Part shown: one piece after another, positions 1-64,000 of the stretch
Position numbering within the stretch: position 1 is the stretch's first letter
Layout of the letters: the number at the start of each line of letters is the position of its first letter
From: Hufsiella arboris
Lineage (GTDB): Bacteria; Bacteroidota; Bacteroidia; Sphingobacteriales; Sphingobacteriaceae
DNA: 64,000 nt
Direction of reading: 5' to 3'
Assembly (NCBI RefSeq): GCF_009834875.1
Contig: NZ_WVHT01000003.1
Coordinates: 62,001 to 126,000 of the forward strand
Program-made: the position numbers and the translations under genes
The notes under the pieces: generated by a model
Told to the model about the DNA's origin: nothing
The model's input: the letters and a program-made list of their open reading frames with translations, nothing else
The model's database searches: none

Positions 1-1380
1 TTTCCAGCTTTGACCTTCCAGCGCAGTTTGAATTTTGATAGGTTTTGCCGGATCGAGATTAACAAGGGAAATGTGTATTGCACCTGATTTATCCTTAGAT
101 GCAGAAACATTTAGTGCTGGAATCGATTTTCCATCAACCGAATAATCCGGGCTCGTAAAGCTTAAAGGAATATATTCTGCATCCTGGTGAACTTTGTAAA
201 GATCAAACACGTGGTAAGTTGGTGTGAGGATCATCTTTTCACGATCCGTCAGAATTAACGATTGCAATACATTAATACTTTGCGCAAGACTGGCAACCTT
301 TACGCGGTCGCTGTGATTGTTAAAAATATTCAGGGTCGTGCCGGCAATCAGAGCATCGCGCATGCTGTTCTGCTGGTATAAAAATCCGGGATTGGTTCCA
401 GGTTCAACATCTGTCCAAACGCCCCACTCATCCACAACCAACGCCACCTTCTTTTCTGGATCATATTTATCCATAATAGCAGAGTGTTTTGTTACAAGCT
501 CTTCCATGTGCAGGCAATTTTTCATGGTTTTAAAATACTCAGCATCTGTAAAACTGGTCGCTGAACCTTTTTTACCCCAATCGCCTGTTGGTATGGTATA
601 ATAATGTAATGACAGGCCCCACATTCTGCGTCCAATATTTTTCATGGCCGTTTCTGTCCAGTGGTAGTCGTCGGAGTTTGCACCACTGGCAATCTTTTTC
701 AACGGAGCATCTTTGTAGTTACGGGCATAAACTGCGTAACGTTTATATTGATCAGTATAAAACTCGGCTGTCATATCGCCTCCGCAGCCCCAGCTTTCGT
801 TACCTACTCCCCAAAATTTTACTTTGTAAGCCTCGGGATGACCGTTTTGCTTACGCAGATTTGTCATCGGACTTTCGGCGCTCGAGTTCAAATATTCAAC
901 CCATTTAGCCATTTCTTCCACAGTGCCGCTACCGACGTTTCCGGCGATATAAGGCTCACAACCGATCAGTTCACACAACTCAAGAAATTCGTGGGTACCG
1001 AAGCTATTATCTTCCGTCACTCCGCCCCAGTTTGTGTTAACCATTTTCGGGCGTTGGTCGCGCGGACCAATACCGTCACGCCAATGATATTCATCAGCGA
1101 AACAACCTCCCGGCCAGCGGAGATTCGGAACTTTTATTTTCTTTAACGCATCCACGATGTCAAGCCGGATACGGTCCTTTTTAGGAACATTCAGATCAGG
1201 ACTTACCCAAAAACCGTCATAAATACATCTTCCCAAATGCTCGGAAAAATGTCCGTAAATATTTCTGTCGATAATCCTGTTTGGATCGCCTGCTTTAGCG
1301 GTAATATTAACCGTTTGCGAAAATGAAAACGTGGCAGTTAATCCGGCGAGTGCCGTTAAAGTAATTTTTTTCAAGTTCAT
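1..1380 (-). CDS. alpha-L-arabinofuranosidase, GH51 (3' end cut by window edge)
   Basis: The reading frame starts at the ATG complementary to 1378-1380 and runs off the left edge after 460 codons, so the C-terminus is missing. The first 21 residues form a signal peptide ending near FSFSQ, which places the enzyme in the periplasm or outside the cell. GH51 landmarks are visible: [15 protein letters not shown] near residues 86-100, the acid/base Glu195 in GVGNESWG, and the nucleophile Glu318 in VVDEWG. By family knowledge it removes terminal alpha-L-arabinofuranosyl groups from arabinan, arabinoxylan or their oligosaccharides. It has its own promoter and a perfect spaced palindrome just upstream, separate from the GH51-GH43-epimerase operon further upstream. 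The family call is very secure; the exact substrate is not. Confidence 0.93.
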
Positions 1381-1399
1381 AATGTACTGATTAGCGCTT

Positions 1400-1429
1400 C
1401 GAATATAAATATAATTGTCAAATCAACAA
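1400..1429 (-). promoter_or_regulatory. Promoter of the GH51 gene (TTG-N19-TATATTCG)
   Basis: On the minus strand a TTG (1427-1429) is followed after exactly 19 nt by TATATTCG (1400-1407), close to the Bacteroidota -33/-7 promoter (TTG or TTTG, about 19 nt, TAnnTTTG). The start codon lies 19 nt downstream. The spacer is occupied by the palindrome at 1407-1437. Confidence 0.55.
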
Positions 1430-1437
1430 TTATATTT
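1407..1437. promoter_or_regulatory. Putative AraR operator 1 (perfect 12-bp spaced palindrome)
   Basis: AAATATAATTGT (1407-1418) and ACAATTATATTT (1426-1437) are perfect inverted repeats separated by 7 nt. The palindrome covers the -33 to -7 interval of the GH51 promoter, the position expected for a repressor. Related sites with the same 7-nt spacer occur at 5594-5620 and 6467-6489, all in control regions of arabinose genes. Assignment to the linked AraR is inference. Confidence 0.65.
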
Positions 1438-1475
1438 TAGCATAAATTTCCTTTCGGTTGAATCAGTTTTTAAGA

Positions 1476-2516
1476 CTAACTCAGGAATTTATAAATGGTG
1501 GTACTTTTATAAATTTCACCCGGGTTTAAGGTAGTGGTTGGAAATTCAGGATGATTAGGTGAATCAGGAAAATGTTGCGTCTCCAGGCAAAGCGAAGTTC
1601 TGAAATCAACCGGTTTGCCAGATTTTCCAGGCATTTTGCCATCGAGAAAATTACCGGTATAGAATTGCATACCCGGCTCCGTTGTGTACACTTCCATTGT
1701 AATTCCGCTTTTGGGTCCTGTAACCGATGCTGCTTTACTTAATTCATTTCCTTTTTTATTGAGTACGTAATTATGATCATAGCCGCGGGCAATTTCCAGT
1801 TGCTTATTTTCGGCATCAATCCGTTCACCGATTTTTGTCTCGCGTCGAAAATCCAAAGGCGTCCCTTCAACTGTCTCGATACCAATTGGAATCTGCGTTT
1901 CATCTGAAGGCGTAAAACGATCAGCATTGATAGTTACCAGGTGATCCAGTATCGCGCCGCTTCCATCTCCGTTCAAATTAAAATAAGTATGATTGGTTAG
2001 ATTGAGAACAGTTGTTTTGTCGGTGCTTGCTTTATAATCTATCTCCAGGGAATCGTCGTCGTTAACCGTATAAATAACAGTGACCGCTAAATTTCCGGGA
2101 AAGCCTTCCTCGCCATCTTTGGACAAATAGTGCAATTTAAGCGTATTTTCATTGATCTGCTCTGCATCCCAAACCTGGTTGTGAAATCCGGCAGAACCAC
2201 CGTGCAGCGCGTTTTCCCCATTATTTATAGCCAGCGAATAGGTTTCGCCATTCAACGAAAACCTTCCTTTGGCAATTCGATTTCCGTATCTGCCGATCAA
2301 AGCTCCAAGATAATAGGTTTCGTTTTCGTAATGATGGATAGAATCTAAACCTGCTACCACATCAACGGTGGTATTATCATTTGCCGGAACGAGAATGCTA
2401 ACAATTCTTCCCCCAAAGTTAGTGATGGCAACCTCCATTCCTGACTTATTTCTAAGTGTAAAAAGATCCGTTTTTTTGCCGTTAAGTTCTTTTTGAAAAT
2501 TCGTTCTGCTAAGCAT
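1476..2516 (-). CDS. galM: aldose 1-epimerase (galactose mutarotase)
   Basis: Cytoplasmic-type mutarotase of 346 residues that interconverts alpha and beta anomers of aldoses. Residues of the family active site are visible: His105 in NALHGG, His176 in NHTYFNL and the catalytic Glu312 in CLETQHF near the C-terminus. A longer open frame reaches 2708, but its extra 64 residues read antiparallel-frame sequence inside the upstream GH43 gene. I therefore chose the ATG at 2514-2516 (MLSRTNF), 28 nt after the GH43 stop. It is the last gene of the GH51-GH43-galM operon and probably supplies the right arabinose anomer to the isomerase. No signal peptide is seen. Confidence 0.92.
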   Translation of the reverse strand: MLSRTNFQKELNGKKTDLFTLRNKSGMEVAITNFGGRIVSILVPANDNTTVDVVAGLDSIHHYENETYYLGALIGRYGNRIAKGRFSLNGETYSLAINNGENALHGGSAGFHNQVWDAEQINENTLKLHYLSKDGEEGFPGNLAVTVIYTVNDDDSLEIDYKASTDKTTVLNLTNHTYFNLNGDGSGAILDHLVTINADRFTPSDETQIPIGIETVEGTPLDFRRETKIGERIDAENKQLEIARGYDHNYVLNKKGNELSKAASVTGPKSGITMEVYTTEPGMQFYTGNFLDGKMPGKSGKPVDFRTSLCLETQHFPDSPNHPEFPTTTLNPGEIYKSTTIYKFLS

Positions 2517-2544
2517 AAGGGTATATTGATGTAACGCGATAAAG

Positions 2545-3570
2545 TTACTTCTTTTCACTATTCGTTTCTGAAACGTTTGGCCAGCCATCCTTCCACCTGA
2601 TCTGTTCAATGCGGAGTTTTGGTCTGCCGTTATCCGAAGCATCATAAGCATGAAATACCAGGTAGTCAACACCATCAAATGAAACAACAGCGTTATGTCC
2701 AACGCCATGCCACTGATCGTTTCCGGCTAAAACGATAGTTCCACCGCCAACATCCAGGTTGGTTCCATTTTTATCCTTAAATGTATCAGATAACTTTTTG
2801 GAACGCCCTACAATCATTTTATAAGTGCTGTTTGAACCCTTACAGCAATAATCGATCGATGCAAACAAATAAAAGTATGCGCCTTTTTGAAAGACAAACG
2901 GAGCTTCAATAGCGTTTCCTCCGGCGTCGGCAGGGTTACCGTCAACGGCAGGTGGATTTTCTTTAGATTTTTCAGTTTTACGGCTTGCAACGGTTGGTAT
3001 GCTTGTTAGATCCCCATCCGGTTCCAACAGATTTTTATTCAACCTAACCATTTTAATTCCGTCCCAAAATGATCCAAAAACCAGAAATGGCGTTCCTTTT
3101 TTATCTAAAATCAAATTTGGATCAATCGCGTTCCAGTTTGTTTTTCCAGGGACGGATTGTATCAACTTTCCGTGATCTGTCCATTTAAAATCGGCAGATC
3201 GCGGGTCGAGTGTCTTGTTGGTTGCAACGCCAATGCAGGACGTATTTTTCCCGAAAGCCGAAACTGAATAATACAAATAATATAAGCCGTTGTGAAAGGA
3301 AATGTCCGGCGCCCAGATGTGATTTTTAAATCCCGGCACTGTCTGAACCGCCCATTCCGGCGCAACATCAAAAACCGGCTTTTCACGATTCCAGTTTTTC
3401 ATATCAGGAGATGACCAAACGGAAATCCCCGGGCCCGTACAAAAAATGTAATAAGTACCATTTTGCCGGATCATCACCGGATCGTGAACCGAGATTTGTT
3501 TCGCTTCCTGGGCTATTAACCGGCAACAAATGAGCAGAAAACAGCCGACTAAATAAGCTATTCGTTTCAC
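2545..3570 (-). CDS. GH43 arabinan endo-1,5-alpha-L-arabinosidase (arabinanase-like)
   Basis: A 341-residue five-bladed beta-propeller glycosidase with an N-terminal signal peptide (about 20 residues, hydrophobic with a CC pair, possibly a lipoprotein). The GH43 catalytic triad can be placed: Asp30 in SVHDPVMI (base), Asp150 in NAIDPNLI (pKa modulator) and Glu222 in NAIEAPFVF (acid). FGSFWDGIK and VGHNAVV are also typical of endo-arabinanases. The start codon is GTG (3568-3570) and overlaps the upstream GH51 stop by 4 nt as GTGA, suggesting translational coupling. It cuts the alpha-1,5-arabinan backbone, or acts as an arabinofuranosidase; the sequence alone does not settle endo versus exo action. 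Confidence 0.88.
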   Translation of the reverse strand: MKRIAYLVGCFLLICCRLIAQEAKQISVHDPVMIRQNGTYYIFCTGPGISVWSSPDMKNWNREKPVFDVAPEWAVQTVPGFKNHIWAPDISFHNGLYYLYYSVSAFGKNTSCIGVATNKTLDPRSADFKWTDHGKLIQSVPGKTNWNAIDPNLILDKKGTPFLVFGSFWDGIKMVRLNKNLLEPDGDLTSIPTVASRKTEKSKENPPAVDGNPADAGGNAIEAPFVFQKGAYFYLFASIDYCCKGSNSTYKMIVGRSKKLSDTFKDKNGTNLDVGGGTIVLAGNDQWHGVGHNAVVSFDGVDYLVFHAYDASDNGRPKLRIEQIRWKDGWPNVSETNSEKK

Positions 3571-5537
3571 AACATTTTAATCTTAATCACATTGAATGAG
3601 TTGGGAGTCATCGCTAAACTCACCTTACCGCCGGAAATTTTGATTGCTTTATCCTGCGGACTTACAGCCTTCGGCGCCTGAAAAGAGTTTGTCTGGTTCA
3701 GGTTATCAGCACTTAAAACGGTTACAACGCCATTTTTTGAAAGTTTGACTTTTCCGCCTAACGATATTTCGGCATTCTGAGCAGAGGCATTCGAATTAAC
3801 CATTTTAATGATAAGCTCTTTCGATTTACGGTCAACAACAGCCGAGCCAAAAATACCGTCCGTACCCGCGATTGCCTTTCCGTCTCCGGTCATTGCTACA
3901 ACCTGAGTTCCTTTGTTTACAGAAAACAGCTTCTGTACATAATAATCAGGTGTTCCATACGAATTAAGATTATCCACCCAGATTAAATCCGGTGTCCATT
4001 GCCAACCATCAATATGCGCAAAAAGCGGCGCGTATGACGCCATATTTACAACGTCGGCATTTCTTTCAAGGCCGGTCATAAAGGCTGCTTCAGCGATGGC
4101 GCATTGAAGTGTGTTTTTATTATCAACGCTCACTGTTTTATCGCTTTGCGCTGCGTATTCACCGGCAAAAATCTTCGACCCGTTCCTTGGATAATTATCA
4201 TAACGCGATGCGTTTTGAAGGAACCATTCGGGCCTGCGGTAATAATGTTCATCGATGATATCCGCTTTCATTCCCCGCAATGTCGTGTTAAGGTAGTCGA
4301 AGCGTTCGCCGTCAGGATCAGTGCCCGAGCTGTTTACCAATTTAAAATCAGGATATTTGTCCTTAATAGCTTTGGTAAAGATTTTTAACCGCTCTACGTA
4401 TTGCGGTCCCCAGTTTTCGTTACCAACACCCATCATTTTTAAGTTAAAAGGTTTGGGATGTCCCATCTCCGCACGAACCTTTCCCCATTTGGTATCAGTG
4501 CTGTCATTTGCAAATTCTATCAGATCCAACGCATCCTGTACATATGGATCCAGCTCATCAATTGCGGCCACTTCGGCAGTATTGAATTGGCACGCCATTC
4601 CGCAATTCAAAATTGGCAGCGGCTGTGCGCCAATATCTTCAGCCAGCTGGAAATACTCGAAGAAACCCAATCCAAACGTCTGAAAGTAATCCGGAGCTGG
4701 CCGGTGTGCAAATTCAGTGTTCCAGCGATTGATGATCAGCTGCCGTTCCTCGATCGGCCCGATCGTTTTCTTCCATTGATACCGTGTGGAAAGTTCATGA
4801 CCTTCAACAATGCAACCACCCGGGAAACGAATAAACCCAGGTTTCATATCAGCCAGCAACTGAACCATATCCGAACGAAAGCCGCCTTTCCGACCTTTCC
4901 AGGTGTCTTGTGGAAACAATGAAATCATATCGAGATCAATCTCGCCGGATCCTTCAAACCAGATGTTTAGTTTCGCTTTTTGTACAGTTGCGTTACTTTT
5001 AAAACTTATTGACTGCTTTTTCCAATCACCCGTTTCCGAAGGTGAAAGCTCACCAGCACCAATAACTTTTCCCGTCGAATCCACTAATTCGGTGTGTAGC
5101 TTTAAACCGGGTGACTTTTGGCGATACATCACCGAAAAATCATAACCAAGATCTTTTTTTACACCCATCCCGCGAAATCCTTCATTGGTTAAACTCAGTG
5201 ATCCATTTACAGCGTTATTCGCCTTAACACGAATATATCTTGGATTCGCAGTATTTTCATCTTTACGATTTACAACCAAAATGTCGCCTTCATTGAATTT
5301 ATCTCTTTTGATTGTCCATCCCATCAACGGCTTATAAAATTCGAACGAACGATTCTTCACGAGTTCAGCGTAGATTCCTCCGTCAGCGCCCATATTAATA
5401 TCTTCAAAAAAGACACCCCACATGGTTGGTTGAACGTCCGCCTTTATTTCGTCGTACTGTACGTTATATTTTTTTTTTGTTTGCCCAATGGCACAGGTAG
5501 CTGCAAAAATCAGCAGCGCGGATAGCGATTTCTTCAT
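3567..5537 (-). CDS. alpha-L-arabinofuranosidase, GH51 with N-terminal carbohydrate-binding-like insert
   Basis: A 656-residue secreted enzyme with signal peptide MKKSLSALLIFAATCAIGQ. After a short N-terminal strand region, residues about 85-210 form a beta-sandwich (CBM4/9-like) insert. The (beta/alpha)8 barrel follows, with FIRFPGGCIVEG near 235-246, the acid/base Glu374 in GVGNENWG and the nucleophile Glu460 in KIFAGEYAAQ. The C-terminal part is a beta-sandwich. It differs in architecture from the GH51 at 1-1380 (insert present, longer), so the two are not recent duplicates. It is the first gene of a minus-strand operon with GH43 and galM and is divergent from araR across a 177-nt control region that holds operator 2. 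Confidence 0.93.
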   Translation of the reverse strand: MKKSLSALLIFAATCAIGQTKKKYNVQYDEIKADVQPTMWGVFFEDINMGADGGIYAELVKNRSFEFYKPLMGWTIKRDKFNEGDILVVNRKDENTANPRYIRVKANNAVNGSLSLTNEGFRGMGVKKDLGYDFSVMYRQKSPGLKLHTELVDSTGKVIGAGELSPSETGDWKKQSISFKSNATVQKAKLNIWFEGSGEIDLDMISLFPQDTWKGRKGGFRSDMVQLLADMKPGFIRFPGGCIVEGHELSTRYQWKKTIGPIEERQLIINRWNTEFAHRPAPDYFQTFGLGFFEYFQLAEDIGAQPLPILNCGMACQFNTAEVAAIDELDPYVQDALDLIEFANDSTDTKWGKVRAEMGHPKPFNLKMMGVGNENWGPQYVERLKIFTKAIKDKYPDFKLVNSSGTDPDGERFDYLNTTLRGMKADIIDEHYYRRPEWFLQNASRYDNYPRNGSKIFAGEYAAQSDKTVSVDNKNTLQCAIAEAAFMTGLERNADVVNMASYAPLFAHIDGWQWTPDLIWVDNLNSYGTPDYYVQKLFSVNKGTQVVAMTGDGKAIAGTDGIFGSAVVDRKSKELIIKMVNSNASAQNAEISLGGKVKLSKNGVVTVLSADNLNQTNSFQAPKAVSPQDKAIKISGGKVSLAMTPNSFNVIKIKML

Positions 5538-5593
5538 TTACTTTTTATGGTATAATTGGTAATTGCGTTTGAAAGCACAAGTTAAGTAAGTTT

Positions 5594-5620
5594 TTATAAA
5601 TGTCAATATTACATTTATAA
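5594..5620. promoter_or_regulatory. Putative AraR operator 2 in the divergent araR / GH51 control region
   Basis: TTATAAATGT (5594-5603) and ACATTTATAA (5611-5620) are perfect 10-bp inverted repeats separated by 7 nt. The half-site ATAAATGT resembles ATAATTGT of operator 1. Its position between divergent araR and the arabinosidase operon fits autoregulation plus control of the operon. A TACATTTG -7-like element for araR is seen at 5663-5670. Confidence 0.65.
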
Positions 5621-5714
5621 TTTCAGGCAATTGCAATGAAAACGTTGTTTAATCTGATTTTTTACATTTGCAAACTGTTCAAATAATATATATTGCAATA
5701 AATTACGAAAACCA

Positions 5715-6422
5715 ATGTCGCGATACCTAAAACAAACCCGTTATTTAGTTGCGGTTGACTCAATTATATTCGGGTTTGATGGCGAAAATTTAAAGCTGTT
5801 ACTTATCCACCGCGGTCTTAAACCAGAGAAGGGACGATGGAGCCTGATGGGAGGTTTTATCCAACCAGAAGAAGATCTTGAAAAAGCTGCCGACAGAATT
5901 CTTCATGAACTTACCGGATTAAAAGGCGTTTACCTCGAACAGCTTTACGCGTTTGGAAATGTACATCGTGATCCGACCGAACGAACGATTTCTGTAGCAT
6001 ATTTTTCCTTAATCGATATTCATCAATATGAAAAACAATTAAGCGATGAATATCATGCCGAATGGGTTCTGCTAAGCGAAATTCCCGACCTGATATTCGA
6101 TCATACAGAAATGGTTGAATTAGCGAAAAAGAAACTTCGCTATAAAGCAGCCATACACCCTATTCTTTTCGAATTGCTTCCGGAAAAATTCACGATACCT
6201 CAGTTACAAAATCTTTATGAAGCAGTGTATGACGCTTCCTTTGACAAACGGAACTTTAGCCGTAAGGTGTTGTCTACCGGACTTTTAGTCAAACAAAAAG
6301 AAAAAGATAAAGGCGGATCAAAAAAAGGGGCGTTTTACTACCAGCTTGACAAAGGCAGTTATGCCGACAAAATGCAGGCTTTCCTGAACTTTATTCCAAA
6401 TCCTGATAATTTGCTGATCTGA
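5715..6422 (+). CDS. araR: AraR-type transcriptional regulator, Nudix-like ligand domain plus winged HTH (NrtR family)
   Basis: A 235-residue protein. Residues about 8-140 have the Nudix fold, and residues about 150-225 match the winged-helix DNA-binding domain of the NrtR family (RNFSRKVLSTGLLV, then a basic stretch and FYYQLD). The Nudix box is degenerate: with Gly47, Glu53 and Arg61 aligned, the catalytic REUXEE becomes R-I-L-H-E-L (Ile62, Leu66), so hydrolysis is unlikely. Bacteroides AraR, an arabinose-responsive NrtR-family repressor, has this design. The neighbours (araB-araD-araA downstream, arabinosidases divergent) strongly support this role. It likely releases the three palindromes described here when L-arabinose binds. 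Confidence 0.88.
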   Translation: MSRYLKQTRYLVAVDSIIFGFDGENLKLLLIHRGLKPEKGRWSLMGGFIQPEEDLEKAADRILHELTGLKGVYLEQLYAFGNVHRDPTERTISVAYFSLIDIHQYEKQLSDEYHAEWVLLSEIPDLIFDHTEMVELAKKKLRYKAAIHPILFELLPEKFTIPQLQNLYEAVYDASFDKRNFSRKVLSTGLLVKQKEKDKGGSKKGAFYYQLDKGSYADKMQAFLNFIPNPDNLLI

Positions 6423-6466
6423 TTTTTGAAAAAAAATTCTTTTTAATTATTGGTATATCTAAAAAA

Positions 6467-6489
6467 ATAAGTGTTATTTAGACACGAAT
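6467..6489. promoter_or_regulatory. Putative AraR operator 3 upstream of araB
   Basis: ATAAGTGT (6467-6474), a 7-nt spacer, then ACACGAAT (6482-6489) matches the other two sites, with a less perfect right half. An overlapping perfect repeat, TGTTATT (6472-6478) with AATAACA (6487-6493), is also present. The site ends 7 nt before the araB ATG, so it must overlap the start of the transcript or act as a roadblock. Confidence 0.5.
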
Positions 6490-6496
6490 AACAATT

Positions 6497-8203
6497 ATGA
6501 ACCAAAACTTAGTTCTTGGAATTGATTACGGAACAGATTCTGTGCGTTCCATCCTTGTCGATGCCAGCAATGGCAGCGAGATTTCTTCAGCTGTATTCTT
6601 TTATCCACGCTGGAAAAAAGGCCTTTATTGCGAGCCTGGCCTTAATCAATTCAGGCAGCATCCGCTTGATTATGTAGAAGGCCTGGAGGCAACGATTAAA
6701 GAATGCATACAGAAAGCCGGCCCGGAAGCCGCGGCAAACGTTAGGGCGATTTCGATAGATACAACAGGATCAACGCCGGTAGCGGTCGACAGTTCGGGGA
6801 CTCCTCTGGCCTTGTTGCCAGAGTTTGCAGAAAATCCGAACGCAATGTTTGTCCTTTGGAAAGATCACACATCTGTAAAAGAAGCTGGCGAAATAAACAA
6901 TCATGCGACGAAATTTGATATAAATTATTTACAGTTTGTTGGTGGAATTTACTCTTCGGAATGGTTTTGGGCTAAGCTGTTACACATTTTAAGAATCGAC
7001 GAAAAAGTAAGAGAAGCCTGCAGCTCGTGGGTAGAACATTGCGATTGGATTCCATTTCTGCTTACCGGCGGAAACGAATCCTCTCAAATTAAGCGAGGCA
7101 TTTGCGCTGCCGGCCATAAGGCATTATGGGCCGAAGAATTTAAGGGTTTGCCGCCGGACGAGTTTTTTTCATCGCTTGATCCGCTATTGGCGTGCTTCAC
7201 AGAAAAATTGTTCACTTCTGTTTATACATCAAGCGAACAAGCCGGACATTTAAGCGAGGAATGGGCGGAAAAACTCGGACTCTCCACTGATATAACAGTT
7301 GGAATCGGCGCTTTCGACGCTCATATGGGTGCTGTCGGCGGTCAAATTGAGCCGTATCATCTAAGCAAAGTTATGGGAACTTCTACCTGCGATATGCTCG
7401 TAGCCCCTTCCGCCGAAGTTGATGGTGTACTTGTTGGCGGAATATGCGGGCAGGTACCGGGGTCCGTTATTCCGGGAATGATGGGAATGGAAGCCGGGCA
7501 ATCAGCATTTGGCGACACGTATGCCTGGTTCAGGAAAATCTTAGCTTGGCCGCTGGAAAATTTATTGTCGCAATCAAATGTAATTGATGGCGAAACCGCG
7601 AGTCGGCTTACAGAAGAAATCAATCATAAGATCATTTCCGAATTAAGTATCCAGGCGGCTAAAATTCCGCTTTCTGAGAACGACGAGCTGGCGATTGACT
7701 GGTTAAACGGAAGGCGTACGCCCGATGCCAATCAATTGCTTAAAGGAGCATTGTTTGGTCTTAATTTAGGCACTGATGCTCCGCGTATTTTCAGGGCACT
7801 CGCGGAAGCTACCTGCTTTGGTGCCAAAAGAATAGTTGATCGGTTCAATGAACAAGGAGTTCCTGTAAAAGGTCTGATCGGTCTTGGTGGCGTGGCAAAA
7901 AAATCATCGTTTATCATGCAGATGATGGCAGATGTAATGAATATGCCGATAAAAATCCACAGATCCGAACAAACCTGTGCGGCGGGTGCCGCTATGTTCG
8001 CGGCAACAGTAGCCGGTCTGTATCCAACTGTTGAAGATGCGATGGAAAATATGGGGCAGGGATTCGAGGCGGAATATCACCCGGATAAAGAAAGAGTCGG
8101 TGTTTATGCAAACAGATACCGGAAATTTATTATGTTATCCGATGATATAGAAAATCATATCATGGAAAAAAACGGAAAAACATATACCAATGAGTCAGTT
8201 TAA
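6497..8203 (+). CDS. araB: L-ribulokinase (FGGY family)
   Basis: A 568-residue FGGY-family kinase that phosphorylates L-ribulose to L-ribulose 5-phosphate with ATP. The N-terminal ATPase-fold signature LGIDYGTDSVRSILVD is at residues 5-20 and the second domain contains GLGGVAKKSSFIMQMMAD. AAGHKALW and GTSTCDM are typical of ribulokinases. Length matches bacterial AraB (about 560). It is the first gene of araB-araD-araA; its 3' end overlaps araD by 14 nt, which suggests coupled translation. Expression is probably AraR-controlled through operator 3 directly before the ATG. Confidence 0.96.
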   Translation: MNQNLVLGIDYGTDSVRSILVDASNGSEISSAVFFYPRWKKGLYCEPGLNQFRQHPLDYVEGLEATIKECIQKAGPEAAANVRAISIDTTGSTPVAVDSSGTPLALLPEFAENPNAMFVLWKDHTSVKEAGEINNHATKFDINYLQFVGGIYSSEWFWAKLLHILRIDEKVREACSSWVEHCDWIPFLLTGGNESSQIKRGICAAGHKALWAEEFKGLPPDEFFSSLDPLLACFTEKLFTSVYTSSEQAGHLSEEWAEKLGLSTDITVGIGAFDAHMGAVGGQIEPYHLSKVMGTSTCDMLVAPSAEVDGVLVGGICGQVPGSVIPGMMGMEAGQSAFGDTYAWFRKILAWPLENLLSQSNVIDGETASRLTEEINHKIISELSIQAAKIPLSENDELAIDWLNGRRTPDANQLLKGALFGLNLGTDAPRIFRALAEATCFGAKRIVDRFNEQGVPVKGLIGLGGVAKKSSFIMQMMADVMNMPIKIHRSEQTCAAGAAMFAATVAGLYPTVEDAMENMGQGFEAEYHPDKERVGVYANRYRKFIMLSDDIENHIMEKNGKTYTNESV

Positions 8204-8888
8204 CCGAATCAAGCAAGAAGCTTATGAAGCAAATATGCTTTTACCCAAGCTGAACCTGGTAATTTTCACTTTTGGCAATGTAAGCGCAGCCGATCGAAGT
8301 CTGGGTGTTTTCGCTATCAAACCAAGCGGCGTACCTTACGATCAGCTAAGTGCTGAAAAAATGGTGATTGTCGATTTTGACGGCAAGATAGTTGAAGGAC
8401 ATTTTAGGCCTTCCTCCGACACGAAGACCCACGCGGTACTTTATAAACATTGGGAGAACATCGGTGGAATTTCGCATACTCACTCTACGTACGCAACCGC
8501 ATGGGCTCAATCACAGCGTGATATCCCAATTTTTGGAACAACACATGCTGATCACAATACGGTTGACATTCCATGCGCTCCGCCGATGACTGACGAAATG
8601 ATCAGCGGGAACTATGAATATGAAACCGGTTTCCAGATCATGGATTGTCTTCGGGAAAAAAACCTAAGCCCGGCAGATCTGGAAATGATACTGGTGGGCA
8701 ATCACGCGCCATTTACCTGGGGCAAAAATGCAGAGAAAGCGGTTTACAATAGCGCTGTGCTTGAAAATATTGCTCAAATGGCTTTATTGACCGAGCAAAT
8801 TAATCCTAACGCCCCGAGACTAAAAGATTCACTTATCAAAAAACATTTTGAAAGAAAACACGGTCCGGACAGTTATTACGGGCAGTAG
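8190..8888 (+). CDS. araD: L-ribulose-5-phosphate 4-epimerase
   Basis: A 232-residue class II aldolase-family enzyme that converts L-ribulose 5-phosphate to D-xylulose 5-phosphate, feeding the pentose phosphate pathway. The Zn ligands His96 and His98 in SHTHST and His172 in GNHAPFTWG, and the catalytic Asp121 in TTHADH, align with E. coli AraD (95, 97, 171, 120) with a one-residue offset. The ATG lies inside the 3' end of araB (14-nt overlap). Confidence 0.96.
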   Translation: MSQFNRIKQEAYEANMLLPKLNLVIFTFGNVSAADRSLGVFAIKPSGVPYDQLSAEKMVIVDFDGKIVEGHFRPSSDTKTHAVLYKHWENIGGISHTHSTYATAWAQSQRDIPIFGTTHADHNTVDIPCAPPMTDEMISGNYEYETGFQIMDCLREKNLSPADLEMILVGNHAPFTWGKNAEKAVYNSAVLENIAQMALLTEQINPNAPRLKDSLIKKHFERKHGPDSYYGQ

Positions 8889-8954
8889 TTGATGCTTATT
8901 GAGTTAAGCAAGGTACATGATAAAAGAATGAACAATCGGATTGTTTTCGAAGGC

Positions 8955-9080
8955 GCTGTCCGAAGGCTACCTGACGCTGTCCGAGGGCTACCTGATGCTG
9001 TCCGAAGGCTACCCGACGCTGTCCGAAGGCTACCTGACGCTGTCCGAAGGCTACCTGACGCTGTCCAAAGGCTGACCGAA
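8955..9080. repeat. 21-bp tandem repeat (minisatellite), six units
   Basis: Five close copies plus one degenerate copy of gctgtccgaaggctacctga+c run head to tail: 8955-8975, 8976-8996, 8997-9017, 9018-9038, 9039-9059, and a diverged unit at 9060-9080. Because 21 is a multiple of three, all frames across it stay open. The plus frames read DAVRRLP or SEGYLTL repeats, and a minus frame reads VAFGQRQ. It lies in the 280-nt gap between araD and araA, inside an otherwise tight operon. It is GC-rich compared with its surroundings. Whether any frame is translated is unknown. Confidence 0.9.
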
Positions 9081-9168
9081 GTTGGCCAAACGCAGCTGAT
9101 GATGTGCAACATATTAACGAAAGCCTTAAAAATGGCATAAGAAACATTAAACAAAGCATAGATATAGC

Positions 9169-10659
9169 ATGATCGACTTAAAGAAATTTGAAGTTTGGTT
9201 CATTACAGGAAGCCAGCATTTATACGGAGAAGAAACTCTCAAACAGGTAGCGGAGCACGCTCAGCAAATTGCCAGCTCATTGAATGCCGAAAAGGAAATT
9301 CCCGTCCAGGTTGTTTTTAAACCTACGGTAAAAACTACCGAAGAGATTTATGAAGTTATTCAGCAGGCAAACGTTCATCCAAATTGCATCGGCTTGATCA
9401 CCTGGATGCACACGTTTTCACCGGCAAAAATGTGGATTCGTGGGCTGAATATTTTAAAGAAGCCACTTCTTCACCTGCATACGCAGTTTAACCGGGATAT
9501 TCCCTGGGGAAGTATCGATATGGATTTCATGAACCTTAACCAAAGTGCGCATGGCGATCGGGAATTCGGCTTTATGGTTTCCAGGCTTCGTTTAAACCGC
9601 AAGGTAGTAGTTGGACATTGGCAGGACCAGCAAACAGTAAAAGAAATAGGCTCATGGACCCGTGTAGCAGCAGGCTGGCATGATTGGCAGGGCGCCAAAT
9701 TTGTTCGCTTTGGAGATAATATGCGCTACGTTGCCGTTACCGACGGTGACAAAGTTGAGGCTGAAATGAAATTCGGCTTCTCAGTCAACACACATGGAAT
9801 CGGCGACCTTGTTCAGGTAATAAACGATTTGAGTGATCAATCGGTTAAACAGCTTCTGGATGAATACCAGGAAAGATACACAGTTTCAGATTCATTGCTT
9901 AAGGAAGGAGGCAATCATCAGTCGCTTATCGACGCTATAAAAATTGAGGCTGGATTGAGGTCATTCTTGCAAAACGGCGGATTTAAAGGATTCAGCGACA
10001 CATTCGAGGACCTGCATGGCATGATCCAATTGCCGGGCATTGCTGCGCAACGCCTAATGAATGAAGGCTATGGCTTTGCCGGCGAAGGCGACTGGAAAAC
10101 TGCTGCCCTTGTTCGTGCCTGCAAAGTGATGGGAAGCGGATTGCCGGGCGGAAATGCATTCATGGAAGATTATACTTATCATTTTGATCCCAGTAACTCG
10201 ATGGTTTTAGGCTCGCATATGCTAGAAATCGATGAATCGATAGCAAGCGGAAAACCAAAAGTGGAAATTCATCCGTTGGGAATAGGCGGCAAAGCTGATC
10301 CGGTTCGTTTAGTATTTAATGTTGCCGGCGGAAGTGCACTTAACGCATCACTGATTGATATGGGCAATCGTTTCAGGTTATTGATTAATGAAGTTGAGGC
10401 TGTTGAACCGGAGCACGACTTACCAAATCTTCCTGTAGCCAGGGTGCTATGGAAACCTTACCCGGACATGAAAACCGGTTGCGCCGCATGGATCTACGCT
10501 GGCGGAGCACATCATACCTGCTACAGTCAGAATTTATCAGCCGAGCAAATGCAGGACTTTGCCGACATAGCAGGAATTGAATCCATAACAATAGGAAGAG
10601 ATACAAAACTCGACCAGTTAAAGAAGGAGCTTCGCTGGAGTGAAGCAGCGTATAAATAA
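9169..10659 (+). CDS. araA: L-arabinose isomerase
   Basis: A 496-residue enzyme that interconverts L-arabinose and L-ribulose, Mn-dependent. The metal and catalytic residues fall at the same numbers as in E. coli AraA: Glu306 in FAGEGDWK, Glu333 in FMEDYTYHF and His350 in GSHMLEID, with the later His in [11 protein letters not shown]. It is preceded by the 21-bp repeat tract rather than abutting araD, so it may have its own promoter or need read-through. The hairpins after it suggest that the transcript ends there. Confidence 0.97.
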
Positions 10660-10674
10660 TTTTTTTTGAAAAGC

Positions 10675-10706
10675 AAGCAGTGCTGGTGGTATCCGCCAGC
10701 CTGCTT
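10675..10706 (+). terminator. Hairpin after araA, possible terminator
   Basis: AAGCAG-t-GCTGG pairs with CCAGC-CTGCTT around a 9-nt loop, 15 nt after the araA stop. There is no following T-run (tccatt), so factor-independent termination is uncertain; it may act as a 3' end stabiliser. Confidence 0.45.
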
Positions 10707-10714
10707 TCCATTAC

Positions 10715-10758
10715 AAATGGCTTTCCTGTCGGGACGCGAAACCCGGCGAAAGCCATTT
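10715..10758. repeat. 11-bp perfect inverted repeat with inner stem
   Basis: AAATGGCTTTC (10715-10725) pairs with GAAAGCCATTT (10748-10758). Inside, CGGG and CCCG can pair to extend the cruciform. It is followed by a second hairpin, TTTTACCAG / CTGGTAAAA (10762-10786, 7-nt loop). These could be a repeated palindromic element or a bidirectional transcript end; a genome-wide search would tell. Confidence 0.55.
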
Positions 10759-11069
10759 CTATTTTACCAGGTTTAAACTGGTAAAAACCTGTGCTGTTAT
10801 TTTCCAATAAAGGCTAACGAGACTGACGTACGGCTGAGTTACAGTATTAGCGATCATTATAAACCCGATTGCACGAAAAGCCCGGATTGACGTGTGCGGC
10901 AGCGTGTAAGGGAAAGACAAACGGACTTGAAGGTAAAGCGGGGATGAAGATGATAGTATTACAGTCCTTTCATTTTCAAAACAAAAACAGGTTACTCCCT
11001 AAATTTGAATTCATGTAAACATCTGGCGCGTTGATATGTAGCTATATTAACACCAGTTAAATATCCGCC

Positions 11070-11402
11070 ATGAAGAAATTAGGTTTTTTAGTATTTATAG
11101 TCATGGTTTTCATGATCAATAATACATTTGCTCAAAGCGACACCACTAAAAAGAACAAACAAAATACAACCACCCAAAGTAAATCGGCCACAACTAAAAA
11201 ATCGACTACCTCAAAAAAGAAATCTATGAAAAGCGCACCTTCAAAAACAGGCGTGGGAACGGTAGGAACAGAATCCGGTTCTTCAAATAACAGTACCAGT
11301 TTGGGGACCGGTACACCCACCAAAGGAAAAAGCGGTTCGGGAACTGGAACATCCGGAACAGATTCAATTACGAAAGCTACTTCGAAGCCACCAAAAAAAT
11401 GA
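11070..11402 (+). CDS. small secreted low-complexity Lys/Ser/Thr/Gly-rich protein
   Basis: A 110-residue protein with a clear signal peptide (MKKLGFLVFIVMVFMINNTFAQ, cleavage after FAQ). The mature part is almost entirely low complexity: a Lys/Thr/Gln/Ser-rich basic half (about residues 23-60) and a Gly/Ser/Thr-rich half (about 60-105) ending in PPKK. I do not recognise a domain. It is probably periplasmic or surface-associated and disordered. Convergent with the HAD gene, with a hairpin between them. Confidence 0.75.
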   Translation: MKKLGFLVFIVMVFMINNTFAQSDTTKKNKQNTTTQSKSATTKKSTTSKKKSMKSAPSKTGVGTVGTESGSSNNSTSLGTGTPTKGKSGSGTGTSGTDSITKATSKPPKK

Positions 11403-11406
11403 TCTG

Positions 11407-11430
11407 GATACGCCGGATTTCCGGCGTATC
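11407..11430. terminator. Hairpin between convergent genes
   Basis: GATACGCCGG (11407-11416) and CCGGCGTATC (11421-11430) form a perfect 10-bp stem with a 4-nt loop, filling the gap between the stop codons. In the minus direction a T-run follows 8 nt later; the plus direction lacks one. Probable shared terminator. Confidence 0.65.
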
Positions 11431-11432
11431 GG

Positions 11433-12089
11433 TTACAATAATGTATCCAGGAAAGGATCGGTATAGTTGTCGACGAAAGCAAGAATATTAGGAAGATGCT
11501 TAAACTCCCACGGCTCGTGCATGGTAGTGATTACAACAGCTTTCATTCCGCCTCGCAATGCCGCTTCCACTCCTTTTGGATTATCTTCAAAAACGATACA
11601 ATCTAATGGATTTATGCCAAGCAAATCCGCTGCTTTCACAAACGTCTCAGGATCAGGTTTGCTTAACACAACGTCATCCGCGCTAACTACAACAGGAAAA
11701 TAGCGGCGAATTTTGAGATTATCAAGCACAAAATCAATGTTAAAAGGAATGGCGGCCGATCCGATTGCCATCTTGACGTTTTTAAGATGCGCCTTTTCTA
11801 AAAATAAATCCAGGCCGTCGATAAGCTTTAAATATGGCCGGTAGGCTTCCTGGTAGCGGCGTTCTTTCTCGAAAGAATAGCGTTCCATTTCTTCATCCGA
11901 AAAATGTCCTGCTCCAAAAACACGTTCCAATAGTTCACTATTTTTTCCATACATCTGCAGTTTAACTTCATCCTGGGTCAAATTTGCGCCAAGGTCCTCA
12001 GTCAGAATTTTATGCCATGCGATGGTATGAAATCCCATATCATCGATAATTGTTCCGTTTAAATCAAATAAAAAAGCTTTCGAACTCAT
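11433..12089 (-). CDS. HAD-superfamily hydrolase, beta-phosphoglucomutase-like
   Basis: A 218-residue subfamily IA HAD protein. Motif I is FDLNGTIIDD near residues 8-17: the nucleophile Asp9 is kept, but the usual second Asp (general acid/base) is Asn11. Motif II is IGSAA, the motif III Lys is in LSKPDPETF, and motif IV is VFEDNPKGVEAA. An alpha-helical cap follows motif I (HTIAWHKIL...). Probable phosphosugar phosphatase or mutase; the substrate is unknown. The Asn in motif I is a genuine oddity, although DLNGT variants occur in this group. It shares a terminator region with the convergent gene at 11070. Confidence 0.85.
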   Translation of the reverse strand: MSSKAFLFDLNGTIIDDMGFHTIAWHKILTEDLGANLTQDEVKLQMYGKNSELLERVFGAGHFSDEEMERYSFEKERRYQEAYRPYLKLIDGLDLFLEKAHLKNVKMAIGSAAIPFNIDFVLDNLKIRRYFPVVVSADDVVLSKPDPETFVKAADLLGINPLDCIVFEDNPKGVEAALRGGMKAVVITTMHEPWEFKHLPNILAFVDNYTDPFLDTLL

Positions 12090-12133
12090 GTTTCAAATAT
12101 GCCAAATAATGGTTTCATAAAAATTACCTGAAC

Positions 12134-12168
12134 GTAAAAAAACCGGTTTGACAAAGTCAAACCGGTTT
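12134..12168 (-). terminator. Intrinsic terminator of the TonB-dependent receptor gene
   Basis: AAACCGGTTTGAC (12140-12152), a 3-nt loop and GTCAAACCGGTTT (12156-12168) form a perfect 13-bp stem; on the minus strand it is followed by a T-run (12134-12140). Confidence 0.9.
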
Positions 12169-12189
12169 ACTATACAAATCAAAAACTAA

Positions 12190-14691
12190 TTACTGATTTC
12201 CTGTGCCGCCGTTGTTATCGCCGCCGCTTTTAAGGTCGTCGTTATTTACGCCGCGTTTCTTTTTCTGTTGCGGATTAGCGTTGAAATTCATTTTTCCAAA
12301 GCTCCAGCTGAAGTTTACACCCACCGAGCGGAACGGCAGGGCAAAGTTCGTATTAACAAGGCTGGTTCCGTTGTTAACCTGCGAATCGAAATGCTTCACC
12401 TCGTTAAAAGGATCGATTACGTTTACACCAATTTTAGCACGTTTTTGCATAAACTGCTTACTCATCGAAATAACCCACATGTTAAATGAAGGATATCTTC
12501 CTTGCAGCGTTCTTCGCGGAGCATTAAAAATTGCAAATGTTTCTATCACGAGGTTCTTCGGTAGATTGTACGATCCCTGCCCAAAAATATTATACTGCAG
12601 ATAAGTCTTGTTCTCCTGGGTGGTCGCATCCTGGAACTGGCTGCTTGCTGTAGGCTTATAGCTGAACAGGTTTATACTTGTGCGCAACGTCAGATTTTTA
12701 ACAGGAATTACCTGACCGAAAAAGCTACCACCGAACGAGTTATTATTTCCGGTATTTTGGTAACTGGTAAGATTCGTCTGTATGGTTTGTGTTTGTCCGT
12801 TTGCATCAACGTACGAGTATTCAGGCTGTGTTAAAAAGCTTTCGATAATATCATCTGTATGCCTGTAGTAAATTGAAGCATTAATTACGCTCGACTTGAT
12901 AAACGTTGAATAATTTAGCTCAACGCTTTGAGATATCTCCGGCGATAAATACGGGTTACCTTGTGTTTGATATTGCAGGTTGCTTGTGTTGCGGAATGGA
13001 TTCAGGAACTGCAAACTCGGACGCTGAATACGCTTGCTGTAACTCAATTTAACTGTTTGCGATTTTTTAAAGGTCTTTGAAATAGCAAAACTTGGTATAA
13101 AGTTCGTGTAGCTGTTTGAAAACGGCGGAAGCGCAGTTACAAAATTGCTTGACGTACCGTCAATCTGAGTGTTTTCCACACGTGCGCCAGCCTGTAAACC
13201 AACGCTATTTTTAAACTGGAAACTAAGTACTGTATATCCTGAATAAACATCCTGAGAATAATCATACGTGTTGGAAGCTTCTTTATCAAATACATAGTTG
13301 CCGTCAACACCTTGTCCGAAAATTTCGTAATCGCTGTTTATTTTACGGCTGATTAACTTACCGCCAGCTTCCAGTTTGATGACTTTATTGATCGGCAAGG
13401 CATAATCAAGCTGACCAGTATATTCATTGTTTAACGCATTGTTCCCGCCTTGCTGATTTTTAAAGATCGGCAGGTTATAAAATGCATCAATATCGGTATT
13501 GGTTTTACCGTAGCTCCATTGTCCGGCAAAAGTAAGTTCTTCTCCTTCTTTTTTAAATTTACGGGTATAATCCGCGTTCCAGTCGAATCCGCCAAAATCA
13601 GTGGTTGTGTTATTATTCTGTACGTAATTTCTAAAGCCAGAATTATCTGTAAAGCCTTCCGTTGAAAATTGGGTATTGTTAAAACGAATGCCGGTTGAAA
13701 CGCTGTTTTTATCGTTAAAATCATAAGCGACATTTCCAGACCCTACATAAGCATAACGCTTTGTACGTGTTGTACCAATCTGCTGGTTTACGACATCACC
13801 AGTTGCAAGGCTGGTCGAATAATTATTGATGTTACTTGTTTGCGGCCAGGTTAGATTACCTCCGAAGTTACCGCTAACGCTCAAACGATTTTTGTTAACG
13901 TTCAGGTTTGCATTACCGTTATTTTGACGGGTACCCAAGCCTCCGCTTATCGATCCGCTAACACCCGAAACATCTTTCTTCTTGGTAATAATATTGATAA
14001 TTCCGGCAGTTCCTTCAGCATCATATTTGGCCGAGGGACTTGTAATTACTTCAACACTTTTAATCTGATCGGCCGGCATCATTTTCATGGCATCGCCAAC
14101 GCTGCTGGCAACCGCCCCCGAAGGCCGGCCGTTGATCAAAATTTTAACATTCTGACTGCCACGAAGAGAGACGTTACCGTCCTGATCAACCGCAACCATT
14201 GGAACTTTACGTAAAACATCGCCGGCATTGCCACCACTAACAGTCGCATCTTTTTCGGCGTTGTAAACCATTTTGTCAATCTTATTCTCGATAACAGACT
14301 GTGTACCGGTAACCTGGACTTCTTTTAACGCATTTGCGCCAGGTGATACTATTACGGTACCCATGTTGTTGTCGGGCTTTTCAGGTGTCGTTTTTATCGG
14401 ATCGAATGTCTTAGTTGGATAACCAATAAAAGTCACCGTAACTTTATAGTTTCCCGGCGCGACGTTATTTAACTTAAAGTTTCCTTTTTCGTCAGTTAAC
14501 ACACCGTTCAAAGGAACTTTTCCCTTACTACGGTAAAGGGTTACAGTAGCGTAATCAAGCGGCTTTTTAGTAAGAGAGTCAATAACGTTTCCGGAGATTC
14601 TGCCAACAACCGTTGAACCGCCGCCGCCCATCTGTGCTTGCGCAGTTATAGCTATTGCCAGTAAAAATATGAAGGTAAAAATTCTTTTCAT
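12190..14691 (-). CDS. TonB-dependent receptor, outer-membrane beta-barrel family
   Basis: An outer-membrane protein of about 833 residues. After the signal peptide (MKRIFTFIFLLAIAITAQAQ), a carboxypeptidase-regulatory-like beta-sandwich spans about residues 30-110 (VVGRISGNVIDSLTKKPLDYATV). A TonB plug spans about 125-235 (RGSQNVKILINGRPSG, IKSVEVITSPSAKYDAEGTAGIINIITKK). The 22-strand-type barrel fills the rest. There is no SusD-like partner beside it, so it is not a classical SusCD pair; this barrel class is common in Bacteroidota and its ligand is unknown. An in-frame ATG at 14704-14706 would add five residues, but a TATTTTTG -7 element at 14714-14721 ends 8 nt from it, so I prefer the ATG at 14689-14691, directly before the signal peptide. 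Confidence 0.88.
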   Translation of the reverse strand: MKRIFTFIFLLAIAITAQAQMGGGGSTVVGRISGNVIDSLTKKPLDYATVTLYRSKGKVPLNGVLTDEKGNFKLNNVAPGNYKVTVTFIGYPTKTFDPIKTTPEKPDNNMGTVIVSPGANALKEVQVTGTQSVIENKIDKMVYNAEKDATVSGGNAGDVLRKVPMVAVDQDGNVSLRGSQNVKILINGRPSGAVASSVGDAMKMMPADQIKSVEVITSPSAKYDAEGTAGIINIITKKKDVSGVSGSISGGLGTRQNNGNANLNVNKNRLSVSGNFGGNLTWPQTSNINNYSTSLATGDVVNQQIGTTRTKRYAYVGSGNVAYDFNDKNSVSTGIRFNNTQFSTEGFTDNSGFRNYVQNNNTTTDFGGFDWNADYTRKFKKEGEELTFAGQWSYGKTNTDIDAFYNLPIFKNQQGGNNALNNEYTGQLDYALPINKVIKLEAGGKLISRKINSDYEIFGQGVDGNYVFDKEASNTYDYSQDVYSGYTVLSFQFKNSVGLQAGARVENTQIDGTSSNFVTALPPFSNSYTNFIPSFAISKTFKKSQTVKLSYSKRIQRPSLQFLNPFRNTSNLQYQTQGNPYLSPEISQSVELNYSTFIKSSVINASIYYRHTDDIIESFLTQPEYSYVDANGQTQTIQTNLTSYQNTGNNNSFGGSFFGQVIPVKNLTLRTSINLFSYKPTASSQFQDATTQENKTYLQYNIFGQGSYNLPKNLVIETFAIFNAPRRTLQGRYPSFNMWVISMSKQFMQKRAKIGVNVIDPFNEVKHFDSQVNNGTSLVNTNFALPFRSVGVNFSWSFGKMNFNANPQQKKKRGVNNDDLKSGGDNNGGTGNQ

Positions 14692-14713
14692 TTCAGCATT
14701 TTTCATTTAGGCG

Positions 14714-14721
14714 CAAAAATA
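14714..14721 (-). promoter_or_regulatory. -7 promoter element (TATTTTTG) of the TonB receptor gene
   Basis: Minus-strand TATTTTTG matches TAnnTTTG, 22 nt before the preferred start codon. No clear TTG was found 19 nt further upstream. Confidence 0.4.
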
Positions 14722-14793
14722 CATGCTTTGTTACATCATTTCTTAAATTTTAAAGCTTATTTAATATGATTTTTTTAGCAAAAGTGCGTTAAA

Positions 14794-14820
14794 CAAAAAA
14801 AGCGGATCAGGATCCGCTTT
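14794..14820 (-). terminator. Intrinsic terminator of leuS
   Basis: AAAGCGGATC (14799-14808) and GATCCGCTTT (14811-14820) form a perfect 10-bp stem with a 2-nt centre. It is followed on the minus strand by a run of seven T, just after the leuS stop codon. Confidence 0.92.
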
Positions 14821-14829
14821 GAAGTTTAT

Positions 14830-17625
14830 TTATACAACAATGTTGACTATTTTACCTTTCACAAAAATAAGCTTTTTGGGAGTTTTCCCGTCTAGATAGC
14901 GCTTTACATCCTCATTATCAAGCACAAAACGTTCAACTTCAGCACTTTCAAGCATTAACGAAATATTTAAGTTCATTTTCATTTTCCCGTTAATGGAAAT
15001 CGGATAAGCAAATTCATCCTCAACCAGGTATTCGGGGTTGAACTTCGGGTATTGAGCGTAAGATAAAGTACCCGAATCATGGCCCATTAGCGACCAAAGT
15101 TCTTCCGTTATATGTGGCGCATAAGAGGAAAGCACAATAGTTAACTGTTCCAAGATCTGACGATTGCTTGATTTCAAGTCGGTTAACTCATTAACGCAGA
15201 TCATAAAACTTGATACCGATGTGTTAAATGAAAAACGTTCGATATCTTCCTCAACTTTACGAATGATCTTATGAAGTGATTTTAATTCCGATTTACCTGG
15301 TTCACCATCAGTTACACGGAAGTTGAACTGATCATCGTGAAACAGCTTCCAGAATTTCCGCAGGAATTTAAAAACGCCTTCAATACCATTGGTATTCCAG
15401 GGTTTGCTTTGCTCCAGCGGACCGAGGAACATCTCATATAAGCGAAGTGTATCAGCGCCGTAACGTTCGATAATGTCATCCGGGTTAACTACGTTGAATT
15501 TGGATTTTGACATCTTCTCAACCTCGTGGCCGCAATGGTATTTGCCATTTTCAAGAATGAACTCAGCGTCTGCAAAATCTGGCCGGAAAGTTTTGAACTT
15601 TTCGAGGTTAAGAATATCATTTTCAACAATATTCACATCTACATGGATTTCTGAAGTTTTATATTGATCTCTTAAGCCATATGAAACGAAGGTGTTTGTT
15701 CCGCGGCCGTCCTCATCAATGACACGATAAACGAAATTTGATCTTCCCTGGATCATTCCCTGGTTAATCAGCTTTTTGAAAGGCTCCTCTTCAACCACAT
15801 ACCCAAGATCTTTCAAAAATTTATTCCAGAATCTGCTGTAAAGCAAATGGCCGGTTGCATGTTCGGAACCGCCGATATACAGATCAACATCTTTCCAGTA
15901 TTCGATCGCTTCTTTCGATGCGAACTCCTGGCCATTCTGTGCATCCATATACCGGTACCAATACCAGCTTGAACCGGCCCAGCCAGGCATTGTGCTCAAT
16001 TCGTATTCATATTGACTTTGATATTTCCAATCTTCAGCACGCCCTAATGGCGGTTCACCGCTTTCTGTAGGAAGATATTTATCAACTTCCGGAAGCACCA
16101 AAGGAAGCTCTTTTTCATCAATTAGTTCAGGCAATTCCCCTTTGAAGTACACAGGAACGGGCTCACCCCAATAGCGCTGGCGACCAAAAATTGCATCGCG
16201 CATCCGGTAATTCACCTTCGCTTTTCCTGCACTTTTTGCTTCCAGGAATTCGATTAAAGCCGGAATTGCTTCCTGGTAATTTTTTCCATTGATGAAGCGT
16301 GAATTAATGTATTTTCCGTCTTTGGTTGCATCGGCTTGTTTATCCAGATCGATCTGTGCATCCAAAATCGGAATGATTGGTAACTCGAACTTTTTCGCGA
16401 AGAGATAGTCACGTTGATCGCCGGAAGGAACAGCCATTACTGCACCGGTGCCATAGCCTGCTAAAACATAATCAGCAATCCAAACGGGGACCTTTTCGCC
16501 ATTTACCGGGTTAATGACATAGCTTCCCGTAAAAGCTCCGGAAACGGTTTTGGTATCAGCCATACGGTCCAGCTCGGACTTTTTCTTAGTTTGAGCAATA
16601 TAGGCGTCGATCTCTGGTTTTTGGCCTTCAGTGGTTAGTTGTTCCACCAATTCATGCTCCGGTGCGATTACCAAAAATGAAACACCGAAAATCGTATCTA
16701 CACGGGTAGTAAAAACTTCAATAGCCTCGCCCTTTAACTTTTCATCCTCTACTTTGAACGCAACTAATGCTCCGACGCTCTTTCCTATCCAGTTACGTTG
16801 CATTTCTTTTAAGGGTTCCGGCCAGTCAATTGTATCCAGGCCCTGGAGTAACCGGTCGGCATAAGCCGTAATCCGCATGCTCCATTGCATCATTTTCTTT
16901 TGTTCAACAGGAAAACCTCCGCGTTCTGAAAAGCCATCTTTTACTTCGTCGTTAGCCAATACGGTTCCCAAAGCCGGGCACCAGTTAACAGTACTTTCCT
17001 TCAGATAAGTAAGGCGGTAACTTAACAGGATCTGCTCTTTCTTTTCAGCCGAGAAACCCAGCCACTGGTCAGCTGAAAATTGTTCAACTTCTTCATCACA
17101 AACCGCTTTTACGGTTTCGTTTCCAGCCGTTTCAAAAAGCTCAATTAATTCTGAGATGGGCGCGGCCTTATCAGTCTCGAGGTTATACCACGCATTAAAA
17201 AGCTGCATGAAAATCCATTGCGTCCATTTATAATAGGAAGGATCACTTGTCCGAACTTCGCGGCTCCAATCGTACGAAAAGCCCAGATTATCAAGCTGCT
17301 CACGATAGCGGTTGATATTGGCTTCCGTTGTGATCGCCGGATGCTGACCGGTTTGAATCGCGTATTGTTCGGCCGGCAATCCAAATGAATCGTAACCCAT
17401 TGGATGCAGCACGTTAAAACCTTTCAACCTTTTATATCTCGAAAAAATATCGGAAGCTATATAACCGAGCGGATGGCCGACATGAAGCCCTGCTCCCGAA
17501 GGGTAAGGAAACATATCCAACACATAAAACTTAGGTTTTTCAGATTGATTGGAAGCTTTGAATGTTTGGTTCTCCGCCCAAAACTTCTGCCATCTTGATT
17601 CGATATCTTTAAATTGATAATCCAT
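14830..17625 (-). CDS. leuS: leucyl-tRNA synthetase
   Basis: A 931-residue class I aminoacyl-tRNA synthetase that charges tRNA-Leu in the cytoplasm. The HIGH-type motif is HVGHPLGY near residues 47-54 and the KMSKS motif is present as KMSKSKFN in the C-terminal third. Between them lie the connective-polypeptide editing domain ([18 protein letters not shown], the threonine-rich and [15 protein letters not shown] regions) and [15 protein letters not shown] Bacteroidota-typical insertion of about 90 residues lies just before KMSKS, which accounts for a length above the roughly 860 of E. coli. Single-gene transcript: promoter at 17647-17671, terminator at 14794-14820. Confidence 0.98.
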
Positions 17626-17646
17626 TTCCGCGTTACAATTGAGCTG

Positions 17647-17671
17647 CGAAAATAATAAAATTGAACTCCAA
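17647..17671 (-). promoter_or_regulatory. leuS promoter (TTG-N14-TATTTTCG)
   Basis: On the minus strand TTG (17669-17671) precedes TATTTTCG (17647-17654) by 14 nt, and the leuS ATG follows 21 nt later. The same arrangement is seen for ftsX and recA. Confidence 0.45.
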
Positions 17672-17740
17672 TGCGGAACGTAGTAAATGAAAAGAAAAAC
17701 GCAGCTGAATCTGAGATATTAAATACGCACTTTTTTACGT

Positions 17741-17765
17741 TTGTACACTTAAATATTTATTTTCG
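17741..17765 (+). promoter_or_regulatory. ftsX promoter (TTG-N14-TATTTTCG)
   Basis: TTG (17741-17743), 14 nt, TATTTTCG (17758-17765), then 18 nt to the ATG. The -7 flank TATTTTCGCAG is identical to that of divergent leuS. Confidence 0.45.
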
Positions 17766-17783
17766 CAGTTCAATACAAATTAC

Positions 17784-18662
17784 ATGGAAGAATTTGAACC
17801 AAGTTCCGCGTCCAAGAAAACGAAAACCATTTACGTCTCAACCGTTATAAGCATTTCGCTGGTTTTGCTGATGGTTGGTTTATTGGGACTGATACTTGTT
17901 CACGCCAAAAATCTTTCCGACTATGTGAAAGAAAACATCGTTTTGAACATTATCGTTAATGATGGCGCAAAAGAAGTCGACGTACTCGCTCTTCAAAAAC
18001 AGATAGATTCAAATCCCTACGTTTTAAAAACACAGTATGTGAGCAAAGAGCTCGCGGCACGAAACTTAACTAAGGATCTGGGCGAAGATTTCGTGGAATT
18101 CCTTGGATACAACCCGCTGCTTTCTTCTATAGACGTTTATATGAAGGCCGACTATGCCAATAATGCTAGTATCGAGAAGTTGAGCAAGCAGCTAGGGCAA
18201 AATGTTATGGTTAAGGAAGTTATCTATCAAAAATCATTGATCGACATGGTGAACCAAAACATCAGACTTATCGGCCTGATCATTTTGGGAAGCGCTGTCG
18301 TTTTAATGTTCATCGCCGTAGCTCTCATTAACAATACCATCCGCCTGGCTATTTATTCGCAGCGCTTTCTGATAAAAAGCATGCAATTAGTTGGCGCTAC
18401 TAAAAACTTCATCCGTAAACCGTTTTTGGGTTATGGATTACTTCATGGATTATTAGCGGGATTGATTGCGATAATCCTGCTCCTTGGCGCGCTTTACTTC
18501 GCCCAACAGCAAGTGCCGGAACTTGTAATACTCAGGAACTGGTTTGAGTTCGGCGTCGTTTTCCTGGCAGTTATAGGCATCGGCATATTAATAAGCGGGT
18601 TGAGCACCTACTTTGCCGTCAGCAGGTATTTACGTTTAAAAATTTACGACCTTTACAGATAA
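17784..18662 (+). CDS. ftsX: cell-division ABC-transporter permease FtsX
   Basis: A 292-residue membrane protein with FtsX topology: a short cytoplasmic N-terminus, TM1 (about 20-42), a periplasmic domain of roughly 120 residues (about 45-160), then three TM segments (about 165-190, 215-240, 255-280). SMQLVGATKNFIRKPFLGYG is the conserved FtsX cytoplasmic loop after TM2. With FtsE it would couple ATP hydrolysis to activation of septal peptidoglycan hydrolases. No ftsE is adjacent. It heads a run with 1-nt stop/start overlaps (TAATG) into the DUF3098 gene and uppP, indicating an operon. Confidence 0.9.
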   Translation: MEEFEPSSASKKTKTIYVSTVISISLVLLMVGLLGLILVHAKNLSDYVKENIVLNIIVNDGAKEVDVLALQKQIDSNPYVLKTQYVSKELAARNLTKDLGEDFVEFLGYNPLLSSIDVYMKADYANNASIEKLSKQLGQNVMVKEVIYQKSLIDMVNQNIRLIGLIILGSAVVLMFIAVALINNTIRLAIYSQRFLIKSMQLVGATKNFIRKPFLGYGLLHGLLAGLIAIILLLGALYFAQQQVPELVILRNWFEFGVVFLAVIGIGILISGLSTYFAVSRYLRLKIYDLYR

Positions 18663-18895
18663 TGGCACAAAAGAAAACTGTATCAACTGAAACTAAAAAA
18701 GTTCAGTTTATTTTCGGAAAATCCAACTACCGTTTTATGCTGATCAGCATTGGTGTTGTTGTATTGGGTTTTATTTTAATGATCGGCGAAACAGATATCT
18801 ATGATTTCAGAAAAACTGTTTTAGCACCTTTCGTCGTTCTTGTTGGTTTTGCCATCGGATTTTACGCGATCTTAAAAAAGCCTGATCACGCTTAA
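18662..18895 (+). CDS. small membrane protein, DUF3098 family
   Basis: A 77-residue protein with a basic N-terminus ([26 protein letters not shown]...) and two TM segments (about 27-44 and 53-71) separated by [13 protein letters not shown], the typical DUF3098 arrangement. The function is unknown. It is sandwiched between ftsX and uppP with TAATG overlaps at both ends. The stable ftsX-DUF3098-uppP neighbourhood, known in Bacteroidota, suggests a role in envelope growth or division (inference). Confidence 0.85.
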
Positions 18896-19689
18896 TGAAT
18901 CTTTTCGAAACCATTGTCCTGGCTATTGTTGAAGGCCTGACAGAATTTTTACCGGTATCATCTACAGGACACATGATCCTCGCTTCATCGCTGATGGGCA
19001 TTCAATCCGATGAATTTGTTAAACTTTTTACAGTCGCTATTCAATTAGGCGCGATACTTTCTGTTATCGTCCTTTACTTCAGGCGTTTCTTTCAAACCTT
19101 CGAATTCTATTTAAAGCTTCTCGTTGCTTTTATTCCTGCGGCGGTATTTGGATTATTGTTCAGCAAAAAAATTGACGAGCTATTAGAAAGTCCGCTGGGA
19201 GTTGCTATAGCGCTAGTTGTTGGAGGTGTCATTTTATTATTTGTAGATAAATGGTTCAACAAGCCAACTATTGACACAACAGATAAAATCACTTACCGTC
19301 AAAGCCTTATAATCGGCTTCTTCCAATGTTTGTCTATGATTCCCGGAACATCCCGTTCAGCAGCGACTATTGTTGGAGGAATGGCTCAAAAACTTTCGCG
19401 GAAGGCTGCAGCTGAATTTTCCTTTTTCCTGGCGGTGCCTACCATGTTCGGTGCGACGGCGAAAAAACTATATGATTTTTATAAAGACGGCTATCACGTA
19501 GGGAGCGACCAGGTTAAATTGCTCATCATAGGCAATGTGATAGCTTTCATCGTAGCGTTGATTGCTATAAAAGGATTCATAACCTTTCTTCAGACCAAAG
19601 GATTCCGGATATTCGGCTGGTACCGTATCATTGTAGGCGGTATTATTCTTGCGTTTTTACTTTCCGGCCATAATTTACAGGTCATTTAA
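18895..19689 (+). CDS. uppP: undecaprenyl-diphosphatase (bacitracin resistance)
   Basis: A 264-residue integral membrane enzyme that dephosphorylates undecaprenyl pyrophosphate to recycle the lipid carrier for peptidoglycan and other glycans. Both UppP signatures are present: [14 protein letters not shown] near residues 14-27 and [14 protein letters not shown] near 153-166. About eight TM segments are visible. It starts inside the DUF3098 stop codon (TAATG). Confidence 0.97.
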
Positions 19690-19781
19690 TCCGGCTAATT
19701 TCTGTAATTAAATTTTGCAGGTTATTTTTGCCGCGTCAGTTTATAAGACATTGAAAACTGACATAGAAAACAGGACGTTCT

Positions 19782-20495
19782 GTGAACAAGCAATTTAAAG
19801 ATTTCCATTTCGCCGAAGGCGAATTACTACTCATAAACAAGCCCTACCACTGGACCAGCTTCGACGTTGTAGGAAAAATCCGTAACAGCTTCAAACCATT
19901 AAAATTAAAGGTTGGCCATGCCGGTACGTTAGATCCCCTGGCAACAGGTTTGCTGATCGTTTGCACCGGTAAGTCGACAAAAAAAATTGATGAATACCAG
20001 GCCCAGGAAAAGGAATACACCGGCACGATGATCTTAGGTGCCACCACGTCATCTTACGATCTGGAAACAGAGGTTGACAACACTTTCTCATTCGACCACC
20101 TTAACCCGGACCAAATTAACGCAAACTGCTCCCAGTTTATTGGCGAGATCGATCAGTATCCTCCGGCACACTCGGCGATCAAAGTCGACGGCGAACGCCT
20201 GTACGAAAAAGCCAGGCGGGGCGAGACAATTGAACTCAAGACAAGGAAAGTAACTATTACCGAGTTTGAGATTACCAGGATTGAACTTCCCGAAGTCGAT
20301 TTTCGTGTAGTTTGCAGTAAGGGAACTTATATCCGATCGCTTGTGCACGATTTCGGAAAAAGCTTAAACAATGGCGCTTACCTTTCGAAACTGAGGCGAA
20401 CCAGAAGCGGTGATTTTCAAATCGACGACGCATACGAGGTTATGGAGCTGGTCAATCATATCAGGCAATTAAAAGAACAAGGCTCATTAGTTTAG
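19782..20495 (+). CDS. truB: tRNA pseudouridine(55) synthase
   Basis: A 237-residue enzyme that makes pseudouridine 55 in the T-loop of tRNAs. The catalytic Asp lies in GHAGTLDPLATGLL near residues 46-59. Also typical are PPAHSAIKVDGERLYEKAR, KGTYIRSL and GAYLSKLRRTRSG. The start is GTG (19782-19784), giving the usual N-terminal extension before LLINKPYHWTSFDVV. It is followed after 3 nt by ribF, a pairing common in bacteria. Confidence 0.97.
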   Translation: MNKQFKDFHFAEGELLLINKPYHWTSFDVVGKIRNSFKPLKLKVGHAGTLDPLATGLLIVCTGKSTKKIDEYQAQEKEYTGTMILGATTSSYDLETEVDNTFSFDHLNPDQINANCSQFIGEIDQYPPAHSAIKVDGERLYEKARRGETIELKTRKVTITEFEITRIELPEVDFRVVCSKGTYIRSLVHDFGKSLNNGAYLSKLRRTRSGDFQIDDAYEVMELVNHIRQLKEQGSLV

Positions 20496-20498
20496 CAC

Positions 20499-21455
20499 AT
20501 GAAGGTTTACAATCATATCAATGATTTTTCGAGATTAAAAAATGCTGTAGTTACCATCGGAACGTTTGATGGTGTACACATTGGTCACCAGAAAATAATT
20601 GACAGGTTAAAGGAAAAAGCTCAGAAAACTGGTGGAGAAACCGTAATTCTTACATTTTTTCCGCATCCTAGGATGATCCTTCATCCCGAAGATTCAAGCC
20701 TCAAAATGCTGACTACTATCCCGGAGAAAATTGAATTACTTGAAAAAGCCGGTATTGATCATGTAATCATTACTCCGTTTACGCGTGATTTCTCAAACCT
20801 TTCTCCGCTTGAGTACGTGGAGCAGGTGCTGGTGAATCAGATCGGGACCAAACATATCGTTGTCGGTTACGATCATCGTTTTGGGAAAGACCGCCAGGGA
20901 AGCTTCGAAGACCTGGAAGTTTTCGGAAAGCAATTTGGATTTGATGTTGAAGAAATTACCGAACAGGAAAAAAACGAAGTAATTGTCAGCTCCACGAGAA
21001 TCAGAAATGCACTTCAAAAATCTGATGTAAAAACTGCTTCTGAATTTTTAGGTTATCACTTCCATCTTACCGGAAAGGTTATCAAGGGCGATCAGATCGG
21101 GCGAAAACTTGGATTCCCCACTGCTAATTTATTTGTTGAAGAAACCTATAAATTAATTCCGGCAGACGGAGTTTACGCGGTGAAAGTGGACATTTTTGAT
21201 CCGAAAAGTATGACCCCTGCAAAAGGCTCGTCTAACTTAAAAGGGATGGGTTATATCGGTCACCGGCCCACAATAAACGGTATGACACATAACATAGAGG
21301 TCAATCTTTTTAACTTCAGCGAAGATATTTACGGCCGCATGATCCGTTTCCATTTCTACGATTTTATCCGGGGAGATTTAAAATTCAATAATCTCGACGA
21401 GCTGAAAGAGCAACTTAAAATCGATATGCAAACTACCTTAAATTTGCTAGGATAG
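20499..21455 (+). CDS. ribF: bifunctional riboflavin kinase / FAD synthetase
   Basis: A 318-residue cytoplasmic enzyme. The N-terminal nucleotidyltransferase domain (residues about 15-160) has GTFDGVHIGHQ and VVGYDHRFGKDRQG and the STRIRNAL motif. The C-terminal flavokinase domain (about 185-315) has GRKLGFPTANL and GVYAVKV. It converts riboflavin to FMN and then FAD. Directly after truB. Confidence 0.97.
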   Translation: MKVYNHINDFSRLKNAVVTIGTFDGVHIGHQKIIDRLKEKAQKTGGETVILTFFPHPRMILHPEDSSLKMLTTIPEKIELLEKAGIDHVIITPFTRDFSNLSPLEYVEQVLVNQIGTKHIVVGYDHRFGKDRQGSFEDLEVFGKQFGFDVEEITEQEKNEVIVSSTRIRNALQKSDVKTASEFLGYHFHLTGKVIKGDQIGRKLGFPTANLFVEETYKLIPADGVYAVKVDIFDPKSMTPAKGSSNLKGMGYIGHRPTINGMTHNIEVNLFNFSEDIYGRMIRFHFYDFIRGDLKFNNLDELKEQLKIDMQTTLNLLG

Positions 21456-21494
21456 AGCGAAAGCCCTAACTTCATCGCAACAGATGCGATTATT

Positions 21495-22541
21495 GTGGCC
21501 AAACTCAACCTTGATAAAAACGAAGCGAATTTTCTCGATCAAACAATTAAATACTGGCGGGAAGAAAACCTCCTCAACGGCGAACAAGTACAAAAGCTTC
21601 AGGATAGTTATCATGTAAAAGGCTTTGACTGGAAGCGGCTTGCACAGTATTCGTTTTGGATCGCCCTGGTTTGCGGAATTGTCGCGATTGCTTCTCTGAT
21701 TATCGACGATACCGTCATCCGCTGGCTTAAAAAGCTGTATGATACCCCCGATATTATCATCGGAATCCTCTCCGGAGGAGTTGCCGCTTTTTTATTTTAC
21801 CGGGGCAGATTACTTCAGAAACATCAGCCTCAGAAAGTTTTCAGCAATGAGGCAGTTGTTTTTCTTGCGGTGTTGTTTACAGCAAATTTTATCGCATTTA
21901 CAGGGAAGGCTTTTGATAACGGCTCCGGACATTTTTCTATTCTGTTTCTGATCTCGGTTTTTATTTATGGGTATCTTGCTTATTCGTTCAACTCCAATCT
22001 CATCTGGATCTTCGCCTTAATATCATTAGGAAGCTGGTTCGGCACCGAGACAGGCTATCAAACGGACTGGAGTTATTATTTCCTTGGCATGAACTATCCG
22101 TTGAGATTTGTACTGTTCGGCGCCCTGATCGTTTTATTTAGCTTTCTGATGCGACAGTTTAAACCGCTGCAGGGTTTCCATACTCTTACCTACCTGGTTG
22201 GAATGCTTTACTTGTTTATTTCTTTATGGCTCCTGTCTGTTTTTGGAAATTTTGGAAGTATTGACGAATGGCTTAAAATCAAACAAATTCATCTGTTTTA
22301 TTGGGCAATTTTTTCGGCATTCGTAGCCATCGGTTTTACTCTCTTTGGCCTGAAAACAAAAGACGAAATAGCACGCGAGTTTGGAATAACGTTTCTGCTG
22401 ATTAATATCTATACCAGGTACTTTGAATACTTTTGGGATAACACTAACAAAACTATATTCTTCGCAATACTGGCGCTTTCATTCTGGCTGATTGGAAGAA
22501 AAGCCGAAAAGATATGGAACCTGGAATTCCTGAAAAAATAG
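21495..22541 (+). CDS. multi-pass membrane protein, DUF2157-like
   Basis: A 348-residue protein with a soluble N-terminus (about 55 residues, including a helical YWREENLLNGEQVQKLQDSY segment like the start of DUF2157 proteins) followed by about ten hydrophobic TM segments to the C-terminus. The start codon is GTG (21495-21497); the nearby ATG at 21484 is out of frame. The DUF2157 assignment is tentative and the function is unknown. Its stop codon abuts that of the convergent LysE-type gene with no spacer (tag/cta). Confidence 0.65.
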   Translation: MAKLNLDKNEANFLDQTIKYWREENLLNGEQVQKLQDSYHVKGFDWKRLAQYSFWIALVCGIVAIASLIIDDTVIRWLKKLYDTPDIIIGILSGGVAAFLFYRGRLLQKHQPQKVFSNEAVVFLAVLFTANFIAFTGKAFDNGSGHFSILFLISVFIYGYLAYSFNSNLIWIFALISLGSWFGTETGYQTDWSYYFLGMNYPLRFVLFGALIVLFSFLMRQFKPLQGFHTLTYLVGMLYLFISLWLLSVFGNFGSIDEWLKIKQIHLFYWAIFSAFVAIGFTLFGLKTKDEIAREFGITFLLINIYTRYFEYFWDNTNKTIFFAILALSFWLIGRKAEKIWNLEFLKK

Positions 22542-23159
22542 CTAAAAATGGAAAATAATCTTTGCCAGGATCAATAGCGCAAGCAAAACTAAAACGATCG
22601 ATATTCCATGATTGATCAGTTTACTACTGATCTCAAATTTTTCGTGCAGGTAACTGCTAAACCGGGCAAAAAGGTAGAGAATTAAGAATGCGCCAACTGC
22701 GGCCCCCAAGCTAAAAATTGCCAGTGAACCCGAACCTTCATTAGTAACAATCCATTCGTGCGATATCAGGTAAGTGCCCCAAACCGTCCAGTAGGGAATT
22801 TGCATTGGGTTTACAAATCCTAAAATAACTCCGTACTTGATGCTGTCCCCTTTCGAATAATCGGCTGTTTTTTCGCTGGCATTGCTTCGCCAGGTGATGA
22901 TTGCCATAATAAGTAAAATGACAATCAATATCCAGTCAAGCCAGAAGATAAGTTTTTTTTGCCCTGAAAACCAATCGGCAAAATACATTACCGCGTAGGT
23001 AAAAAAGAACTCGATAATGCAGAAACTTACAATGAAATACATTACGTGACGAATGCCACGATTGATGGTAAGCTGAACGACGGTGAGATTAATATTTCCT
23101 AGCGGAATATAGCCAATGAAGTTTATGGCCAGGCCAACAAGGAAGTTTAAAAAAAGCAT
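22542..23159 (-). CDS. LysE/RhtB-family exporter
   Basis: A 205-residue inner-membrane protein with about six TM segments. The N-terminal FLVGLAINFIGYIPLGNINLTVVQLTINRGIRH matches the LysE-superfamily signature region (G-x3-PGPxx type, here IPLGNINL), and VILGFVNPMQIPYWTVWGTYL is the equivalent of the second conserved repeat. It probably exports amino acids or related small molecules; the substrate is unknown. The ATG at 23157-23159 is the start; a TTG two codons upstream is also in frame. The start codon lies in the 3' arm of a terminator-like hairpin (23154-23190). Confidence 0.78.
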   Translation of the reverse strand: MLFLNFLVGLAINFIGYIPLGNINLTVVQLTINRGIRHVMYFIVSFCIIEFFFTYAVMYFADWFSGQKKLIFWLDWILIVILLIMAIITWRSNASEKTADYSKGDSIKYGVILGFVNPMQIPYWTVWGTYLISHEWIVTNEGSGSLAIFSLGAAVGAFLILYLFARFSSYLHEKFEISSKLINHGISIVLVLLALLILAKIIFHF

Positions 23160-23190
23160 GTGCAAAAATAGAATTTAAATGCACATGCTT
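23154..23190 (-). terminator. Terminator-like hairpin overlapping the LysE-type start codon
   Basis: On the minus strand AAGCATGTGC, a 17-nt loop and GCACATGCTT form a perfect 10-bp stem followed by a T-run. It lies after the yceI stop codon, so it should end that transcript. The ATG of the exporter is inside the 3' arm and the T-run encodes its codons 2-4. Confidence 0.6.
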
Positions 23191-23222
23191 AATTTTTTGT
23201 CGGCTAAAAATAGCTTTATGGT

Positions 23223-23756
23223 TTAGGCTTGTTTAGCGAATTGTACGTTGATGATTAATTTAACATCATCGCCTACAACAATTGCTCCGGCCTCTGTAAT
23301 GCCGTCCCATGTTAATCCAAATTCTTTGCGGCTGATTTTACCTTTTACTTCAAAGCCAGCCTTTGTATTACCGTAAAAATCGGTTGCGATACCGCCATGC
23401 TCCACTTCCAGGGTAACGGGCTTGGTTACACCTTTAACTGTCAGATTTCCGGCTAATTCATATTCATCATCACCATCCTTTGTAAATGAAGTTGATTCAA
23501 AAGAAATTTTAGGGTGAGAATCGGCATCAAAGAAATCTGCAGATTTAAGGTGATTATCACGATCTGCCTGGTTAGTGTCAATGCTGTTTACGTCTAATGA
23601 GAAGTTGATCTTAGCGTTTGAAAAATCATTACCTTCAGTTTCCAGGTTACCTTCGAAATTTTTAAAACTGCCGGTTACTGTCGAAATTACAAGGTGTTTA
23701 ACCTTAAACTGTACTTCTGAATGGAGAGGGTCCAATACCCATTTTTCTGTTGCCAT
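23223..23756 (-). CDS. YceI-family lipid-binding lipocalin-like protein
   Basis: A 177-residue YceI domain spanning the whole protein: WVLDPLHSEVQFKVKHLVISTVTGSF at the N-terminus, then SADFFDADSHPKISFES and LTVKGVTKPVTLEVE, and FGLTWDGITEAG near the C-terminus. The family forms an extended beta-barrel that binds polyisoprenoids. This copy has no signal peptide, so it would be cytoplasmic, unlike E. coli YceI. Its promoter has TATCTTTG at 23786-23793. Confidence 0.93.
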   Translation of the reverse strand: MATEKWVLDPLHSEVQFKVKHLVISTVTGSFKNFEGNLETEGNDFSNAKINFSLDVNSIDTNQADRDNHLKSADFFDADSHPKISFESTSFTKDGDDEYELAGNLTVKGVTKPVTLEVEHGGIATDFYGNTKAGFEVKGKISRKEFGLTWDGITEAGAIVVGDDVKLIINVQFAKQA

Positions 23757-23785
23757 AACGTTTATTATTTTTAATAGGAGTTTAT

Positions 23786-23793
23786 CAAAGATA
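23786..23793 (-). promoter_or_regulatory. -7 element (TATCTTTG) of the yceI-family gene
   Basis: Minus-strand TATCTTTG, a full TAnnTTTG match, 29 nt before the ATG. The same octamer is found before the TauE-type gene. Confidence 0.4.
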
Positions 23794-23832
23794 AAGCCAA
23801 TAGATGTTTAAACATGTAATTTTAATGTCAGC

Positions 23833-24810
23833 TTATATCGGCAGTTTAGTTATAAAGGTATAAATACTCTTTAAACTAACTAAAATCACAATAAACCCAA
23901 CTGCAACCATAATAGTTTTAGCGGAAATTCTATTGGAAACCTTTGCGGCGATAGGTGACGCAATGGCACTGCCTATTACCAAACCGGCAACTGCATCCCA
24001 ATGGATAGTTTTCAGCATAGTAACAAACGTCAATGAGCTTAATATTGCGATAAAAAAACGTGTCGCCTTGACAGTGCCCAGTGATGTTCTCGGGTTACGG
24101 GCACCTGCTATAAGAGATGATAAAACGATAGAACCCCAGCCGCCGCCACCAACGGCATCGATAAAACCACCACCGAAGCCTAATAAACGTATGTTTTTAA
24201 TCTTTTTCTGTTTATGGGTTTTCTTTTTAAGGTTGATGGCTTTTGACAAGATTACCCAGCCTAGTATCAGGGTATATACCGACACCACAGGCTTGGTATA
24301 AGTACTGTAATGTTCAAGGGACGACAAAAGGTAAGCCCCTGTTACGGCGCCAATAATTCCGGGGACAATGAGCAGCCAAAACAACCGTTTATTGATATTT
24401 CCCATCCTTTTATGCATCCAGCCGGCTATTCCGCAGCTCAGAATTTCTGACAAATGCACGGCTGTACTTGCCGACGCTGGAGGAATTCCCATCGAAAGAG
24501 AAAAAGAAGTTGATGTCACACCATAAGACATACCAATCGCGCCGTCGATCATAGCGAACACAAACCCGGCTGCCAGGAAATAATAAAAAGTTGGTTCTAT
24601 ATTTTCGACGAAATCACGGAAAAGTTCATTGCTAAACCACACGGTGGCTAGGGCTGCAGCAACAACTGCAAAAGCCAGGAACCATATCCAGAACTTAATC
24701 TTACCCGGTTCTTTAATTTTAATAACCTCATCTTGCAAAAGCGGCTGGCTTTCTTCAGCAGAGGGTTTTTCTGCTACTATATTTGTGTTAAGAATGGATT
24801 GCTCACTCAT
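23833..24810 (-). CDS. TauE/SafE-family sulfite or anion exporter
   Basis: A 325-residue inner-membrane protein. After a hydrophilic N-terminal stretch of about 35 residues come about eight TM segments in two repeats with the TauE/SafE-type motifs GAIGMSYGVTSTSFSL and GFGGGFIDAVGGGGWGSIV. The family exports sulfite, sulfonates or related anions; the substrate here is not known. The OsmC and sulfhydrylase genes upstream on the same strand hint at sulfur metabolism, but a promoter with a palindrome separates them (inference). Confidence 0.88.
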   Translation of the reverse strand: MSEQSILNTNIVAEKPSAEESQPLLQDEVIKIKEPGKIKFWIWFLAFAVVAAALATVWFSNELFRDFVENIEPTFYYFLAAGFVFAMIDGAIGMSYGVTSTSFSLSMGIPPASASTAVHLSEILSCGIAGWMHKRMGNINKRLFWLLIVPGIIGAVTGAYLLSSLEHYSTYTKPVVSVYTLILGWVILSKAINLKKKTHKQKKIKNIRLLGFGGGFIDAVGGGGWGSIVLSSLIAGARNPRTSLGTVKATRFFIAILSSLTFVTMLKTIHWDAVAGLVIGSAIASPIAAKVSNRISAKTIMVAVGFIVILVSLKSIYTFITKLPI

Positions 24811-24819
24811 ACTTTATCT

Positions 24820-24837
24820 GCTCACAATTTCGTGAGC
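24820..24837. promoter_or_regulatory. Palindrome at the predicted transcription start of the TauE-type gene
   Basis: GCTCAC-6 nt-GTGAGC, perfect, lies directly downstream of TATCTTTG (minus strand, 24841-24848) and 9 nt before the start codon. The position over the expected +1 fits a repressor site; no regulator is identified. Confidence 0.4.
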
Positions 24838-24900
24838 TAGCAAAGATATACAATCTATAGATTTAGTAGAATTTATTTTTACTTAGCTAACGTTGCTAGA

Positions 24901-25320
24901 TTAATTGTTTAAAACGACTTCGTAGGTAATATCTACTCCGCCGGCAGCAAGCATATCGTGAACAGAGCAATATTTTTTAACTGCCAATTCGGCAGCTTTT
25001 TCGGCTTTTGCCTGATCAATTTTACCTGACAAGTTAAAGGTCATATGAATCGTCGTGAAGATATGCGGGATAGCTTCGCGACGTTCGCCCTCAGTCGATA
25101 CAGAAAAATCGACGATTTCCTGCTTTTGCTTTTTAAGAATAGAAACCAGGTCAAGTGAACTACAGGATGCCAATGCCATCAAAACCAATTCCATAGGCCT
25201 TGAACCAAGCTCTTGTCCACCAATTTCCGGCGAACCATCTATATGTACTTTAACAGACGATGAAGCGGCTGAACCTTCGAAGTGTACCGCATTGTTTACT
25301 CTTTTTAACTCTACTTTCAT
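24901..25320 (-). CDS. OsmC-family protein
   Basis: A 139-residue OsmC/Ohr-fold protein. The two redox-active cysteines of the family are visible in MALASCSSLDLVSIL and KYCSVHDMLA, so a thiol-dependent peroxidase (organic hydroperoxide reduction) is possible. The open frame extends to 25380 but that overlaps the upstream sulfhydrylase. The ATG at 25318-25320 (MKVELKRV) leaves a 10-nt gap and gives the usual OsmC length. Probably cotranscribed with the sulfhydrylase gene. Confidence 0.9.
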   Translation of the reverse strand: MKVELKRVNNAVHFEGSAASSSVKVHIDGSPEIGGQELGSRPMELVLMALASCSSLDLVSILKKQKQEIVDFSVSTEGERREAIPHIFTTIHMTFNLSGKIDQAKAEKAAELAVKKYCSVHDMLAAGGVDITYEVVLNN

Positions 25321-25330
25321 AAGGCTTTGA

Positions 25331-26500
25331 CTATTTTGAATTTTCAAGCGCCTGACTAACATCTTTAAGAATGTCGTCAATGCTTTCCAATCCTACTGAA
25401 ATTCGAATGGTACCTGGAAAAATAATAATCTTCGCTCGCTCCTCATCTGTCAGCTTCGAATGAGTGGTTGAAGCAGGATGAGTTGCTATTGTCCTTGAGT
25501 CGCCAAGGTTTGAGGAAATAAGAATCATTTGCAAAGCATCCAAAAATCGTTTTGCACGCTCAAATCCTCCTTTTATCACGAAAGTAACAATACCTCCACC
25601 TTGTTTCATCTGCTTCTTCGCCAATTCGTATTGCGGATGCGAGGGAAGATAAGGATAGCGAACCTCTTCTACTTCCGTATTACTTTCAAGCATTTCGGCA
25701 ACAGCGAGGGCATTACTGCAATGCCTGTCCATCCGGATTGGAAGAGTTTCCAAACTTTTTGAAAATATCCAGGCATTGAAGGCCGACATAGCCGGACCAG
25801 TATGCCTGATAAAAAACAGCATTTCTTTAATTAAATCAGCGCGTCCGACAACTATTCCGCCTAACACACGGCCTTGTCCATCCATGTACTTAGTTGCGGA
25901 GTGACTCACTATATCGACGCCGTATTGAATAGGTTTTTGTAAATATGGCGTTGCGAAACAGTTATCCACATTTAAAATAATGTGAGGATATTTTTCCTTG
26001 AACTTTCCGAGCCATTCCAGGTCGATTAACTCTAAACCAGGGTTAGATGGGGTTTCCAGGAAAATCATTTTAGTATTCGGAGTAATTGCCTCTTCCCAGT
26101 TATCGGGCGTTGCTGCATCAACATAACTGCTGGTTATCCCCCATCGCGGCAGCAATTGTGTAAGCAGCTGATGTGTAGAACCAAAAATTGACCGGCAGGC
26201 AATCACATGGTCGCCACTTTTTAGCAGCGCCGCGAAAGAAGCAAAAACAGCTGCCATACCTGAAGAAAATGATAAGCCATCTTCAGCGCCTTCAAGTTCG
26301 CAAATCTTTTGGATGAATTCTGACGTATTCGGGTTAGAGTATCTCGAGTAAATATTTCCTTCTTCCTCTTCTGCGAAAATGGCTCTCCCCTGCTCAGCGT
26401 CATCAAAAATAAAGCTGGAGGTTAGGTATAAGGGGACAGAATGCTCGCGGTTATGACTACGCTGTACCTGGCTACGGATCAGTTTCGATTCTTCTTTCAT
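25331..26500 (-). CDS. metZ: O-succinylhomoserine sulfhydrylase-like PLP enzyme (Cys/Met metabolism)
   Basis: A 389-residue fold-type I PLP enzyme of the Cys/Met-metabolism family. Visible landmarks are YSRYSNPNT (PLP phosphate contact), SSGMAAVFA, the PLP-ring Asp in NVDNCFATP, and the PLP lysine in SATKYMDGQGRVLGG, the last phrase being typical of MetZ. C-terminal SNLGDSRTIATHPASTTH is conserved in the family. It probably makes homocysteine from O-succinyl- or O-acetylhomoserine and sulfide. I start at the ATG 26498-26500; the frame also has an upstream TTG (26507-26509). A long palindrome lies 11 nt before this start. Confidence 0.87.
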   Translation of the reverse strand: MKEESKLIRSQVQRSHNREHSVPLYLTSSFIFDDAEQGRAIFAEEEEGNIYSRYSNPNTSEFIQKICELEGAEDGLSFSSGMAAVFASFAALLKSGDHVIACRSIFGSTHQLLTQLLPRWGITSSYVDAATPDNWEEAITPNTKMIFLETPSNPGLELIDLEWLGKFKEKYPHIILNVDNCFATPYLQKPIQYGVDIVSHSATKYMDGQGRVLGGIVVGRADLIKEMLFFIRHTGPAMSAFNAWIFSKSLETLPIRMDRHCSNALAVAEMLESNTEVEEVRYPYLPSHPQYELAKKQMKQGGGIVTFVIKGGFERAKRFLDALQMILISSNLGDSRTIATHPASTTHSKLTDEERAKIIIFPGTIRISVGLESIDDILKDVSQALENSK

Positions 26501-26511
26501 GACGCGCAAAC

Positions 26512-26544
26512 TTACATAATGAACATTTAAAGTTCATCATGTAA
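26512..26544. promoter_or_regulatory. Long palindrome in the metZ leader
   Basis: TTACAT-a-ATGAAC, a 7-nt centre, then GTTCAT-c-ATGTAA: 12 of 13 positions pair. It sits 11 nt upstream of the metZ ATG and downstream of the uvrA stop. A second perfect 14-bp palindrome, AAAGCAATTGCTTT, follows at 26544-26557. Candidate operator or RNA hairpin. Confidence 0.5.
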
Positions 26545-26566
26545 AAGCAATTGCTTTCCTAAAAAC

Positions 26567-29365
26567 TTAGTCGAAACGCTGTTTTAAATACTCTCCGGTG
26601 TATGATTTCTTTTCTTTAATCAAATCTTCAGGCACACCTTCAAATACAAGTTCGCCACCCCGGTCGCCACCTTCTGGTCCGATATCAATTACCCAATCGG
26701 CACATTTGATGACATCCATATTGTGCTCAATTACCAGGATTGTATTACCCTGATTTATCAATGCGTCAAATGATTTAAGCAGCTTTTTTATATCGTGAAA
26801 ATGCAAGCCTGTTGTCGGCTCATCAAAAATGAAAAGTGTTTTTGAACTGTTGTTACCCTTAATCAGGAACGACGCAAGTTTAATACGTTGTGCTTCGCCG
26901 CCGGAAAGTGTGTTTGACGACTGCCCGAGGTGTACGTAGCCAAGCCCAACATCTGCTAAAGGCTGAAGTTTGGAAATGATCTTAGGCTCATCTTTAAAAA
27001 ATTCCAATGCTTCGTCAATCGTCAGATCAAGCACTTCTGAGACATTCTTTTCCTTGTACGTAATATCAAGAACATGCTGTTTAAAGCGCTTACCATCACA
27101 GGCTTCACATGGCAAAAAGATATCCGCCATAAACTGCATCTCTATTTTCACCTCACCTTCGCCCTGGCAAACATCACAACGTCCGCCCTCTACATTAAAA
27201 GAGAATGCCGCTGGTTTAAGTCCCGCTGCTTTGGCCGACGCCTGCGAGGCATACAGATTTCTTATTTCATCCCATGCTTTAACATATGTCACCGGATTCG
27301 AACGTGAAGATCTGCCAATTGGATTTTGATCCACCAGCTCAACCTGCTGTATTAAATTATAATCACCTTCCAGCGAGTTATATGAGCCGGTTTGTTCACC
27401 GGAATAATTACCGATTGATTTTTGAAGGGCTGGCTGAAGAATCCGCTTAACCAAACTCGTTTTTCCGGACCCCGACACACCGGTAACACAAGTGAAAACA
27501 TTCAGCGGAAACTTGACATCGATGTTTTTAAGATTATTTTCACGCGCACCTTTTATTTCTATAAAATTGCTCCACTTACGTCTTGTCGCCGGTATGGCAA
27601 TTTCCTCTGTACGACTTAAATATTTCCCGGTTAAACTATGCTTATCAATAAGAATTTCATCATAGGTTCCTGTAAAAATGAGGTTTCCACCCTGGGTTCC
27701 TGCCTCCGGACCTATATCAATTAAATGATCGGCTGCCTGCATGATTTCTTCCTCATGCTCCACAACCAAAACAGTATTTCCTACGTCTCGCAACGATTTT
27801 AAAACGCTAATAAGCCGGTTAGTATCCCGCGGATGCAGGCCAATGCTCGGTTCGTCCAAAACATAAACGGAGCCAACCAGTGAGCTGCCAAGCGAAGTGG
27901 CAAGGTTGATTCGTTGTGACTCGCCTCCTGAGAGCGTGTTCGATAACCGGTTTAATGTAAGGTAACTTAACCCGACATCATTCAGGAACTTAATCCGGTT
28001 TGTTATTTCAAGTAGCAGGCGTTTAGATATTTTTGATTCCGTTTCGTTTAGTTCCAACCCTGAAAAGAAGTCGAGGGCTTTATCAAGCGGCATTAAAACA
28101 ATGTCGGTTATGGATTTGCCATCAATTTTTACAAATGTGGCATCCTGCCTGAGCCTGCTACCCTTGCATTCAGGACAGTTTGTTTTACCACGATACCGAG
28201 AGAGCATGACGCGGTATTGAATTTTATAAGTTTGCTCTTCAAGATGCTTGAAAAAAGCATCAAGTCCCTGAAAGTACTGATTGCCGGCCCATAAAAGCCT
28301 TTGTTGTTCTTCCGTTAACTGATTATAAGCGCGGTGAATTGGAAAATCAAATTTCAATGCACTTTTAACAAGTTTGTCGAGCCACTCACGCATTTTTTCA
28401 CCGCGCCAAGGCGCGATTGCACCGTCGTATACAGATTTACTTTTATCAGGAATTACCAAGTCTTCGTCAATGCCGATCACCTTTCCGTAACCTTCACAAC
28501 GCTTGCAGGCACCATACGGGTTGTTAAAACTGAAAAAGTTCGGGCTTGGTTCTTCGAAACGAATTCCATCCAGCTCGAAACGATCGCAAAAGTAATGTGT
28601 TAACCCATTCTCTTCTACAAAACAATCTCCTTTTCCTTCAAAAAATGCTGTTTGAACTGAATCGGCGATCCGGCTCAGTGTTTCTTCTTCCAGGTTGACT
28701 GAAATGCGGTCTACAACAATTTTTACTTCCTCGCTTGATATCTTTTGATTTTTAATGGAAGGGTCTTCCAACAAGTCTTCAATTTTCCTGAGCTGCTCAT
28801 CAAATACAACTCGCAAAAAGCCTTTTTGCAAAAGCACAGCAAGTTCTTCCTTTAAGGTACGGTTATTATGCGGGTGAAGCGGGCAAAGTATGGTAACCGA
28901 GGTATCCTCGGCTAAAGTTGTAATAAAATTGACCACGTCGGTAACCGAGTCCTTTTTTACCTGCTTTCCCGATACTGGAGAAAACGTTTTTCCAATACGT
29001 GAAAAAAGAAGTTTTAAGTAATCGTAGATTTCGGTAGAAGTGCCGACCGTAGAACGCGGGTTACTTGTGATTACCTTTTGTTCAATGGCTATGGCCGGAG
29101 CAATACCTTTGATATAGTCCACGTCGGGTTTGTTCATGCGACCCATAAATTGACGTGCATAGGCTGACAAGCTTTCGACATAGCGTCGTTGCCCTTCCGC
29201 GTAAAGCGTATCAAATGCCAGTGACGATTTGCCGGAACCCGACATGCCGGTTATAACGACAAGTTTATTTTTAGGAATAGCAACGTCGATATTCTTTAAA
29301 TTATGAACACGGGCGCCTTTTATAATGATATTTTTCTGCGGATCTTTCTCTGATTCTGTACTCAT
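26567..29365 (-). CDS. uvrA: excinuclease ABC subunit A
   Basis: A 932-residue DNA-damage recognition ATPase of nucleotide excision repair; works with UvrB and UvrC. It has two ABC ATPase modules: Walker A1 GMSGSGKS at residues 40-47 and a second GVSGSGKT in the C-terminal half, with LSGGESQRI and LSGGEAQRI signatures and [10 protein letters not shown] / [10 protein letters not shown] Walker B motifs. The zinc modules show CPECKGSRL and [11 protein letters not shown]...CEACDGKRF. Length is normal for UvrA. Divergent from the ECF sigma gene with a 231-nt control region. Confidence 0.98.
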
Positions 29366-29596
29366 ACAATAACTGATGGCTGGCTATCTGAAGGGAAAAT
29401 TTGCACCTGCAAAAATAAGCTATCAGCCGCTTTATCCTGAATTTTTATAATTATTTCTTTGATTATTACAAAATAATTATTTCATTTGGAACAGAATCTA
29501 CAACACACACTTAACAAAAACAGGAGAACGGCTATAGATAAAACTCTACTTACATAAGAATAATTATACAAAAGGGGAAATAAAAGTAGGGGTCCT

Positions 29597-30181
29597 ATGA
29601 AAATTCAAACAATGAGTGACCAGCAGCTGATACATCTATATGTTGCTGGTAAGGAAGTTGGTCTGCAAGAATTGATCAATAGACACAAGTCGAAAATCTA
29701 TACATCTATCTATCTGTTGGTAAAAGACCAGTATTTAGCCGAGGATATTTTTCAGGATACGTTTATTAAAGTTATTCAGACTTTAAAAGCAGGAAAATAT
29801 AATGAAGAAGGCAAGTTTTTACCATGGGTTTTGCGGATAGCGCACAATCTTGTAATAGATTTTTTCAGAAAAGAGAAACGTACGCCGGTTATAACGAACG
29901 GCGATGGCTTCGATATTTTCGACGTTATTAAAGTATACGATGAAAATGTTGAAGACAAAATTGTGCGTGAGCAAACGTACAAGGATCTGAAAACACTGAT
30001 TCATCTGTTACCGTCGGAGCAGAAAGAGGTATTGATTATGCGCCATTACGGCGATCTTTCATTCAAAGAGATCGCGGATATTACCGAAGTAAGCATTAAT
30101 ACTGCTTTGGGACGCATGAGATATGCCCTAAACAACCTTCGTAAGATGTTGGAAAGCAAGGAGTTAAGCTTAAAGTGTTGA
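29597..30181 (+). CDS. RNA polymerase ECF-type sigma factor
   Basis: A 194-residue sigma-70-family protein. Region 2 is at about residues 25-95 (LINRHKSKIYTSIYLLVKDQYLAEDIFQDTFIKV...FLPWVLRIAHNLVIDFFRKEKR) and region 4 at about 135-185 (LLPSEQKEVLIMRHYGDLSFKEIADITEVSINTALGRMRYAL). No anti-sigma gene follows. The start may be ATG 29597 (preceded by a gtagggg stretch about 7 nt upstream) or the in-frame ATG at 29612. It is one of the stand-alone ECF sigmas common in Bacteroidota; its targets are unknown. It is flanked by DNA-repair genes (uvrA, nth, recA). Confidence 0.93.
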   Translation: MKIQTMSDQQLIHLYVAGKEVGLQELINRHKSKIYTSIYLLVKDQYLAEDIFQDTFIKVIQTLKAGKYNEEGKFLPWVLRIAHNLVIDFFRKEKRTPVITNGDGFDIFDVIKVYDENVEDKIVREQTYKDLKTLIHLLPSEQKEVLIMRHYGDLSFKEIADITEVSINTALGRMRYALNNLRKMLESKELSLKC

Positions 30182-30260
30182 ATTTTTCCACACTTTTTTC
30201 ATTTGCTTAAAATATTTAGGCAGCAATTGACGTTTACTTTGATAAATTAATCAATTGCTT

Positions 30261-30458
30261 ATGACTGATATTTTTACACCGGCAAAAACGTTAACCTGCA
30301 AATCGAACCAGACAGGTAATACAGAATATCCTATGGATACATTAAGCCAAGACGATCAACAGTTATTTATCAAGCTTCAGCCTTGTTTAGATCAGCTGAA
30401 AAAGGAACCAGGACAAGATGTAGTAGATAGAATTCTGGCGTTTTCAAAATCTTACTAA
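30261..30458 (+). CDS. small hypothetical protein
   Basis: A 65-residue acidic-helical protein (MTDIFTPAKTLTC...QDDQQLFIKLQPCLDQLKKEPGQDVVDRILAFSKSY). I do not recognise a domain. The ATG at 30261 is preferred to an in-frame TTG at 30255. It lies 80 nt after the ECF sigma gene and is followed by a good intrinsic terminator, so it may be the last gene of the sigma transcript. Its position raises the possibility of a link with the sigma factor; it has no TM segment, so it is not a membrane anti-sigma. Confidence 0.6.
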   Translation: MTDIFTPAKTLTCKSNQTGNTEYPMDTLSQDDQQLFIKLQPCLDQLKKEPGQDVVDRILAFSKSY

Positions 30459-30475
30459 TTTTATAAAAATTTTTG

Positions 30476-30504
30476 AAAGACCTGCGGATCGCGGGTCTTT
30501 TGTA
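30476..30504 (+). terminator. Intrinsic terminator after the small hypothetical gene
   Basis: AAAGACC (30476-30482) and GGTCTTT (30494-30500), with extra GC pairs inside, followed by ttgtatttt. It sits between the sigma/small-protein unit and nth. Confidence 0.75.
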
Positions 30505-30530
30505 TTTTCTCCACGCCCTGAGTTTATTGA

Positions 30531-30560
30531 TTGGCACTAACGCTAATTCGTTTACCTTTG
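30531..30560 (+). promoter_or_regulatory. nth promoter (TTG-N19-TACCTTTG)
   Basis: TTG (30531-30533), exactly 19 nt, then TACCTTTG (30553-30560): a full match to the Bacteroidota consensus. The nth ATG is only 3 nt downstream, so the mRNA should have almost no leader. Confidence 0.65.
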
Positions 30561-30563
30561 TAA

Positions 30564-31319
30564 ATGCTTAAGCAAGATCGTTTCAACGCATTTATCGCTT
30601 ATTTTTCGGCAAACCAGCCGGATGCCCAAACCGAGTTACATTATAACAATCCCTACGAATTACTGGTAGCTGTTATACTATCAGCCCAATGCACGGACAA
30701 GCGGGTAAATCTCACAACACCTGCGTTGTTTGAACGCTTTCCAAATGCTCAAAGTCTTTCCGAGGCGACTTCGGAAGAGGTTTTTTCGTATATAAGAAGC
30801 ATAAGCTATCCCAACAATAAGTCGAAACACCTGGTAGGAATGGCCAAAAAACTGGTTCATGAATTTAACGGCGTTGTACCCCCGCAAGTTGACGAATTGC
30901 AAAAACTTCCCGGCGTCGGCCGGAAAACTGCGAACGTAATCGCATCTGTAGTTTATGATGCTCCTGCACTTGCTGTAGACACACATGTTTTCCGTGTATC
31001 GAACCGGATCGGGTTAACAACCAATGCACGCACGCCGCTTGCTGTTGAAAAACAACTGGTAAAATATATTCCGGAAGATAAAATCGCGATAGCTCACCAT
31101 TGGCTTATATTGCATGGACGATACATTTGCGTCGCTCGAACGCCAAAGTGCAGTATTTGTCCGCTAACATATTTCTGTAAATACTACGAGCAGCAAGGTA
31201 CTGCAACCGCGCTAAAAAAAGCTGAAGCCCTAAATAAGAAGAAACTAAAAGACAAGGCTTTGAAAAATCAAAAAAGAAAAATTACAGAAAAGCTAAAGCA
31301 GTATCAGATTTCAGAATAA
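30564..31319 (+). CDS. nth: endonuclease III (DNA glycosylase / AP lyase)
   Basis: A 251-residue base-excision repair enzyme for oxidised pyrimidines. The helix-hairpin-helix LPGVGRKTANV contains the catalytic Lys121, and Asp139 lies in AVDTHVFR. The [4Fe-4S] ligands follow as C-x6-C-x2-C-x5-C in CVARTPKCSICPLTYFC. The protein has a basic, lysine-rich C-terminal tail of about 40 residues beyond the Fe-S loop, longer than E. coli Nth (211 aa). Preceded by a strong promoter with hardly any leader. Confidence 0.97.
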   Translation: MLKQDRFNAFIAYFSANQPDAQTELHYNNPYELLVAVILSAQCTDKRVNLTTPALFERFPNAQSLSEATSEEVFSYIRSISYPNNKSKHLVGMAKKLVHEFNGVVPPQVDELQKLPGVGRKTANVIASVVYDAPALAVDTHVFRVSNRIGLTTNARTPLAVEKQLVKYIPEDKIAIAHHWLILHGRYICVARTPKCSICPLTYFCKYYEQQGTATALKKAEALNKKKLKDKALKNQKRKITEKLKQYQISE

Positions 31320-31363
31320 TTTAATACATTTATTTTAATTAATTTTGATAATATTTTTAGCAT

Positions 31364-31388
31364 TTGTTTTAAATAATTTATAAATTCG
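31364..31388 (+). promoter_or_regulatory. recA promoter (TTG-N14-TAAATTCG)
   Basis: TTG (31364-31366), 14 nt, TAAATTCG (31381-31388), then 19 nt to the ATG. Same arrangement as leuS and ftsX. No obvious LexA-type palindrome was seen in this 88-nt gap. Confidence 0.45.
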
Positions 31389-31407
31389 CAACAGTAAAAC
31401 TAATATA

Positions 31408-32415
31408 ATGAGCAACGCTGATAAATTAAAGGCCCTACAACTTACTCTCGATAAACTGGAAAAATCATACGGCAAAGGAACAATTATGAAGCTGGGAGAC
31501 TCGGCTGTTGAACCTTTAGAATCTATATCAACCGGATCTATCGGACTGGATATAGCATTAGGGATCGGAGGGCTGCCTAAAGGCCGTGTCATCGAAATTT
31601 ACGGACCGGAATCATCGGGAAAAACGACACTTGCTATCCACGCTATTGCTGAGTCGCAAAAAAAAGGAGGAATCGCTGCGTTTATTGATGCGGAACATGC
31701 CTTTGATAAATTTTATGCAAAAAAATTAGGTGTTGATATTGAAAACCTATTGATCTCTCAGCCAGATAACGGCGAGCAGGCTTTAGAAATTGCCGACAAC
31801 CTGATTCGTTCGGGAGCAATTGATATTATCGTAATCGACTCAGTCGCGGCGCTTGTTCCAAAAGGTGAAATTGAAGGCGAAATGGGCGATTCGAAGATGG
31901 GATTACAGGCCCGCTTAATGTCGCAGGCTTTACGTAAGTTAACAGGAACAATCAGTAAAACCGGATGCTGCTGTATTTTCATTAACCAGTTACGTGATAA
32001 GATCGGTGTCATGTTTGGCAACCCTGAAACAACAACCGGTGGTAATGCTTTAAAATTCTACTCATCGGTACGTTTAGATGTTCGTCGTATATCGCAGATC
32101 AAAGACTCAGATGAAGTATCGGGAAATAGAGTTAAAGTAAAAATCGTTAAAAATAAAGTTGCGCCGCCATTCCGGATTGCCGAGTTCGACATAATGTTTG
32201 GCGAAGGAATTTCAAAGGCAGGCGAAATCATTGACCTTGGCGTCGATTTCGACATCGTTAAAAAATCTGGATCATGGTTCAGTTACGGCGATACCCGCTT
32301 AGGTCAGGGTCGCGATGCTGTAAAACAACTGATCAATGATAACCCCGAATTAATGGAAGAACTGGAAAACGCCATTAAAGAATCGGTTACGGCGGAGAAA
32401 TTAGAAGAGAAATAG
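31408..32415 (+). CDS. recA: recombinase RecA
   Basis: A 335-residue recombinase for homologous repair and SOS co-protease activity. Walker A GPESSGKT is at residues 66-73, as in E. coli. The central ATPase core is followed by [20 protein letters not shown], the DNA-binding L1 region, [21 protein letters not shown] (L2 and family signature), and an acidic C-terminus ([19 protein letters not shown]). Single-gene unit between its own promoter and an intrinsic terminator. Confidence 0.99.
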
Positions 32416-32437
32416 ATATCCGTTAACTCTTCAGAGG

Positions 32438-32470
32438 GCTTGGTTACTTTAAAAGTGGCCAAGCTTTTTT
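32438..32470 (+). terminator. Intrinsic terminator of recA
   Basis: GCTTGG ... CCAAGC stem with an inner ACTT/AAGT pair, followed by seven T, 22 nt after the recA stop. Confidence 0.9.
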
Positions 32471-32492
32471 TACGCTTATCTTTTCATTTAAA

Positions 32493-32705
32493 TCATCTTT
32501 TCACGTGATCAGCAAGCTTGTGTTCTCTCCCGGGATCCTTGTCTTTCAGAAAAACTAATATCAGCACTGATATCACAGGAATTAGAAATGAAATCCAAAA
32601 CCAGAACCAAAAATTCCTTCCCATACTACGAGCCATAAATCCGGCGATAAGCTGTGGTGAGAAAATCAGGATTAATGCGAGTATCGCTAAGGGAATTTCG
32701 GGCAT
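32493..32705 (-). CDS. small two-helix membrane protein
   Basis: A 70-residue protein with two TM helices (about 5-25 and 31-53, the second rich in Phe/Trp: NFWFWFWISFLIPVISVLILVFL) and a charged cytoplasmic tail (KDKDPGREHKLADHVKR). I do not recognise a named family. It starts 2 nt after the tsaD stop, so it is probably translated from the tsaD transcript. Confidence 0.7.
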   Translation of the reverse strand: MPEIPLAILALILIFSPQLIAGFMARSMGRNFWFWFWISFLIPVISVLILVFLKDKDPGREHKLADHVKR

Positions 32706-32707
32706 TT

Positions 32708-33709
32708 CTAAAATGGCATTCTGGCAAGAGGGGCTGTATCCTGCCCTACAAAATCACCATTCAAAAATTTGTGATAACCAGCTATCGCTATCATACCAGC
32801 GTTATCGGTACAGTATTGAAATTGAGGAATAAAAACGTTCCAACCCTTTCTTTCAGCCAGGTCCGTTAACATCTGGCGTAAACCAGAATTTGCGGAAACT
32901 CCTCCGGCAATAGCGACATTTTTAATCCCAAATTGATCAGCGGCTTTTTGTAGTTTATTTAATAATATGGAAACAATGCGATATTGAACAGACGCGCAAA
33001 TGTCATTTAAGTTATTCTCGACAAAATTGGAGTTTTCCTTTTCGTTATTGCGAATGAAATAAAGGATTGACGTCTTCAGGCCGCTAAAGCTGAAATCGAA
33101 TCCTGGTATCTGTGGTTCAGGAAACGAATAAGCATGAGGATTTCCCAACTGCGCATATTTATCGATCAACGGCCCGCCCGGATATGGAAGATTTAAGATT
33201 TTGGCGGTTTTATCAAACGCCTCTCCCGCGGCGTCATCATTCGTTTGACCGACAATTTCCATGTCAAAATAATTTTTAACCAGCACAATTTGAGTATGAC
33301 CACCTGAAACGGTTAAACATAAAAAAGGAAAATCAGGCTTTGGATCGTCGATAAAATGAGCAAGTATATGAGCTTGCATATGATTAACATCAATCAAAGG
33401 CACATTTAGAGCTAGCGCAAAAGCCTTGGCAAATGACGTCCCGACAAGCAATGAACCAAGCAAACCCGGACCACGGGTAAATGCCACTGCATCTATCTCA
33501 TTTTTGTTTATTTTTGCTCTGTCCAGGGCTTCTTCCACAACCGGAATAATATGTTGTTGATGTGCCCGGGATGCAAGTTCAGGAACAACTCCTCCGAATT
33601 TTTGATGAATAGCTTGGGTAGCGATAATATTTGAACGGATTTCGCCGTCTATACATACCGCTGCTGATGTGTCATCGCAAGAAGATTCGATGCCGAGAAT
33701 TGTAGCCAA
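32708..33709 (-). CDS. tsaD: tRNA N6-adenosine threonylcarbamoyltransferase
   Basis: A 333-residue enzyme of the t6A37 tRNA modification pathway. TILGIESSCDDTSAAV is the ASKHA-fold N-terminus, HMQAHILAHF holds the two metal-binding His, and SGGHTQIV, FDFSFSGLKTS and AIAGGVSANSGLR are family motifs. The open frame continues upstream to 33886 without a convincing ATG and into tamB on the other strand. The family N-terminus begins exactly at a TTG (33707-33709), which I take as the start. This gives the usual length. Confidence 0.95.
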   Translation of the reverse strand: MATILGIESSCDDTSAAVCIDGEIRSNIIATQAIHQKFGGVVPELASRAHQQHIIPVVEEALDRAKINKNEIDAVAFTRGPGLLGSLLVGTSFAKAFALALNVPLIDVNHMQAHILAHFIDDPKPDFPFLCLTVSGGHTQIVLVKNYFDMEIVGQTNDDAAGEAFDKTAKILNLPYPGGPLIDKYAQLGNPHAYSFPEPQIPGFDFSFSGLKTSILYFIRNNEKENSNFVENNLNDICASVQYRIVSILLNKLQKAADQFGIKNVAIAGGVSANSGLRQMLTDLAERKGWNVFIPQFQYCTDNAGMIAIAGYHKFLNGDFVGQDTAPLARMPF

Positions 33710-33742
33710 GATTGAATGATTAAATTTTAACTCTGCAAAAAT

Positions 33743-36700
33743 ATTAAAAAAGCTCTTAAAATATTTCTCTGGATCATCCTTACCATATTGGTATTGATAT
33801 CGGCTTTGGTTTTTTCGCTGCAATTTAAGCCTGTTCAAACTTATCTGGCAAAACGGGCGGCGAAATACTTGTCTGGCGAATTGCATACAAAAATTAACAT
33901 TAAGAGCTTGTATTTAAAGCCTTTCAAGTCATTAGTACTTGAAGACCTGTATGTACAGGATCTCCAAAAAGATACTTTACTATATGCCCCTCGCTTAACT
34001 GTCGATCTCAACCTTTTATCCATTAAGCTTAGAAAAATATCTGTTAATACAGTTCAGTTAGATAACGGACAGTTTTATCTGAAAGATTTTAAAGATTCGT
34101 CAAACCTGGGTTTTATCATTAATTATTTCAGTTCAGGAAAGCCTGAAGTAAAAAAGAAAGGAAAGCCGTATGATATTACTTTTGATAAAATTGTACTAAA
34201 CGACTTTGGGTTCAAATACAAAAACTTTAACAACCCGGATACAACAATCACAGGTGTCGTAAATTTTGACGATGTTGATCTAAAGAAGTTAAATGGCACT
34301 TTTTTAAACCTTGACACTAAAAACCATCTGGCTAAATTTCAGGTTCGCCATCTCACTTTCAGAGAAAAAAGTGGTTTCTATCTTAAAAACCTTACGACCC
34401 TCGCAAGTATAGATACCAATAGTATGGAATTTAAAAACCTGCTGCTGGAAACTCCGAAAACCAAGTTAACTGACTATGTGTCCTTTAAATTTAATAAATA
34501 CAAAGATTTTAGCAGGTTTGTAAGTAAAGTATATGTGAAAGGAGTTTTTAAAAATTCTCTTCTTCATCCTGCCGACATATCTTTTTTTGCTCCGGAAGTG
34601 CAGCCCTATAAAGTAGACTTTCACATTGACGGCCGTATCAATGGTTATGTAAACAATTTCAAGGCGCGCAGTTTCGCAGTTAGAGCCGGAAATGCTACTT
34701 ATCTAAAAGGCGATTTTGATATCACTGGCTTACCTAAGCTCAGCGAAACATTTCTTGATTTAAAATTCGATCAAATTGCAAGCAACCATCGGGATGCCGA
34801 TGAAATAATACGGGCTTTGACTGGTAAAAAAACATCGCAGGTACCGCAATTCTTTCAAAAATTTGGCAACATAAATTTCAAAGGCAGATTTACAGGTTTC
34901 CCCAAGGACTTTATTGCTTTTGGTGAATTTAAAACCGGACTTGGCCGCATTGTCACTGACGTTAACATGAAACTGTTGGCTACGCCTGTTTATTCCGGAA
35001 CTGTTAAAACTTATGACTTCGATTTCGGCAAACTCGCCGACGAACCATTGCTTGGCAGAGGAACTCTTTCAGCAAGAATTAAGGGGCGCGGATTTAGTCA
35101 AAAAACGCTGAACAGCCAAATTAATACAACGGCAAGCTATTTCACTTTTAAGGGCTATACTTATCACAATATTGATTTAAACGGAAAATTCAATAAAAAC
35201 CGTTTTGATGGAAACGTAAAGATTAACGATAACAATCTGGTACTCGATTTCGACGGCGGTGTTGACTTGAACCCAGCTTTGCCGGAGTTTAATTTTACAT
35301 CGTCGATAAAAAATGCGAATCTCAAAAATCTCAATCTTACAAAGGACACGTTAGCCGTTGACGCTGAACTGACAACCAATTTCACCGGTAATGACTTAAA
35401 TAACTTGCAGGGCAATCTGTTAATCAACCGCGTTCGGATAACCACGCCGAAAAATTCATTTATTGTAGATTCCGTTTATCTGGATGCAAACGGCATTGGA
35501 GCAAATCGCGAGCTGCACGTAAATTCCGACATTCTTGAAGCAAGCATCAAAGGTGAATATGACCTCAATACGCTTCCATCCTATTTTAAATCGGTAGCGA
35601 AACGATATGTTCCATCCCTTCAAACAACAATTGTAAAAGGAGGTGTGCAAAACTTCAATTTTAACTTACAGATCAAGTATTTTGAGCCGCTGAGCGCATT
35701 ATTTGCACCCGATTTAAAATTACCCGAAGGAGCTTTGTTAACCGGCGTGTTCAAGTCGCAGGAAAATTTAACGAACTTCAACGCGTCATCAAACCTGATT
35801 CAGTATAAGAAAATTAAGGTGAATAATTTCATACTTGATGAAAGCAACAACGAGCAAGCCCTAAACGTGTTCATTTCTTCTGACCGGGTTGATTTGACAG
35901 ACAGCCTTTTTATAAAAAACGTCAACATAGCTAACGTATTAAAAAACGACAGTCTTAATCTCAACGTTAAACTATCCGATAAAAGTGCAACAAATCAGCT
36001 CGACTTAAACGGTCTCGCAGAATTTAAGGCAGACAGTTCCATGAAGCTAAGCATTCTGCCTTCGGATGTAGTGATCAACAATAATGAGTGGAAAATAACC
36101 GACAAAGTTAAAATTGGATTTGATCGGAATAAAATCAATATCGCGGGCTTCGAGTTGTCAAGAAATGACCAGTCCGTAACGATAAACGGAATAATATCCG
36201 AAGATCCAAAAGATCATATCGATTTACTATTTGAAAATTTCCAGCTGGCAAATCTCAACACGTTAACCAACGCCGCTGGGGTGTTAATAAAGGGAAAGCT
36301 TAATGGCAGCATTGGTGTCACGGCACTAAGCAAAACACCTCATATAGAAACCGATTTAAGAGGTGATTCCGTCGTCGTAAATAGCACCGCGATCGGCAAC
36401 TTTACCATCAAAGCCGATTTCGACAACGAAACAAAGCTTGTTAACGCGAAAGCTAACATTCAAAATAAAGGTTTCGAAACATTAGACATCGAGGGCACCT
36501 ATAACGCAAGGCCCGACGAAAACACTTTGAATCTCCAGGTACGGATGGATAAAAGTGAGATAGTTATTTTTGAACCGTTTATAAAAGATTTGGTTTCAAA
36601 CCTGAGCGGAACAGTTTCTGCAGATTTAACGGTGACTGGAAAAGCGACTGACCCGCAGATTGACGGAACTTTGTCATTGAACAACGCCGGAATGACCGTC

Positions 36701-38221
36701 AATTTCCTAAAAACTGCTTATCACATAAACGACCGCGTAAAGGTTGAGAACAGTAAAATTTTCCTTGAAAACCTCATTTTACGGGATGTAAGAAATCACG
36801 AAGCGATTGCCAATGGTTCTGTTGACATGAAGGATCCAAATAATCCAACTATCGATGTTAACCTCACGGCACAGAACTTTATGGCCCTCAATACGACACG
36901 AAAGGACAATCAGTTATATTATGGTGTTGCTTATGCTACGGGTGTTTTCAGCTTTAAGGGACCAACTGACAATATCAATATTGACATTGATGCGAAAACC
37001 GAAGATGGAACTGTTTTTAACATTCCACTTAATTCGGCAGAAACAGTAAGTGATAAGGATTTCATCACATTCATAAAAAAAGATTCGAACTTTGTAGCTA
37101 AAAAAGAATCGTCATTTAAGGGCGTTAACATGAACTTTATCTTAAATGTTGACAATAAAACAGAGGTCAACATTTTTACAGAAGTTGGCAAATTAACCGG
37201 CCGTGGCGACGCACAAATAAATCTCAAAATCACCAGCATGGGCGATTTTGAGATGTACGGCGATTACCTGATTTCTACCGGAAAATTTGAATTTACCGCA
37301 CAGGACTTCATAAATAAGATATTCGAAATAGACCGCGGCGGCTCTGTCCGTTGGACAGGAAATCCAACCGACGCTAAAATTAACGTAAACGCAACATATG
37401 CTGTTCGCGCGAGCCTGGGACCTTTATATACTGCTGCTAACATCCCCGCGCAATCCAACGCCAACCAACGCGTACTTTCTGAAGCGATAATGACTTTAAC
37501 AGGAAGCCTGCTAAGGCCCGATATTACCTTTAACCTTGATTTTCCGTCCGACTCTTATGTTAAAGATGAATTGCAGGCCTATCTGAGCGATCAGGGGAAT
37601 GTTACTCAGCAGGCGGTAAGCTTGATTTTACGCCGCAGCTTTGCGCCCGGATCCGGCACTGACATAACCCAGCAATTGAATTCCACTGTCCAGAGTGCAG
37701 CTACTGAATTATTTTTCAACCAGTTTAACAATGTTCTTGCGCAGTCGCTCAACTTAAAGTTTGTCGATCTTAACATTCGCTCTTTTAATGAAGCAAGCGC
37801 ATCCATCAGGTTGTTGAACGATCGGCTGGTTTTAACCGGCGGCGTTACCGATACACGCGCAAACATCGGCGATTTTAATGTTATCGGTAGTGCAGTAGCA
37901 CACGATGTTGAAGCATCATATCTGATCAAAAAAGACGGTAGCTTATCGATCCGCGCGTCAAACAGGCTTAATAATCGTAATTTTCTTAATCCTGTTGAAG
38001 AATACGTTAATGCAATCGGTATTGTATACCGGCAGGAGTTCGATAATTTCGGAGAATTTCTGAAAATAATAATCGGTCAGAAAAGGCGCGAAGAACGTAG
38101 AAAACATTTAGAAGAAGAACAAAAAAAGAAACCTGATCCTGCTACTACGGAAAAACCAGTCGCTATAAAACCAGCCGATGCCAAGGCGATCGATAAAAAG
38201 ATTGTTCCAACCGCTAATTGA
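33743..38221 (+). CDS. tamB: TamB-family inner-membrane translocation / lipid-transport protein
   Basis: About 1,492 residues. An N-terminal TM anchor (IFLWIILTILVLISALVF) is followed by a very long beta-rich, taco-shaped repeat region and the C-terminal DUF490/TamB domain (about residues 1150-1440: GDAQINLKITSMGDFEMYGDYLISTGKFEFTAQDFINKIFEIDRGGSVRWTG). It has a lysine-rich tail. The family bridges inner and outer membrane in phospholipid transport and outer-membrane protein assembly. No ATG or GTG exists in frame near the TM anchor. The stop at 33728-33730 limits the options, and ATT 33743 (then KKALKIFLW) is my preferred start. A TTG at 33788 would delete half of the anchor. Confidence 0.88.
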   Translation: MKKALKIFLWIILTILVLISALVFSLQFKPVQTYLAKRAAKYLSGELHTKINIKSLYLKPFKSLVLEDLYVQDLQKDTLLYAPRLTVDLNLLSIKLRKISVNTVQLDNGQFYLKDFKDSSNLGFIINYFSSGKPEVKKKGKPYDITFDKIVLNDFGFKYKNFNNPDTTITGVVNFDDVDLKKLNGTFLNLDTKNHLAKFQVRHLTFREKSGFYLKNLTTLASIDTNSMEFKNLLLETPKTKLTDYVSFKFNKYKDFSRFVSKVYVKGVFKNSLLHPADISFFAPEVQPYKVDFHIDGRINGYVNNFKARSFAVRAGNATYLKGDFDITGLPKLSETFLDLKFDQIASNHRDADEIIRALTGKKTSQVPQFFQKFGNINFKGRFTGFPKDFIAFGEFKTGLGRIVTDVNMKLLATPVYSGTVKTYDFDFGKLADEPLLGRGTLSARIKGRGFSQKTLNSQINTTASYFTFKGYTYHNIDLNGKFNKNRFDGNVKINDNNLVLDFDGGVDLNPALPEFNFTSSIKNANLKNLNLTKDTLAVDAELTTNFTGNDLNNLQGNLLINRVRITTPKNSFIVDSVYLDANGIGANRELHVNSDILEASIKGEYDLNTLPSYFKSVAKRYVPSLQTTIVKGGVQNFNFNLQIKYFEPLSALFAPDLKLPEGALLTGVFKSQENLTNFNASSNLIQYKKIKVNNFILDESNNEQALNVFISSDRVDLTDSLFIKNVNIANVLKNDSLNLNVKLSDKSATNQLDLNGLAEFKADSSMKLSILPSDVVINNNEWKITDKVKIGFDRNKINIAGFELSRNDQSVTINGIISEDPKDHIDLLFENFQLANLNTLTNAAGVLIKGKLNGSIGVTALSKTPHIETDLRGDSVVVNSTAIGNFTIKADFDNETKLVNAKANIQNKGFETLDIEGTYNARPDENTLNLQVRMDKSEIVIFEPFIKDLVSNLSGTVSADLTVTGKATDPQIDGTLSLNNAGMTVNFLKTAYHINDRVKVENSKIFLENLILRDVRNHEAIANGSVDMKDPNNPTIDVNLTAQNFMALNTTRKDNQLYYGVAYATGVFSFKGPTDNINIDIDAKTEDGTVFNIPLNSAETVSDKDFITFIKKDSNFVAKKESSFKGVNMNFILNVDNKTEVNIFTEVGKLTGRGDAQINLKITSMGDFEMYGDYLISTGKFEFTAQDFINKIFEIDRGGSVRWTGNPTDAKINVNATYAVRASLGPLYTAANIPAQSNANQRVLSEAIMTLTGSLLRPDITFNLDFPSDSYVKDELQAYLSDQGNVTQQAVSLILRRSFAPGSGTDITQQLNSTVQSAATELFFNQFNNVLAQSLNLKFVDLNIRSFNEASASIRLLNDRLVLTGGVTDTRANIGDFNVIGSAVAHDVEASYLIKKDGSLSIRASNRLNNRNFLNPVEEYVNAIGIVYRQEFDNFGEFLKIIIGQKRREERRKHLEEEQKKKPDPATTEKPVAIKPADAKAIDKKIVPTAN

Positions 38222-38286
38222 TTGTTTAGATTTTTTCCAAACTAAAAAATGACATTGACAGCGTCAGGTCAGTGTATGTTTTTTTG

Positions 38287-38294
38287 TAAATTCG
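38287..38294 (+). promoter_or_regulatory. -7-like element (TAAATTCG) before aconitase
   Basis: TAAATTCG, identical to the recA element, 39 nt before the ATG; no TTG at a matching distance was found. Confidence 0.3.
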
Positions 38295-38333
38295 CACGAA
38301 ACTAATTCTAGTAACTTAACAATCATAAATAAG

Positions 38334-40607
38334 ATGGCATTTGACTTAGACATGATAAGGAAAGTGTACAGCAACATGGAAAGCCGTATTCAGGCTGCCC
38401 GGAGTGTTGTTGGAAAACCCTTAACATTAACAGAGAAAATTTTATACGCACACTTGTGGGATGGCGAAGCATCAAAAGCTTTTGACCGTGGTGTATCCTA
38501 TGTTGATTTTGCTCCGGATCGCGTAGCAATGCAGGATGCGACGGCACAAATGGCACTTCTGCAGTTCATGCAAGCGGGGCGTCCAAAAGTTGCTGTTCCG
38601 TCTACAGTACATTGCGACCACCTGATCCAGGCTAAAGTAGGTGCTGATGAAGATTTGGCAACTGCGAACACAACTAATAAAGAAGTTTACGATTTCCTTT
38701 CATCCGTTTCCAATAAATATGGATTGGGATTCTGGAAGCCGGGCGCGGGTATTATCCACCAGGTTGTTATTGAAAATTATGCATTCCCCGGAGGAATGAT
38801 GATCGGAACAGATTCACACACTCCTAATGCAGGCGGTTTGGGTATGGTGGCAATTGGTGTAGGTGGTGCGGATGCATGCGACGTAATGGCCGGATTTGCC
38901 TGGGAGCTTAAATTTCCTAAAATCATTGGCGTTAAATTAACAGGTAAACTTTCAGGATGGACGTCAGCGAAGGACGTAATTCTTAAAGTTGCTGGTATTC
39001 TGACTGTAAAAGGTGGAACAGGATGCATCGTTGAATACTTTGGAGAAGGAGCCCGTTCACTTTCAGCAACAGGAAAAGGCACTATTTGCAACATGGGTGC
39101 AGAAATTGGCGCTACAACTTCCATCTTCGGATATGATGAAAAATCGGAAGAGTATTTACGTGGCACTAAACGTGAAGAAATAGCTGACTTAGCAAATACC
39201 ATCAAGCAACACTTAACAGGCGACGAAGAAGTTTATAATAACCCTGAACAATATTTTGACCAGGTTATTGAAATCAACCTTTCTGAACTTGAACCGCATA
39301 TCAACGGTCCGTTCACTCCAGATTTGGCCTGGCCGCTTTCTAAGTTTGCGGACGCCGTACGCGAACACAACTGGCCAGCGAAACTGGATGTTGGTTTGAT
39401 CGGTTCGTGTACCAACTCTTCATACGAAGATATAACCCGTGCAGCTTCTTTGGCAAAACAGGCTATCGACAAAAACCTGGTTACGAAATCGGAGTACACC
39501 GTAACGCCTGGTTCGGAATTGGTGCGCTATACTGTTGAACGCGACGGGTACCTTGATACTTTTGAAAAGATCGGCGGTGTTGTTCTTGCAAACGCCTGCG
39601 GACCGTGTATTGGCCAATGGGCACGTCATGGCGCGGAAATGCATGAGAAAAACTCAATCATAACATCTTTTAACAGAAACTTTGCAAAACGTGCAGACGG
39701 GAATCCGAACACCCATGCGTTTGTTGCTTCGCCGGAAATCGTTACTGCTTTGGCTATCGCCGGAACTTTAACATTTAACCCGATTACCGACACATTAACA
39801 AATGAGCAAGGCGAGCAAGTTAAACTTGACGAGCCTCAAGGCCTGCAAATGCCTATAAAAGGCTATGCGGTTGAGGATGCAGGGTTCCAGGCTCCGGCAG
39901 AAGACGGAAGCCATGTTCAGGTTTTGGTAAGCCCTGAGTCAAGCCGTTTACAGATCCTTGAAGTATTCCCGTCATGGGAAGGCACCGATCTTAACGGACT
40001 GAAGCTGCTTATCAAAGCGAAAGGAAAGTGCACAACTGACCATATTTCAATGGCCGGCCCATGGTTAAAATTCCGTGGACACCTTGACAACATTTCAAAC
40101 AACATGCTGATCGGCGCCATTAATTATTTTAATGATACAGCTGATCATGTTAAAAATCAATTAACAGGCGAATATGGCCCGGTTCCGGCAACGCAACGTG
40201 CATACAAAGCTGCTGGAATTGGTTCAATCGTTGTCGGTGATGAGAATTATGGTGAAGGCTCTTCACGTGAGCATGCAGCTATGGAGCCACGTCATCTTGG
40301 CGTTAGAGTAATATTGGTAAAATCGTTTGCCCGTATTCACGAAACGAACTTGAAAAAGCAAGGAATGCTCGGTATTACATTTGCCGATCCAAAAGACTAC
40401 GACAAAATCCAGGAAAATGATACAATCGACATCAAAGGTTTAACTGATTTTGCTCCTGGCCAGCAGTTAACTGTCGTACTTCATCATGAAGACGGAAGCT
40501 CAGAATCATTCCCTGTAAATCACACTTATAATCAGCAACAGATTGAGTGGTTTAAAGCAGGTGCAGCGCTAAACATCATCAGGATGAAGCAGCAGCAACA
40601 AGCTTAA
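38334..40607 (+). CDS. acn: aconitate hydratase
   Basis: A 757-residue TCA-cycle enzyme that isomerises citrate and isocitrate through a [4Fe-4S] cluster. The length and sequence match the mitochondrial-type aconitase common in Bacteroidota. Cluster ligands are in [10 protein letters not shown] and [10 protein letters not shown]. The swivel domain has [17 protein letters not shown] and the substrate-binding serine region. Single-gene unit with an intrinsic terminator. Confidence 0.97.
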
Positions 40608-40621
40608 TAAATTAAAGTTGT

Positions 40622-40657
40622 AAAACCGCCTTACTTTGTTGTAAGGCGGTTTTTTTA
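40622..40657 (+). terminator. Intrinsic terminator of aconitase
   Basis: AAACCGCCTTAC (40623-40634), a 6-nt loop, GTAAGGCGGTTT (40641-40652), followed by more T. Confidence 0.93.
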
Positions 40658-40748
40658 TGTCTCTTCAACTCGTCTTGTTGGCCAGGTAGCAACAGCCAAA
40701 ACAAAGCAATGCGAAAGCCTGTTTACAGTGTTGGTCAAACCGGATAGT

Positions 40749-41810
40749 ATGCAGTTAGATTTCCTGGTAAATTCTACCTTACCCCCTTTCGTTAAAAACC
40801 TGATCATCGCAGCTATTGCTATTGTCCTTGGAATTTTAATTAAAATCACCCTACACTATACGTTTAAATTCCTGTTCAAATGGTGGCCCAACTTTTTGAT
40901 TCAAACGATAATTAAACACCTAGCAGGCCCTATTACTTTTTTTATTCCGCTTTTGTTTCTTAACGCGAGCCTAGAATACATGCAGCTGAGTAAAACGGTT
41001 TATCTCGGCTTAAACAAGGCAGTCGAAATCGCTCTTACCGTAAACTTCGCAATTGTTCTAATCCGCATCCTGAACATTGCTGAAGATTATTTTTACCACC
41101 ATTACGATACCAATAAAGACGATAACCTGAGAGAACGGAAAATCCGGACACAGCTTCAGTTTATCCGAAAGATACTCGTTTCTCTTATCGCACTTGTTAC
41201 CGTTGCAATCGTGCTTTTAAGCTTTGAAAGTATGCGAAAAATCGGCACCGGTTTATTAACTGGCGTCGGAATTGGTGGTATAATCATTGGTTTTGCAGCA
41301 CAAAAATCGCTGGGCAACTTACTTGCCGGTTTTCAGATCGCTTTTACACAACCTATTCGTATTGATGATGTTTTAATTGTTGAAGGAGAATGGGGCCGCG
41401 TTGAAGAAATAACATTGACTTATGTCGTAGTAAATATCTGGGATCAGCGCAGATTGATTTTACCAATCACCTATTTTATAGAAAAGCCATTCCAAAACTG
41501 GACCCGTGTATCAGCAGAATTGTTAGGTACGGTTTTTTTATATCTTGACTACGATACGCCCATTCAGCCATTGCGTGAAAAACTGACGGAGCTACTAAGT
41601 AATCATCCATTATGGGATAAACGAGTAAATGTAGTTCAGGTGACAGACAGCAAACCCAATACCATAGAAGTCCGCTTTTTAATGAGCGCGCGCAACTCTT
41701 CGCAAGCGTTTGATCTTCGATGCGATGTACGGGAAAATCTCCTTGCATTTATACGTGAAAGTTTTCCCGACAGCTTACCTAAAAATCGCGTGTTACTGCA
41801 AAAAGAATGA
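40749..41810 (+). CDS. MscS-family mechanosensitive channel
   Basis: About 353 residues. There are three to four N-terminal TM segments, then the pore helix TM3 (GIGGIIIGFAAQKSLGNLLAGFQIAF) and the cytosolic beta domain (RIDDVLIVEGEWGRVEEITLTYVVVNIWDQRRLILPITYFIEKPFQNWTR). It probably opens under membrane tension to release solutes. The frame also allows a GTG start at 40728, seven codons earlier; I prefer the ATG. Convergent with the HAD-ATPase fusion, only 3 nt between stops. Confidence 0.9.
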   Translation: MQLDFLVNSTLPPFVKNLIIAAIAIVLGILIKITLHYTFKFLFKWWPNFLIQTIIKHLAGPITFFIPLLFLNASLEYMQLSKTVYLGLNKAVEIALTVNFAIVLIRILNIAEDYFYHHYDTNKDDNLRERKIRTQLQFIRKILVSLIALVTVAIVLLSFESMRKIGTGLLTGVGIGGIIIGFAAQKSLGNLLAGFQIAFTQPIRIDDVLIVEGEWGRVEEITLTYVVVNIWDQRRLILPITYFIEKPFQNWTRVSAELLGTVFLYLDYDTPIQPLREKLTELLSNHPLWDKRVNVVQVTDSKPNTIEVRFLMSARNSSQAFDLRCDVRENLLAFIRESFPDSLPKNRVLLQKE

Positions 41811-41813
41811 TCA

Positions 41814-43520
41814 TCAAGCCGGCGCGGTGTACCTTTCTTCTACCAGCTTACTAATTGCTTCCCGGGATTTTGTTACGTCACTTTCGCTTTCTTCGATGTG
41901 TTCTGTAAGCCGTGACAGCTCATCATCGTTGACGAATTCTTTAAACCACTTTGAGTAATCTTTATTCCTTAAGTGGAAAAGCCATGTCTCATCATCTACG
42001 CCTTTAGAAAGCTGAACAAATGTATTCAGGTTGAACGCTTTCAAATTCAATTTACCTTCCGGCCCCTTAAAATAGAAACTGTCCGGCCCCATATCGCCTG
42101 TCGCGTATTTTTTACGGTGGCGTTGCATTACTTTTAATGGAACGGAACTCTTAATCAATACGGGAGCACTTGAGGTATCTGCATTCCAAACAAGTGCTTC
42201 TCCTTGCGGCAGATTATGCGACTGGTCGTAATGAAAGTTTATGTTACGTATTTCCGCGAATGATTGGATAGTTTTTTCGGCGTCCTTTCCCAAGGCAACG
42301 ATTGTATCAACTTCTTTTACAAGAGTTTCATTTATCAGTTCAGGCTTGGTAGTGATAGCAAAAAAGCGGGTGAAGTGCGCAGGCATGTTAAAATAAGTTG
42401 CACTGGCTTCCTTTGGAATCAGGTGATGAGCTTCGTCGAAAATAAACCAATGCGGATGACCGTAATTTTTGCGCATGTCAAGCAAAGTATTAAGCAATTT
42501 TAAAAAGAAAGCAGGCCTGTCTTCCAGGGGAATTGCAAGCGTACAAATCACACAGCTCTGTGAGGTATTATCCAAAACTTTAACAATTTGTTCAAGTTCA
42601 GGAACCTGGCTGGAAGATCCGAGTTGAATAGGTCCCTGCATGTCCAGATAATCGCCCTCCGGATCAATCAGGCAGAACTGATAATTTTTAGCTGCCAGAT
42701 TTTCAATAAAAGCACTGGTAAGAGTCGATTTTCCACCGCCGGAAGTCCCGGCAAGAAGCACACCTCTGCTATACGGACTAAGCATAAACGGCTCATTGTC
42801 GGCAGATGTGCCAATTTGAATATGGTGGCGTGAAAGTAATGATTCTTTGTCGGCCAAATCATTTTCAATAATATTTTCAATCAATTCACTAACACCACGT
42901 CCGTGATCTTCTTTGGTTGTAAAATCACATAAAGTTTTTACTGATTCTAACGCATTAGACACTGCAACAGAGCATTCTGTTGCCGCCATCATCGCCGTAT
43001 CGTTTTCCGCGTCGCCCACGGCAACCACGTTATGCATAGAATATCCGAGCTCGCAAACGGCTTCTGACAACCCTTTTTCTTTATTGATGCCCGCCGGCAA
43101 AACCATCACAGCGCCTTTATTAAAAATTACCTGCTTCTCGATTCCAAGTTTCTGAATGGCTTCTAAAACAGTAAATTGGTTGGGCTCCCAGGTGGCGACA
43201 ATCACACGCCCAACTGACAACGGGGAAATATTCCTTTCTCTTAAATAGGCAACGAATTCGGGTGGAGGAGCATCGCCTAACAGGCGCTCTTCGAGCGTTC
43301 CGGGGCGATAAATTAGTGCACCATTCTCCGCAACAATGCGATCAAATAAATTGTATTCAGGAAACAAAGCCTTTAACTCATCCAGCTCCCTTCCGGTCAC
43401 CAGGATAAGTTTCCGGCCAGATGCTTTGAGCGATTTTAAAGATTCGATAGTTTCTTGCGAAACGCGTTCATGATGAGCAAGCGTGCCATCGTAATCTGTA
43501 GCTAAAACATGATAGCGCAT
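41814..43520 (-). CDS. HAD-IIB phosphatase fused to a HerA/DUF87-like P-loop ATPase
   Basis: A 568-residue two-domain protein. Residues 1 to about 215 are a Cof/HAD-IIB-type phosphatase: nucleophile Asp9 and Asp11 in DYDGT, VTGRE at 41-45, Lys in INKEKG and GDAEND at 169-174. Residues about 230-470 are a HerA/DUF87/VirB4-like ATPase: Walker A GTSGGGKST at 258-266, LIDPEGD at 284-290 and Walker B WFIFDEAHH at 358-366. The last 100 residues look helical, with an acidic segment. All catalytic residues of both halves seem intact. No signal peptide or TM segment. HAD-IIB enzymes usually act on phosphosugars; the role of the ATPase is unknown. It appears to be a single-gene unit. Confidence 0.88.
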   Translation of the reverse strand: MRYHVLATDYDGTLAHHERVSQETIESLKSLKASGRKLILVTGRELDELKALFPEYNLFDRIVAENGALIYRPGTLEERLLGDAPPPEFVAYLRERNISPLSVGRVIVATWEPNQFTVLEAIQKLGIEKQVIFNKGAVMVLPAGINKEKGLSEAVCELGYSMHNVVAVGDAENDTAMMAATECSVAVSNALESVKTLCDFTTKEDHGRGVSELIENIIENDLADKESLLSRHHIQIGTSADNEPFMLSPYSRGVLLAGTSGGGKSTLTSAFIENLAAKNYQFCLIDPEGDYLDMQGPIQLGSSSQVPELEQIVKVLDNTSQSCVICTLAIPLEDRPAFFLKLLNTLLDMRKNYGHPHWFIFDEAHHLIPKEASATYFNMPAHFTRFFAITTKPELINETLVKEVDTIVALGKDAEKTIQSFAEIRNINFHYDQSHNLPQGEALVWNADTSSAPVLIKSSVPLKVMQRHRKKYATGDMGPDSFYFKGPEGKLNLKAFNLNTFVQLSKGVDDETWLFHLRNKDYSKWFKEFVNDDELSRLTEHIEESESDVTKSREAISKLVEERYTAPA

Positions 43521-43581
43521 AAAAATCTTTTATCATAAGATGCTTAAACGCAGGCATTTGTTTTAAAAACAGTCAATCAGT

Positions 43582-44394
43582 TTACTGGACTATCAGTTTT
43601 CTCGCAGATGCAGTATGGGCACTAAAATAACCTAAAGCGCCATTAGAGATATTTGAAGGCGGATTTGACGGTGTAACTCCGCCGCCGGGACCGCGTGCTT
43701 CCTGGCTTTGTAATGTGTACCAGTACGTGAAAACATTTGGATCGATACATTGCATTTCTACCACAATGCTGTCTCTGGGTTTAAATTCCTGTTCATCTTC
43801 ATCGTTATCCGAAAACCCTGGATAAAGCTCGGTAAGCATTTTATTTCCGTTAGTTAGCCGGTCGTTTGCCACAAAAATCTGTTTATTTTGTTTGCCGTTG
43901 ATCGATAACAGGAAACGGTATTGATCGGCCGTTTTTGCAGGATCATGGTATTGTGCGATAACACCGTCATATTTTCGACTTCCAAAGCTAATGTCGGTTA
44001 AACTTAACGTATCAAGTTTCACAGGGGACGGCATAACTGAAATTGCTGTATAAGTTTGCCCTTCTATATCGACGTTCAATGTGTAAGTGCGACCTGGAAC
44101 ACCTCTGTATGTTACCGAATAAATTCCCGGAGAGTTCTCCCGGAAAGTTATTATGTTTTTTTGATTGTCCGTAACCGTAACTTTTGCTCCTGAAACGGCA
44201 GGGAAATTATTGCTGTCGGTAAACATAACTGAACGGCTGATTTTAACCTTTTGTGTTGCCATGATATTGCTCAGGTTTCCTTCGATCACTAACTGTGAGC
44301 CTGATTGATCTACGTCTACATCAATCACCTTTTCACAGGAACTGAATACAAGTACTGCGAGGCAGAACGCCAATAATCTTATTACGTTTGTCAT
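43582..44394 (-). CDS. DUF4249 lipoprotein
   Basis: About 270 residues. The signal peptide ends in the lipobox VFSSC, giving a lipoprotein with acidic residues after the Cys (CEKVIDVDVD). The mature part has the DUF4249 layout: a beta-sandwich start (QLVIEGNLSNIMATQKVKISRSV), PAVSGAKVTVTDNQ, a peptidase-regulatory-like middle, and YWYTLQSQEA near the end. The open frame runs to 44490, but the ATG at 44392-44394 directly precedes the signal peptide and lies 4 nt after the TonB-receptor stop. DUF4249 proteins commonly pair with such receptors, so it is probably its surface partner. Function unknown. Confidence 0.9.
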   Translation of the reverse strand: MTNVIRLLAFCLAVLVFSSCEKVIDVDVDQSGSQLVIEGNLSNIMATQKVKISRSVMFTDSNNFPAVSGAKVTVTDNQKNIITFRENSPGIYSVTYRGVPGRTYTLNVDIEGQTYTAISVMPSPVKLDTLSLTDISFGSRKYDGVIAQYHDPAKTADQYRFLLSINGKQNKQIFVANDRLTNGNKMLTELYPGFSDNDEDEQEFKPRDSIVVEMQCIDPNVFTYWYTLQSQEARGPGGGVTPSNPPSNISNGALGYFSAHTASARKLIVQ

Positions 44395-44398
44395 TATA

Positions 44399-46738
44399 TC
44401 AAAATTTAAAGTTCCAGGTAACAGATGGAATAATGCCGAATAACGCCACCTGCACAGCTTCGGTTGTTCCTGGTTTTGTTTCGCTATCACGAAAACTGAT
44501 TGAATAAGGGTTTTTCCGGTTTAGCGCATTATAAACTCCGAACGACCAGCTAGAGTGGAATTTTTTATTCTCTTTACCTTCTAGTGTCGCGCTTAAATCA
44601 AGGCGGCTGGTATAAGGCATGCGATTGGCGTTACGTGAGGTATAGTAGTACGTTGTCATGCCCCCGATTTCATATTTCCCAGCTGGATAGGTAACCGCAT
44701 TTCCCGTTGAATAGATAAAACTTCCAGCAAAGTTCCAGCGTTTACTGAGGTTGTAAACGCCTGTTACGGATAGATCATGAAGCCTGTCGTACCGGGCAGG
44801 GAAGTAATTACCATTATTTATTTTATCGAATTTCCGTTCTGTTCGGGCAAGCGTATAACTGATCCAACCAACCAATTTGCCTGCATTTTTTTTTGCATAT
44901 AGTTCTAAACCGTACGATCTTCCCTTGCCGTACAATAGCTGGGATTCCACATCAGCGTTGGCAATCAGCTGTGCGCCATCACGGTAGTCAATTTGATTTT
45001 GCAGCCACTTATAATAGGTTTCCACCGAAAACTCCCAGGCATTGCCAGCAAGATTTTTAAAATAGCCCGCTGACACTTGGTCTGCCAATTCTGGTTTGAT
45101 ATTATTACTTGACAAAACGTATTGGTCTGTAGGCGTACTGGACCCCGAATTACTAAGAATATGGATATTCTGAGTGTTACGATTGTATGATAGCTTAATT
45201 GAATTCTGATCATTCATACTAAAGCTAGCTGAGACTCGCGGTTCCAGGTAAAAATAAGACTTTCCAAATTCGTGATCATCATAAGTTTGAGTGCTTACAG
45301 GAAATCCGCTTCCATCATAAGTTTTAAATGTTCCCGGGCCTAACACAGTAAACGAACTAAACCGTGTTCCATAAAGCACGTTCAGCCAATTGGTGATCTG
45401 CCACTCGTCCGACACATAGGCAGCGCCTTCCAGTCCATAACGATATTCGATCGATTGAGAATTAACGCTCGACTGGCCCGTGGTTTCAATATCCGATGGC
45501 TGCAGCCGGTGATGAAGCGCGTTGACACCGAACCGGAGAATATGCTTATTACCGTAATACTGTAAATCTTCTTTTAAATTATAGTCCCTGATCAAAGACT
45601 TCGCCGTGAAATTATTGTTGGTGCTGAACACCCGGATATTGTAATTGTATTTGTTGTAGATTACCGAGGTATTAGAAAAAAGCCGGTCGTTGAATAAATG
45701 GTTGTATCGCAGCGTTGCTGTTGAATTACCCCAGTCGTTATCGAAAAGATTTTTTATCCCCAGGTTGTCCTGGCCGAAGTAACCGGAAAGATAAACCGTG
45801 TTTTTATCGTCAAACCGATAGTTAAACTTAGCGTTTAGGTCGTAAAAATTAAGCGTATTCCCTTTCAGGTCGGGATCCGGTGAGGCTTTTAAAAGAAGAT
45901 CCAGGTAAGTTCGGCGTCCGCTGATCATAAATGAAGACTTATTTTTAACGATCGGGCCTTCAACTTTCAGGCGCGAAGCGATTAACCCGATGCCACCCTG
46001 CACCGAGAAATTCTTCGAATTACCATCATCCATTTTCACATCCAGAACGGAGGATAAGCGTCCACCATATTGCGCCGGCATACCGCCTTTATAAAGATTT
46101 ACATCTTTAATAGCGTCTGAATTAAAAGTGGAAAAAAATCCAAGCAAATGCGAAGAGTTATAAACAGTTGCCTCATCAAGCAAAATGAGGTTTTGATCAG
46201 CTGCGCCGCCACGAACAAAAAAACCGGTATTACCTTCTCCACCGGATTTGACTCCGGGCAATAATTGTATCGTTTTTAGAATATCCTTCTCACCGAACAA
46301 AACGGGAACGCTGGATATTGTCTTCATGTCCAGCTTATCCAGGCCCATCTGCGGACTTCGGATATTTTCTCCCGGGCGATTCTTTGCAGAAATTACTACC
46401 TCCTTTAGTTCGGAAGATGAAGCCAGCTCAATCCTGAGCGCGGTCGATTTATTAAGTGAAATTTTTTGCTGGCTTGTCTGATATCCCACGTAGCTAATAA
46501 AAACGTCGTATTGTGACGGCTTTACAGTGAGAGAAAAGAAACCATATGAATTTGTCGAAGTATTTATTGACGTTGCAGAATCCTTTAAAGTAACTGTGGC
46601 TCCGATCAATGTTTCACCCGTTGACTTGTCACGGACTGTTCCACTAACTGTATAACGCTCCTGGGCCGTTAAAAAATTAGAAAAAGAAATAAAAAGTAAT
46701 GGTAATAAGTATCGGAGAAATCTCAAATTAAACGGCAT
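44399..46738 (-). CDS. TonB-dependent receptor paired with DUF4249
   Basis: A 779-residue outer-membrane receptor. A signal peptide (about 1-25) precedes a carboxypeptidase-regulatory-like domain (about 28-110: YTVSGTVRDKSTGETLIGATV). A plug domain (about 125-235) follows with SVPVLFGEKDILKTIQLLPGVKSGGEGNTGFFVRGGAADQNLILLDEA. The barrel runs to the C-terminal aromatic strand FGIIPSVTWNFKF. The gene is followed by the DUF4249 lipoprotein after a few nucleotides, and a TATTTTTG -7 element is at 46762-46769. The ligand is unknown. This receptor class is distinct from SusC. Confidence 0.92.
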   Translation of the reverse strand: MPFNLRFLRYLLPLLFISFSNFLTAQERYTVSGTVRDKSTGETLIGATVTLKDSATSINTSTNSYGFFSLTVKPSQYDVFISYVGYQTSQQKISLNKSTALRIELASSSELKEVVISAKNRPGENIRSPQMGLDKLDMKTISSVPVLFGEKDILKTIQLLPGVKSGGEGNTGFFVRGGAADQNLILLDEATVYNSSHLLGFFSTFNSDAIKDVNLYKGGMPAQYGGRLSSVLDVKMDDGNSKNFSVQGGIGLIASRLKVEGPIVKNKSSFMISGRRTYLDLLLKASPDPDLKGNTLNFYDLNAKFNYRFDDKNTVYLSGYFGQDNLGIKNLFDNDWGNSTATLRYNHLFNDRLFSNTSVIYNKYNYNIRVFSTNNNFTAKSLIRDYNLKEDLQYYGNKHILRFGVNALHHRLQPSDIETTGQSSVNSQSIEYRYGLEGAAYVSDEWQITNWLNVLYGTRFSSFTVLGPGTFKTYDGSGFPVSTQTYDDHEFGKSYFYLEPRVSASFSMNDQNSIKLSYNRNTQNIHILSNSGSSTPTDQYVLSSNNIKPELADQVSAGYFKNLAGNAWEFSVETYYKWLQNQIDYRDGAQLIANADVESQLLYGKGRSYGLELYAKKNAGKLVGWISYTLARTERKFDKINNGNYFPARYDRLHDLSVTGVYNLSKRWNFAGSFIYSTGNAVTYPAGKYEIGGMTTYYYTSRNANRMPYTSRLDLSATLEGKENKKFHSSWSFGVYNALNRKNPYSISFRDSETKPGTTEAVQVALFGIIPSVTWNFKF

Positions 46739-46919
46739 TAAACTATAGCTTAGTAACGCAGCAAAAATAAAAATTGTATTCAGGATATTATTTTTAAATC
46801 GGCAATGCGGGTAAATATCAAAACAAAATAAGACAGATTCTCAGACTGATACAATTCATACCGCTTAAACCGACAACTTTTAGCTGCGGCACCTGTTATC
46901 ATTCACAAAACATAATAAT

Positions 46920-47234
46920 ATGATCATTCAAATAAACACCGACAATAATATTGAAGGCCGGCAGCAAATGGCTGCCCACTACGAGTCAGTTCTTGCGGAT
47001 GCGCTTAGTCGTTTTTCAAGCCAGATAACACGGCTCGAAGTCCACATGAGCGATGAAAACAGTGATAAAAAAGGAACAGATGATAAACGATGCATGCTGG
47101 AGGCAAGAGTTGAAGGCTTACAACCAATTGCTGTAACTGCACAATCCGGCACATTGCATGAAGCAGTTAGTGCGGCTGTTTCTAAATTAAAGCATGCCCT
47201 GGACAGCGCAATCGGGAAACTAAAACAATACTAG
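46920..47234 (+). CDS. HPF/RaiA-like ribosome-associated protein
   Basis: A 104-residue protein. The beta-alpha-beta-beta-beta-alpha layout (QINTDNNIEG..., RLEVHMSDENSDKKGTDDKRCMLEARVEGLQPIAVTAQSGTLHEAVSAAVSKLKHALD) matches the S30AE fold of hibernation-promoting factors. The short form would bind the 30S decoding centre in stationary phase. The match is recognisable but divergent, so the call is moderately sure. Single gene with a terminator shared with the convergent tldD. Confidence 0.7.
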   Translation: MIIQINTDNNIEGRQQMAAHYESVLADALSRFSSQITRLEVHMSDENSDKKGTDDKRCMLEARVEGLQPIAVTAQSGTLHEAVSAAVSKLKHALDSAIGKLKQY

Positions 47235-47276
47235 TTCAGTAATTGATCATTCGTTAACAAATTCCAACGCAAAAAG

Positions 47277-47301
47277 AATGCTGGCCTGAATGACCAGCAT
47301 T
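47277..47301. terminator. Terminator between the HPF-like gene and convergent tldD
   Basis: AATGCTGG (47277-47284), a 9-nt loop, CCAGCATT (47294-47301), followed by ttctgtttt on plus and preceded by aaaaag, so it may work in both directions. Confidence 0.75.
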
Positions 47302-47344
47302 TTCTGTTTTGGTATCATTCAACAAGTGAATAACAGCTGATTTG

Positions 47345-48979
47345 TTAAATCTTTCTTCCGGTGTTTATTACACTTACGCCGCTGAATTTGGTGGTAGCGC
47401 AGCCATGGGACACCGCGCTGATCTGGCCCGGCTGCCCCTTCCCGTCAAAGAAGGATCCGCCCAAACGATAGTCCTTCTCATCACAAGAGCCAGCACATGA
47501 ATTCCAAAACTCCTGGGTATTCGCCTGGTAAGCTGCATCCCGAACCATGCCGACAACTTTCCCGGCTTTAATCTCATAACATAGCTGACTGCTGAACTGA
47601 AAATTATAGCGCTGCTGATCGATGGAATATGAATTTCTGCCAAGCATATATAAACCTTTGTCTATGCCTTTTATCATTTCTGCAGACGTAAGCGGCGCTT
47701 TACCCGGCTGAAGCGAAACATTCGGCATTCGCTGAAACTGAACGCTGCTCCAGCTATCCGCATAGCAACAACCCTGCGACTCATTGAGGCCAAGAATATG
47801 TGCCTGATCACGGATGGTTTGATAGTTTACTAAAATGCCGTCTTTAATCAGATCCCACTTGCCGCACTTTACGCCTTCATCGTCATACCCTACGGCACCT
47901 AACGATCCTGATTGTGTTTTATCTGCAACGATATTCACCTGTTTGCTTCCAAAATTAAATTTCTTGGATTCCCACTTATCAAGTGTCAGAAAGCTGGTTC
48001 CTGCGTAATTTGCTTCGTAACCCAATACCCGATCTAGTTCGGTGGGATGACCGACAGATTCGTGAATCGTAAGGAACAGATGAGTCGGATCAAGCACAAG
48101 GTCATATTTACCTGGTTCAACTGGTTTTGCCTGCAATTTTTCTCCAACATGAACCGCAGCCTGTTTCGCATCTTCGATCATGTCGTAACGCTTTTTGTAG
48201 AGCGTTACCAGCCCTTTAATTTTTTCGTTTTCGTCCGGGATCATGTATTCATATCCCATACCCATTGGCGAACTAAGCGCATCGCGTGTTTGAAAACTGC
48301 CGTTTGATTTGTCAATTTTGGTGACTGTAAACGTTGGCCATATTCGATGTATGTCCTGATCAATGTACGACCCGTCTGTCGATGCAAAATATTTCTGTTC
48401 GTTAATAAGGAATAAGGTTGAGTTAATGAAACTCGCGCCACCTTCTTTCGCAGCGGCATTAACTCCAAGCAACAGATCGACCTTTTCCTTAACCGGGATC
48501 TCAAATCCGTTTTTTTCAATCGGAGTTTTCCAGCTTACTTCTCCATAGCCTTTTTGCGAAGCAAGCTGTACCGGTTCTGTCAAAAGCTTTGCGTTCACCT
48601 TCGCAATTTGTACTGCCAGCTCTGTTGCCTTTGCAATGCTGTCGTTATCCAGCTTGTCGGTCGACGCAAATCCCCAGCAGCCGTTTGCGATTACCCGAAT
48701 CCCCATTCCATACGATTCCGTATTAGCGATATTCTGTACTCGGTTTTCCCTTGTCGAAATCGACTGGTTTAAATATCGGCCAATACGAACATCAGCGTAT
48801 GAAGCGCCTTTAGATCGCGCCGCATTTAATACGATATCGGCCATTTTTTTCTTCAGTATGGCATCAACCGGCTCTGGCAAATAATCCAGCGGAACTGTTT
48901 TTCCCAACGCTGAGATATCAGGCATCATCGTAGCGCCAACTCCCATTCCAGCCAGGTATAAAAAGTTTCTTCTTTTCAT
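47345..48979 (-). CDS. tldD: TldD-family metalloprotease, copy 2 (Tat-type signal)
   Basis: A 544-residue TldD-type peptidase. The zinc motif HExxxH reads HESVGHPTELDR, followed by YEANYAGTSFLTLDKW; a C-terminal Cys in VSHGCATTKFSG is the likely third ligand. The N-terminus MKRRNFLYLAGMGVGATMM has a twin-arginine-like RRxFL signal, so it is probably exported. With TldE, TldD forms a heterodimeric protease known for degrading unfolded peptides and maturing modified peptides. Most downstream gene of a four-gene operon; a paralog is at 51693-53330. Confidence 0.92.
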   Translation of the reverse strand: MKRRNFLYLAGMGVGATMMPDISALGKTVPLDYLPEPVDAILKKKMADIVLNAARSKGASYADVRIGRYLNQSISTRENRVQNIANTESYGMGIRVIANGCWGFASTDKLDNDSIAKATELAVQIAKVNAKLLTEPVQLASQKGYGEVSWKTPIEKNGFEIPVKEKVDLLLGVNAAAKEGGASFINSTLFLINEQKYFASTDGSYIDQDIHRIWPTFTVTKIDKSNGSFQTRDALSSPMGMGYEYMIPDENEKIKGLVTLYKKRYDMIEDAKQAAVHVGEKLQAKPVEPGKYDLVLDPTHLFLTIHESVGHPTELDRVLGYEANYAGTSFLTLDKWESKKFNFGSKQVNIVADKTQSGSLGAVGYDDEGVKCGKWDLIKDGILVNYQTIRDQAHILGLNESQGCCYADSWSSVQFQRMPNVSLQPGKAPLTSAEMIKGIDKGLYMLGRNSYSIDQQRYNFQFSSQLCYEIKAGKVVGMVRDAAYQANTQEFWNSCAGSCDEKDYRLGGSFFDGKGQPGQISAVSHGCATTKFSGVSVINTGRKI

Positions 48980-48990
48980 TTCTTAATAAG

Positions 48991-50307
48991 TTAAACAGCG
49001 TCTGACAACGAGGTAAAAGTAAAATCACGGATTTTCATTGGCGGCACCACGATGTTACCGCTTCTGACCGGCTTACCCAGCTCCTCAACATTATTCAGCA
49101 TGATGACCGGGCTTTCATTAAAACGAAAATTCTTGATAGGATATTTGATCTGGCCGTTCTCAATGTAAAATGTGCCATCGCGTGTTAAGCCTGTCTGCAG
49201 CACAGTCTGCGGATCGACCATCCTGATATACCAAAACCTGGTAACCAGGATGCCTTTTTCAGTTTCTTTTATCAGGTCTTCCAGGGATTTGGTGCCCCCT
49301 TCCATGATAACACGAAAAGCGCCAGGTAGGGGTTTTACATTTTTTTGCTGCGCCCAGTAACGCGAATAACTGAGATTTTTCACAACGCCTTTATCAACCC
49401 AAATTGTTTTTTTCAAGGGCATCCCTTCATTATTCCAGGTTGCTGAAGGCAGCTCAGCGTTAAGAGGATCTGAGTAAATGGTTACTTTTTCATTAAACAA
49501 TTGTTCCCCCAAACGTGTCTGGCCACCTTTTTTACTCATAAAACTTCGGCCTTCTTCTGCGCTGCGGGCATCAAAACCTCTGAACAAACCGCCAAGCATG
49601 TCAGCAGCTGCTAACGGCTCTAAGATCACGGTATATTTGCCGGGCTCTATCGCTTTAGCATTGACAGAACTTAAAGCTTTACCTGCTGCTACAGTGCTCA
49701 GGGTTTTAGGGTCAAATTTTCTTACGTCATTGTAACTTACGTTGACATAGCCTGATCCCTTTCCGTCCTTGGTTCGTAGCGTTACAGAAAAATCGATATC
49801 TGTTGAGCTGTTATATGCAAACAGTCCTTTGCTGTTCATAATCGCCCGGAACGCCGTCGAATTTTCAAGAAAGCCTGCTGCTTCCAGGTTTTTGTCTTTC
49901 GCTATCTGCAAACTTTGAGCTACCGCCTCGGCTCTCTTTTCAGGATTGATTGCTGCTGTATCGCTATTGAAAGTTATTGATTCAGTAAAATTTTCCGGCC
50001 CCAGAGGTGGCATATATTCCGAGTCCTCAGGTGCGAGTTTAGCCAGTTCTTCAGAACGCCGGACTACTTTTTCCAATGATGCATCGTCGAATTCGTTTAT
50101 TGTTGCCACACCGGTCCTTTTGCCGTAGGTCGAACTTACTTCCAGGCTCATGCTGCTGTTTTCGCCCGCCGTTGATACAGCATTTCTGGCGTAACGAATA
50201 TTTCCACCTGTGCTGCCTTCAAGGCCCAACTCGCATGCGTCGGCTTTTGAGTAGTTTAAAACTTTTTTTAGTAGTGCCTGAGCTTCTTCTTTTTTAAGGA
50301 TCGCCAT
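48991..50307 (-). CDS. tldE: TldE/PmbA-family protein, copy 2
   Basis: A 438-residue TldE-type subunit without the HExxxH motif, as expected for the non-catalytic partner. Family features: NIRYARNAVSTAGENSSMSLEVSS at the N-terminus, EPGKYTVILEPLAAADML, GFDARSAEEGRSFM, and QTGLTRDGTFYIENGQIKYPIKNFRFNESPVIMLNNVEELG. No signal peptide. It lies between its paralog (22-nt gap) and tldD copy 2 (11-nt gap). Very similar to the neighbouring copy, clearly a duplicate. Confidence 0.92.
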   Translation of the reverse strand: MAILKKEEAQALLKKVLNYSKADACELGLEGSTGGNIRYARNAVSTAGENSSMSLEVSSTYGKRTGVATINEFDDASLEKVVRRSEELAKLAPEDSEYMPPLGPENFTESITFNSDTAAINPEKRAEAVAQSLQIAKDKNLEAAGFLENSTAFRAIMNSKGLFAYNSSTDIDFSVTLRTKDGKGSGYVNVSYNDVRKFDPKTLSTVAAGKALSSVNAKAIEPGKYTVILEPLAAADMLGGLFRGFDARSAEEGRSFMSKKGGQTRLGEQLFNEKVTIYSDPLNAELPSATWNNEGMPLKKTIWVDKGVVKNLSYSRYWAQQKNVKPLPGAFRVIMEGGTKSLEDLIKETEKGILVTRFWYIRMVDPQTVLQTGLTRDGTFYIENGQIKYPIKNFRFNESPVIMLNNVEELGKPVRSGNIVVPPMKIRDFTFTSLSDAV

Positions 50308-50329
50308 AATTCTTTAATCTGGTAATTTG

Positions 50330-51664
50330 TTAAACCGCATCTGAAAGGGAAGTAAATGTAAAGTCCCGGATTTTCATCGGCGGTATCAAATAACTCCGGT
50401 ACGATTCAACACTGATGCTCCGTTCCGCTTTACCAAGTGCTTCGATATTGTTAAGCATGATAACCGGACTTTCATTAAACCGCATATTTTTTATCGGGAA
50501 CTGGATCTTGCCGTTTTCAATGTAAAATGTACCGTCGCGTGTAAGTCCGGTTAATAGTAATGTTTGCGGATCGACCATGCGGATATACCAAAGTCGCGAA
50601 ACAAGAATGCCCTTCTCTGTGCTTTTGATAAGCTCTTCCAAAGAAGCACTTCCGCCCTGCATAATCACATTCGAGGGGCCGGGAACCGGCTTAACATTTT
50701 TTTGTTGCGCCCAGTAACGTGAATAAGCGAGATTTTTAACTACTCCTTTATCGATCCAGTTAATTTTTTCTAAAGGCTGACCTTCACTGTTCCAGGTAGG
50801 AGCCGGCATATCCGGGTTAAACGGATCGGAATAAATTGTAACCTGCTCATCCATTAATTTTTCGCCCAAACGTGTTCCGCCGCCTGGCTTGCTCATGAAA
50901 CTTCGTCCCTCGTCAGCACTGCGTGCGTCAAATCCGCGAAACATATTTTCGAGCATATACGTTGCGGCAACAGGTTCCAGGATAACGGTATATTTTCCCG
51001 GCTCAATAGCTTTAGCATTTATCGATCCGTTTGCTTTTGAAGCGGCAATCTTAGTTGCTGTCAATGTATCAAGCTTGTTTACATCATTAAAACCGCGGGC
51101 TGCATATCCTGAACCTGTCCCTGCCTGGTTACGTGTCGTCACTGAGAAAATAACGTCGGTAGATTTGTTATAAGCAAACAATCCTTTACTGTTCATTACG
51201 GCTGTAAATCCGTTACTGTTTTCCAGGAAACCTGCGGCCTCAAGCTTGGCCTCCTTTGCCGCGATAATGCTTTTACTCACCAGTTCGGCCCGTGTGTCGG
51301 GGGTCATGGCCGCGGTTGCGGGAACATAGGTTATTGCTTCCTTAAAATCTGATGGGCCGAGCATCGGCATCACTTCAGGATTTTCCGGCGCCAGTTTAGC
51401 CAGCTCTTCCGAACGGCTTACCACTTTTTGCAGAGAAGCATCATCGAATTCATTAATCGTTGAAAAAGCACTTTTCTTGCCAAATCTTGAAGAGACCGAC
51501 AAGTTTAAAGTACTGACATCGCCGGCAGTTGAAACTGCATTGCGGGCATATCGTATATTTCCACCTTCCGTTCCGGATAAAGTGGCTTCGCATTCATCAG
51601 CTTTGGAATAGGTTAAAACTTTTTTCAGAAGCGCTTGTGCAGCTTCTTTCGTTAAAATCGCCAT
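50330..51664 (-). CDS. tldE: TldE/PmbA-family protein, copy 1
   Basis: A 444-residue paralog of the downstream TldE, with the same landmarks (NIRYARNAVSTAGD, EPGKYTVILEPVAATYML, GFDARSADEGRSFM, LTGLTRDGTFYIENGKIQFPI). A small insertion (ERSISVESYRSYLIPP) near the C-terminus distinguishes it. No HExxxH and no signal peptide. It follows tldD copy 1 by 28 nt. Confidence 0.92.
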   Translation of the reverse strand: MAILTKEAAQALLKKVLTYSKADECEATLSGTEGGNIRYARNAVSTAGDVSTLNLSVSSRFGKKSAFSTINEFDDASLQKVVSRSEELAKLAPENPEVMPMLGPSDFKEAITYVPATAAMTPDTRAELVSKSIIAAKEAKLEAAGFLENSNGFTAVMNSKGLFAYNKSTDVIFSVTTRNQAGTGSGYAARGFNDVNKLDTLTATKIAASKANGSINAKAIEPGKYTVILEPVAATYMLENMFRGFDARSADEGRSFMSKPGGGTRLGEKLMDEQVTIYSDPFNPDMPAPTWNSEGQPLEKINWIDKGVVKNLAYSRYWAQQKNVKPVPGPSNVIMQGGSASLEELIKSTEKGILVSRLWYIRMVDPQTLLLTGLTRDGTFYIENGKIQFPIKNMRFNESPVIMLNNIEALGKAERSISVESYRSYLIPPMKIRDFTFTSLSDAV

Positions 51665-51692
51665 GTGTTGTTAGCTAAAAAGGTAAAGAGCA

Positions 51693-53330
51693 CTAAATTT
51701 TACGAGCCGTATTAATAACATTCACCCCGTTAAAACGAGTCGTTGGACAGCCATGCGATACTGCATTTGATTGTCCAGGCTGACCTTTTCCGTCATTAAA
51801 AGCCCCTCCAAGACGATAATCACTTGCATCAGCAAGGTCAGTACATGAATTCCAGAACTCCTGTGTATTTGCCTGGTAAGCGACATCGTTTAACATTCCA
51901 ACGATCTTGCCTTGTTTGATCTCATAAAAAGTCTGCCCCCCAAACTGAAAATTATAGCGTTGCTGGTCGATCGAGAAAGATCCGTCGCCGACGATATATA
52001 TTCCTTTTTCTACATTTTTAATCATATCGTCAACACTTCTTTTTTCCTTGCCTGGCTGAAGCGACACATTAGGCATTCGCTGAAACTGGACATCCTGCCA
52101 GCTTTGGGCATAACAACATCCCTGCGAATGATCCAGTCCAATGATATGCGCCTGATCCCGGATAGCCTGATAGTTTACCAAAACGCCATCTTTGATTAAG
52201 TCCCATTTACCACACTGCACGCCCTCGTCGTCATAGCCTACAGCGCCTAACGAACCTGGTTGAGTTTTATCAGCAACCACATTTACGAGCTTGTTTCCGA
52301 AATTAAATTTCTTCGATTGCCATTTATCAAGTGTTAAAAAGCTTGTGCCTGCGTAATTGGCTTCGTAGCCCAGCACGCGGTCAAGTTCCGTTGGGTGGCC
52401 GACAGATTCATGAATGGTCAACCATAAATGCGACGGGTCAAGAATGAGATCATACTTACCAGGCTCAACACTTTTGGCGGATATCTTTTCGGCCGCGTCT
52501 TTCGTTGCATTCTTAACATCCTCCATAATGTCGTAACGTTGCTTATACCGTGTTACGATTCCTTTTACTTTTTCTTCTTCTTTTGGCGTAAGGTATTCAT
52601 AGCCCATTCCCATCGGAGAGCTTAGCGAGCGCCGGGTTTGAAATTTGCCTGAGGTTTTGTCAATTTTAGTAACCACAAAACTTGGGTAAATCCTGTGAAT
52701 GTCCTGGTCGATATAGGAACCGTCAGTTGATGCGAAATACTTCTGTTCATTGATCGAGAAGAGCATCGAGTTAACAAAATTGGCACCGCCGTTTTTCGCT
52801 TCCGCATTTACAGCAAGCAATAAATCGGTCTTTTCCTGTACAGGGACCTCGAATGGATTTTTTTCAATCGGCGTTTTCCAGCTAACTTCACCAAAGCCCT
52901 TTTGCGGCGCCAGTTCAACCGGCGTACCCTGAATTTTGGCGTTAGCTTTGGCAACAGCTACCGCACGTTCTGCAGTTTTGGCAACCTCGTCTTTGGTTAC
53001 ATTGTTGCTTGCAGCAAAACCCCAGCAGCCATTTGCAATAACGCGAATTCCGACACCGAATGATTCGGTGTTAGCAACATTTTGAACCCGGTTTTCACGT
53101 GTTATCACAAACTGGTTAAGGTATCTGCCGATGCGTACATCAGCGTAGGTAGCCCCTTTTGATTTGGCAGCGTTCATGGCAATGTCGGCAATTTGCTTTT
53201 TCAGGCCTACATCCATGCCGTCGTTTAATGCGGCAAGCGGATCAATCGGATTTCCGAAAAGCTCCATGTTTGGGAGCATGAGGGCGCCAAAGCCAACTCC
53301 CGACAAATAAATAAAGTCTCTTCTTTTCAT
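51693..53330 (-). CDS. tldD: TldD-family metalloprotease, copy 1 (Tat-type signal)
   Basis: A 545-residue paralog of the TldD at 47345-48979. It keeps the zinc motif HESVGHPTELDR and the Cys in VSHGCPTTRFNG. The N-terminus MKRRDFIYLSGVGFGALMLP again carries a twin-arginine-like motif before a hydrophobic stretch. First gene of the D-E-E-D operon. Substrate unknown; no small peptide gene was recognised beside it. Confidence 0.92.
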   Translation of the reverse strand: MKRRDFIYLSGVGFGALMLPNMELFGNPIDPLAALNDGMDVGLKKQIADIAMNAAKSKGATYADVRIGRYLNQFVITRENRVQNVANTESFGVGIRVIANGCWGFAASNNVTKDEVAKTAERAVAVAKANAKIQGTPVELAPQKGFGEVSWKTPIEKNPFEVPVQEKTDLLLAVNAEAKNGGANFVNSMLFSINEQKYFASTDGSYIDQDIHRIYPSFVVTKIDKTSGKFQTRRSLSSPMGMGYEYLTPKEEEKVKGIVTRYKQRYDIMEDVKNATKDAAEKISAKSVEPGKYDLILDPSHLWLTIHESVGHPTELDRVLGYEANYAGTSFLTLDKWQSKKFNFGNKLVNVVADKTQPGSLGAVGYDDEGVQCGKWDLIKDGVLVNYQAIRDQAHIIGLDHSQGCCYAQSWQDVQFQRMPNVSLQPGKEKRSVDDMIKNVEKGIYIVGDGSFSIDQQRYNFQFGGQTFYEIKQGKIVGMLNDVAYQANTQEFWNSCTDLADASDYRLGGAFNDGKGQPGQSNAVSHGCPTTRFNGVNVINTARKI

Positions 53331-53404
53331 TCAAGTTTTCTCCCTAAGCTAATTTTAAATAAAGGCTTAAAGTATAAATTTTTGAAAAGAAGTGTTTTAG
53401 GGTT

Positions 53405-55174
53405 TTATAACAATTTTGTTTCAACCCACAGAAAAACGCAGCAAATCGAAAAAATAGCTAGCAACAGTAAAGGAGAAATATGAAATGTCGAATATTTTGA
53501 TGTCGAATTAATCTCCCGATTAGTTTTTGACTCGATAAAACCAATACTTGGTTTATAATTGACATTGTTTTTTGAACCAATCAAGTCTTTCCAGTCATTT
53601 TCGCTAAAAACATAAACGTCCTGGCCGGCGATTTTTTGCCAGCCTGCCTCTTTTGGCCAGATCACCGATTCATAACTAATAGGAAGCTGCGCTTTTTGGC
53701 TGAAAAATATGGGCTGTGAATAAAAATTAAAAATCGGAACCTGTTGACCGCTCGTTTTTATAACTGTATACTGATTTGCTCTGGGATATTTGTCGATAAA
53801 CCAGTTCTCTTTGGAGGTTATTTTTCGCCCGGCATTTTCAATCAAATAGCTCCAGAAAGACGTGTAAGTTTCTTTATCACCGCTCAGCATCCATGAATAG
53901 GTATTTGAAAGCGTAGTTACAAGAAATTTACCGCTGCCGTGGAGCTTGCTGTTTACCACAATTCGCTGTTTCGCATCAGTGACCAACGGTTGCGATCCGC
54001 TTTGAGGCTGAATAAACATTGACTGTTCAACCTGAAGTTTTGCTTTCTCATTTCGAAAAGACAAAGACAGTTCCTGATGCGGAGCGCCATTGGTAAATTT
54101 GAACTTATTAAACGGGCCGTTTTTCCAAGCCGTGTCGGTCAGCGCAATAAGGCCGGTGCCATTTTCTAATAAAGCATTTTGGATAACGCTGACATCACTC
54201 CCGTTTAACTGATCGAGTTGAAAAGCATCTGCTATCACTACATCGAAGCTGTCAAGCACAGCTCTGCTAAGTTTGTCTGGTTGGAAAGATCGGAGGTTTG
54301 AATAATTCCGATTGAATTTACCCTTACTGGTTAGCGTTTTTACGACCACGCCAAAACCATTTTGTTCCAACCAGTTTTTCAGAAATCTCGACTCGAATCC
54401 CGGAGAAGAAAAGAGCATCAGTACATTTATTTTTTGAGGCTGATGGATAATAAATGGTACCGGATTACGGCTAAGTGTGTCGTTTCCAGAAATAGCATAA
54501 ACCAACCAATTAACAAGACCGGTTTGTTTGGGCCGGTATTGAAGTTTGAAAATTCCGGTTTTACCTGCCGCAATTTCTGTTGAATCAACAGTTGTATTTA
54601 ATGCTTTTAACACCAATTTTACAGGTCTTGCTTCGGCATTTTCATATAAACCAGCTAACGTCAATATGTCTCCCTGTTTCAAATCCCTTCTCCAGTTGAC
54701 TTGCTGAAACCCGCTGATATTTGAAGCCGGATGAAATCTGATTAGCATTGAATCCAGCTCAACTAATTCATGGTTGTTTAGGCCTGAACCAAATATCTCT
54801 ACCTTATTGACTAATGGGTTGGCTGCCAAAAAGTAACTAATCCCCGGATAATACTTTCCAGGAACATTCTTGCTGTCAGCTAATGATTCGTCGGTAAAAA
54901 AAACCGGAGTTGAGTCGGGTTGCTGCATCAGAAATTTAAGAACGCTATCCCTATTGAAATTTGGCGTTAGTAAAATCGCAGCTTTTTCACGCTTTAAGGC
55001 ATTTTTTTTTGATCGAACAGACGGAACAATGAGAAGAGCCAAACTTACGATCGCAAAAAAAGTTGCTATGATACGCCAAATCAGATGCGCTTTATTTTGT
55101 CGTCTGATCTCTTTTATCAACAACAGCACAAATGCTAACGCACAAAAAAACAGGATGATCATTGTTTGATTCAT
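53405..55174 (-). CDS. large membrane-anchored protein of the MoxR/DUF58 cluster
   Basis: A 589-residue protein with two N-terminal TM segments (about 5-20 and 33-50) and one C-terminal TM (about 565-585). In between is a beta-sandwich region (about 150-245) and a segment resembling a glutamine-amidotransferase-like alpha/beta fold (about 250-360: INVLMLFSSPGFESRFLKNWLEQNGF, FDVVIADAF). No catalytic Cys-His pair is obvious, so an enzyme function is not claimed. It is the last gene of the operon and starts in the stop codon of the DUF4175 gene (ATGA). Confidence 0.75.
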   Translation of the reverse strand: MNQTMIILFFCALAFVLLLIKEIRRQNKAHLIWRIIATFFAIVSLALLIVPSVRSKKNALKREKAAILLTPNFNRDSVLKFLMQQPDSTPVFFTDESLADSKNVPGKYYPGISYFLAANPLVNKVEIFGSGLNNHELVELDSMLIRFHPASNISGFQQVNWRRDLKQGDILTLAGLYENAEARPVKLVLKALNTTVDSTEIAAGKTGIFKLQYRPKQTGLVNWLVYAISGNDTLSRNPVPFIIHQPQKINVLMLFSSPGFESRFLKNWLEQNGFGVVVKTLTSKGKFNRNYSNLRSFQPDKLSRAVLDSFDVVIADAFQLDQLNGSDVSVIQNALLENGTGLIALTDTAWKNGPFNKFKFTNGAPHQELSLSFRNEKAKLQVEQSMFIQPQSGSQPLVTDAKQRIVVNSKLHGSGKFLVTTLSNTYSWMLSGDKETYTSFWSYLIENAGRKITSKENWFIDKYPRANQYTVIKTSGQQVPIFNFYSQPIFFSQKAQLPISYESVIWPKEAGWQKIAGQDVYVFSENDWKDLIGSKNNVNYKPSIGFIESKTNREINSTSKYSTFHISPLLLLAIFSICCVFLWVETKLL

Positions 55175-57300
55175 GGATTCATTCTGCTTAGCGATTTATA
55201 GTACTCTTTGGACAAACTCACATCTGCTTTATCCGCATCGCGTTGGGGAATGCTGGCCGCCGGAGATAAAGCTTTTTGTAAAGCCTGCTCTGCAATAATA
55301 AAATCAACGGAAGATATTTTATAAGGCTGCCCGGCAAAACCGATGATCCTTCGCAATGACGCAACGGCCGGAAGATAAACGGATGGCTGTGTTCCTGCCT
55401 TTTCCGTCAGCAAAACATTGAATTCCCTTAAAGATGCATAAGCTTGTTTCGGTAAGGCCTTTTTTTGCTGTAATCTTTGCAGCGCTTCGGATGCTTTTCT
55501 CACCATCGCAGTTAATGATCCGCTTTCGGTAATTTGATTTTTTATTATTGGATCCGTTATCTTGCTCAAATCTCCCGTCAATCGCTTTTCCGCCGGCTTT
55601 AATGGCGGAAGCTTGGTACTCGTTTTGGCAACGTAAACCCTGGATTTTTGCTGCAGGTCTTTTAATAACCGCAGCGCTTTGTATTCATATGGAAGCGCCT
55701 CGGCAGGCTTAAATGTTCTGAGCCGTAGTTCGGAATTCCACATTTGGGTAAGTGTTTCTTTGAGCTGCTTTTTTGTTTCGGGTTCGAAGAACGTTGCATC
55801 TTCCGCCTGATCATGCTTATGAGCGTACGCGTCCATAATAGCGCCAGCGTTTCCAATTTCATTCGCTCCATCTTCGTGGTGTTCATCGCCGTGATCATGC
55901 TCTCCGATCGAATTTTCGTTTTCTTCGCCAAGGAATTTTCCGTAACGAAGGCGCAGCAATTGCTGGTCGATGCCAAGATCATTGCTTTTCTTTTTAAAAT
56001 CGGCCGCGCTGATAGTGTCTTTGCTCCGTAACAGCTGCTCGGTTTCAATAATGATCTGGCGCTGGCTTCTAAACAGCTCCGGCTTTACATCGAGGCTTGT
56101 TACCATACCGTCCATACTCATCAGGCGAGCGGTATCTGCAATTGAAATGATCATAACGTCCGACCGGCTTTCCTGTTGATGATTATCTACCGCTTTTACA
56201 TAAAAATAAAGCTCATCACCAGGAACCATACCCAGTGATTTAAGATCAATTATTTTAAGAAGATCATAGGATTTCCCTGATGCAGAAAAACCTGTATTAA
56301 AGCTGAGCTGCTGCTCCTTAAACTTCACGGCCTCTCCGCTTCCGCTTGCTATAGTCGCCGAAATATAAGCGTTGCTGATCCCATAGTCATCCGAGATGGT
56401 TATCTGAGTTGCAACTTTTTCAGGCTGTCCAAAATCAATCATCGAATAAGGTTTCGGCTTGATTACTTTTATGAACGGCGCATTATCCTGAACAACTTCA
56501 ATCTGGTAAAAATCGGAAAGCTTGCCGTTGATACTTAGCTGATAAAATCCGGTTCTAGTAAATTTCTCTGTGAATGTCCATTCGCCGGCTAAAGTTTTCC
56601 TTAGATTGCTGACTTTGCCTGTATTAAATAAAAAAGCCACTTTTTTTACTTCTTCATTTGTTTTAACAGTCCATCTGACAACCGATCCTGATAAGATTTG
56701 CAGCGAGAATTCAGATTGTTTGCTAAGTGATTTTCCAGTATAGGATGGGGGTGTAACAACAACGTAATTCGATTCAATTTCTGGCAGAATGGTTTCCTTT
56801 TTTTGATTGCTTTGATGTTGTATCATGGGCGATCCCGGAGTTGAACGAAGGGTCGCTGTTTTTAGCAAAATAAGTCCTAAAACAATAGCAATGCTGCTGA
56901 TAATTAACACAGATCGTTCCGGCAGATAAAATTTGGCGGGCCTGTTTATCTGATCAATTTCACTATAAACCTTTTGAAACTGCAACCGTTCCAACAGGCT
57001 CATATCTTCCTTTTGTTTTTGTAATAACGCAGTGCTTTCTTCCAGTTTTGGGAAGTTGACATCCAGATAACTGGTGATAAACCTGTTATTTATTTTCCAG
57101 AAAGGATAAGTGAAGATATATGATGCGAAGCCGGAAATAAAAACAACAAAAAATGCCGCTGACGGAACCGAAATAAAGCGTCGTAAAATGATAAAAATTG
57201 CAAAAGATACCGCGCCGCACAACAAAACGCCGGTTAAGAGATTTTTAAATCTCCACGCGGTTTTCCAGTTTTGGATGATATCGTTAGTCGAATGTGTCAT
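55171..57300 (-). CDS. DUF4175-like membrane protein
   Basis: A 709-residue protein: two N-terminal TM segments (about 20-65), a third near 130-150, then beta-sandwich domains (about 175-400) and a long alpha-helical region, likely coiled coil (about 400-700). A His/Asp/Glu-rich stretch, GEHDHGDEHHEDG, followed by AYAHKHDQAED at about residues 455-495, could bind metal or be a flexible linker. It matches the DUF4175 proteins found in the Bacteroidota MoxR cluster. ATGA overlaps at both ends indicate tight coupling. Confidence 0.8.
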   Translation of the reverse strand: MTHSTNDIIQNWKTAWRFKNLLTGVLLCGAVSFAIFIILRRFISVPSAAFFVVFISGFASYIFTYPFWKINNRFITSYLDVNFPKLEESTALLQKQKEDMSLLERLQFQKVYSEIDQINRPAKFYLPERSVLIISSIAIVLGLILLKTATLRSTPGSPMIQHQSNQKKETILPEIESNYVVVTPPSYTGKSLSKQSEFSLQILSGSVVRWTVKTNEEVKKVAFLFNTGKVSNLRKTLAGEWTFTEKFTRTGFYQLSINGKLSDFYQIEVVQDNAPFIKVIKPKPYSMIDFGQPEKVATQITISDDYGISNAYISATIASGSGEAVKFKEQQLSFNTGFSASGKSYDLLKIIDLKSLGMVPGDELYFYVKAVDNHQQESRSDVMIISIADTARLMSMDGMVTSLDVKPELFRSQRQIIIETEQLLRSKDTISAADFKKKSNDLGIDQQLLRLRYGKFLGEENENSIGEHDHGDEHHEDGANEIGNAGAIMDAYAHKHDQAEDATFFEPETKKQLKETLTQMWNSELRLRTFKPAEALPYEYKALRLLKDLQQKSRVYVAKTSTKLPPLKPAEKRLTGDLSKITDPIIKNQITESGSLTAMVRKASEALQRLQQKKALPKQAYASLREFNVLLTEKAGTQPSVYLPAVASLRRIIGFAGQPYKISSVDFIIAEQALQKALSPAASIPQRDADKADVSLSKEYYKSLSRMNP

Positions 57301-58772
57301 CTGGCACTTAATTTATTAGCGAGCATCCGTTCGGTTACAAAAAGCAATAATAAAGCTAACCAAAATGCGAATTGCAGATCTGTCTTTTTCTCATCAACCA
57401 ATTTGTTTTCGTGGGTATCAACACCCGAAAAGGTTGGCTGTAGTTGTGCTGAACTAATTTTACGAATATCATTGGCGGGGGCTACCGACTTATAGGGCTG
57501 CAACAGACCGGCAATAAAATCAGGAAACTGACTAACCCAAACTAAATCGTTCCATTCCGGATCGAGGCGCGAATAAAAACGATAAACCGTCTGGCTGCCG
57601 ATGGTTTTCGTTAGAACCGGCCTCCCAACCCCATTTGTCCAGTTTATATCTTCTCCGGCGACATCATCGTGATGACGAATTTTGAATAATTTGACAGGGA
57701 GAAAATCCGGCACTGCTTCTGAAAATACAAAATCATGGTCGTTAACTATTTTCTCGCCGGCATAACAAAAGATGTTTTTGATTTTTCTTTCTGAGAGTTT
57801 CGAATCGGATAACCAGAACAGCCAGTCTGAATTAGCAGGAATTTTTTGGACGGTATTGGCCATTGTCACTTTTATACGCCGCCCGCTGATTTTTTGGAAA
57901 GCCTGGATACCGGCGGCCACAAAATTGCCATCACTTTTATTTAAATCACTATAAATAGTAATTTTCAACGTAGATGTATCAACGGCAAAAAGCGTTGAAT
58001 TATCTATACGCGAAACCTGAGGTAGGCCATTTTGATAAGATAGATTAATTTCTTTATCAGGCGTGTTACTACTTAAACTAGTTGTTTTATAGCTAACTCC
58101 TTCACTGTCGCTTTTGGCAGTTATAACTTTAATTCCGTTTGTTGAAGTCAGATAAGCATCGCTGATCCAGGTTTTAGAGCTATCAGATGCTGCAAATGTG
58201 TACCATTTTATTTTTGAGTGAATAACCGGCCGCTTCCACCCAAACTGATTTTGCCTGCTATTCGTAAAAATGACTTTTTCAATTCCTGGAAATTGTATAT
58301 CAGCAGCTTTAGCCAGTTGCCAATAAGCAACAGGTTTTTCTAGCTTTTGTTCCGAAGGCTCCCGAACCAACAGGGAAGAATCAGCCTTTTTAAATCCAAT
58401 GGCGAACTCGTGCAGTTCATACCCGGATTTTAAAAGTGAATCAATAGTTTGTTTGTGGCTTTCGTATGCTGCTCGGAACTGCCCTGGTTTAATAAAAATC
58501 AAGCCATGAGCTTTTTTAAAAGCCTCTTTTTGTTTCCAGATCGGATAGCTTAAAAAAAGGGCAAGCAATGCCACCAGTAGGCACCTTAGCAATAGCAGCA
58601 GCAGATCACTTAATTTAATTTTTCGTGATCTAGCGCTCGAGTTCTCTTTTAAAAAAGCGATACTACCAATTTTAAGCGTTTTTCCTTGCCTGACGTTCCA
58701 TAAATGGATAATCACCGGAATCGAAATTCCGGCAAGGGTAAAAAGCCATATGGGGTTAATCAGCTGAAACAA
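57297..58772 (-). CDS. BatA-domain membrane protein (aerotolerance-regulator N-terminus)
   Basis: A 491-residue protein. The N-terminal 80 residues are a BatA domain: MFQLINPIWLFTLAGISIPVIIHLWN, then a second TM pair around LSDLLLLLLRCLLVALLALFL. The middle is soluble alpha/beta with no recognised catalytic motif and no vWA MIDAS motif. A TM segment is at the C-terminus (LQFAFWLALLLLFVTERML). Third gene of the MoxR operon; start 7 nt after the DUF58 stop. Confidence 0.85.
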   Translation of the reverse strand: MFQLINPIWLFTLAGISIPVIIHLWNVRQGKTLKIGSIAFLKENSSARSRKIKLSDLLLLLLRCLLVALLALFLSYPIWKQKEAFKKAHGLIFIKPGQFRAAYESHKQTIDSLLKSGYELHEFAIGFKKADSSLLVREPSEQKLEKPVAYWQLAKAADIQFPGIEKVIFTNSRQNQFGWKRPVIHSKIKWYTFAASDSSKTWISDAYLTSTNGIKVITAKSDSEGVSYKTTSLSSNTPDKEINLSYQNGLPQVSRIDNSTLFAVDTSTLKITIYSDLNKSDGNFVAAGIQAFQKISGRRIKVTMANTVQKIPANSDWLFWLSDSKLSERKIKNIFCYAGEKIVNDHDFVFSEAVPDFLPVKLFKIRHHDDVAGEDINWTNGVGRPVLTKTIGSQTVYRFYSRLDPEWNDLVWVSQFPDFIAGLLQPYKSVAPANDIRKISSAQLQPTFSGVDTHENKLVDEKKTDLQFAFWLALLLLFVTERMLANKLSAR

Positions 58773-58779
58773 TTGATCG

Positions 58780-59658
58780 TTAGGATTTACTGCGCTGGTT
58801 TAAAAAATCACGCAGCGCCTGGTCTATTGGTTGATCCGTTATTAACAAACGATAATAAACGCGCCGATCGAGCAGATAAGTTTTAACGGAAGCAAGGTAA
58901 GCTTCCAGGTTCTCCCGGTATTTCTTTGCCGACTGGCTGCTGAACGGCAATATTTCACCGGTTTCCAGATCTTGTACTGCTGAATAATTTTTATAATCCA
59001 GCTCCAGCTCATTTCGTCCGAGAAGATGGAAGACAATAACTTCATGCTTCAATGAATTCAGCGCATCAATAAGTTGATACAGCTCGTTGTCTTCCTGGTA
59101 CAAATCGGTTATGAAGATCAGTAATTCTCTTTTTTGAGACCCTGCATAAATATCCCTGTAACCAAGTGGCTTTGTAAATTTACCTTCAGGGCTTACTGTT
59201 TCAAGCTGATGTAATAAGCGTGAAAGATGTTGAAAGTCCTGACGGCTTGGTAATGAAAACAACTTGTCTTCCTGAAAGATATAAAGCCCCAGCGCATCTC
59301 CCTGCAGATTTGCAAGATATGCGAGAGATGCTGCGAGGTATTTGGCGTAATCTATTTTTTTATACCCGGAATCTTCATGATTCATTGAAGCGCTTGCATC
59401 AACAAGTAATCTGACTGAAATATTAGTTTCTACCTCCGATTCGCGAATGTAATAACGGTCGGAACGGGCAAACATTTTCCAGTCAAGCTGCCGGAGATCG
59501 TCACCTGGCTGATAACTTCTATACTGACTGAATTCCATTCCCGGACCTTTGACAGTGCTTTTATTAATGCCGTTTAAAAACCCGTTTACAGTCGTTTTTG
59601 CCTTCAGTTGAAGGTCTTTTATCGACATCAATATTTTAGGATCCAGCAATGCAGACAT
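58780..59658 (-). CDS. DUF58-domain protein
   Basis: A 292-residue protein with the DUF58 signature at about residues 45-85: SQYRSYQPGDDLRQLDWKMFARSDRYYIRESEVETN. A vWA-like fold follows, with VDASASMNH (DxSxS MIDAS-type) and LIFITDLYQED. It is the usual partner of MoxR ATPases. No TM segments. Starts 9 nt after the moxR stop. Confidence 0.95.
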   Translation of the reverse strand: MSALLDPKILMSIKDLQLKAKTTVNGFLNGINKSTVKGPGMEFSQYRSYQPGDDLRQLDWKMFARSDRYYIRESEVETNISVRLLVDASASMNHEDSGYKKIDYAKYLAASLAYLANLQGDALGLYIFQEDKLFSLPSRQDFQHLSRLLHQLETVSPEGKFTKPLGYRDIYAGSQKRELLIFITDLYQEDNELYQLIDALNSLKHEVIVFHLLGRNELELDYKNYSAVQDLETGEILPFSSQSAKKYRENLEAYLASVKTYLLDRRVYYRLLITDQPIDQALRDFLNQRSKS

Positions 59659-59667
59659 AATAAAAAC

Positions 59668-60657
59668 TTAGGCGTTTCTGCTAATGGCTTTTAACAATTC
59701 AGCAGTAACCATATCCGAAGACACGTTTTCTGCATCGGCTTTAAAATTCATCAATATCCGGTGACGAAGTACTGGAAAAGCCATGTTTTGAATATCTTCA
59801 GGAATTACCGCGTACCTTCCTTTGAAAAGTGCACGAGCTTTCGCAGTCAATATCAGGGCTTGTCCGGCACGAGGCCCCGCTCCCCACCTAACCCATTCTT
59901 TTACATAACTCACCGGGCTTGTATCCGGCCGGGTCGCACGAATAATTCTGGACACATATTGAATTAAGTCTTCATTTATAGTAACGTCGCGCACTAAGGA
60001 CTGTAACTGCCTAATTTCCTCACCGCCGATTATCGGATTAACCTGCACTTTTTTATTGCCGGTGGTCGAGCTAAGCACATTGATTTCTTCCTCGGCTGTC
60101 GGATAGCCGATTTTAACATATAACAGAAACCGGTCAAGCTGCGCTTCCGGTAAGGGATAAGTTCCAGCCTGTTCAATTGGGTTTTGAGTTGCAAGAATAA
60201 AAAACGGTCTTTCAAGCGGATACGTCTGTCCGGCGTACGTCACTTCAAATTCCTGCATTGCCTCCAGTAATGCCGATTGTGTTTTAGGAGGCGTACGATT
60301 TATTTCATCAGCCAAAATAATGTTCGCAAACAGGGGGCCTTTATTAAACTTAAAGAACCGTTTCCCACTTGCGTGGTCTTCTTCAAGGATTTCAGTGCCT
60401 ACAATATCGGTTGGCATCAGATCCGGGGTAAATTGAATTCGCCGGAAAGATAAATGCAGCGCTTGTGACATAGTCCGGACCATTAGAGTTTTTGCTAAAC
60501 CGGGCACACCCTCAAGCAAGCAATGTCCTCCGGCCAAAAGGGCAACCAGAATTTCGTCCAAAACCTGGTCTTGCCCGACAATTACCTTTTGAATTTCACT
60601 TTTTAAGGCGCTTAATTTTCCTAATAATGGTTGAATGTTATTTTCGGTGATTTCCAA
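59668..60657 (-). CDS. MoxR-family AAA+ ATPase
   Basis: A roughly 329-residue AAA+ chaperone-like ATPase. Walker A EGVPGLAKT, Walker B IILADEINRTPPKTQSALLEAMQE, sensor ATQNPIEQAGTYPLPEAQLDRF. These ATPases work with DUF58/vWA partners in protein assembly or activation. The open frame extends to 60726 through an AT-rich stretch that encodes a poor N-terminus. The family start MEITENNIQPLLGKL coincides with a TTG at 60655-60657, which I choose. First gene of the five-gene minus-strand operon. Confidence 0.95.
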   Translation of the reverse strand: MEITENNIQPLLGKLSALKSEIQKVIVGQDQVLDEILVALLAGGHCLLEGVPGLAKTLMVRTMSQALHLSFRRIQFTPDLMPTDIVGTEILEEDHASGKRFFKFNKGPLFANIILADEINRTPPKTQSALLEAMQEFEVTYAGQTYPLERPFFILATQNPIEQAGTYPLPEAQLDRFLLYVKIGYPTAEEEINVLSSTTGNKKVQVNPIIGGEEIRQLQSLVRDVTINEDLIQYVSRIIRATRPDTSPVSYVKEWVRWGAGPRAGQALILTAKARALFKGRYAVIPEDIQNMAFPVLRHRILMNFKADAENVSSDMVTAELLKAISRNA

Positions 60658-60796
60658 GCCGCTTCGTTTTAATTCTGATTGAGAAAAATAGAAATAAAAA
60701 ACATTAATTTTTATTATGATGAACAAGTAGCATAAAAATTACAGGAATAATAAAAAATCAAGTGTTTTAATTAGCAATTTCTAATATTTTAGTGCA

Positions 60797-61420
60797 GTGC
60801 GAAGTTCAAAATTTACGTTTACCCGCTTAAGATACCAATCAGGCGACTGGGATACAGATCAGCGTATGCCGTCCAATATATTAAATTCACTGATTGAATA
60901 CACCACAATCCCTGTAAACACGCAAGAACGCGTAATTGATCTAAGCAGTAATGATATCTTCTCAGCTCCATTCTGTTATTTAAGTGGCCATAAACTCGTA
61001 CAGTTTAACTCCCAGGAGGCGGCTAATTTCAAACACTATGTTCAAAACGGTGGTTTTGTTTTCGTAGATGACTGCAACCACGATATCGACGGACTTTTCG
61101 CAAAATCATTCGAAAGCCAGATGAACCTGCTGTTTGGGCCACAAGCATTAAAAAAGATTCCTAACAATCATCCTATCTATAGCTCTTTTTTCAAATTCGA
61201 GAAAGGGCCGCCAAATACATCGTTTGAATTAAATGGCTGGGGTGACGACCTAGTTCATGAATACTTAAAAGCGGTAACGGTTAATGGCAGGATCGGTGTT
61301 TTATACAGCAACAAAGATTATGGATGCGAATGGGATTACGACTTTAGAAACAAACGTTTCCTGGCAGAGGACAATACAAAATTCGGCGTTAATATAATTG
61401 TGTACGCAATGAACAGTTAA
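60797..61420 (+). CDS. DUF4159 protein
   Basis: A 207-residue protein with the DUF4159 layout: FTFTRLRYQSGDWDTD at the N-terminus, the GGFVFVDDCNHDIDG motif in the middle, and GRIGVLYSNKDYGCEWDYDF near the C-terminus. The fold is related to class I glutamine amidotransferases without catalytic certainty. It begins with GTG (60797-60799). It is divergent from the moxR operon, and DUF4159 genes are standard members of this cluster. No signal peptide is seen in this copy. Confidence 0.9.
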   Translation: MRSSKFTFTRLRYQSGDWDTDQRMPSNILNSLIEYTTIPVNTQERVIDLSSNDIFSAPFCYLSGHKLVQFNSQEAANFKHYVQNGGFVFVDDCNHDIDGLFAKSFESQMNLLFGPQALKKIPNNHPIYSSFFKFEKGPPNTSFELNGWGDDLVHEYLKAVTVNGRIGVLYSNKDYGCEWDYDFRNKRFLAEDNTKFGVNIIVYAMNS

Positions 61421-61452
61421 TTTAATTACCTTAGTAAAAACTAACAATAATT

Positions 61453-61824
61453 ATGAAAAATATTTTTACAACTATTTTACTTGTTTGCGGCTTTTTATTA
61501 ACGAATTGCAAAGAAGATGCCGTTGACCCTAATAATCCCTTAAAAGGAGAATGGAAACTGGTAGCCTCTTATGCAGATCCTGGCAACGGAAGTGGAAAGT
61601 ACGAGCCTGTTTCGGAAAAGATATATGTTAAATTCAACGTTGATTTTAGTATTTCTAATAACGACGCCTATACTAGTTATAAAATCATCGACGATAAAAA
61701 CGTTGAAATAACTGGAAAGGATGGCAGAACGTTTCGTTACCTGTATACAATACAAAAATCGACACTGACTTTGAACAATTTAGCATGTTATGAGGGCTGC
61801 TGGCAACAATACGTCAAGCAGTAA
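61453..61824 (+). CDS. small lipoprotein, lipocalin-like
   Basis: A 123-residue lipoprotein: signal peptide with lipobox LLTNC at residues 15-19, then KEDAVDPNNP. The basic/acidic residues right after Cys resemble surface-export signals of Bacteroidota lipoproteins. The mature part (LKGEWKLVASY...YVKFNVDFSISNND...FRYLYTIQKSTLTL) resembles lipocalin-like single-domain proteins. Function unknown. Confidence 0.75.
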   Translation: MKNIFTTILLVCGFLLTNCKEDAVDPNNPLKGEWKLVASYADPGNGSGKYEPVSEKIYVKFNVDFSISNNDAYTSYKIIDDKNVEITGKDGRTFRYLYTIQKSTLTLNNLACYEGCWQQYVKQ

Positions 61825-61874
61825 TTAAACAAACACGTTTTACACCATTGCTAATTGATTTTTATCTTTAGCGC

Positions 61875-62528
61875 ATGGAAACATCACAATCGCTGCCGGT
61901 TTTAAGCGCGGAAGAACAGCGGGTACTTGGCTCGCTGATGGAAAAAAGTAAAACGACGCCTGAATACTATCCCTTAACTTTAAACAGCCTTGTCACAGCT
62001 TGTAACCAGAAGTCCTCGCGGAAACCGGTTGTCGGTTACGATGAAGGTACGGTAGTTACCGCGCTAGATTCGCTCAAAAAGAAGGGACTTATTTCTACCG
62101 TTACTGGAGGCGCTAGTCGTGCCGTTAAATACAAGCACAACTTTGCAATTGTCTATCCGGTTATTCCGGCCGAGATTGCAGTTATTTGCCTGCTTTTATT
62201 GCGGGGGCCGCTTACCCCCGGAGAAATTAACTCAAACTCCGGCCGGCTGTTCGAATTCGAATCGCTTGAGGAAGTTCAGGAAATTCTGGAAAAACTATCT
62301 TTCTCCGATCCAAAATACATTATCCAGGTTCCTAAGCGTGCGGGTCAAAAAGAAATCAGGTATACTCACTTGTTGGGCGGTACCCCGGACTTTGATTCCA
62401 CCGAATTTGCCGAAGAAACTAATATTTCAAATAAATCGGATATTGAAAACCGGTTATCAAAAGTTGAAACTGAACTGGCCGAATTGAAGGAAGCTTTCGA
62501 GAAACTCATGAAAGAGTTAATGGGATAA
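61875..62528 (+). CDS. YceH family (DUF480) protein
   Basis: A 217-residue protein with the full DUF480 domain: LSAEEQRVLGSLMEKSKTTPEYYPLTLNSLVTACNQKSSRKPV at the N-terminus, then a second winged-helix-like half (VICLLLLRGPLTPGEINSNSGRLFEFESLEEVQEILEKL). A C-terminal coiled coil (about 190-215) ends the protein. Two winged-helix-like halves suggest nucleic acid binding, but the function is not known. Confidence 0.93.
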   Translation: METSQSLPVLSAEEQRVLGSLMEKSKTTPEYYPLTLNSLVTACNQKSSRKPVVGYDEGTVVTALDSLKKKGLISTVTGGASRAVKYKHNFAIVYPVIPAEIAVICLLLLRGPLTPGEINSNSGRLFEFESLEEVQEILEKLSFSDPKYIIQVPKRAGQKEIRYTHLLGGTPDFDSTEFAEETNISNKSDIENRLSKVETELAELKEAFEKLMKELMG

Positions 62529-62618
62529 TTCAAAATACTACGTCGGTTAATTATAATTTCTATATTTAAACAAACGTTTGCACTCAGCAAATTCACTAAC
62601 CAATTTGTTTAAACCAGT

Positions 62619-64000
62619 ATGATCGACAACGTTAACCTGAATACCAAAAGTAAAACACAAAATACTTACGACGCCATTGTAATTGGCTCGGGAATAAGTG
62701 GCGGGTGGGCCGCGAAGGAGCTGGCCGAAAAGGGTCTGAAAACGATTATGCTCGAACGCGGAAGAAACTTTGAACATATCAAAGACTATAAATCGGCCAC
62801 AAAAAACCCCTGGGAGTTCGCTCACCGGGGAAATATCACGCAACAGCAAAAAGAACAACATGGCATCATTGCCCGAAACTGGGGTGCTAGGGAACCAATT
62901 ATCGATTATTGGGCGAATGATGCTGACTGCCCCTACACAGAAGTAAAGCCATTTAATTGGTGGCGATCTTATCAACTGGGCGGTAGGTCCATTCTTTGGG
63001 GACGACAAAGCTACCGCTGGAGCGATTTCGACTTTGAGGCAAACGCCAAAGATGGATGGGCCATCGACTGGCCGATACGATACAAGGATTTGGCGCCATG
63101 GTACAACTATGTAGAAAAGTTTGCTGGTATCAGCGGATCACTGGAAGGACTTCCGCAATTACCCGATGGTCATTTCCTGCCGCCTATGGAAATGAATTGC
63201 GTTGAGAAGGACGTTGCCGCAAGAATAAAGAAACATTTCAACGGCAACCGTCATATGATTATTGGACGGACAGCCAACCTTACGGCGCCTGTTCCCGGCC
63301 GTACCCAATGCCAGTACCGAAATCGTTGCTGGGAAGGATGCCCATTCGGCGGCTATTTCAGTACACAGTCGTCTACCCTACCGGCCGCCAAAGCTACCGG
63401 AAATCTGACGGTTCGTCCCTACTCGATCGTTACTAAGATACTTTACGACAAGGATTCGCGCAAAGCGACAGGTGTTGAGGTTTTGGATGCCGAAAACAAT
63501 CAAACTTATACTTACTACGCTAAAATAGTATTTGTAAATGCGTCAGCATTAAATAGTGCGTGGGTTCTGATGAATTCTGCAACTGACGTTTGGTCTGAAG
63601 GTTTAGGCAGCAGCAGTGGCGAACTCGGTCACAATATTATGGACCATCATTACAACCTTGGCGCTGCCGGCAGTGTTGAAGGTTATGAAGATAAATATGT
63701 GTATGGCAGGCGTGCCAATGGCCTTTACATTGTGCGTTTCGCCAATCTTTTTAATGATAAACGCGATTATCTACGCGGTTTCGGTTACCAAGGCGGCGCT
63801 TCGCGTGACGGATGGAGCCGTGATGTTGCTGAGCTAAGCATCGGAGCGGCATACAAGGACGCTCTTACCGAGCCCGGAGGCTGGCAAATAGGTATAACCG
63901 GCTTCGGTGAACTGTTGCCCTATCATGAAAATCGAATTTATCTCGATAAGAACAAAAAAGATAAATGGGGTTTGCCTGTATTGGCCATGGACGCTGAATT
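62619..64000 (+). CDS. GMC-family FAD-dependent oxidoreductase (C-terminus cut by window edge)
   Basis: 460 codons are visible. The FAD-binding GxGxxG motif is VIGSGISGGWAAKELAEKGLKTIMLERGR at about residues 21-49. GGRSILWGRQSYRW and a cysteine-rich CQYRNRCWEGCPFGG segment (about 228-242) are typical of the GMC group in which the Cys segment occurs. FVNASALNSAWVLMNSA is the second FAD contact. It probably oxidises sugars or alcohols, often together with a gluconate-dehydrogenase subunit 3-like partner that may lie outside this window. The C-terminal catalytic His region is missing here because of the edge. No signal peptide is seen at the N-terminus. Confidence 0.92.
   Translation, partial: MIDNVNLNTKSKTQNTYDAIVIGSGISGGWAAKELAEKGLKTIMLERGRNFEHIKDYKSATKNPWEFAHRGNITQQQKEQHGIIARNWGAREPIIDYWANDADCPYTEVKPFNWWRSYQLGGRSILWGRQSYRWSDFDFEANAKDGWAIDWPIRYKDLAPWYNYVEKFAGISGSLEGLPQLPDGHFLPPMEMNCVEKDVAARIKKHFNGNRHMIIGRTANLTAPVPGRTQCQYRNRCWEGCPFGGYFSTQSSTLPAAKATGNLTVRPYSIVTKILYDKDSRKATGVEVLDAENNQTYTYYAKIVFVNASALNSAWVLMNSATDVWSEGLGSSSGELGHNIMDHHYNLGAAGSVEGYEDKYVYGRRANGLYIVRFANLFNDKRDYLRGFGYQGGASRDGWSRDVAELSIGAAYKDALTEPGGWQIGITGFGELLPYHENRIYLDKNKKDKWGLPVLAMDAE

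Follow-up and report, generated by a model that had tools for sequence, protein, structure and literature searches.

The arabinose locus of Hufsiella arboris studied here (the window, a stretch of 64,000 nucleotides) carries three spaced palindromes of one architecture, which raises the question of which regulator they serve and how far its reach extends. On the minus strand, a GH51 gene of the alpha-L-arabinofuranosidase-like type extends beyond the window (1-1380; Pfam Alpha-L-AF_C 3e-39, ASD1_dom 1.5e-07), accompanied by a galM-like aldose 1-epimerase gene (1476-2516; Pfam Aldose_epim 2.3e-91), a GH43 gene resembling arabinan endo-arabinosidases (2545-3570; Pfam GH43 1.2e-52; NCBIfam AbnA 9.2e-91, under its cutoff) and another alpha-L-arabinofuranosidase-like GH51 gene (3567-5537; Pfam ASD1_dom 4.5e-60). 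The plus strand encodes an AraR-like repressor with Nudix and winged-helix domains (5715-6422), followed by araB (ribulokinase, 6497-8203; PRK04123, 706 bits), araD (L-ribulose-5-phosphate 4-epimerase, 8190-8888; PRK08193, 350 bits) and araA (L-arabinose isomerase, 9169-10659; PRK02929, 825 bits), each above its NCBIfam cutoff. Operator 1 (1407-1437), AAATATAATTGT-CAAATCA-ACAATTATATTT, has perfect 12-bp arms and a 23-bp core (1411-1433) located 30 bp upstream of the start codon of the GH51 gene that leaves the window. Operator 2 (5594-5620), TTATAAATGT-CAATATT-ACATTTATAA, has perfect 10-bp arms with its 23-bp core at 5596-5618 and occupies the gap between the divergent GH51 and araR genes. Operator 3 (6467-6489, plus strand), ATAAGTGT-TATTTAG-ACACGAAT, matches at six of eight arm positions and ends 7 bp upstream of the araB start codon; the spacer is N7 in all three. 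The original prediction had joined these palindromes into a local AraR regulon with the consensus ATAAnTGT-N7-ACAnTTAT. Its sequences, coordinates and perfect arms for sites 1 and 2 all proved correct on rechecking, the sites do stand before the three arabinose units, and both the N7 spacer and the half-site are kept in relatives. We consider it highly probable that the palindromes are operators of the repressor encoded at 5715-6422, released by arabinose and acting at other loci as well. The direct basis of this reading is sequence, conservation, genome distribution and protein family.

Perfect arms alone constitute weak evidence, since N7 palindromes whose arms reach at least 10 bp occur three times in the window and every other spacer from 0 to 15 gives 0-3. 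The genome-wide counts are more specific. Exact matches to ATAAnTGT-N7-ACAnTTAT occur only twice in the 4.8-Mb genome, at sites 1 and 2, where Markov models of orders 1-3—trained on 223,501 bases of the genome—predict 0.05; sites 1 and 2 are therefore not chance. With up to one mismatch, seven sites are found against none in the reversed control (2.0-2.2 expected), and at zero to one mismatch the pattern is not frequent at unrelated loci of this genome; such frequency is what the original prediction had named as speaking against itself. The palindromes are AT-rich and could in principle be terminators, RNA hairpins or chance inverted repeats. However, no terminator-like hit overlaps any of the three, what is conserved is sequence and spacer beyond mere symmetry, and the genome-wide counts exceed the control, which leaves this explanation a probability close to nil. 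At up to two mismatches the pattern is not enriched in the genome (57 matches versus 67 in the control). Since site 3 carries two mismatches, it is not claimable from the pattern and rests instead on its conservation before araB.

A TGT-N7-ACA site matching at 11 or more of 14 positions precedes araB in 61 of 73 distinct regions; each of the other spacers (3-6 and 8-12) is found in 0-4 of the 73. At named loci the site lies before araB in 34 of 41 cases, before araA in 4 of 40 and before araD in 0 of 40, where the upstream sequence is often coding. By this comparison, site 3, although the least perfect palindrome, is the best supported of the three and the best conserved operator rather than a weak copy. 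It is also the nearest of the three to the published Bacteroides operator, matching GTGT-N7-ACAC exactly where site 1 has TTGT/ACAA and site 2 ATGT/ACAT. Seven of the 41 named araB loci fall below the threshold, and four of them (L152, L153, L164 and L171) have nothing site-like before araB despite carrying AraR. In one genome (G038) AraR and araB share a locus, with no site before araB, and another (G022) has an araB site of 11/14, yet no AraR match at 1e-30. The site is present before araR in 20 of 80 named relatives and absent before all five of the more distant araB copies.

The spacer also bears on whether the sites serve a different palindrome-binding regulator, with a Crp-like protein as the most serious candidate. 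The motif predicted for the latter, wwwTATGTTnTAnAACATAwww, precedes araMPRDAB and further sugar operons of Bacteroides and looks similar, with TGT and ACA half-sites of its own (PMC3878776). The spacing between these is six by our count, whereas in the araB regions it is seven in the 61 counted above and six in one of the 73. The operators of the characterized regulator BtAraR, the AraR of Bacteroides thetaiotaomicron, are likewise N7 (PMC4666351), and a Crp-like reading does not fit the absence of the sites before distant araB copies. We regard this alternative as very unlikely.

The linked protein had been described as a Nudix-type regulator, and this description can be made more precise: it is an AraR-like member of the NrtR family, in which Pfam NUDIX (11-130), NrtR_WHD (152-211) and AraR_C (149-226) all score above cutoff and whose best solved relative is BtAraR (5bs6, 7.2e-65, 222 bits). 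The Nudix box, G47-x5-E53-x7-R61-I62-L63-H64-E65-L66-T67-G68-L69, is impaired relative to GX5EX7REUXEEXGU, two of the four glutamates being replaced (I62, L66). The residues that hydrogen-bond arabinose in BtAraR (R34, R86 and H131) correspond to R33, R85 and H130 here and are kept in 80, 80 and 78 of 80 relatives. In the hydrophobic pocket, G46, G47, F48 and F128 are retained (as G47, G48, F49 and F129), while F36 is replaced by L35 and V92 by T91. Six base-contacting residues—K179, R180, N181, K184, K204 and R205—are absolutely conserved in the AraR orthologs compared in PMC4666351; four are identical in the window protein, and K184R and R205K are conservative.

The genome encodes a second NrtR-type regulator (C2:58974), which might bind the sites in place of the linked protein. 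Its recognition helix begins with the same DKRNF, it retains R34, R86 and H131, so these residues do not discriminate, and it is about equally close to BtAraR: 94/206 identities and 200 bits, against 98/211 and 222 bits for the window protein. Overall similarity thus does not single out AraR from its paralog. In contrast, the paralog adjoins pfkA and gapA, three of its pocket residues diverge (tyrosine in place of G48, F49 and F129), pattern matches near it and near four homologues peak at 11-12 of 14, and where the araB operator occurs the neighbour is AraR rather than this paralog. Binding by the glycolysis-linked paralog is accordingly judged highly improbable.

The consensus as first proposed held in its N7 spacer and half-site but called for two corrections: n is not free, and the outer bases are better given as W. 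In the left half, all 60 araB sites compared have A, G or T at n; in the right half, C occurs at n in 7 of 12 Asn-type araB sites. These 60 natural protein–operator pairs vary at a structurally understood contact, that of K179 with the base before TGT. The combinations of residue 179 and base are K-G (39), K-A (6), K-T (2), N-A (12) and N-G (1), and both Asn clades have A before TGT, with the exception of row L132; as residue 179 changes only twice on the tree, this raw table may reflect shared ancestry. A tree-aware analysis of the covariation was tried and set aside, because two changes and one independent pair on the starred branches do not allow a sign test to reach significance. The covariation is suggestive only. 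One tentative idea, which we would not favour, is that the operator code has shifted in this branch of AraR. Residue 179 of the recognition helix would help to set this base (with Lys, G at most araB sites; with Asn, A), helix and araB operator would have co-changed at least two times, and a duplicated Asp-type copy, which is seen apart from araBDA and chiefly in Mucilaginibacter records, would have abandoned the arabinose operators for its own targets.

The word "local" in the original prediction did not survive. The refined pattern WTAADTGT-N7-ACAHTTAW—derived in part from sites later counted with it—matches exactly at six places genome-wide (control 0). These precede a GH127 gene, a GH51 gene, the araR/GH51 pair, a GH43 gene, a SusC locus and a hybrid two-component gene; by gene content, six of six are upstream of glycoside hydrolase, SusC, araR or two-component regulator genes. 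Tandem sites at C23:330658 and 330684 lie before one operon, and further candidate sites are at C12:26039, C45:296703 and C5:81369. With up to one mismatch the count is 14 versus 8 in the control, and such one-mismatch sites are mostly unreliable; one of them falls within a reading frame that precedes a gene for a sodium:solute symporter. In 14 AraR-bearing relatives the exact refined pattern occurs 20 times versus once in the control, distributed as 20 versus 0 over nine relatives and 0 versus 1 over the five with no exact match, and 17 of the 20 sites precede sugar genes or araR by gene content. The unrefined pattern with up to one mismatch is not enriched over 41 genomes taken together (110 forward, 121 control), and only our genome (7 versus 0), G014 (15 versus 5) and G015 (8 versus 2) stand out. 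Upstream of the closest homologue of the hybrid two-component gene (G014, 62 percent), a site of 12/14 with an intact core is found; none of the other 18 homologues combines an intact core with a score of at least 11. Two homologues, L307 and L304, score 12 but lack the core. The operator before this gene is likely, though not proven, to be real, which would place AraR above a hybrid two-component regulator gene, a wiring that the available portions of the Bacteroides papers do not describe. The candidate regulon by site position comprises araBAD, GH51, GH43, SusCD and mutarotase genes. Very probably, the same predicted switch also fronts other plant-fibre-digesting genes of the genome, and the analysis thereby provides, for one genome, a list of targets in arabinan use.

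Bacteroidota promoters carry the motif TTTG/TAnnTTTG. A possible promoter of this kind on the minus strand (1400-1430) consists of ATTG (1430-1427) at -33 and TATATTCG (1407-1400) at -7, separated by 19 bp. It has 8 of 10 matches and means little on its own, since 124 promoters score equally or better on the two strands of the window. The statement that site 1 exactly fills the -33/-7 interval is nearly right: the operator (1411-1433) covers -33 but ends 3 bp before -7. BtAraR binds GTGT-N7-ACAC operators, is released from them by L-arabinose (PMC4666351) and acts as a repressor in vivo (PMC5061871); from these precedents we infer binding, the effector and repression here, and the promoter positions are predictions as well. 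First, a sugar-free AraR dimer would bind WTAADTGT-N7-ACAHTTAW-like sites and block transcription, covering the -33 element and promoter spacer at site 1, the region separating araR from the divergent GH51 operon at site 2 and probably the araB -7 element, which the operator 3 spacer may constitute, at site 3. In a second step, L-arabinose in the Nudix-fold pocket would rotate the winged helices and free the DNA, with the resulting induction of arabinan hydrolases, araBDA and araR itself. Further loci of the genome would be controlled by this repressor as well.

A regulator of this kind and its operator were already published in 2013-2016 (PMC3878776, PMC4666351, PMC5061871), and the window protein appears to be a diverged relative. 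Among the matches listed in the openly licensed literature, no work on AraR outside Bacteroides and Prevotella was found, and the present analysis extends the regulator known from these genera to other Bacteroidota families. XylR of B. thetaiotaomicron (BT0791) represents another NrtR branch in Bacteroidetes that is linked to sugars (PMC4666351, PMC3878776) and is set apart by its description as linked to xylose genes. NrtR of Shewanella oneidensis (3gz5/3gz6) belongs to the same family (match 1.9e-25) but controls NAD metabolism, with ADP-ribose as its effector (PMC4666351), whereas the window protein has arabinose genes as neighbours and is much closer to AraR. BtAraR (BT0354, NrtR family; 5bs6, 5dd4, 5ddg and 5deq) shares with it the Nudix-like and winged-helix domains, the linkage to araB, araD and araA, the N7 between TGT and ACA, targets including araBAD, GH51, GH43 and SusCD (here candidates by site position) and tandem sites before one operon. 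Despite this relatedness, several differences exist. The half-site is GTGT for BtAraR and DTGT with outer WTAA here; the window protein differs by K184R, R205K, R183S, S163P, A208F, V92T and F36L; and the tandem sites start 26 bp apart, compared with 24 bp, by our count, in the published araM oligonucleotide. Unlike in the BtAraR system, araB has an operator of its own, and a hybrid two-component gene lies behind one of the sites.

An arabinose locus lies at the start of the window, with a GH51 arabinofuranosidase gene (cut by the window edge) and genes for an aldose epimerase, a GH43 arabinanase-like protein and a second GH51 enzyme on the minus strand, and an NrtR/AraR-type regulator gene (5715-6422) followed by araB, araD, and araA on the plus strand. 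Spaced palindromes are located upstream of the first GH51 gene (site 1, 1407-1437), in the gap between the second GH51 gene and araR (site 2, 5594-5620), and 7 bp upstream of araB (site 3, 6467-6489); a recheck bore out the sequences, coordinates, and arm lengths of the original prediction. Two more perfect N7 palindromes, at 12140 and 10762 (arms of 11 and 9 bp), lie between reading frames and do not match the operator pattern within three mismatches. The araD-araA gap (8954-9073) contains a GC-rich tandem repeat (21-bp unit, 5.7 copies), and a 27-base probe of it, at up to three mismatches, finds five genome positions, all inside that array.

Sites 1 and 2 are the only positions in the 4.8-Mb genome that match all 14 fixed bases of the proposed pattern, ATAAnTGT-N7-ACAnTTAT; 0.05 such matches are expected. 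One mismatch yields seven sites versus none for the reversed control pattern (2.0-2.2 expected), all upstream of hydrolase, transport, or regulator genes: sites 1 and 2, single sites before an esterase gene (PF00756; C5:81369), a GH43 gene (C23:129525), and a hybrid two-component gene (C45:296703), and a tandem pair (C23:330658 and C23:330684) ahead of a SusC/SusD pair whose surroundings include GH43, GH127, and GH2 genes. Since 57 two-mismatch matches compare with 67 in the control, site 3 needed other evidence. Across all 41 genomes the one-mismatch pattern is unenriched (110 versus 121 for the control); an NrtR/AraR-type match at 1e-30 is present in 27, and only 15 of these, the own genome included, reach 1e-71 or better, so that many of the 41 lack an AraR to bind it.

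Site 3 recurs before araB. Among 13 araB copies of at least 64 percent identity, own included, all have 10-14 of 14 upstream matches and 11 have an intact TGT/ACA core; the sites at L103, L106, and L112 do not singly fall below 0.05 against random first-order sequences, and five more distant copies (51-57 percent) score only 8-9. In one relative (G011) with a 73 percent identical araB, site 3 is identical letter for letter. At least 11 matches with an intact core precede araB in 34 of the 41 named AraR loci (80 in all) that possess it, compared with 0/40 for araD, 4/40 for araA, and 20/80 for araR. TGT-N7-ACA with at least 11 matches occurs in 72 of 84 araB regions (61 of 73 distinct ones), versus 0-4 regions with spacers of 3-6 or 8-12. 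When 38 araB operators are aligned, their spacer is TTAWTTTG-like, and at the positions 13-16 bp upstream 66-76 percent of the rows have T; read against the Bacteroidota promoter motif, the operator sequence could contain a TTTG at -33 and a box at -7.

A refined pattern, WTAADTGT-N7-ACAHTTAW, matches the own genome exactly six times versus none for the control, counts that, like those in relatives, are not independent because the pattern was partly derived from such sites. The matches lie upstream of GH127 (C12:26039), GH51, araR/GH51, GH43, SusC, and hybrid two-component genes. Among 14 relatives whose AraR match reaches at least 1e-71, 20 sites occur in nine (control 0) and none in the remaining five (control 1). 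Seven of the 20 adjoin araR or araB and one a further GH51 gene; three precede sodium:solute symporters and one a SusC-like receptor; GH127, GH28, GH31, GH27-like, galactokinase, and AraC-type regulator genes and a hypothetical/GMC oxidoreductase pair account for one each, and one has no gene within 350 bp. AraR-like sites upstream of GMC oxidoreductase genes were seen in two genomes (L229:4000-4022, L216:4022-4044). The predicted regulon, originally described as local, would also reach GH127, GH43, SusC, and two-component loci; the finding is essentially correct, is of an ordinary kind, and extends further than claimed.

The closest solved relative of the regulator is Bacteroides thetaiotaomicron AraR (BtAraR; 7.2e-65). 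Overall similarity alone would not name it AraR, because a second NrtR-type regulator of the genome (C2:58974; L066:6975-7631) is equally close to BtAraR and has a higher Pfam AraR_C score. The latter carries Tyr at pocket positions 48, 49, and 129, neighbours phosphofructokinase, GAPDH, and BadF-type ATPase genes, has a best nearby pattern score of 11 of 14, and is possibly a glycolysis regulator. By the look of the reading frames, its neighbourhood type recurs in three of four other genomes. The window protein retains the arabinose contacts R34, R86, and H131 plus G47, G48, F49, and F129, with F36 and V92 replaced by Leu and Thr. Four of six base-contacting residues are kept (K179, R180, N181, K204), K184 being Arg and R205 Lys; R183, S163, and A208 are Ser, Pro, and Phe.

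An Asp-type AraR copy occurs in 28 of the 80 named relatives, each time without araB in the examined stretch, and in G073, G085, and G089 it accompanies a separate araB-linked Lys-type copy. Such copies (DDRNF helix), unlinked to araBDA, are found at L056, L167, L173, L182, L183, L194, and others; eight of the 28 have a ATAGTTGT-N7-ACACTAAA site ~70 bp upstream, and some adjoin, by look, apparent ABC transporter genes. At L057:8615-9043, araD and araA fragments directly follow araR in a genome (G020) where no araB is matched at 1e-60, which looks like a deletion of the operon.

AraR had already been predicted (PMC3878776). According to PMC4666351, BtAraR is dimeric on its operators; 0.01 mM L-arabinose weakens binding, none is left at 0.5 mM, and the distance between the two recognition helices falls from about 30 to 14 angstroms. 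In vivo, BtAraR acts as a repressor of araM and of part of the arabinan locus, and the hybrid two-component BT0366 as an activator (PMC5061871). By analogy, the best reading for the window protein is repression by a DNA-bound dimer that L-arabinose releases. Upstream of the hybrid two-component gene, the site at C45:296703, supported by one further homologue, would directly join the two regulatory layers. In 60 AraR-araB pairs, Asn179 goes with A before TGT in 12/13 and Lys179 with G in 39/47, a pattern for which a tree-aware covariation test has no power because residue 179 changed only twice on the tree. In the Bacteroides complex, Lys179 touches the first G of GTGT (PMC4666351); this base is variable in the branch of the window protein.

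Follow-up and report, generated by a model that had tools for sequence, protein, structure and literature searches.

The protein described here is a conserved variant assembled from known kinds of domain and is not a categorically new system. Its closest known systems are the HAD-IIB (C2B) phosphatases, which include the Cof type, the archaeal phosphoglycolate phosphatase (TIGR01487, 1wr8, 1kyt), the sucrose-phosphatase subfamily, and YbiV (1rlm). A further likeness is to the HerA/DUF87 ATPases of the FtsK-HerA superfamily (SsoHerA 4d2i, 8j4u). HerA/FtsK ATPases are familiar as DNA or protein pumps. The roles of residues K154, D176, E356, and R381 of SsoHerA have been described, and in S. islandicus HerA the substitution R381K abolishes ATPase activity (PMC4351679). 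The third motif of the FtsK-HerA superfamily comprises an arginine finger and a polar sensor residue, mostly Gln (PMC11703096). The last likeness is to DUF5752 (PF19027), known as two-repeat proteins encoded in trehalose/MscS clusters; a literature search found no paper naming this domain, and none describing the fusion architecture or its function. An earlier note on this DNA had proposed an undescribed activity. That holds insofar as no description of the function was found, but the family is conserved and its annotated members already carry the labels 'HAD-IIB family hydrolase', 'HAD hydrolase family protein', or 'HAD family hydrolase'.

Architecture of the fusion gene

The window, i.e., the whole stretch of 64,000 nucleotides of Hufsiella arboris DNA that was analyzed, includes the following features.

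41814..43520, minus strand: fusion gene, whole reading frame; 568 amino acids, HAD-IIB / HerA-like / DUF5752-like, with the ATG at 43520
42861..43520, minus strand: HAD-IIB phosphatase domain, residues 1-220 (Pfam Hydrolase_3, TIGR01484; D9xD11, T42, K147, and GDxxND with D170 and D174)
42135..42845, minus strand: minimal HerA/FtsK-like P-loop ATPase core, residues 226-462 (DUF87; K264, D286, E363; HerA comparison)
41814..42125, minus strand: C-terminal domain, predicted helical, residues 466-568, resembling one DUF5752 (PF19027) repeat (hhalign)
40728..41810, plus strand: MscS-type mechanosensitive channel, convergent neighbor (Pfam MS_channel_2nd); an association only, not claimed as one unit with the fusion gene
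43582-44490, minus strand: DUF4249 gene, immediate upstream neighbor of the fusion gene, with a TonB receptor behind it

The single chain of 568 residues reported in the earlier note, with its DYDGT, GDAEND, GTSGGGKST, and FIFDEAHH motifs, was recovered in full and lies on the minus strand, which holds the open frame across 41814-43520; the plus strand of this interval is rich in stops. The GC content of the gene (~0.42) is similar to that of the flanking DNA and thus does not point to recent transfer, and a scan for promoters and terminators at the gene returned nothing above shuffled sequences. Collection of homologs and their neighbors, as the earlier note had suggested, yielded 14 full-length homologs, which together with the window protein form a 15-member alignment that spans four phyla. 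These homologs are 40-54% identical and retain all three parts along with the HAD and Walker motifs. Since the layout is common to all 14 homologs and DUF87 is matched by 15 of 15 members, the fusion is not a product of chance. Mean pairwise identity among the 15 members is 55% for the HAD domain, 51% for the C-terminal domain, and 37% for the ATPase, and the distances of the domains co-vary (HAD-HerA, r=0.87; HAD-C-terminal, r=0.78). Structure models built from an input of two sequences (the window protein and L001) reached a mean pLDDT of 43.2 for the whole protein and of 48.5 when limited to residues 221-568, values too poor for a comparison of folds.

The phosphatase domain

The first 214 residues match Pfam Hydrolase_3 (E 1e-30; 107.8 bits against a curated cut-off of 20.9), and the NCBIfam model for HAD-SF-IIB, TIGR01484, is passed with 94.8 bits against a cut-off of 41.8. 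HAD motifs I-IV are all present, as D9-Y-D-G-T13, T42, K147, and GDAEND (D170, D174). D9, D11, K147, D170, and D174 are invariant in 15 of 15 members, while position 42 is T in 14 of them and S in one. The model for archaeal phosphoglycolate phosphatase, TIGR01487, aligns over residues 5-213 in a single stretch. What separates the window protein from the described HAD-IIB phosphatases, apart from its two further fused domains, is that its HAD domain falls below the cut-offs of all substrate-specific NCBIfam models, including TIGR00099 (Cof; 100.8 versus 137), TIGR01487 (91.3 versus 122.75), and TIGR01482 (sucrose-phosphate phosphatase; 83.2 versus 107.15). The Cof-type assignment of the earlier note is thus borne out at the level of HAD-IIB, with its four motifs, but not at the level of the Cof model itself.

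Identity with trehalose-phosphatase (OtsB) was considered and ruled out, given that PF02358 (Trehalose_PPase) is absent among the Pfam matches up to E=1; the host genome encodes an otsA-otsB fusion gene at another locus, which lowers the likelihood further. Trehalose-6-phosphate itself is therefore not the favored substrate.

A plasmid of Nostoc sp. C052 encodes a HAD-only protein (L016:6001-6666) that stops where the ATPase would start and is 65% identical to the HAD domain of the Synechococcus fusion. Among 72,556 plasmid records, no ATPase part or C-terminal part without a HAD domain was found, with the exception of one weak partial match (35% coverage, E 6e-3). Given the HAD-only relative, the stronger conservation of the HAD domain, and the lack of the other parts without it in those records, the central activity of the family seems to be that of the phosphatase.

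The ATPase domain

From residue 251 the window protein matches Pfam DUF87 (E 5.8e-7; 30.3 bits against a curated cut-off of 23.2), and the best match among the members reaches 3.4e-11. The Walker A motif GTSGGGKST (K264) and the Walker B motif FIFDEAHH (E363) are present. All 15 members have K264, D286, and E363, which align with the Walker A Lys, the beta-2 Asp, and the Walker B Glu of SsoHerA (K154, D176, and E356, with numbering counted on the 4d2i alignment) as well as with those of other HerA proteins. These invariant residues, together with dN/dS values of 0.03-0.12 in the four pairs where these were computable, indicate purifying selection on the ATPase half, which is thus kept by selection. 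An unconserved ATPase half, which the earlier note had named as counting against its proposal, is therefore not what the family displays.

The differences from HerA concern the third motif. In SsoHerA, the helix that precedes strand 5 (GRKFG) carries R381, and SQRP contains the sensor Gln. In the fusion family, a minimal core of ~235 amino acids, the Walker B Glu and the Ser/Thr of strand 5 are 27 residues apart, versus 35 in SsoHerA, and the shortened segment before strand 5 contains no conserved Arg in the 15-member alignment, with no arginine at the position of SsoHerA R381. SQRP/TQRP is replaced by TxxP, in the form T(T/V/I)(K/E/R/Q/H/S/T)P, with both the Q and the R positions variable. 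As judged by sequence alignment, the finger/sensor motif has been lost. Three other arginines, R231, R335, and R350, are invariant in all members, and one of them could serve as a substitute arginine finger. The description of this half as a HerA/VirB4-like ATPase is therefore sound for DUF87 and for the Walker A and B motifs, but does not extend to the third motif of the FtsK-HerA superfamily.

The C-terminal domain

Residues 466-568 form a third, well-conserved block that was overlooked in the first reading, and the two low-confidence structure models agree in predicting it as helical. PF19027 (DUF5752) is weakly matched by 11 of 15 members (best 2e-4); the window protein itself lies under the Pfam threshold. 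In hhalign comparisons with stand-alone DUF5752 proteins, the domain aligned with repeat 2 at a probability of 95 (E 3.4e-8, a single comparison) and with repeat 1 at a probability of 88. The C-terminal domain and DUF5752 share the pattern KA.NL..F......V......H......DYS.W......D..LA, but the fusion carries only one repeat and carries it fused.

Seven stand-alone DUF5752 loci were examined in Bacteroidota (L066-L072), where the genes are tightly clustered with those for TreT, OtsA/OtsB, and MscS-type channels. In most of the seven, TreT-like, OtsA, and OtsB genes lie beside DUF5752 (Pfam-confirmed where tested), and MscS-type genes adjoin five of them (three Pfam-confirmed, the other two judged only from the likeness of their sequences). 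Three of the clusters include an OtsB-like phosphatase as a gene of its own (two Pfam-confirmed, one a fragment) and, by the logic of gene fusion, this was counted in favor of the reading preferred below. DUF5752 matches within Bacteroidota proteins of ~1000 amino acids were set aside as probable chance matches.

Distribution and genomic context

Among 296 evenly sampled Bacteroidota genomes, the fusion gene was found in one, the host itself. Of 400 genomes from the family to which the host belongs, 12 gave a match to the C-terminal profile, namely the host, ten genomes with full-length open frames, and one (G464) with a decayed remnant; the eleven genomes other than the host all belong to one other genus. 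The remnant (L060, G464:C2, ~7581-7802) consists of the C-terminal domain only, with ~76 codons and an in-frame stop, and some other species of that genus carry intact copies. The single same-genus genome found (G296) gave no match, and in a comparison for an empty site only aconitase was conserved there, so that a clean site of insertion could not be delimited. Further full-length carriers are a Bacteroidetes MAG and, from the plasmid collection, entries for Synechococcus PCC 7502, Nonomuraea, Sinorhizobium, Aminobacter, Paraburkholderia, Caballeronia, and Agrobacterium. The carriers are thus scattered over Bacteroidota, a cyanobacterium, an actinomycete, rhizobia, and Burkholderiaceae, and this patchy distribution may reflect horizontal spread and loss of the gene. 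Phage records yielded HAD-only matches and no full-length relative, and viral contigs searched with the alignment of the family gave no relative.

The neighborhoods of the homologs are given as observed co-occurrence, from a small and uneven sample, and include stress and sugar genes. The Aminobacter homolog lies with genes for GT4, a GDE-type glucosidase, and GT20, and the Caballeronia homolog is immediately preceded by a pair of codirectional GT4 genes, the closer of which is separated from it by 15 bp. Usp, CBS, P-type ATPases, phosphoketolase, and acetate kinase surround the Agrobacterium homolog, and the Bacteroidota relatives occur with Usp, BON, Hsp20, phosphoketolase, GH130, carbohydrate phosphorylase, and PfkB, with MscS in one.

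In the window itself there is no sugar-metabolism neighbor of the fusion gene. The mscS gene ends at 41810, 3 bases from the end of the convergent fusion gene at 41814. On the other side, the minus-strand interval 43582-46738 holds the DUF4249 gene, which overlaps a short gene for a TonB receptor whose N-terminal domain is carboxypeptidase-regulatory-like; because the listed frames overlap by ~90 bases, the true start of the DUF4249 gene is probably further in. The fusion gene had been described as standing alone between an MscS channel and a TonB receptor, which is accurate for the window only, and even there the DUF4249 gene intervenes, while its relatives reside in stress/carbohydrate islands. 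A few kb away, 46920-47234 (plus strand) encodes a small S30AE/HPF-like protein of the ribosome-hibernation type (Pfam 8.5e-8). The interval 47345-53330 (minus strand) encodes two tandem TldD/PmbA-type metallopeptidase pairs in mirrored order (544+438 and 444+545 amino acids), apparently a duplicated TldD-TldE unit.

Alternative explanations

The earlier note had also suggested a hexameric HerA-type motor that translocates DNA or polypeptide under a phosphatase checkpoint. The DUF87 match throughout the family and the alignment of its Walker A, beta-2 Asp, and Walker B residues with those of HerA are what such a motor would display, but the helix that carries the arginine finger is shortened and devoid of a conserved Arg, TQRP has become TxxP, the N-terminal region of HerA is replaced by the HAD domain, which leaves little sequence ahead of the P-loop, and neither a nuclease partner nor a defense gene adjoins the fusion gene. 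With the third motif missing, and given the effect of R381K on S. islandicus HerA, a canonical ring motor is unlikely on sequence grounds, and the checkpoint motor as a whole, weakened by these losses, is distinctly unlikely. Loss of the finger/sensor motif would in turn suit a general phosphatase in which the ATPase half is a scaffold or an ATP-binding relic without regulation, and this half is indeed the least conserved of the three. Nonetheless, its Walker A G/K residues, D286, and E363 do not vary among the 15 members and its dN/dS is low (~0.03-0.12), from which it follows that a relic is unlikely.

The P-loop domain might instead be a small-molecule kinase, with the chain acting as a bifunctional switch in which kinase and phosphatase work on the same small molecule, as in PFKFB. 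The ATPase profile does match adenylylsulfate kinases over its first ~80 residues; however, that match is limited to the P-loop, strand 2, and what comes after strand 2, the ASCE catalytic Glu (E363) and downstream HerA-like strands are retained, and in Pfam it is DUF87 that scores above its cut-off and APS_kinase that scores below, leaving a kinase switch very unlikely. A last candidate is an anti-phage or mobile-element defense effector related to MADS mad8 and HerA defense ATPases. In PADLOC, the window protein matches MADS mad8 best (2e-9, over 252-448), as a model that 15 of 15 members match, and their scattered occurrence, in some cases on plasmids or megaplasmids, would fit such a role. 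Yet this similarity is confined to the ATPase part, and the fusion gene's eight window neighbors gave no PADLOC match, so that likeness to mad8 is all that connects the locus to a MADS system. The homologs' neighbors are likewise stress and metabolic genes with no recognizable defense genes among them, and no full-length relative occurs in the phage records or scanned viral contigs. A defense role is accordingly highly improbable.

Proposed function and implications

Among the readings of the earlier note, an ATP-gated phosphatase is still the most economical, with phosphatase and ATP-site motifs conserved across phyla under what appears to be purifying selection. In the form preferred here, to which we give an even chance, the protein would be a phosphatase for a sugar- or glycosyl-phosphate, associated with stress and controlled by the binding of ATP, and its DUF5752-like part would dock or sense. 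The intact motifs suggest that the N-terminal HAD-IIB domain may hydrolyze a sugar- or glycosyl-phosphate formed in the carbohydrate or compatible-solute metabolism of stressed cells. The HerA-derived P-loop domain in the middle would bind ATP, possibly with slow hydrolysis, and would serve as a built-in energy-charge switch or as a remodeler of the phosphatase and not as a ring translocase. From the gene neighborhoods, the C-terminal DUF5752-like domain may dock on partner glycosyltransferase or trehalose-pathway proteins, or sense their state.

A more far-reaching version is tentative and on balance doubtful. It holds that a HerA-derived ATPase stripped of the ring-motor machinery acts as an intramolecular sensor of ATP or energy charge that gates a sugar-phosphate phosphatase, with the DUF5752-like domain as a tether to trehalose/compatible-solute synthesis under stress, which would make the fusion a new class of allosteric enzyme. 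If true, the HerA/FtsK fold would, after loss of the ring-motor finger, have been reused as a metabolic regulator, and the family would offer a first functional handle on DUF5752 and a link to the sugars of osmotic and desiccation stress.
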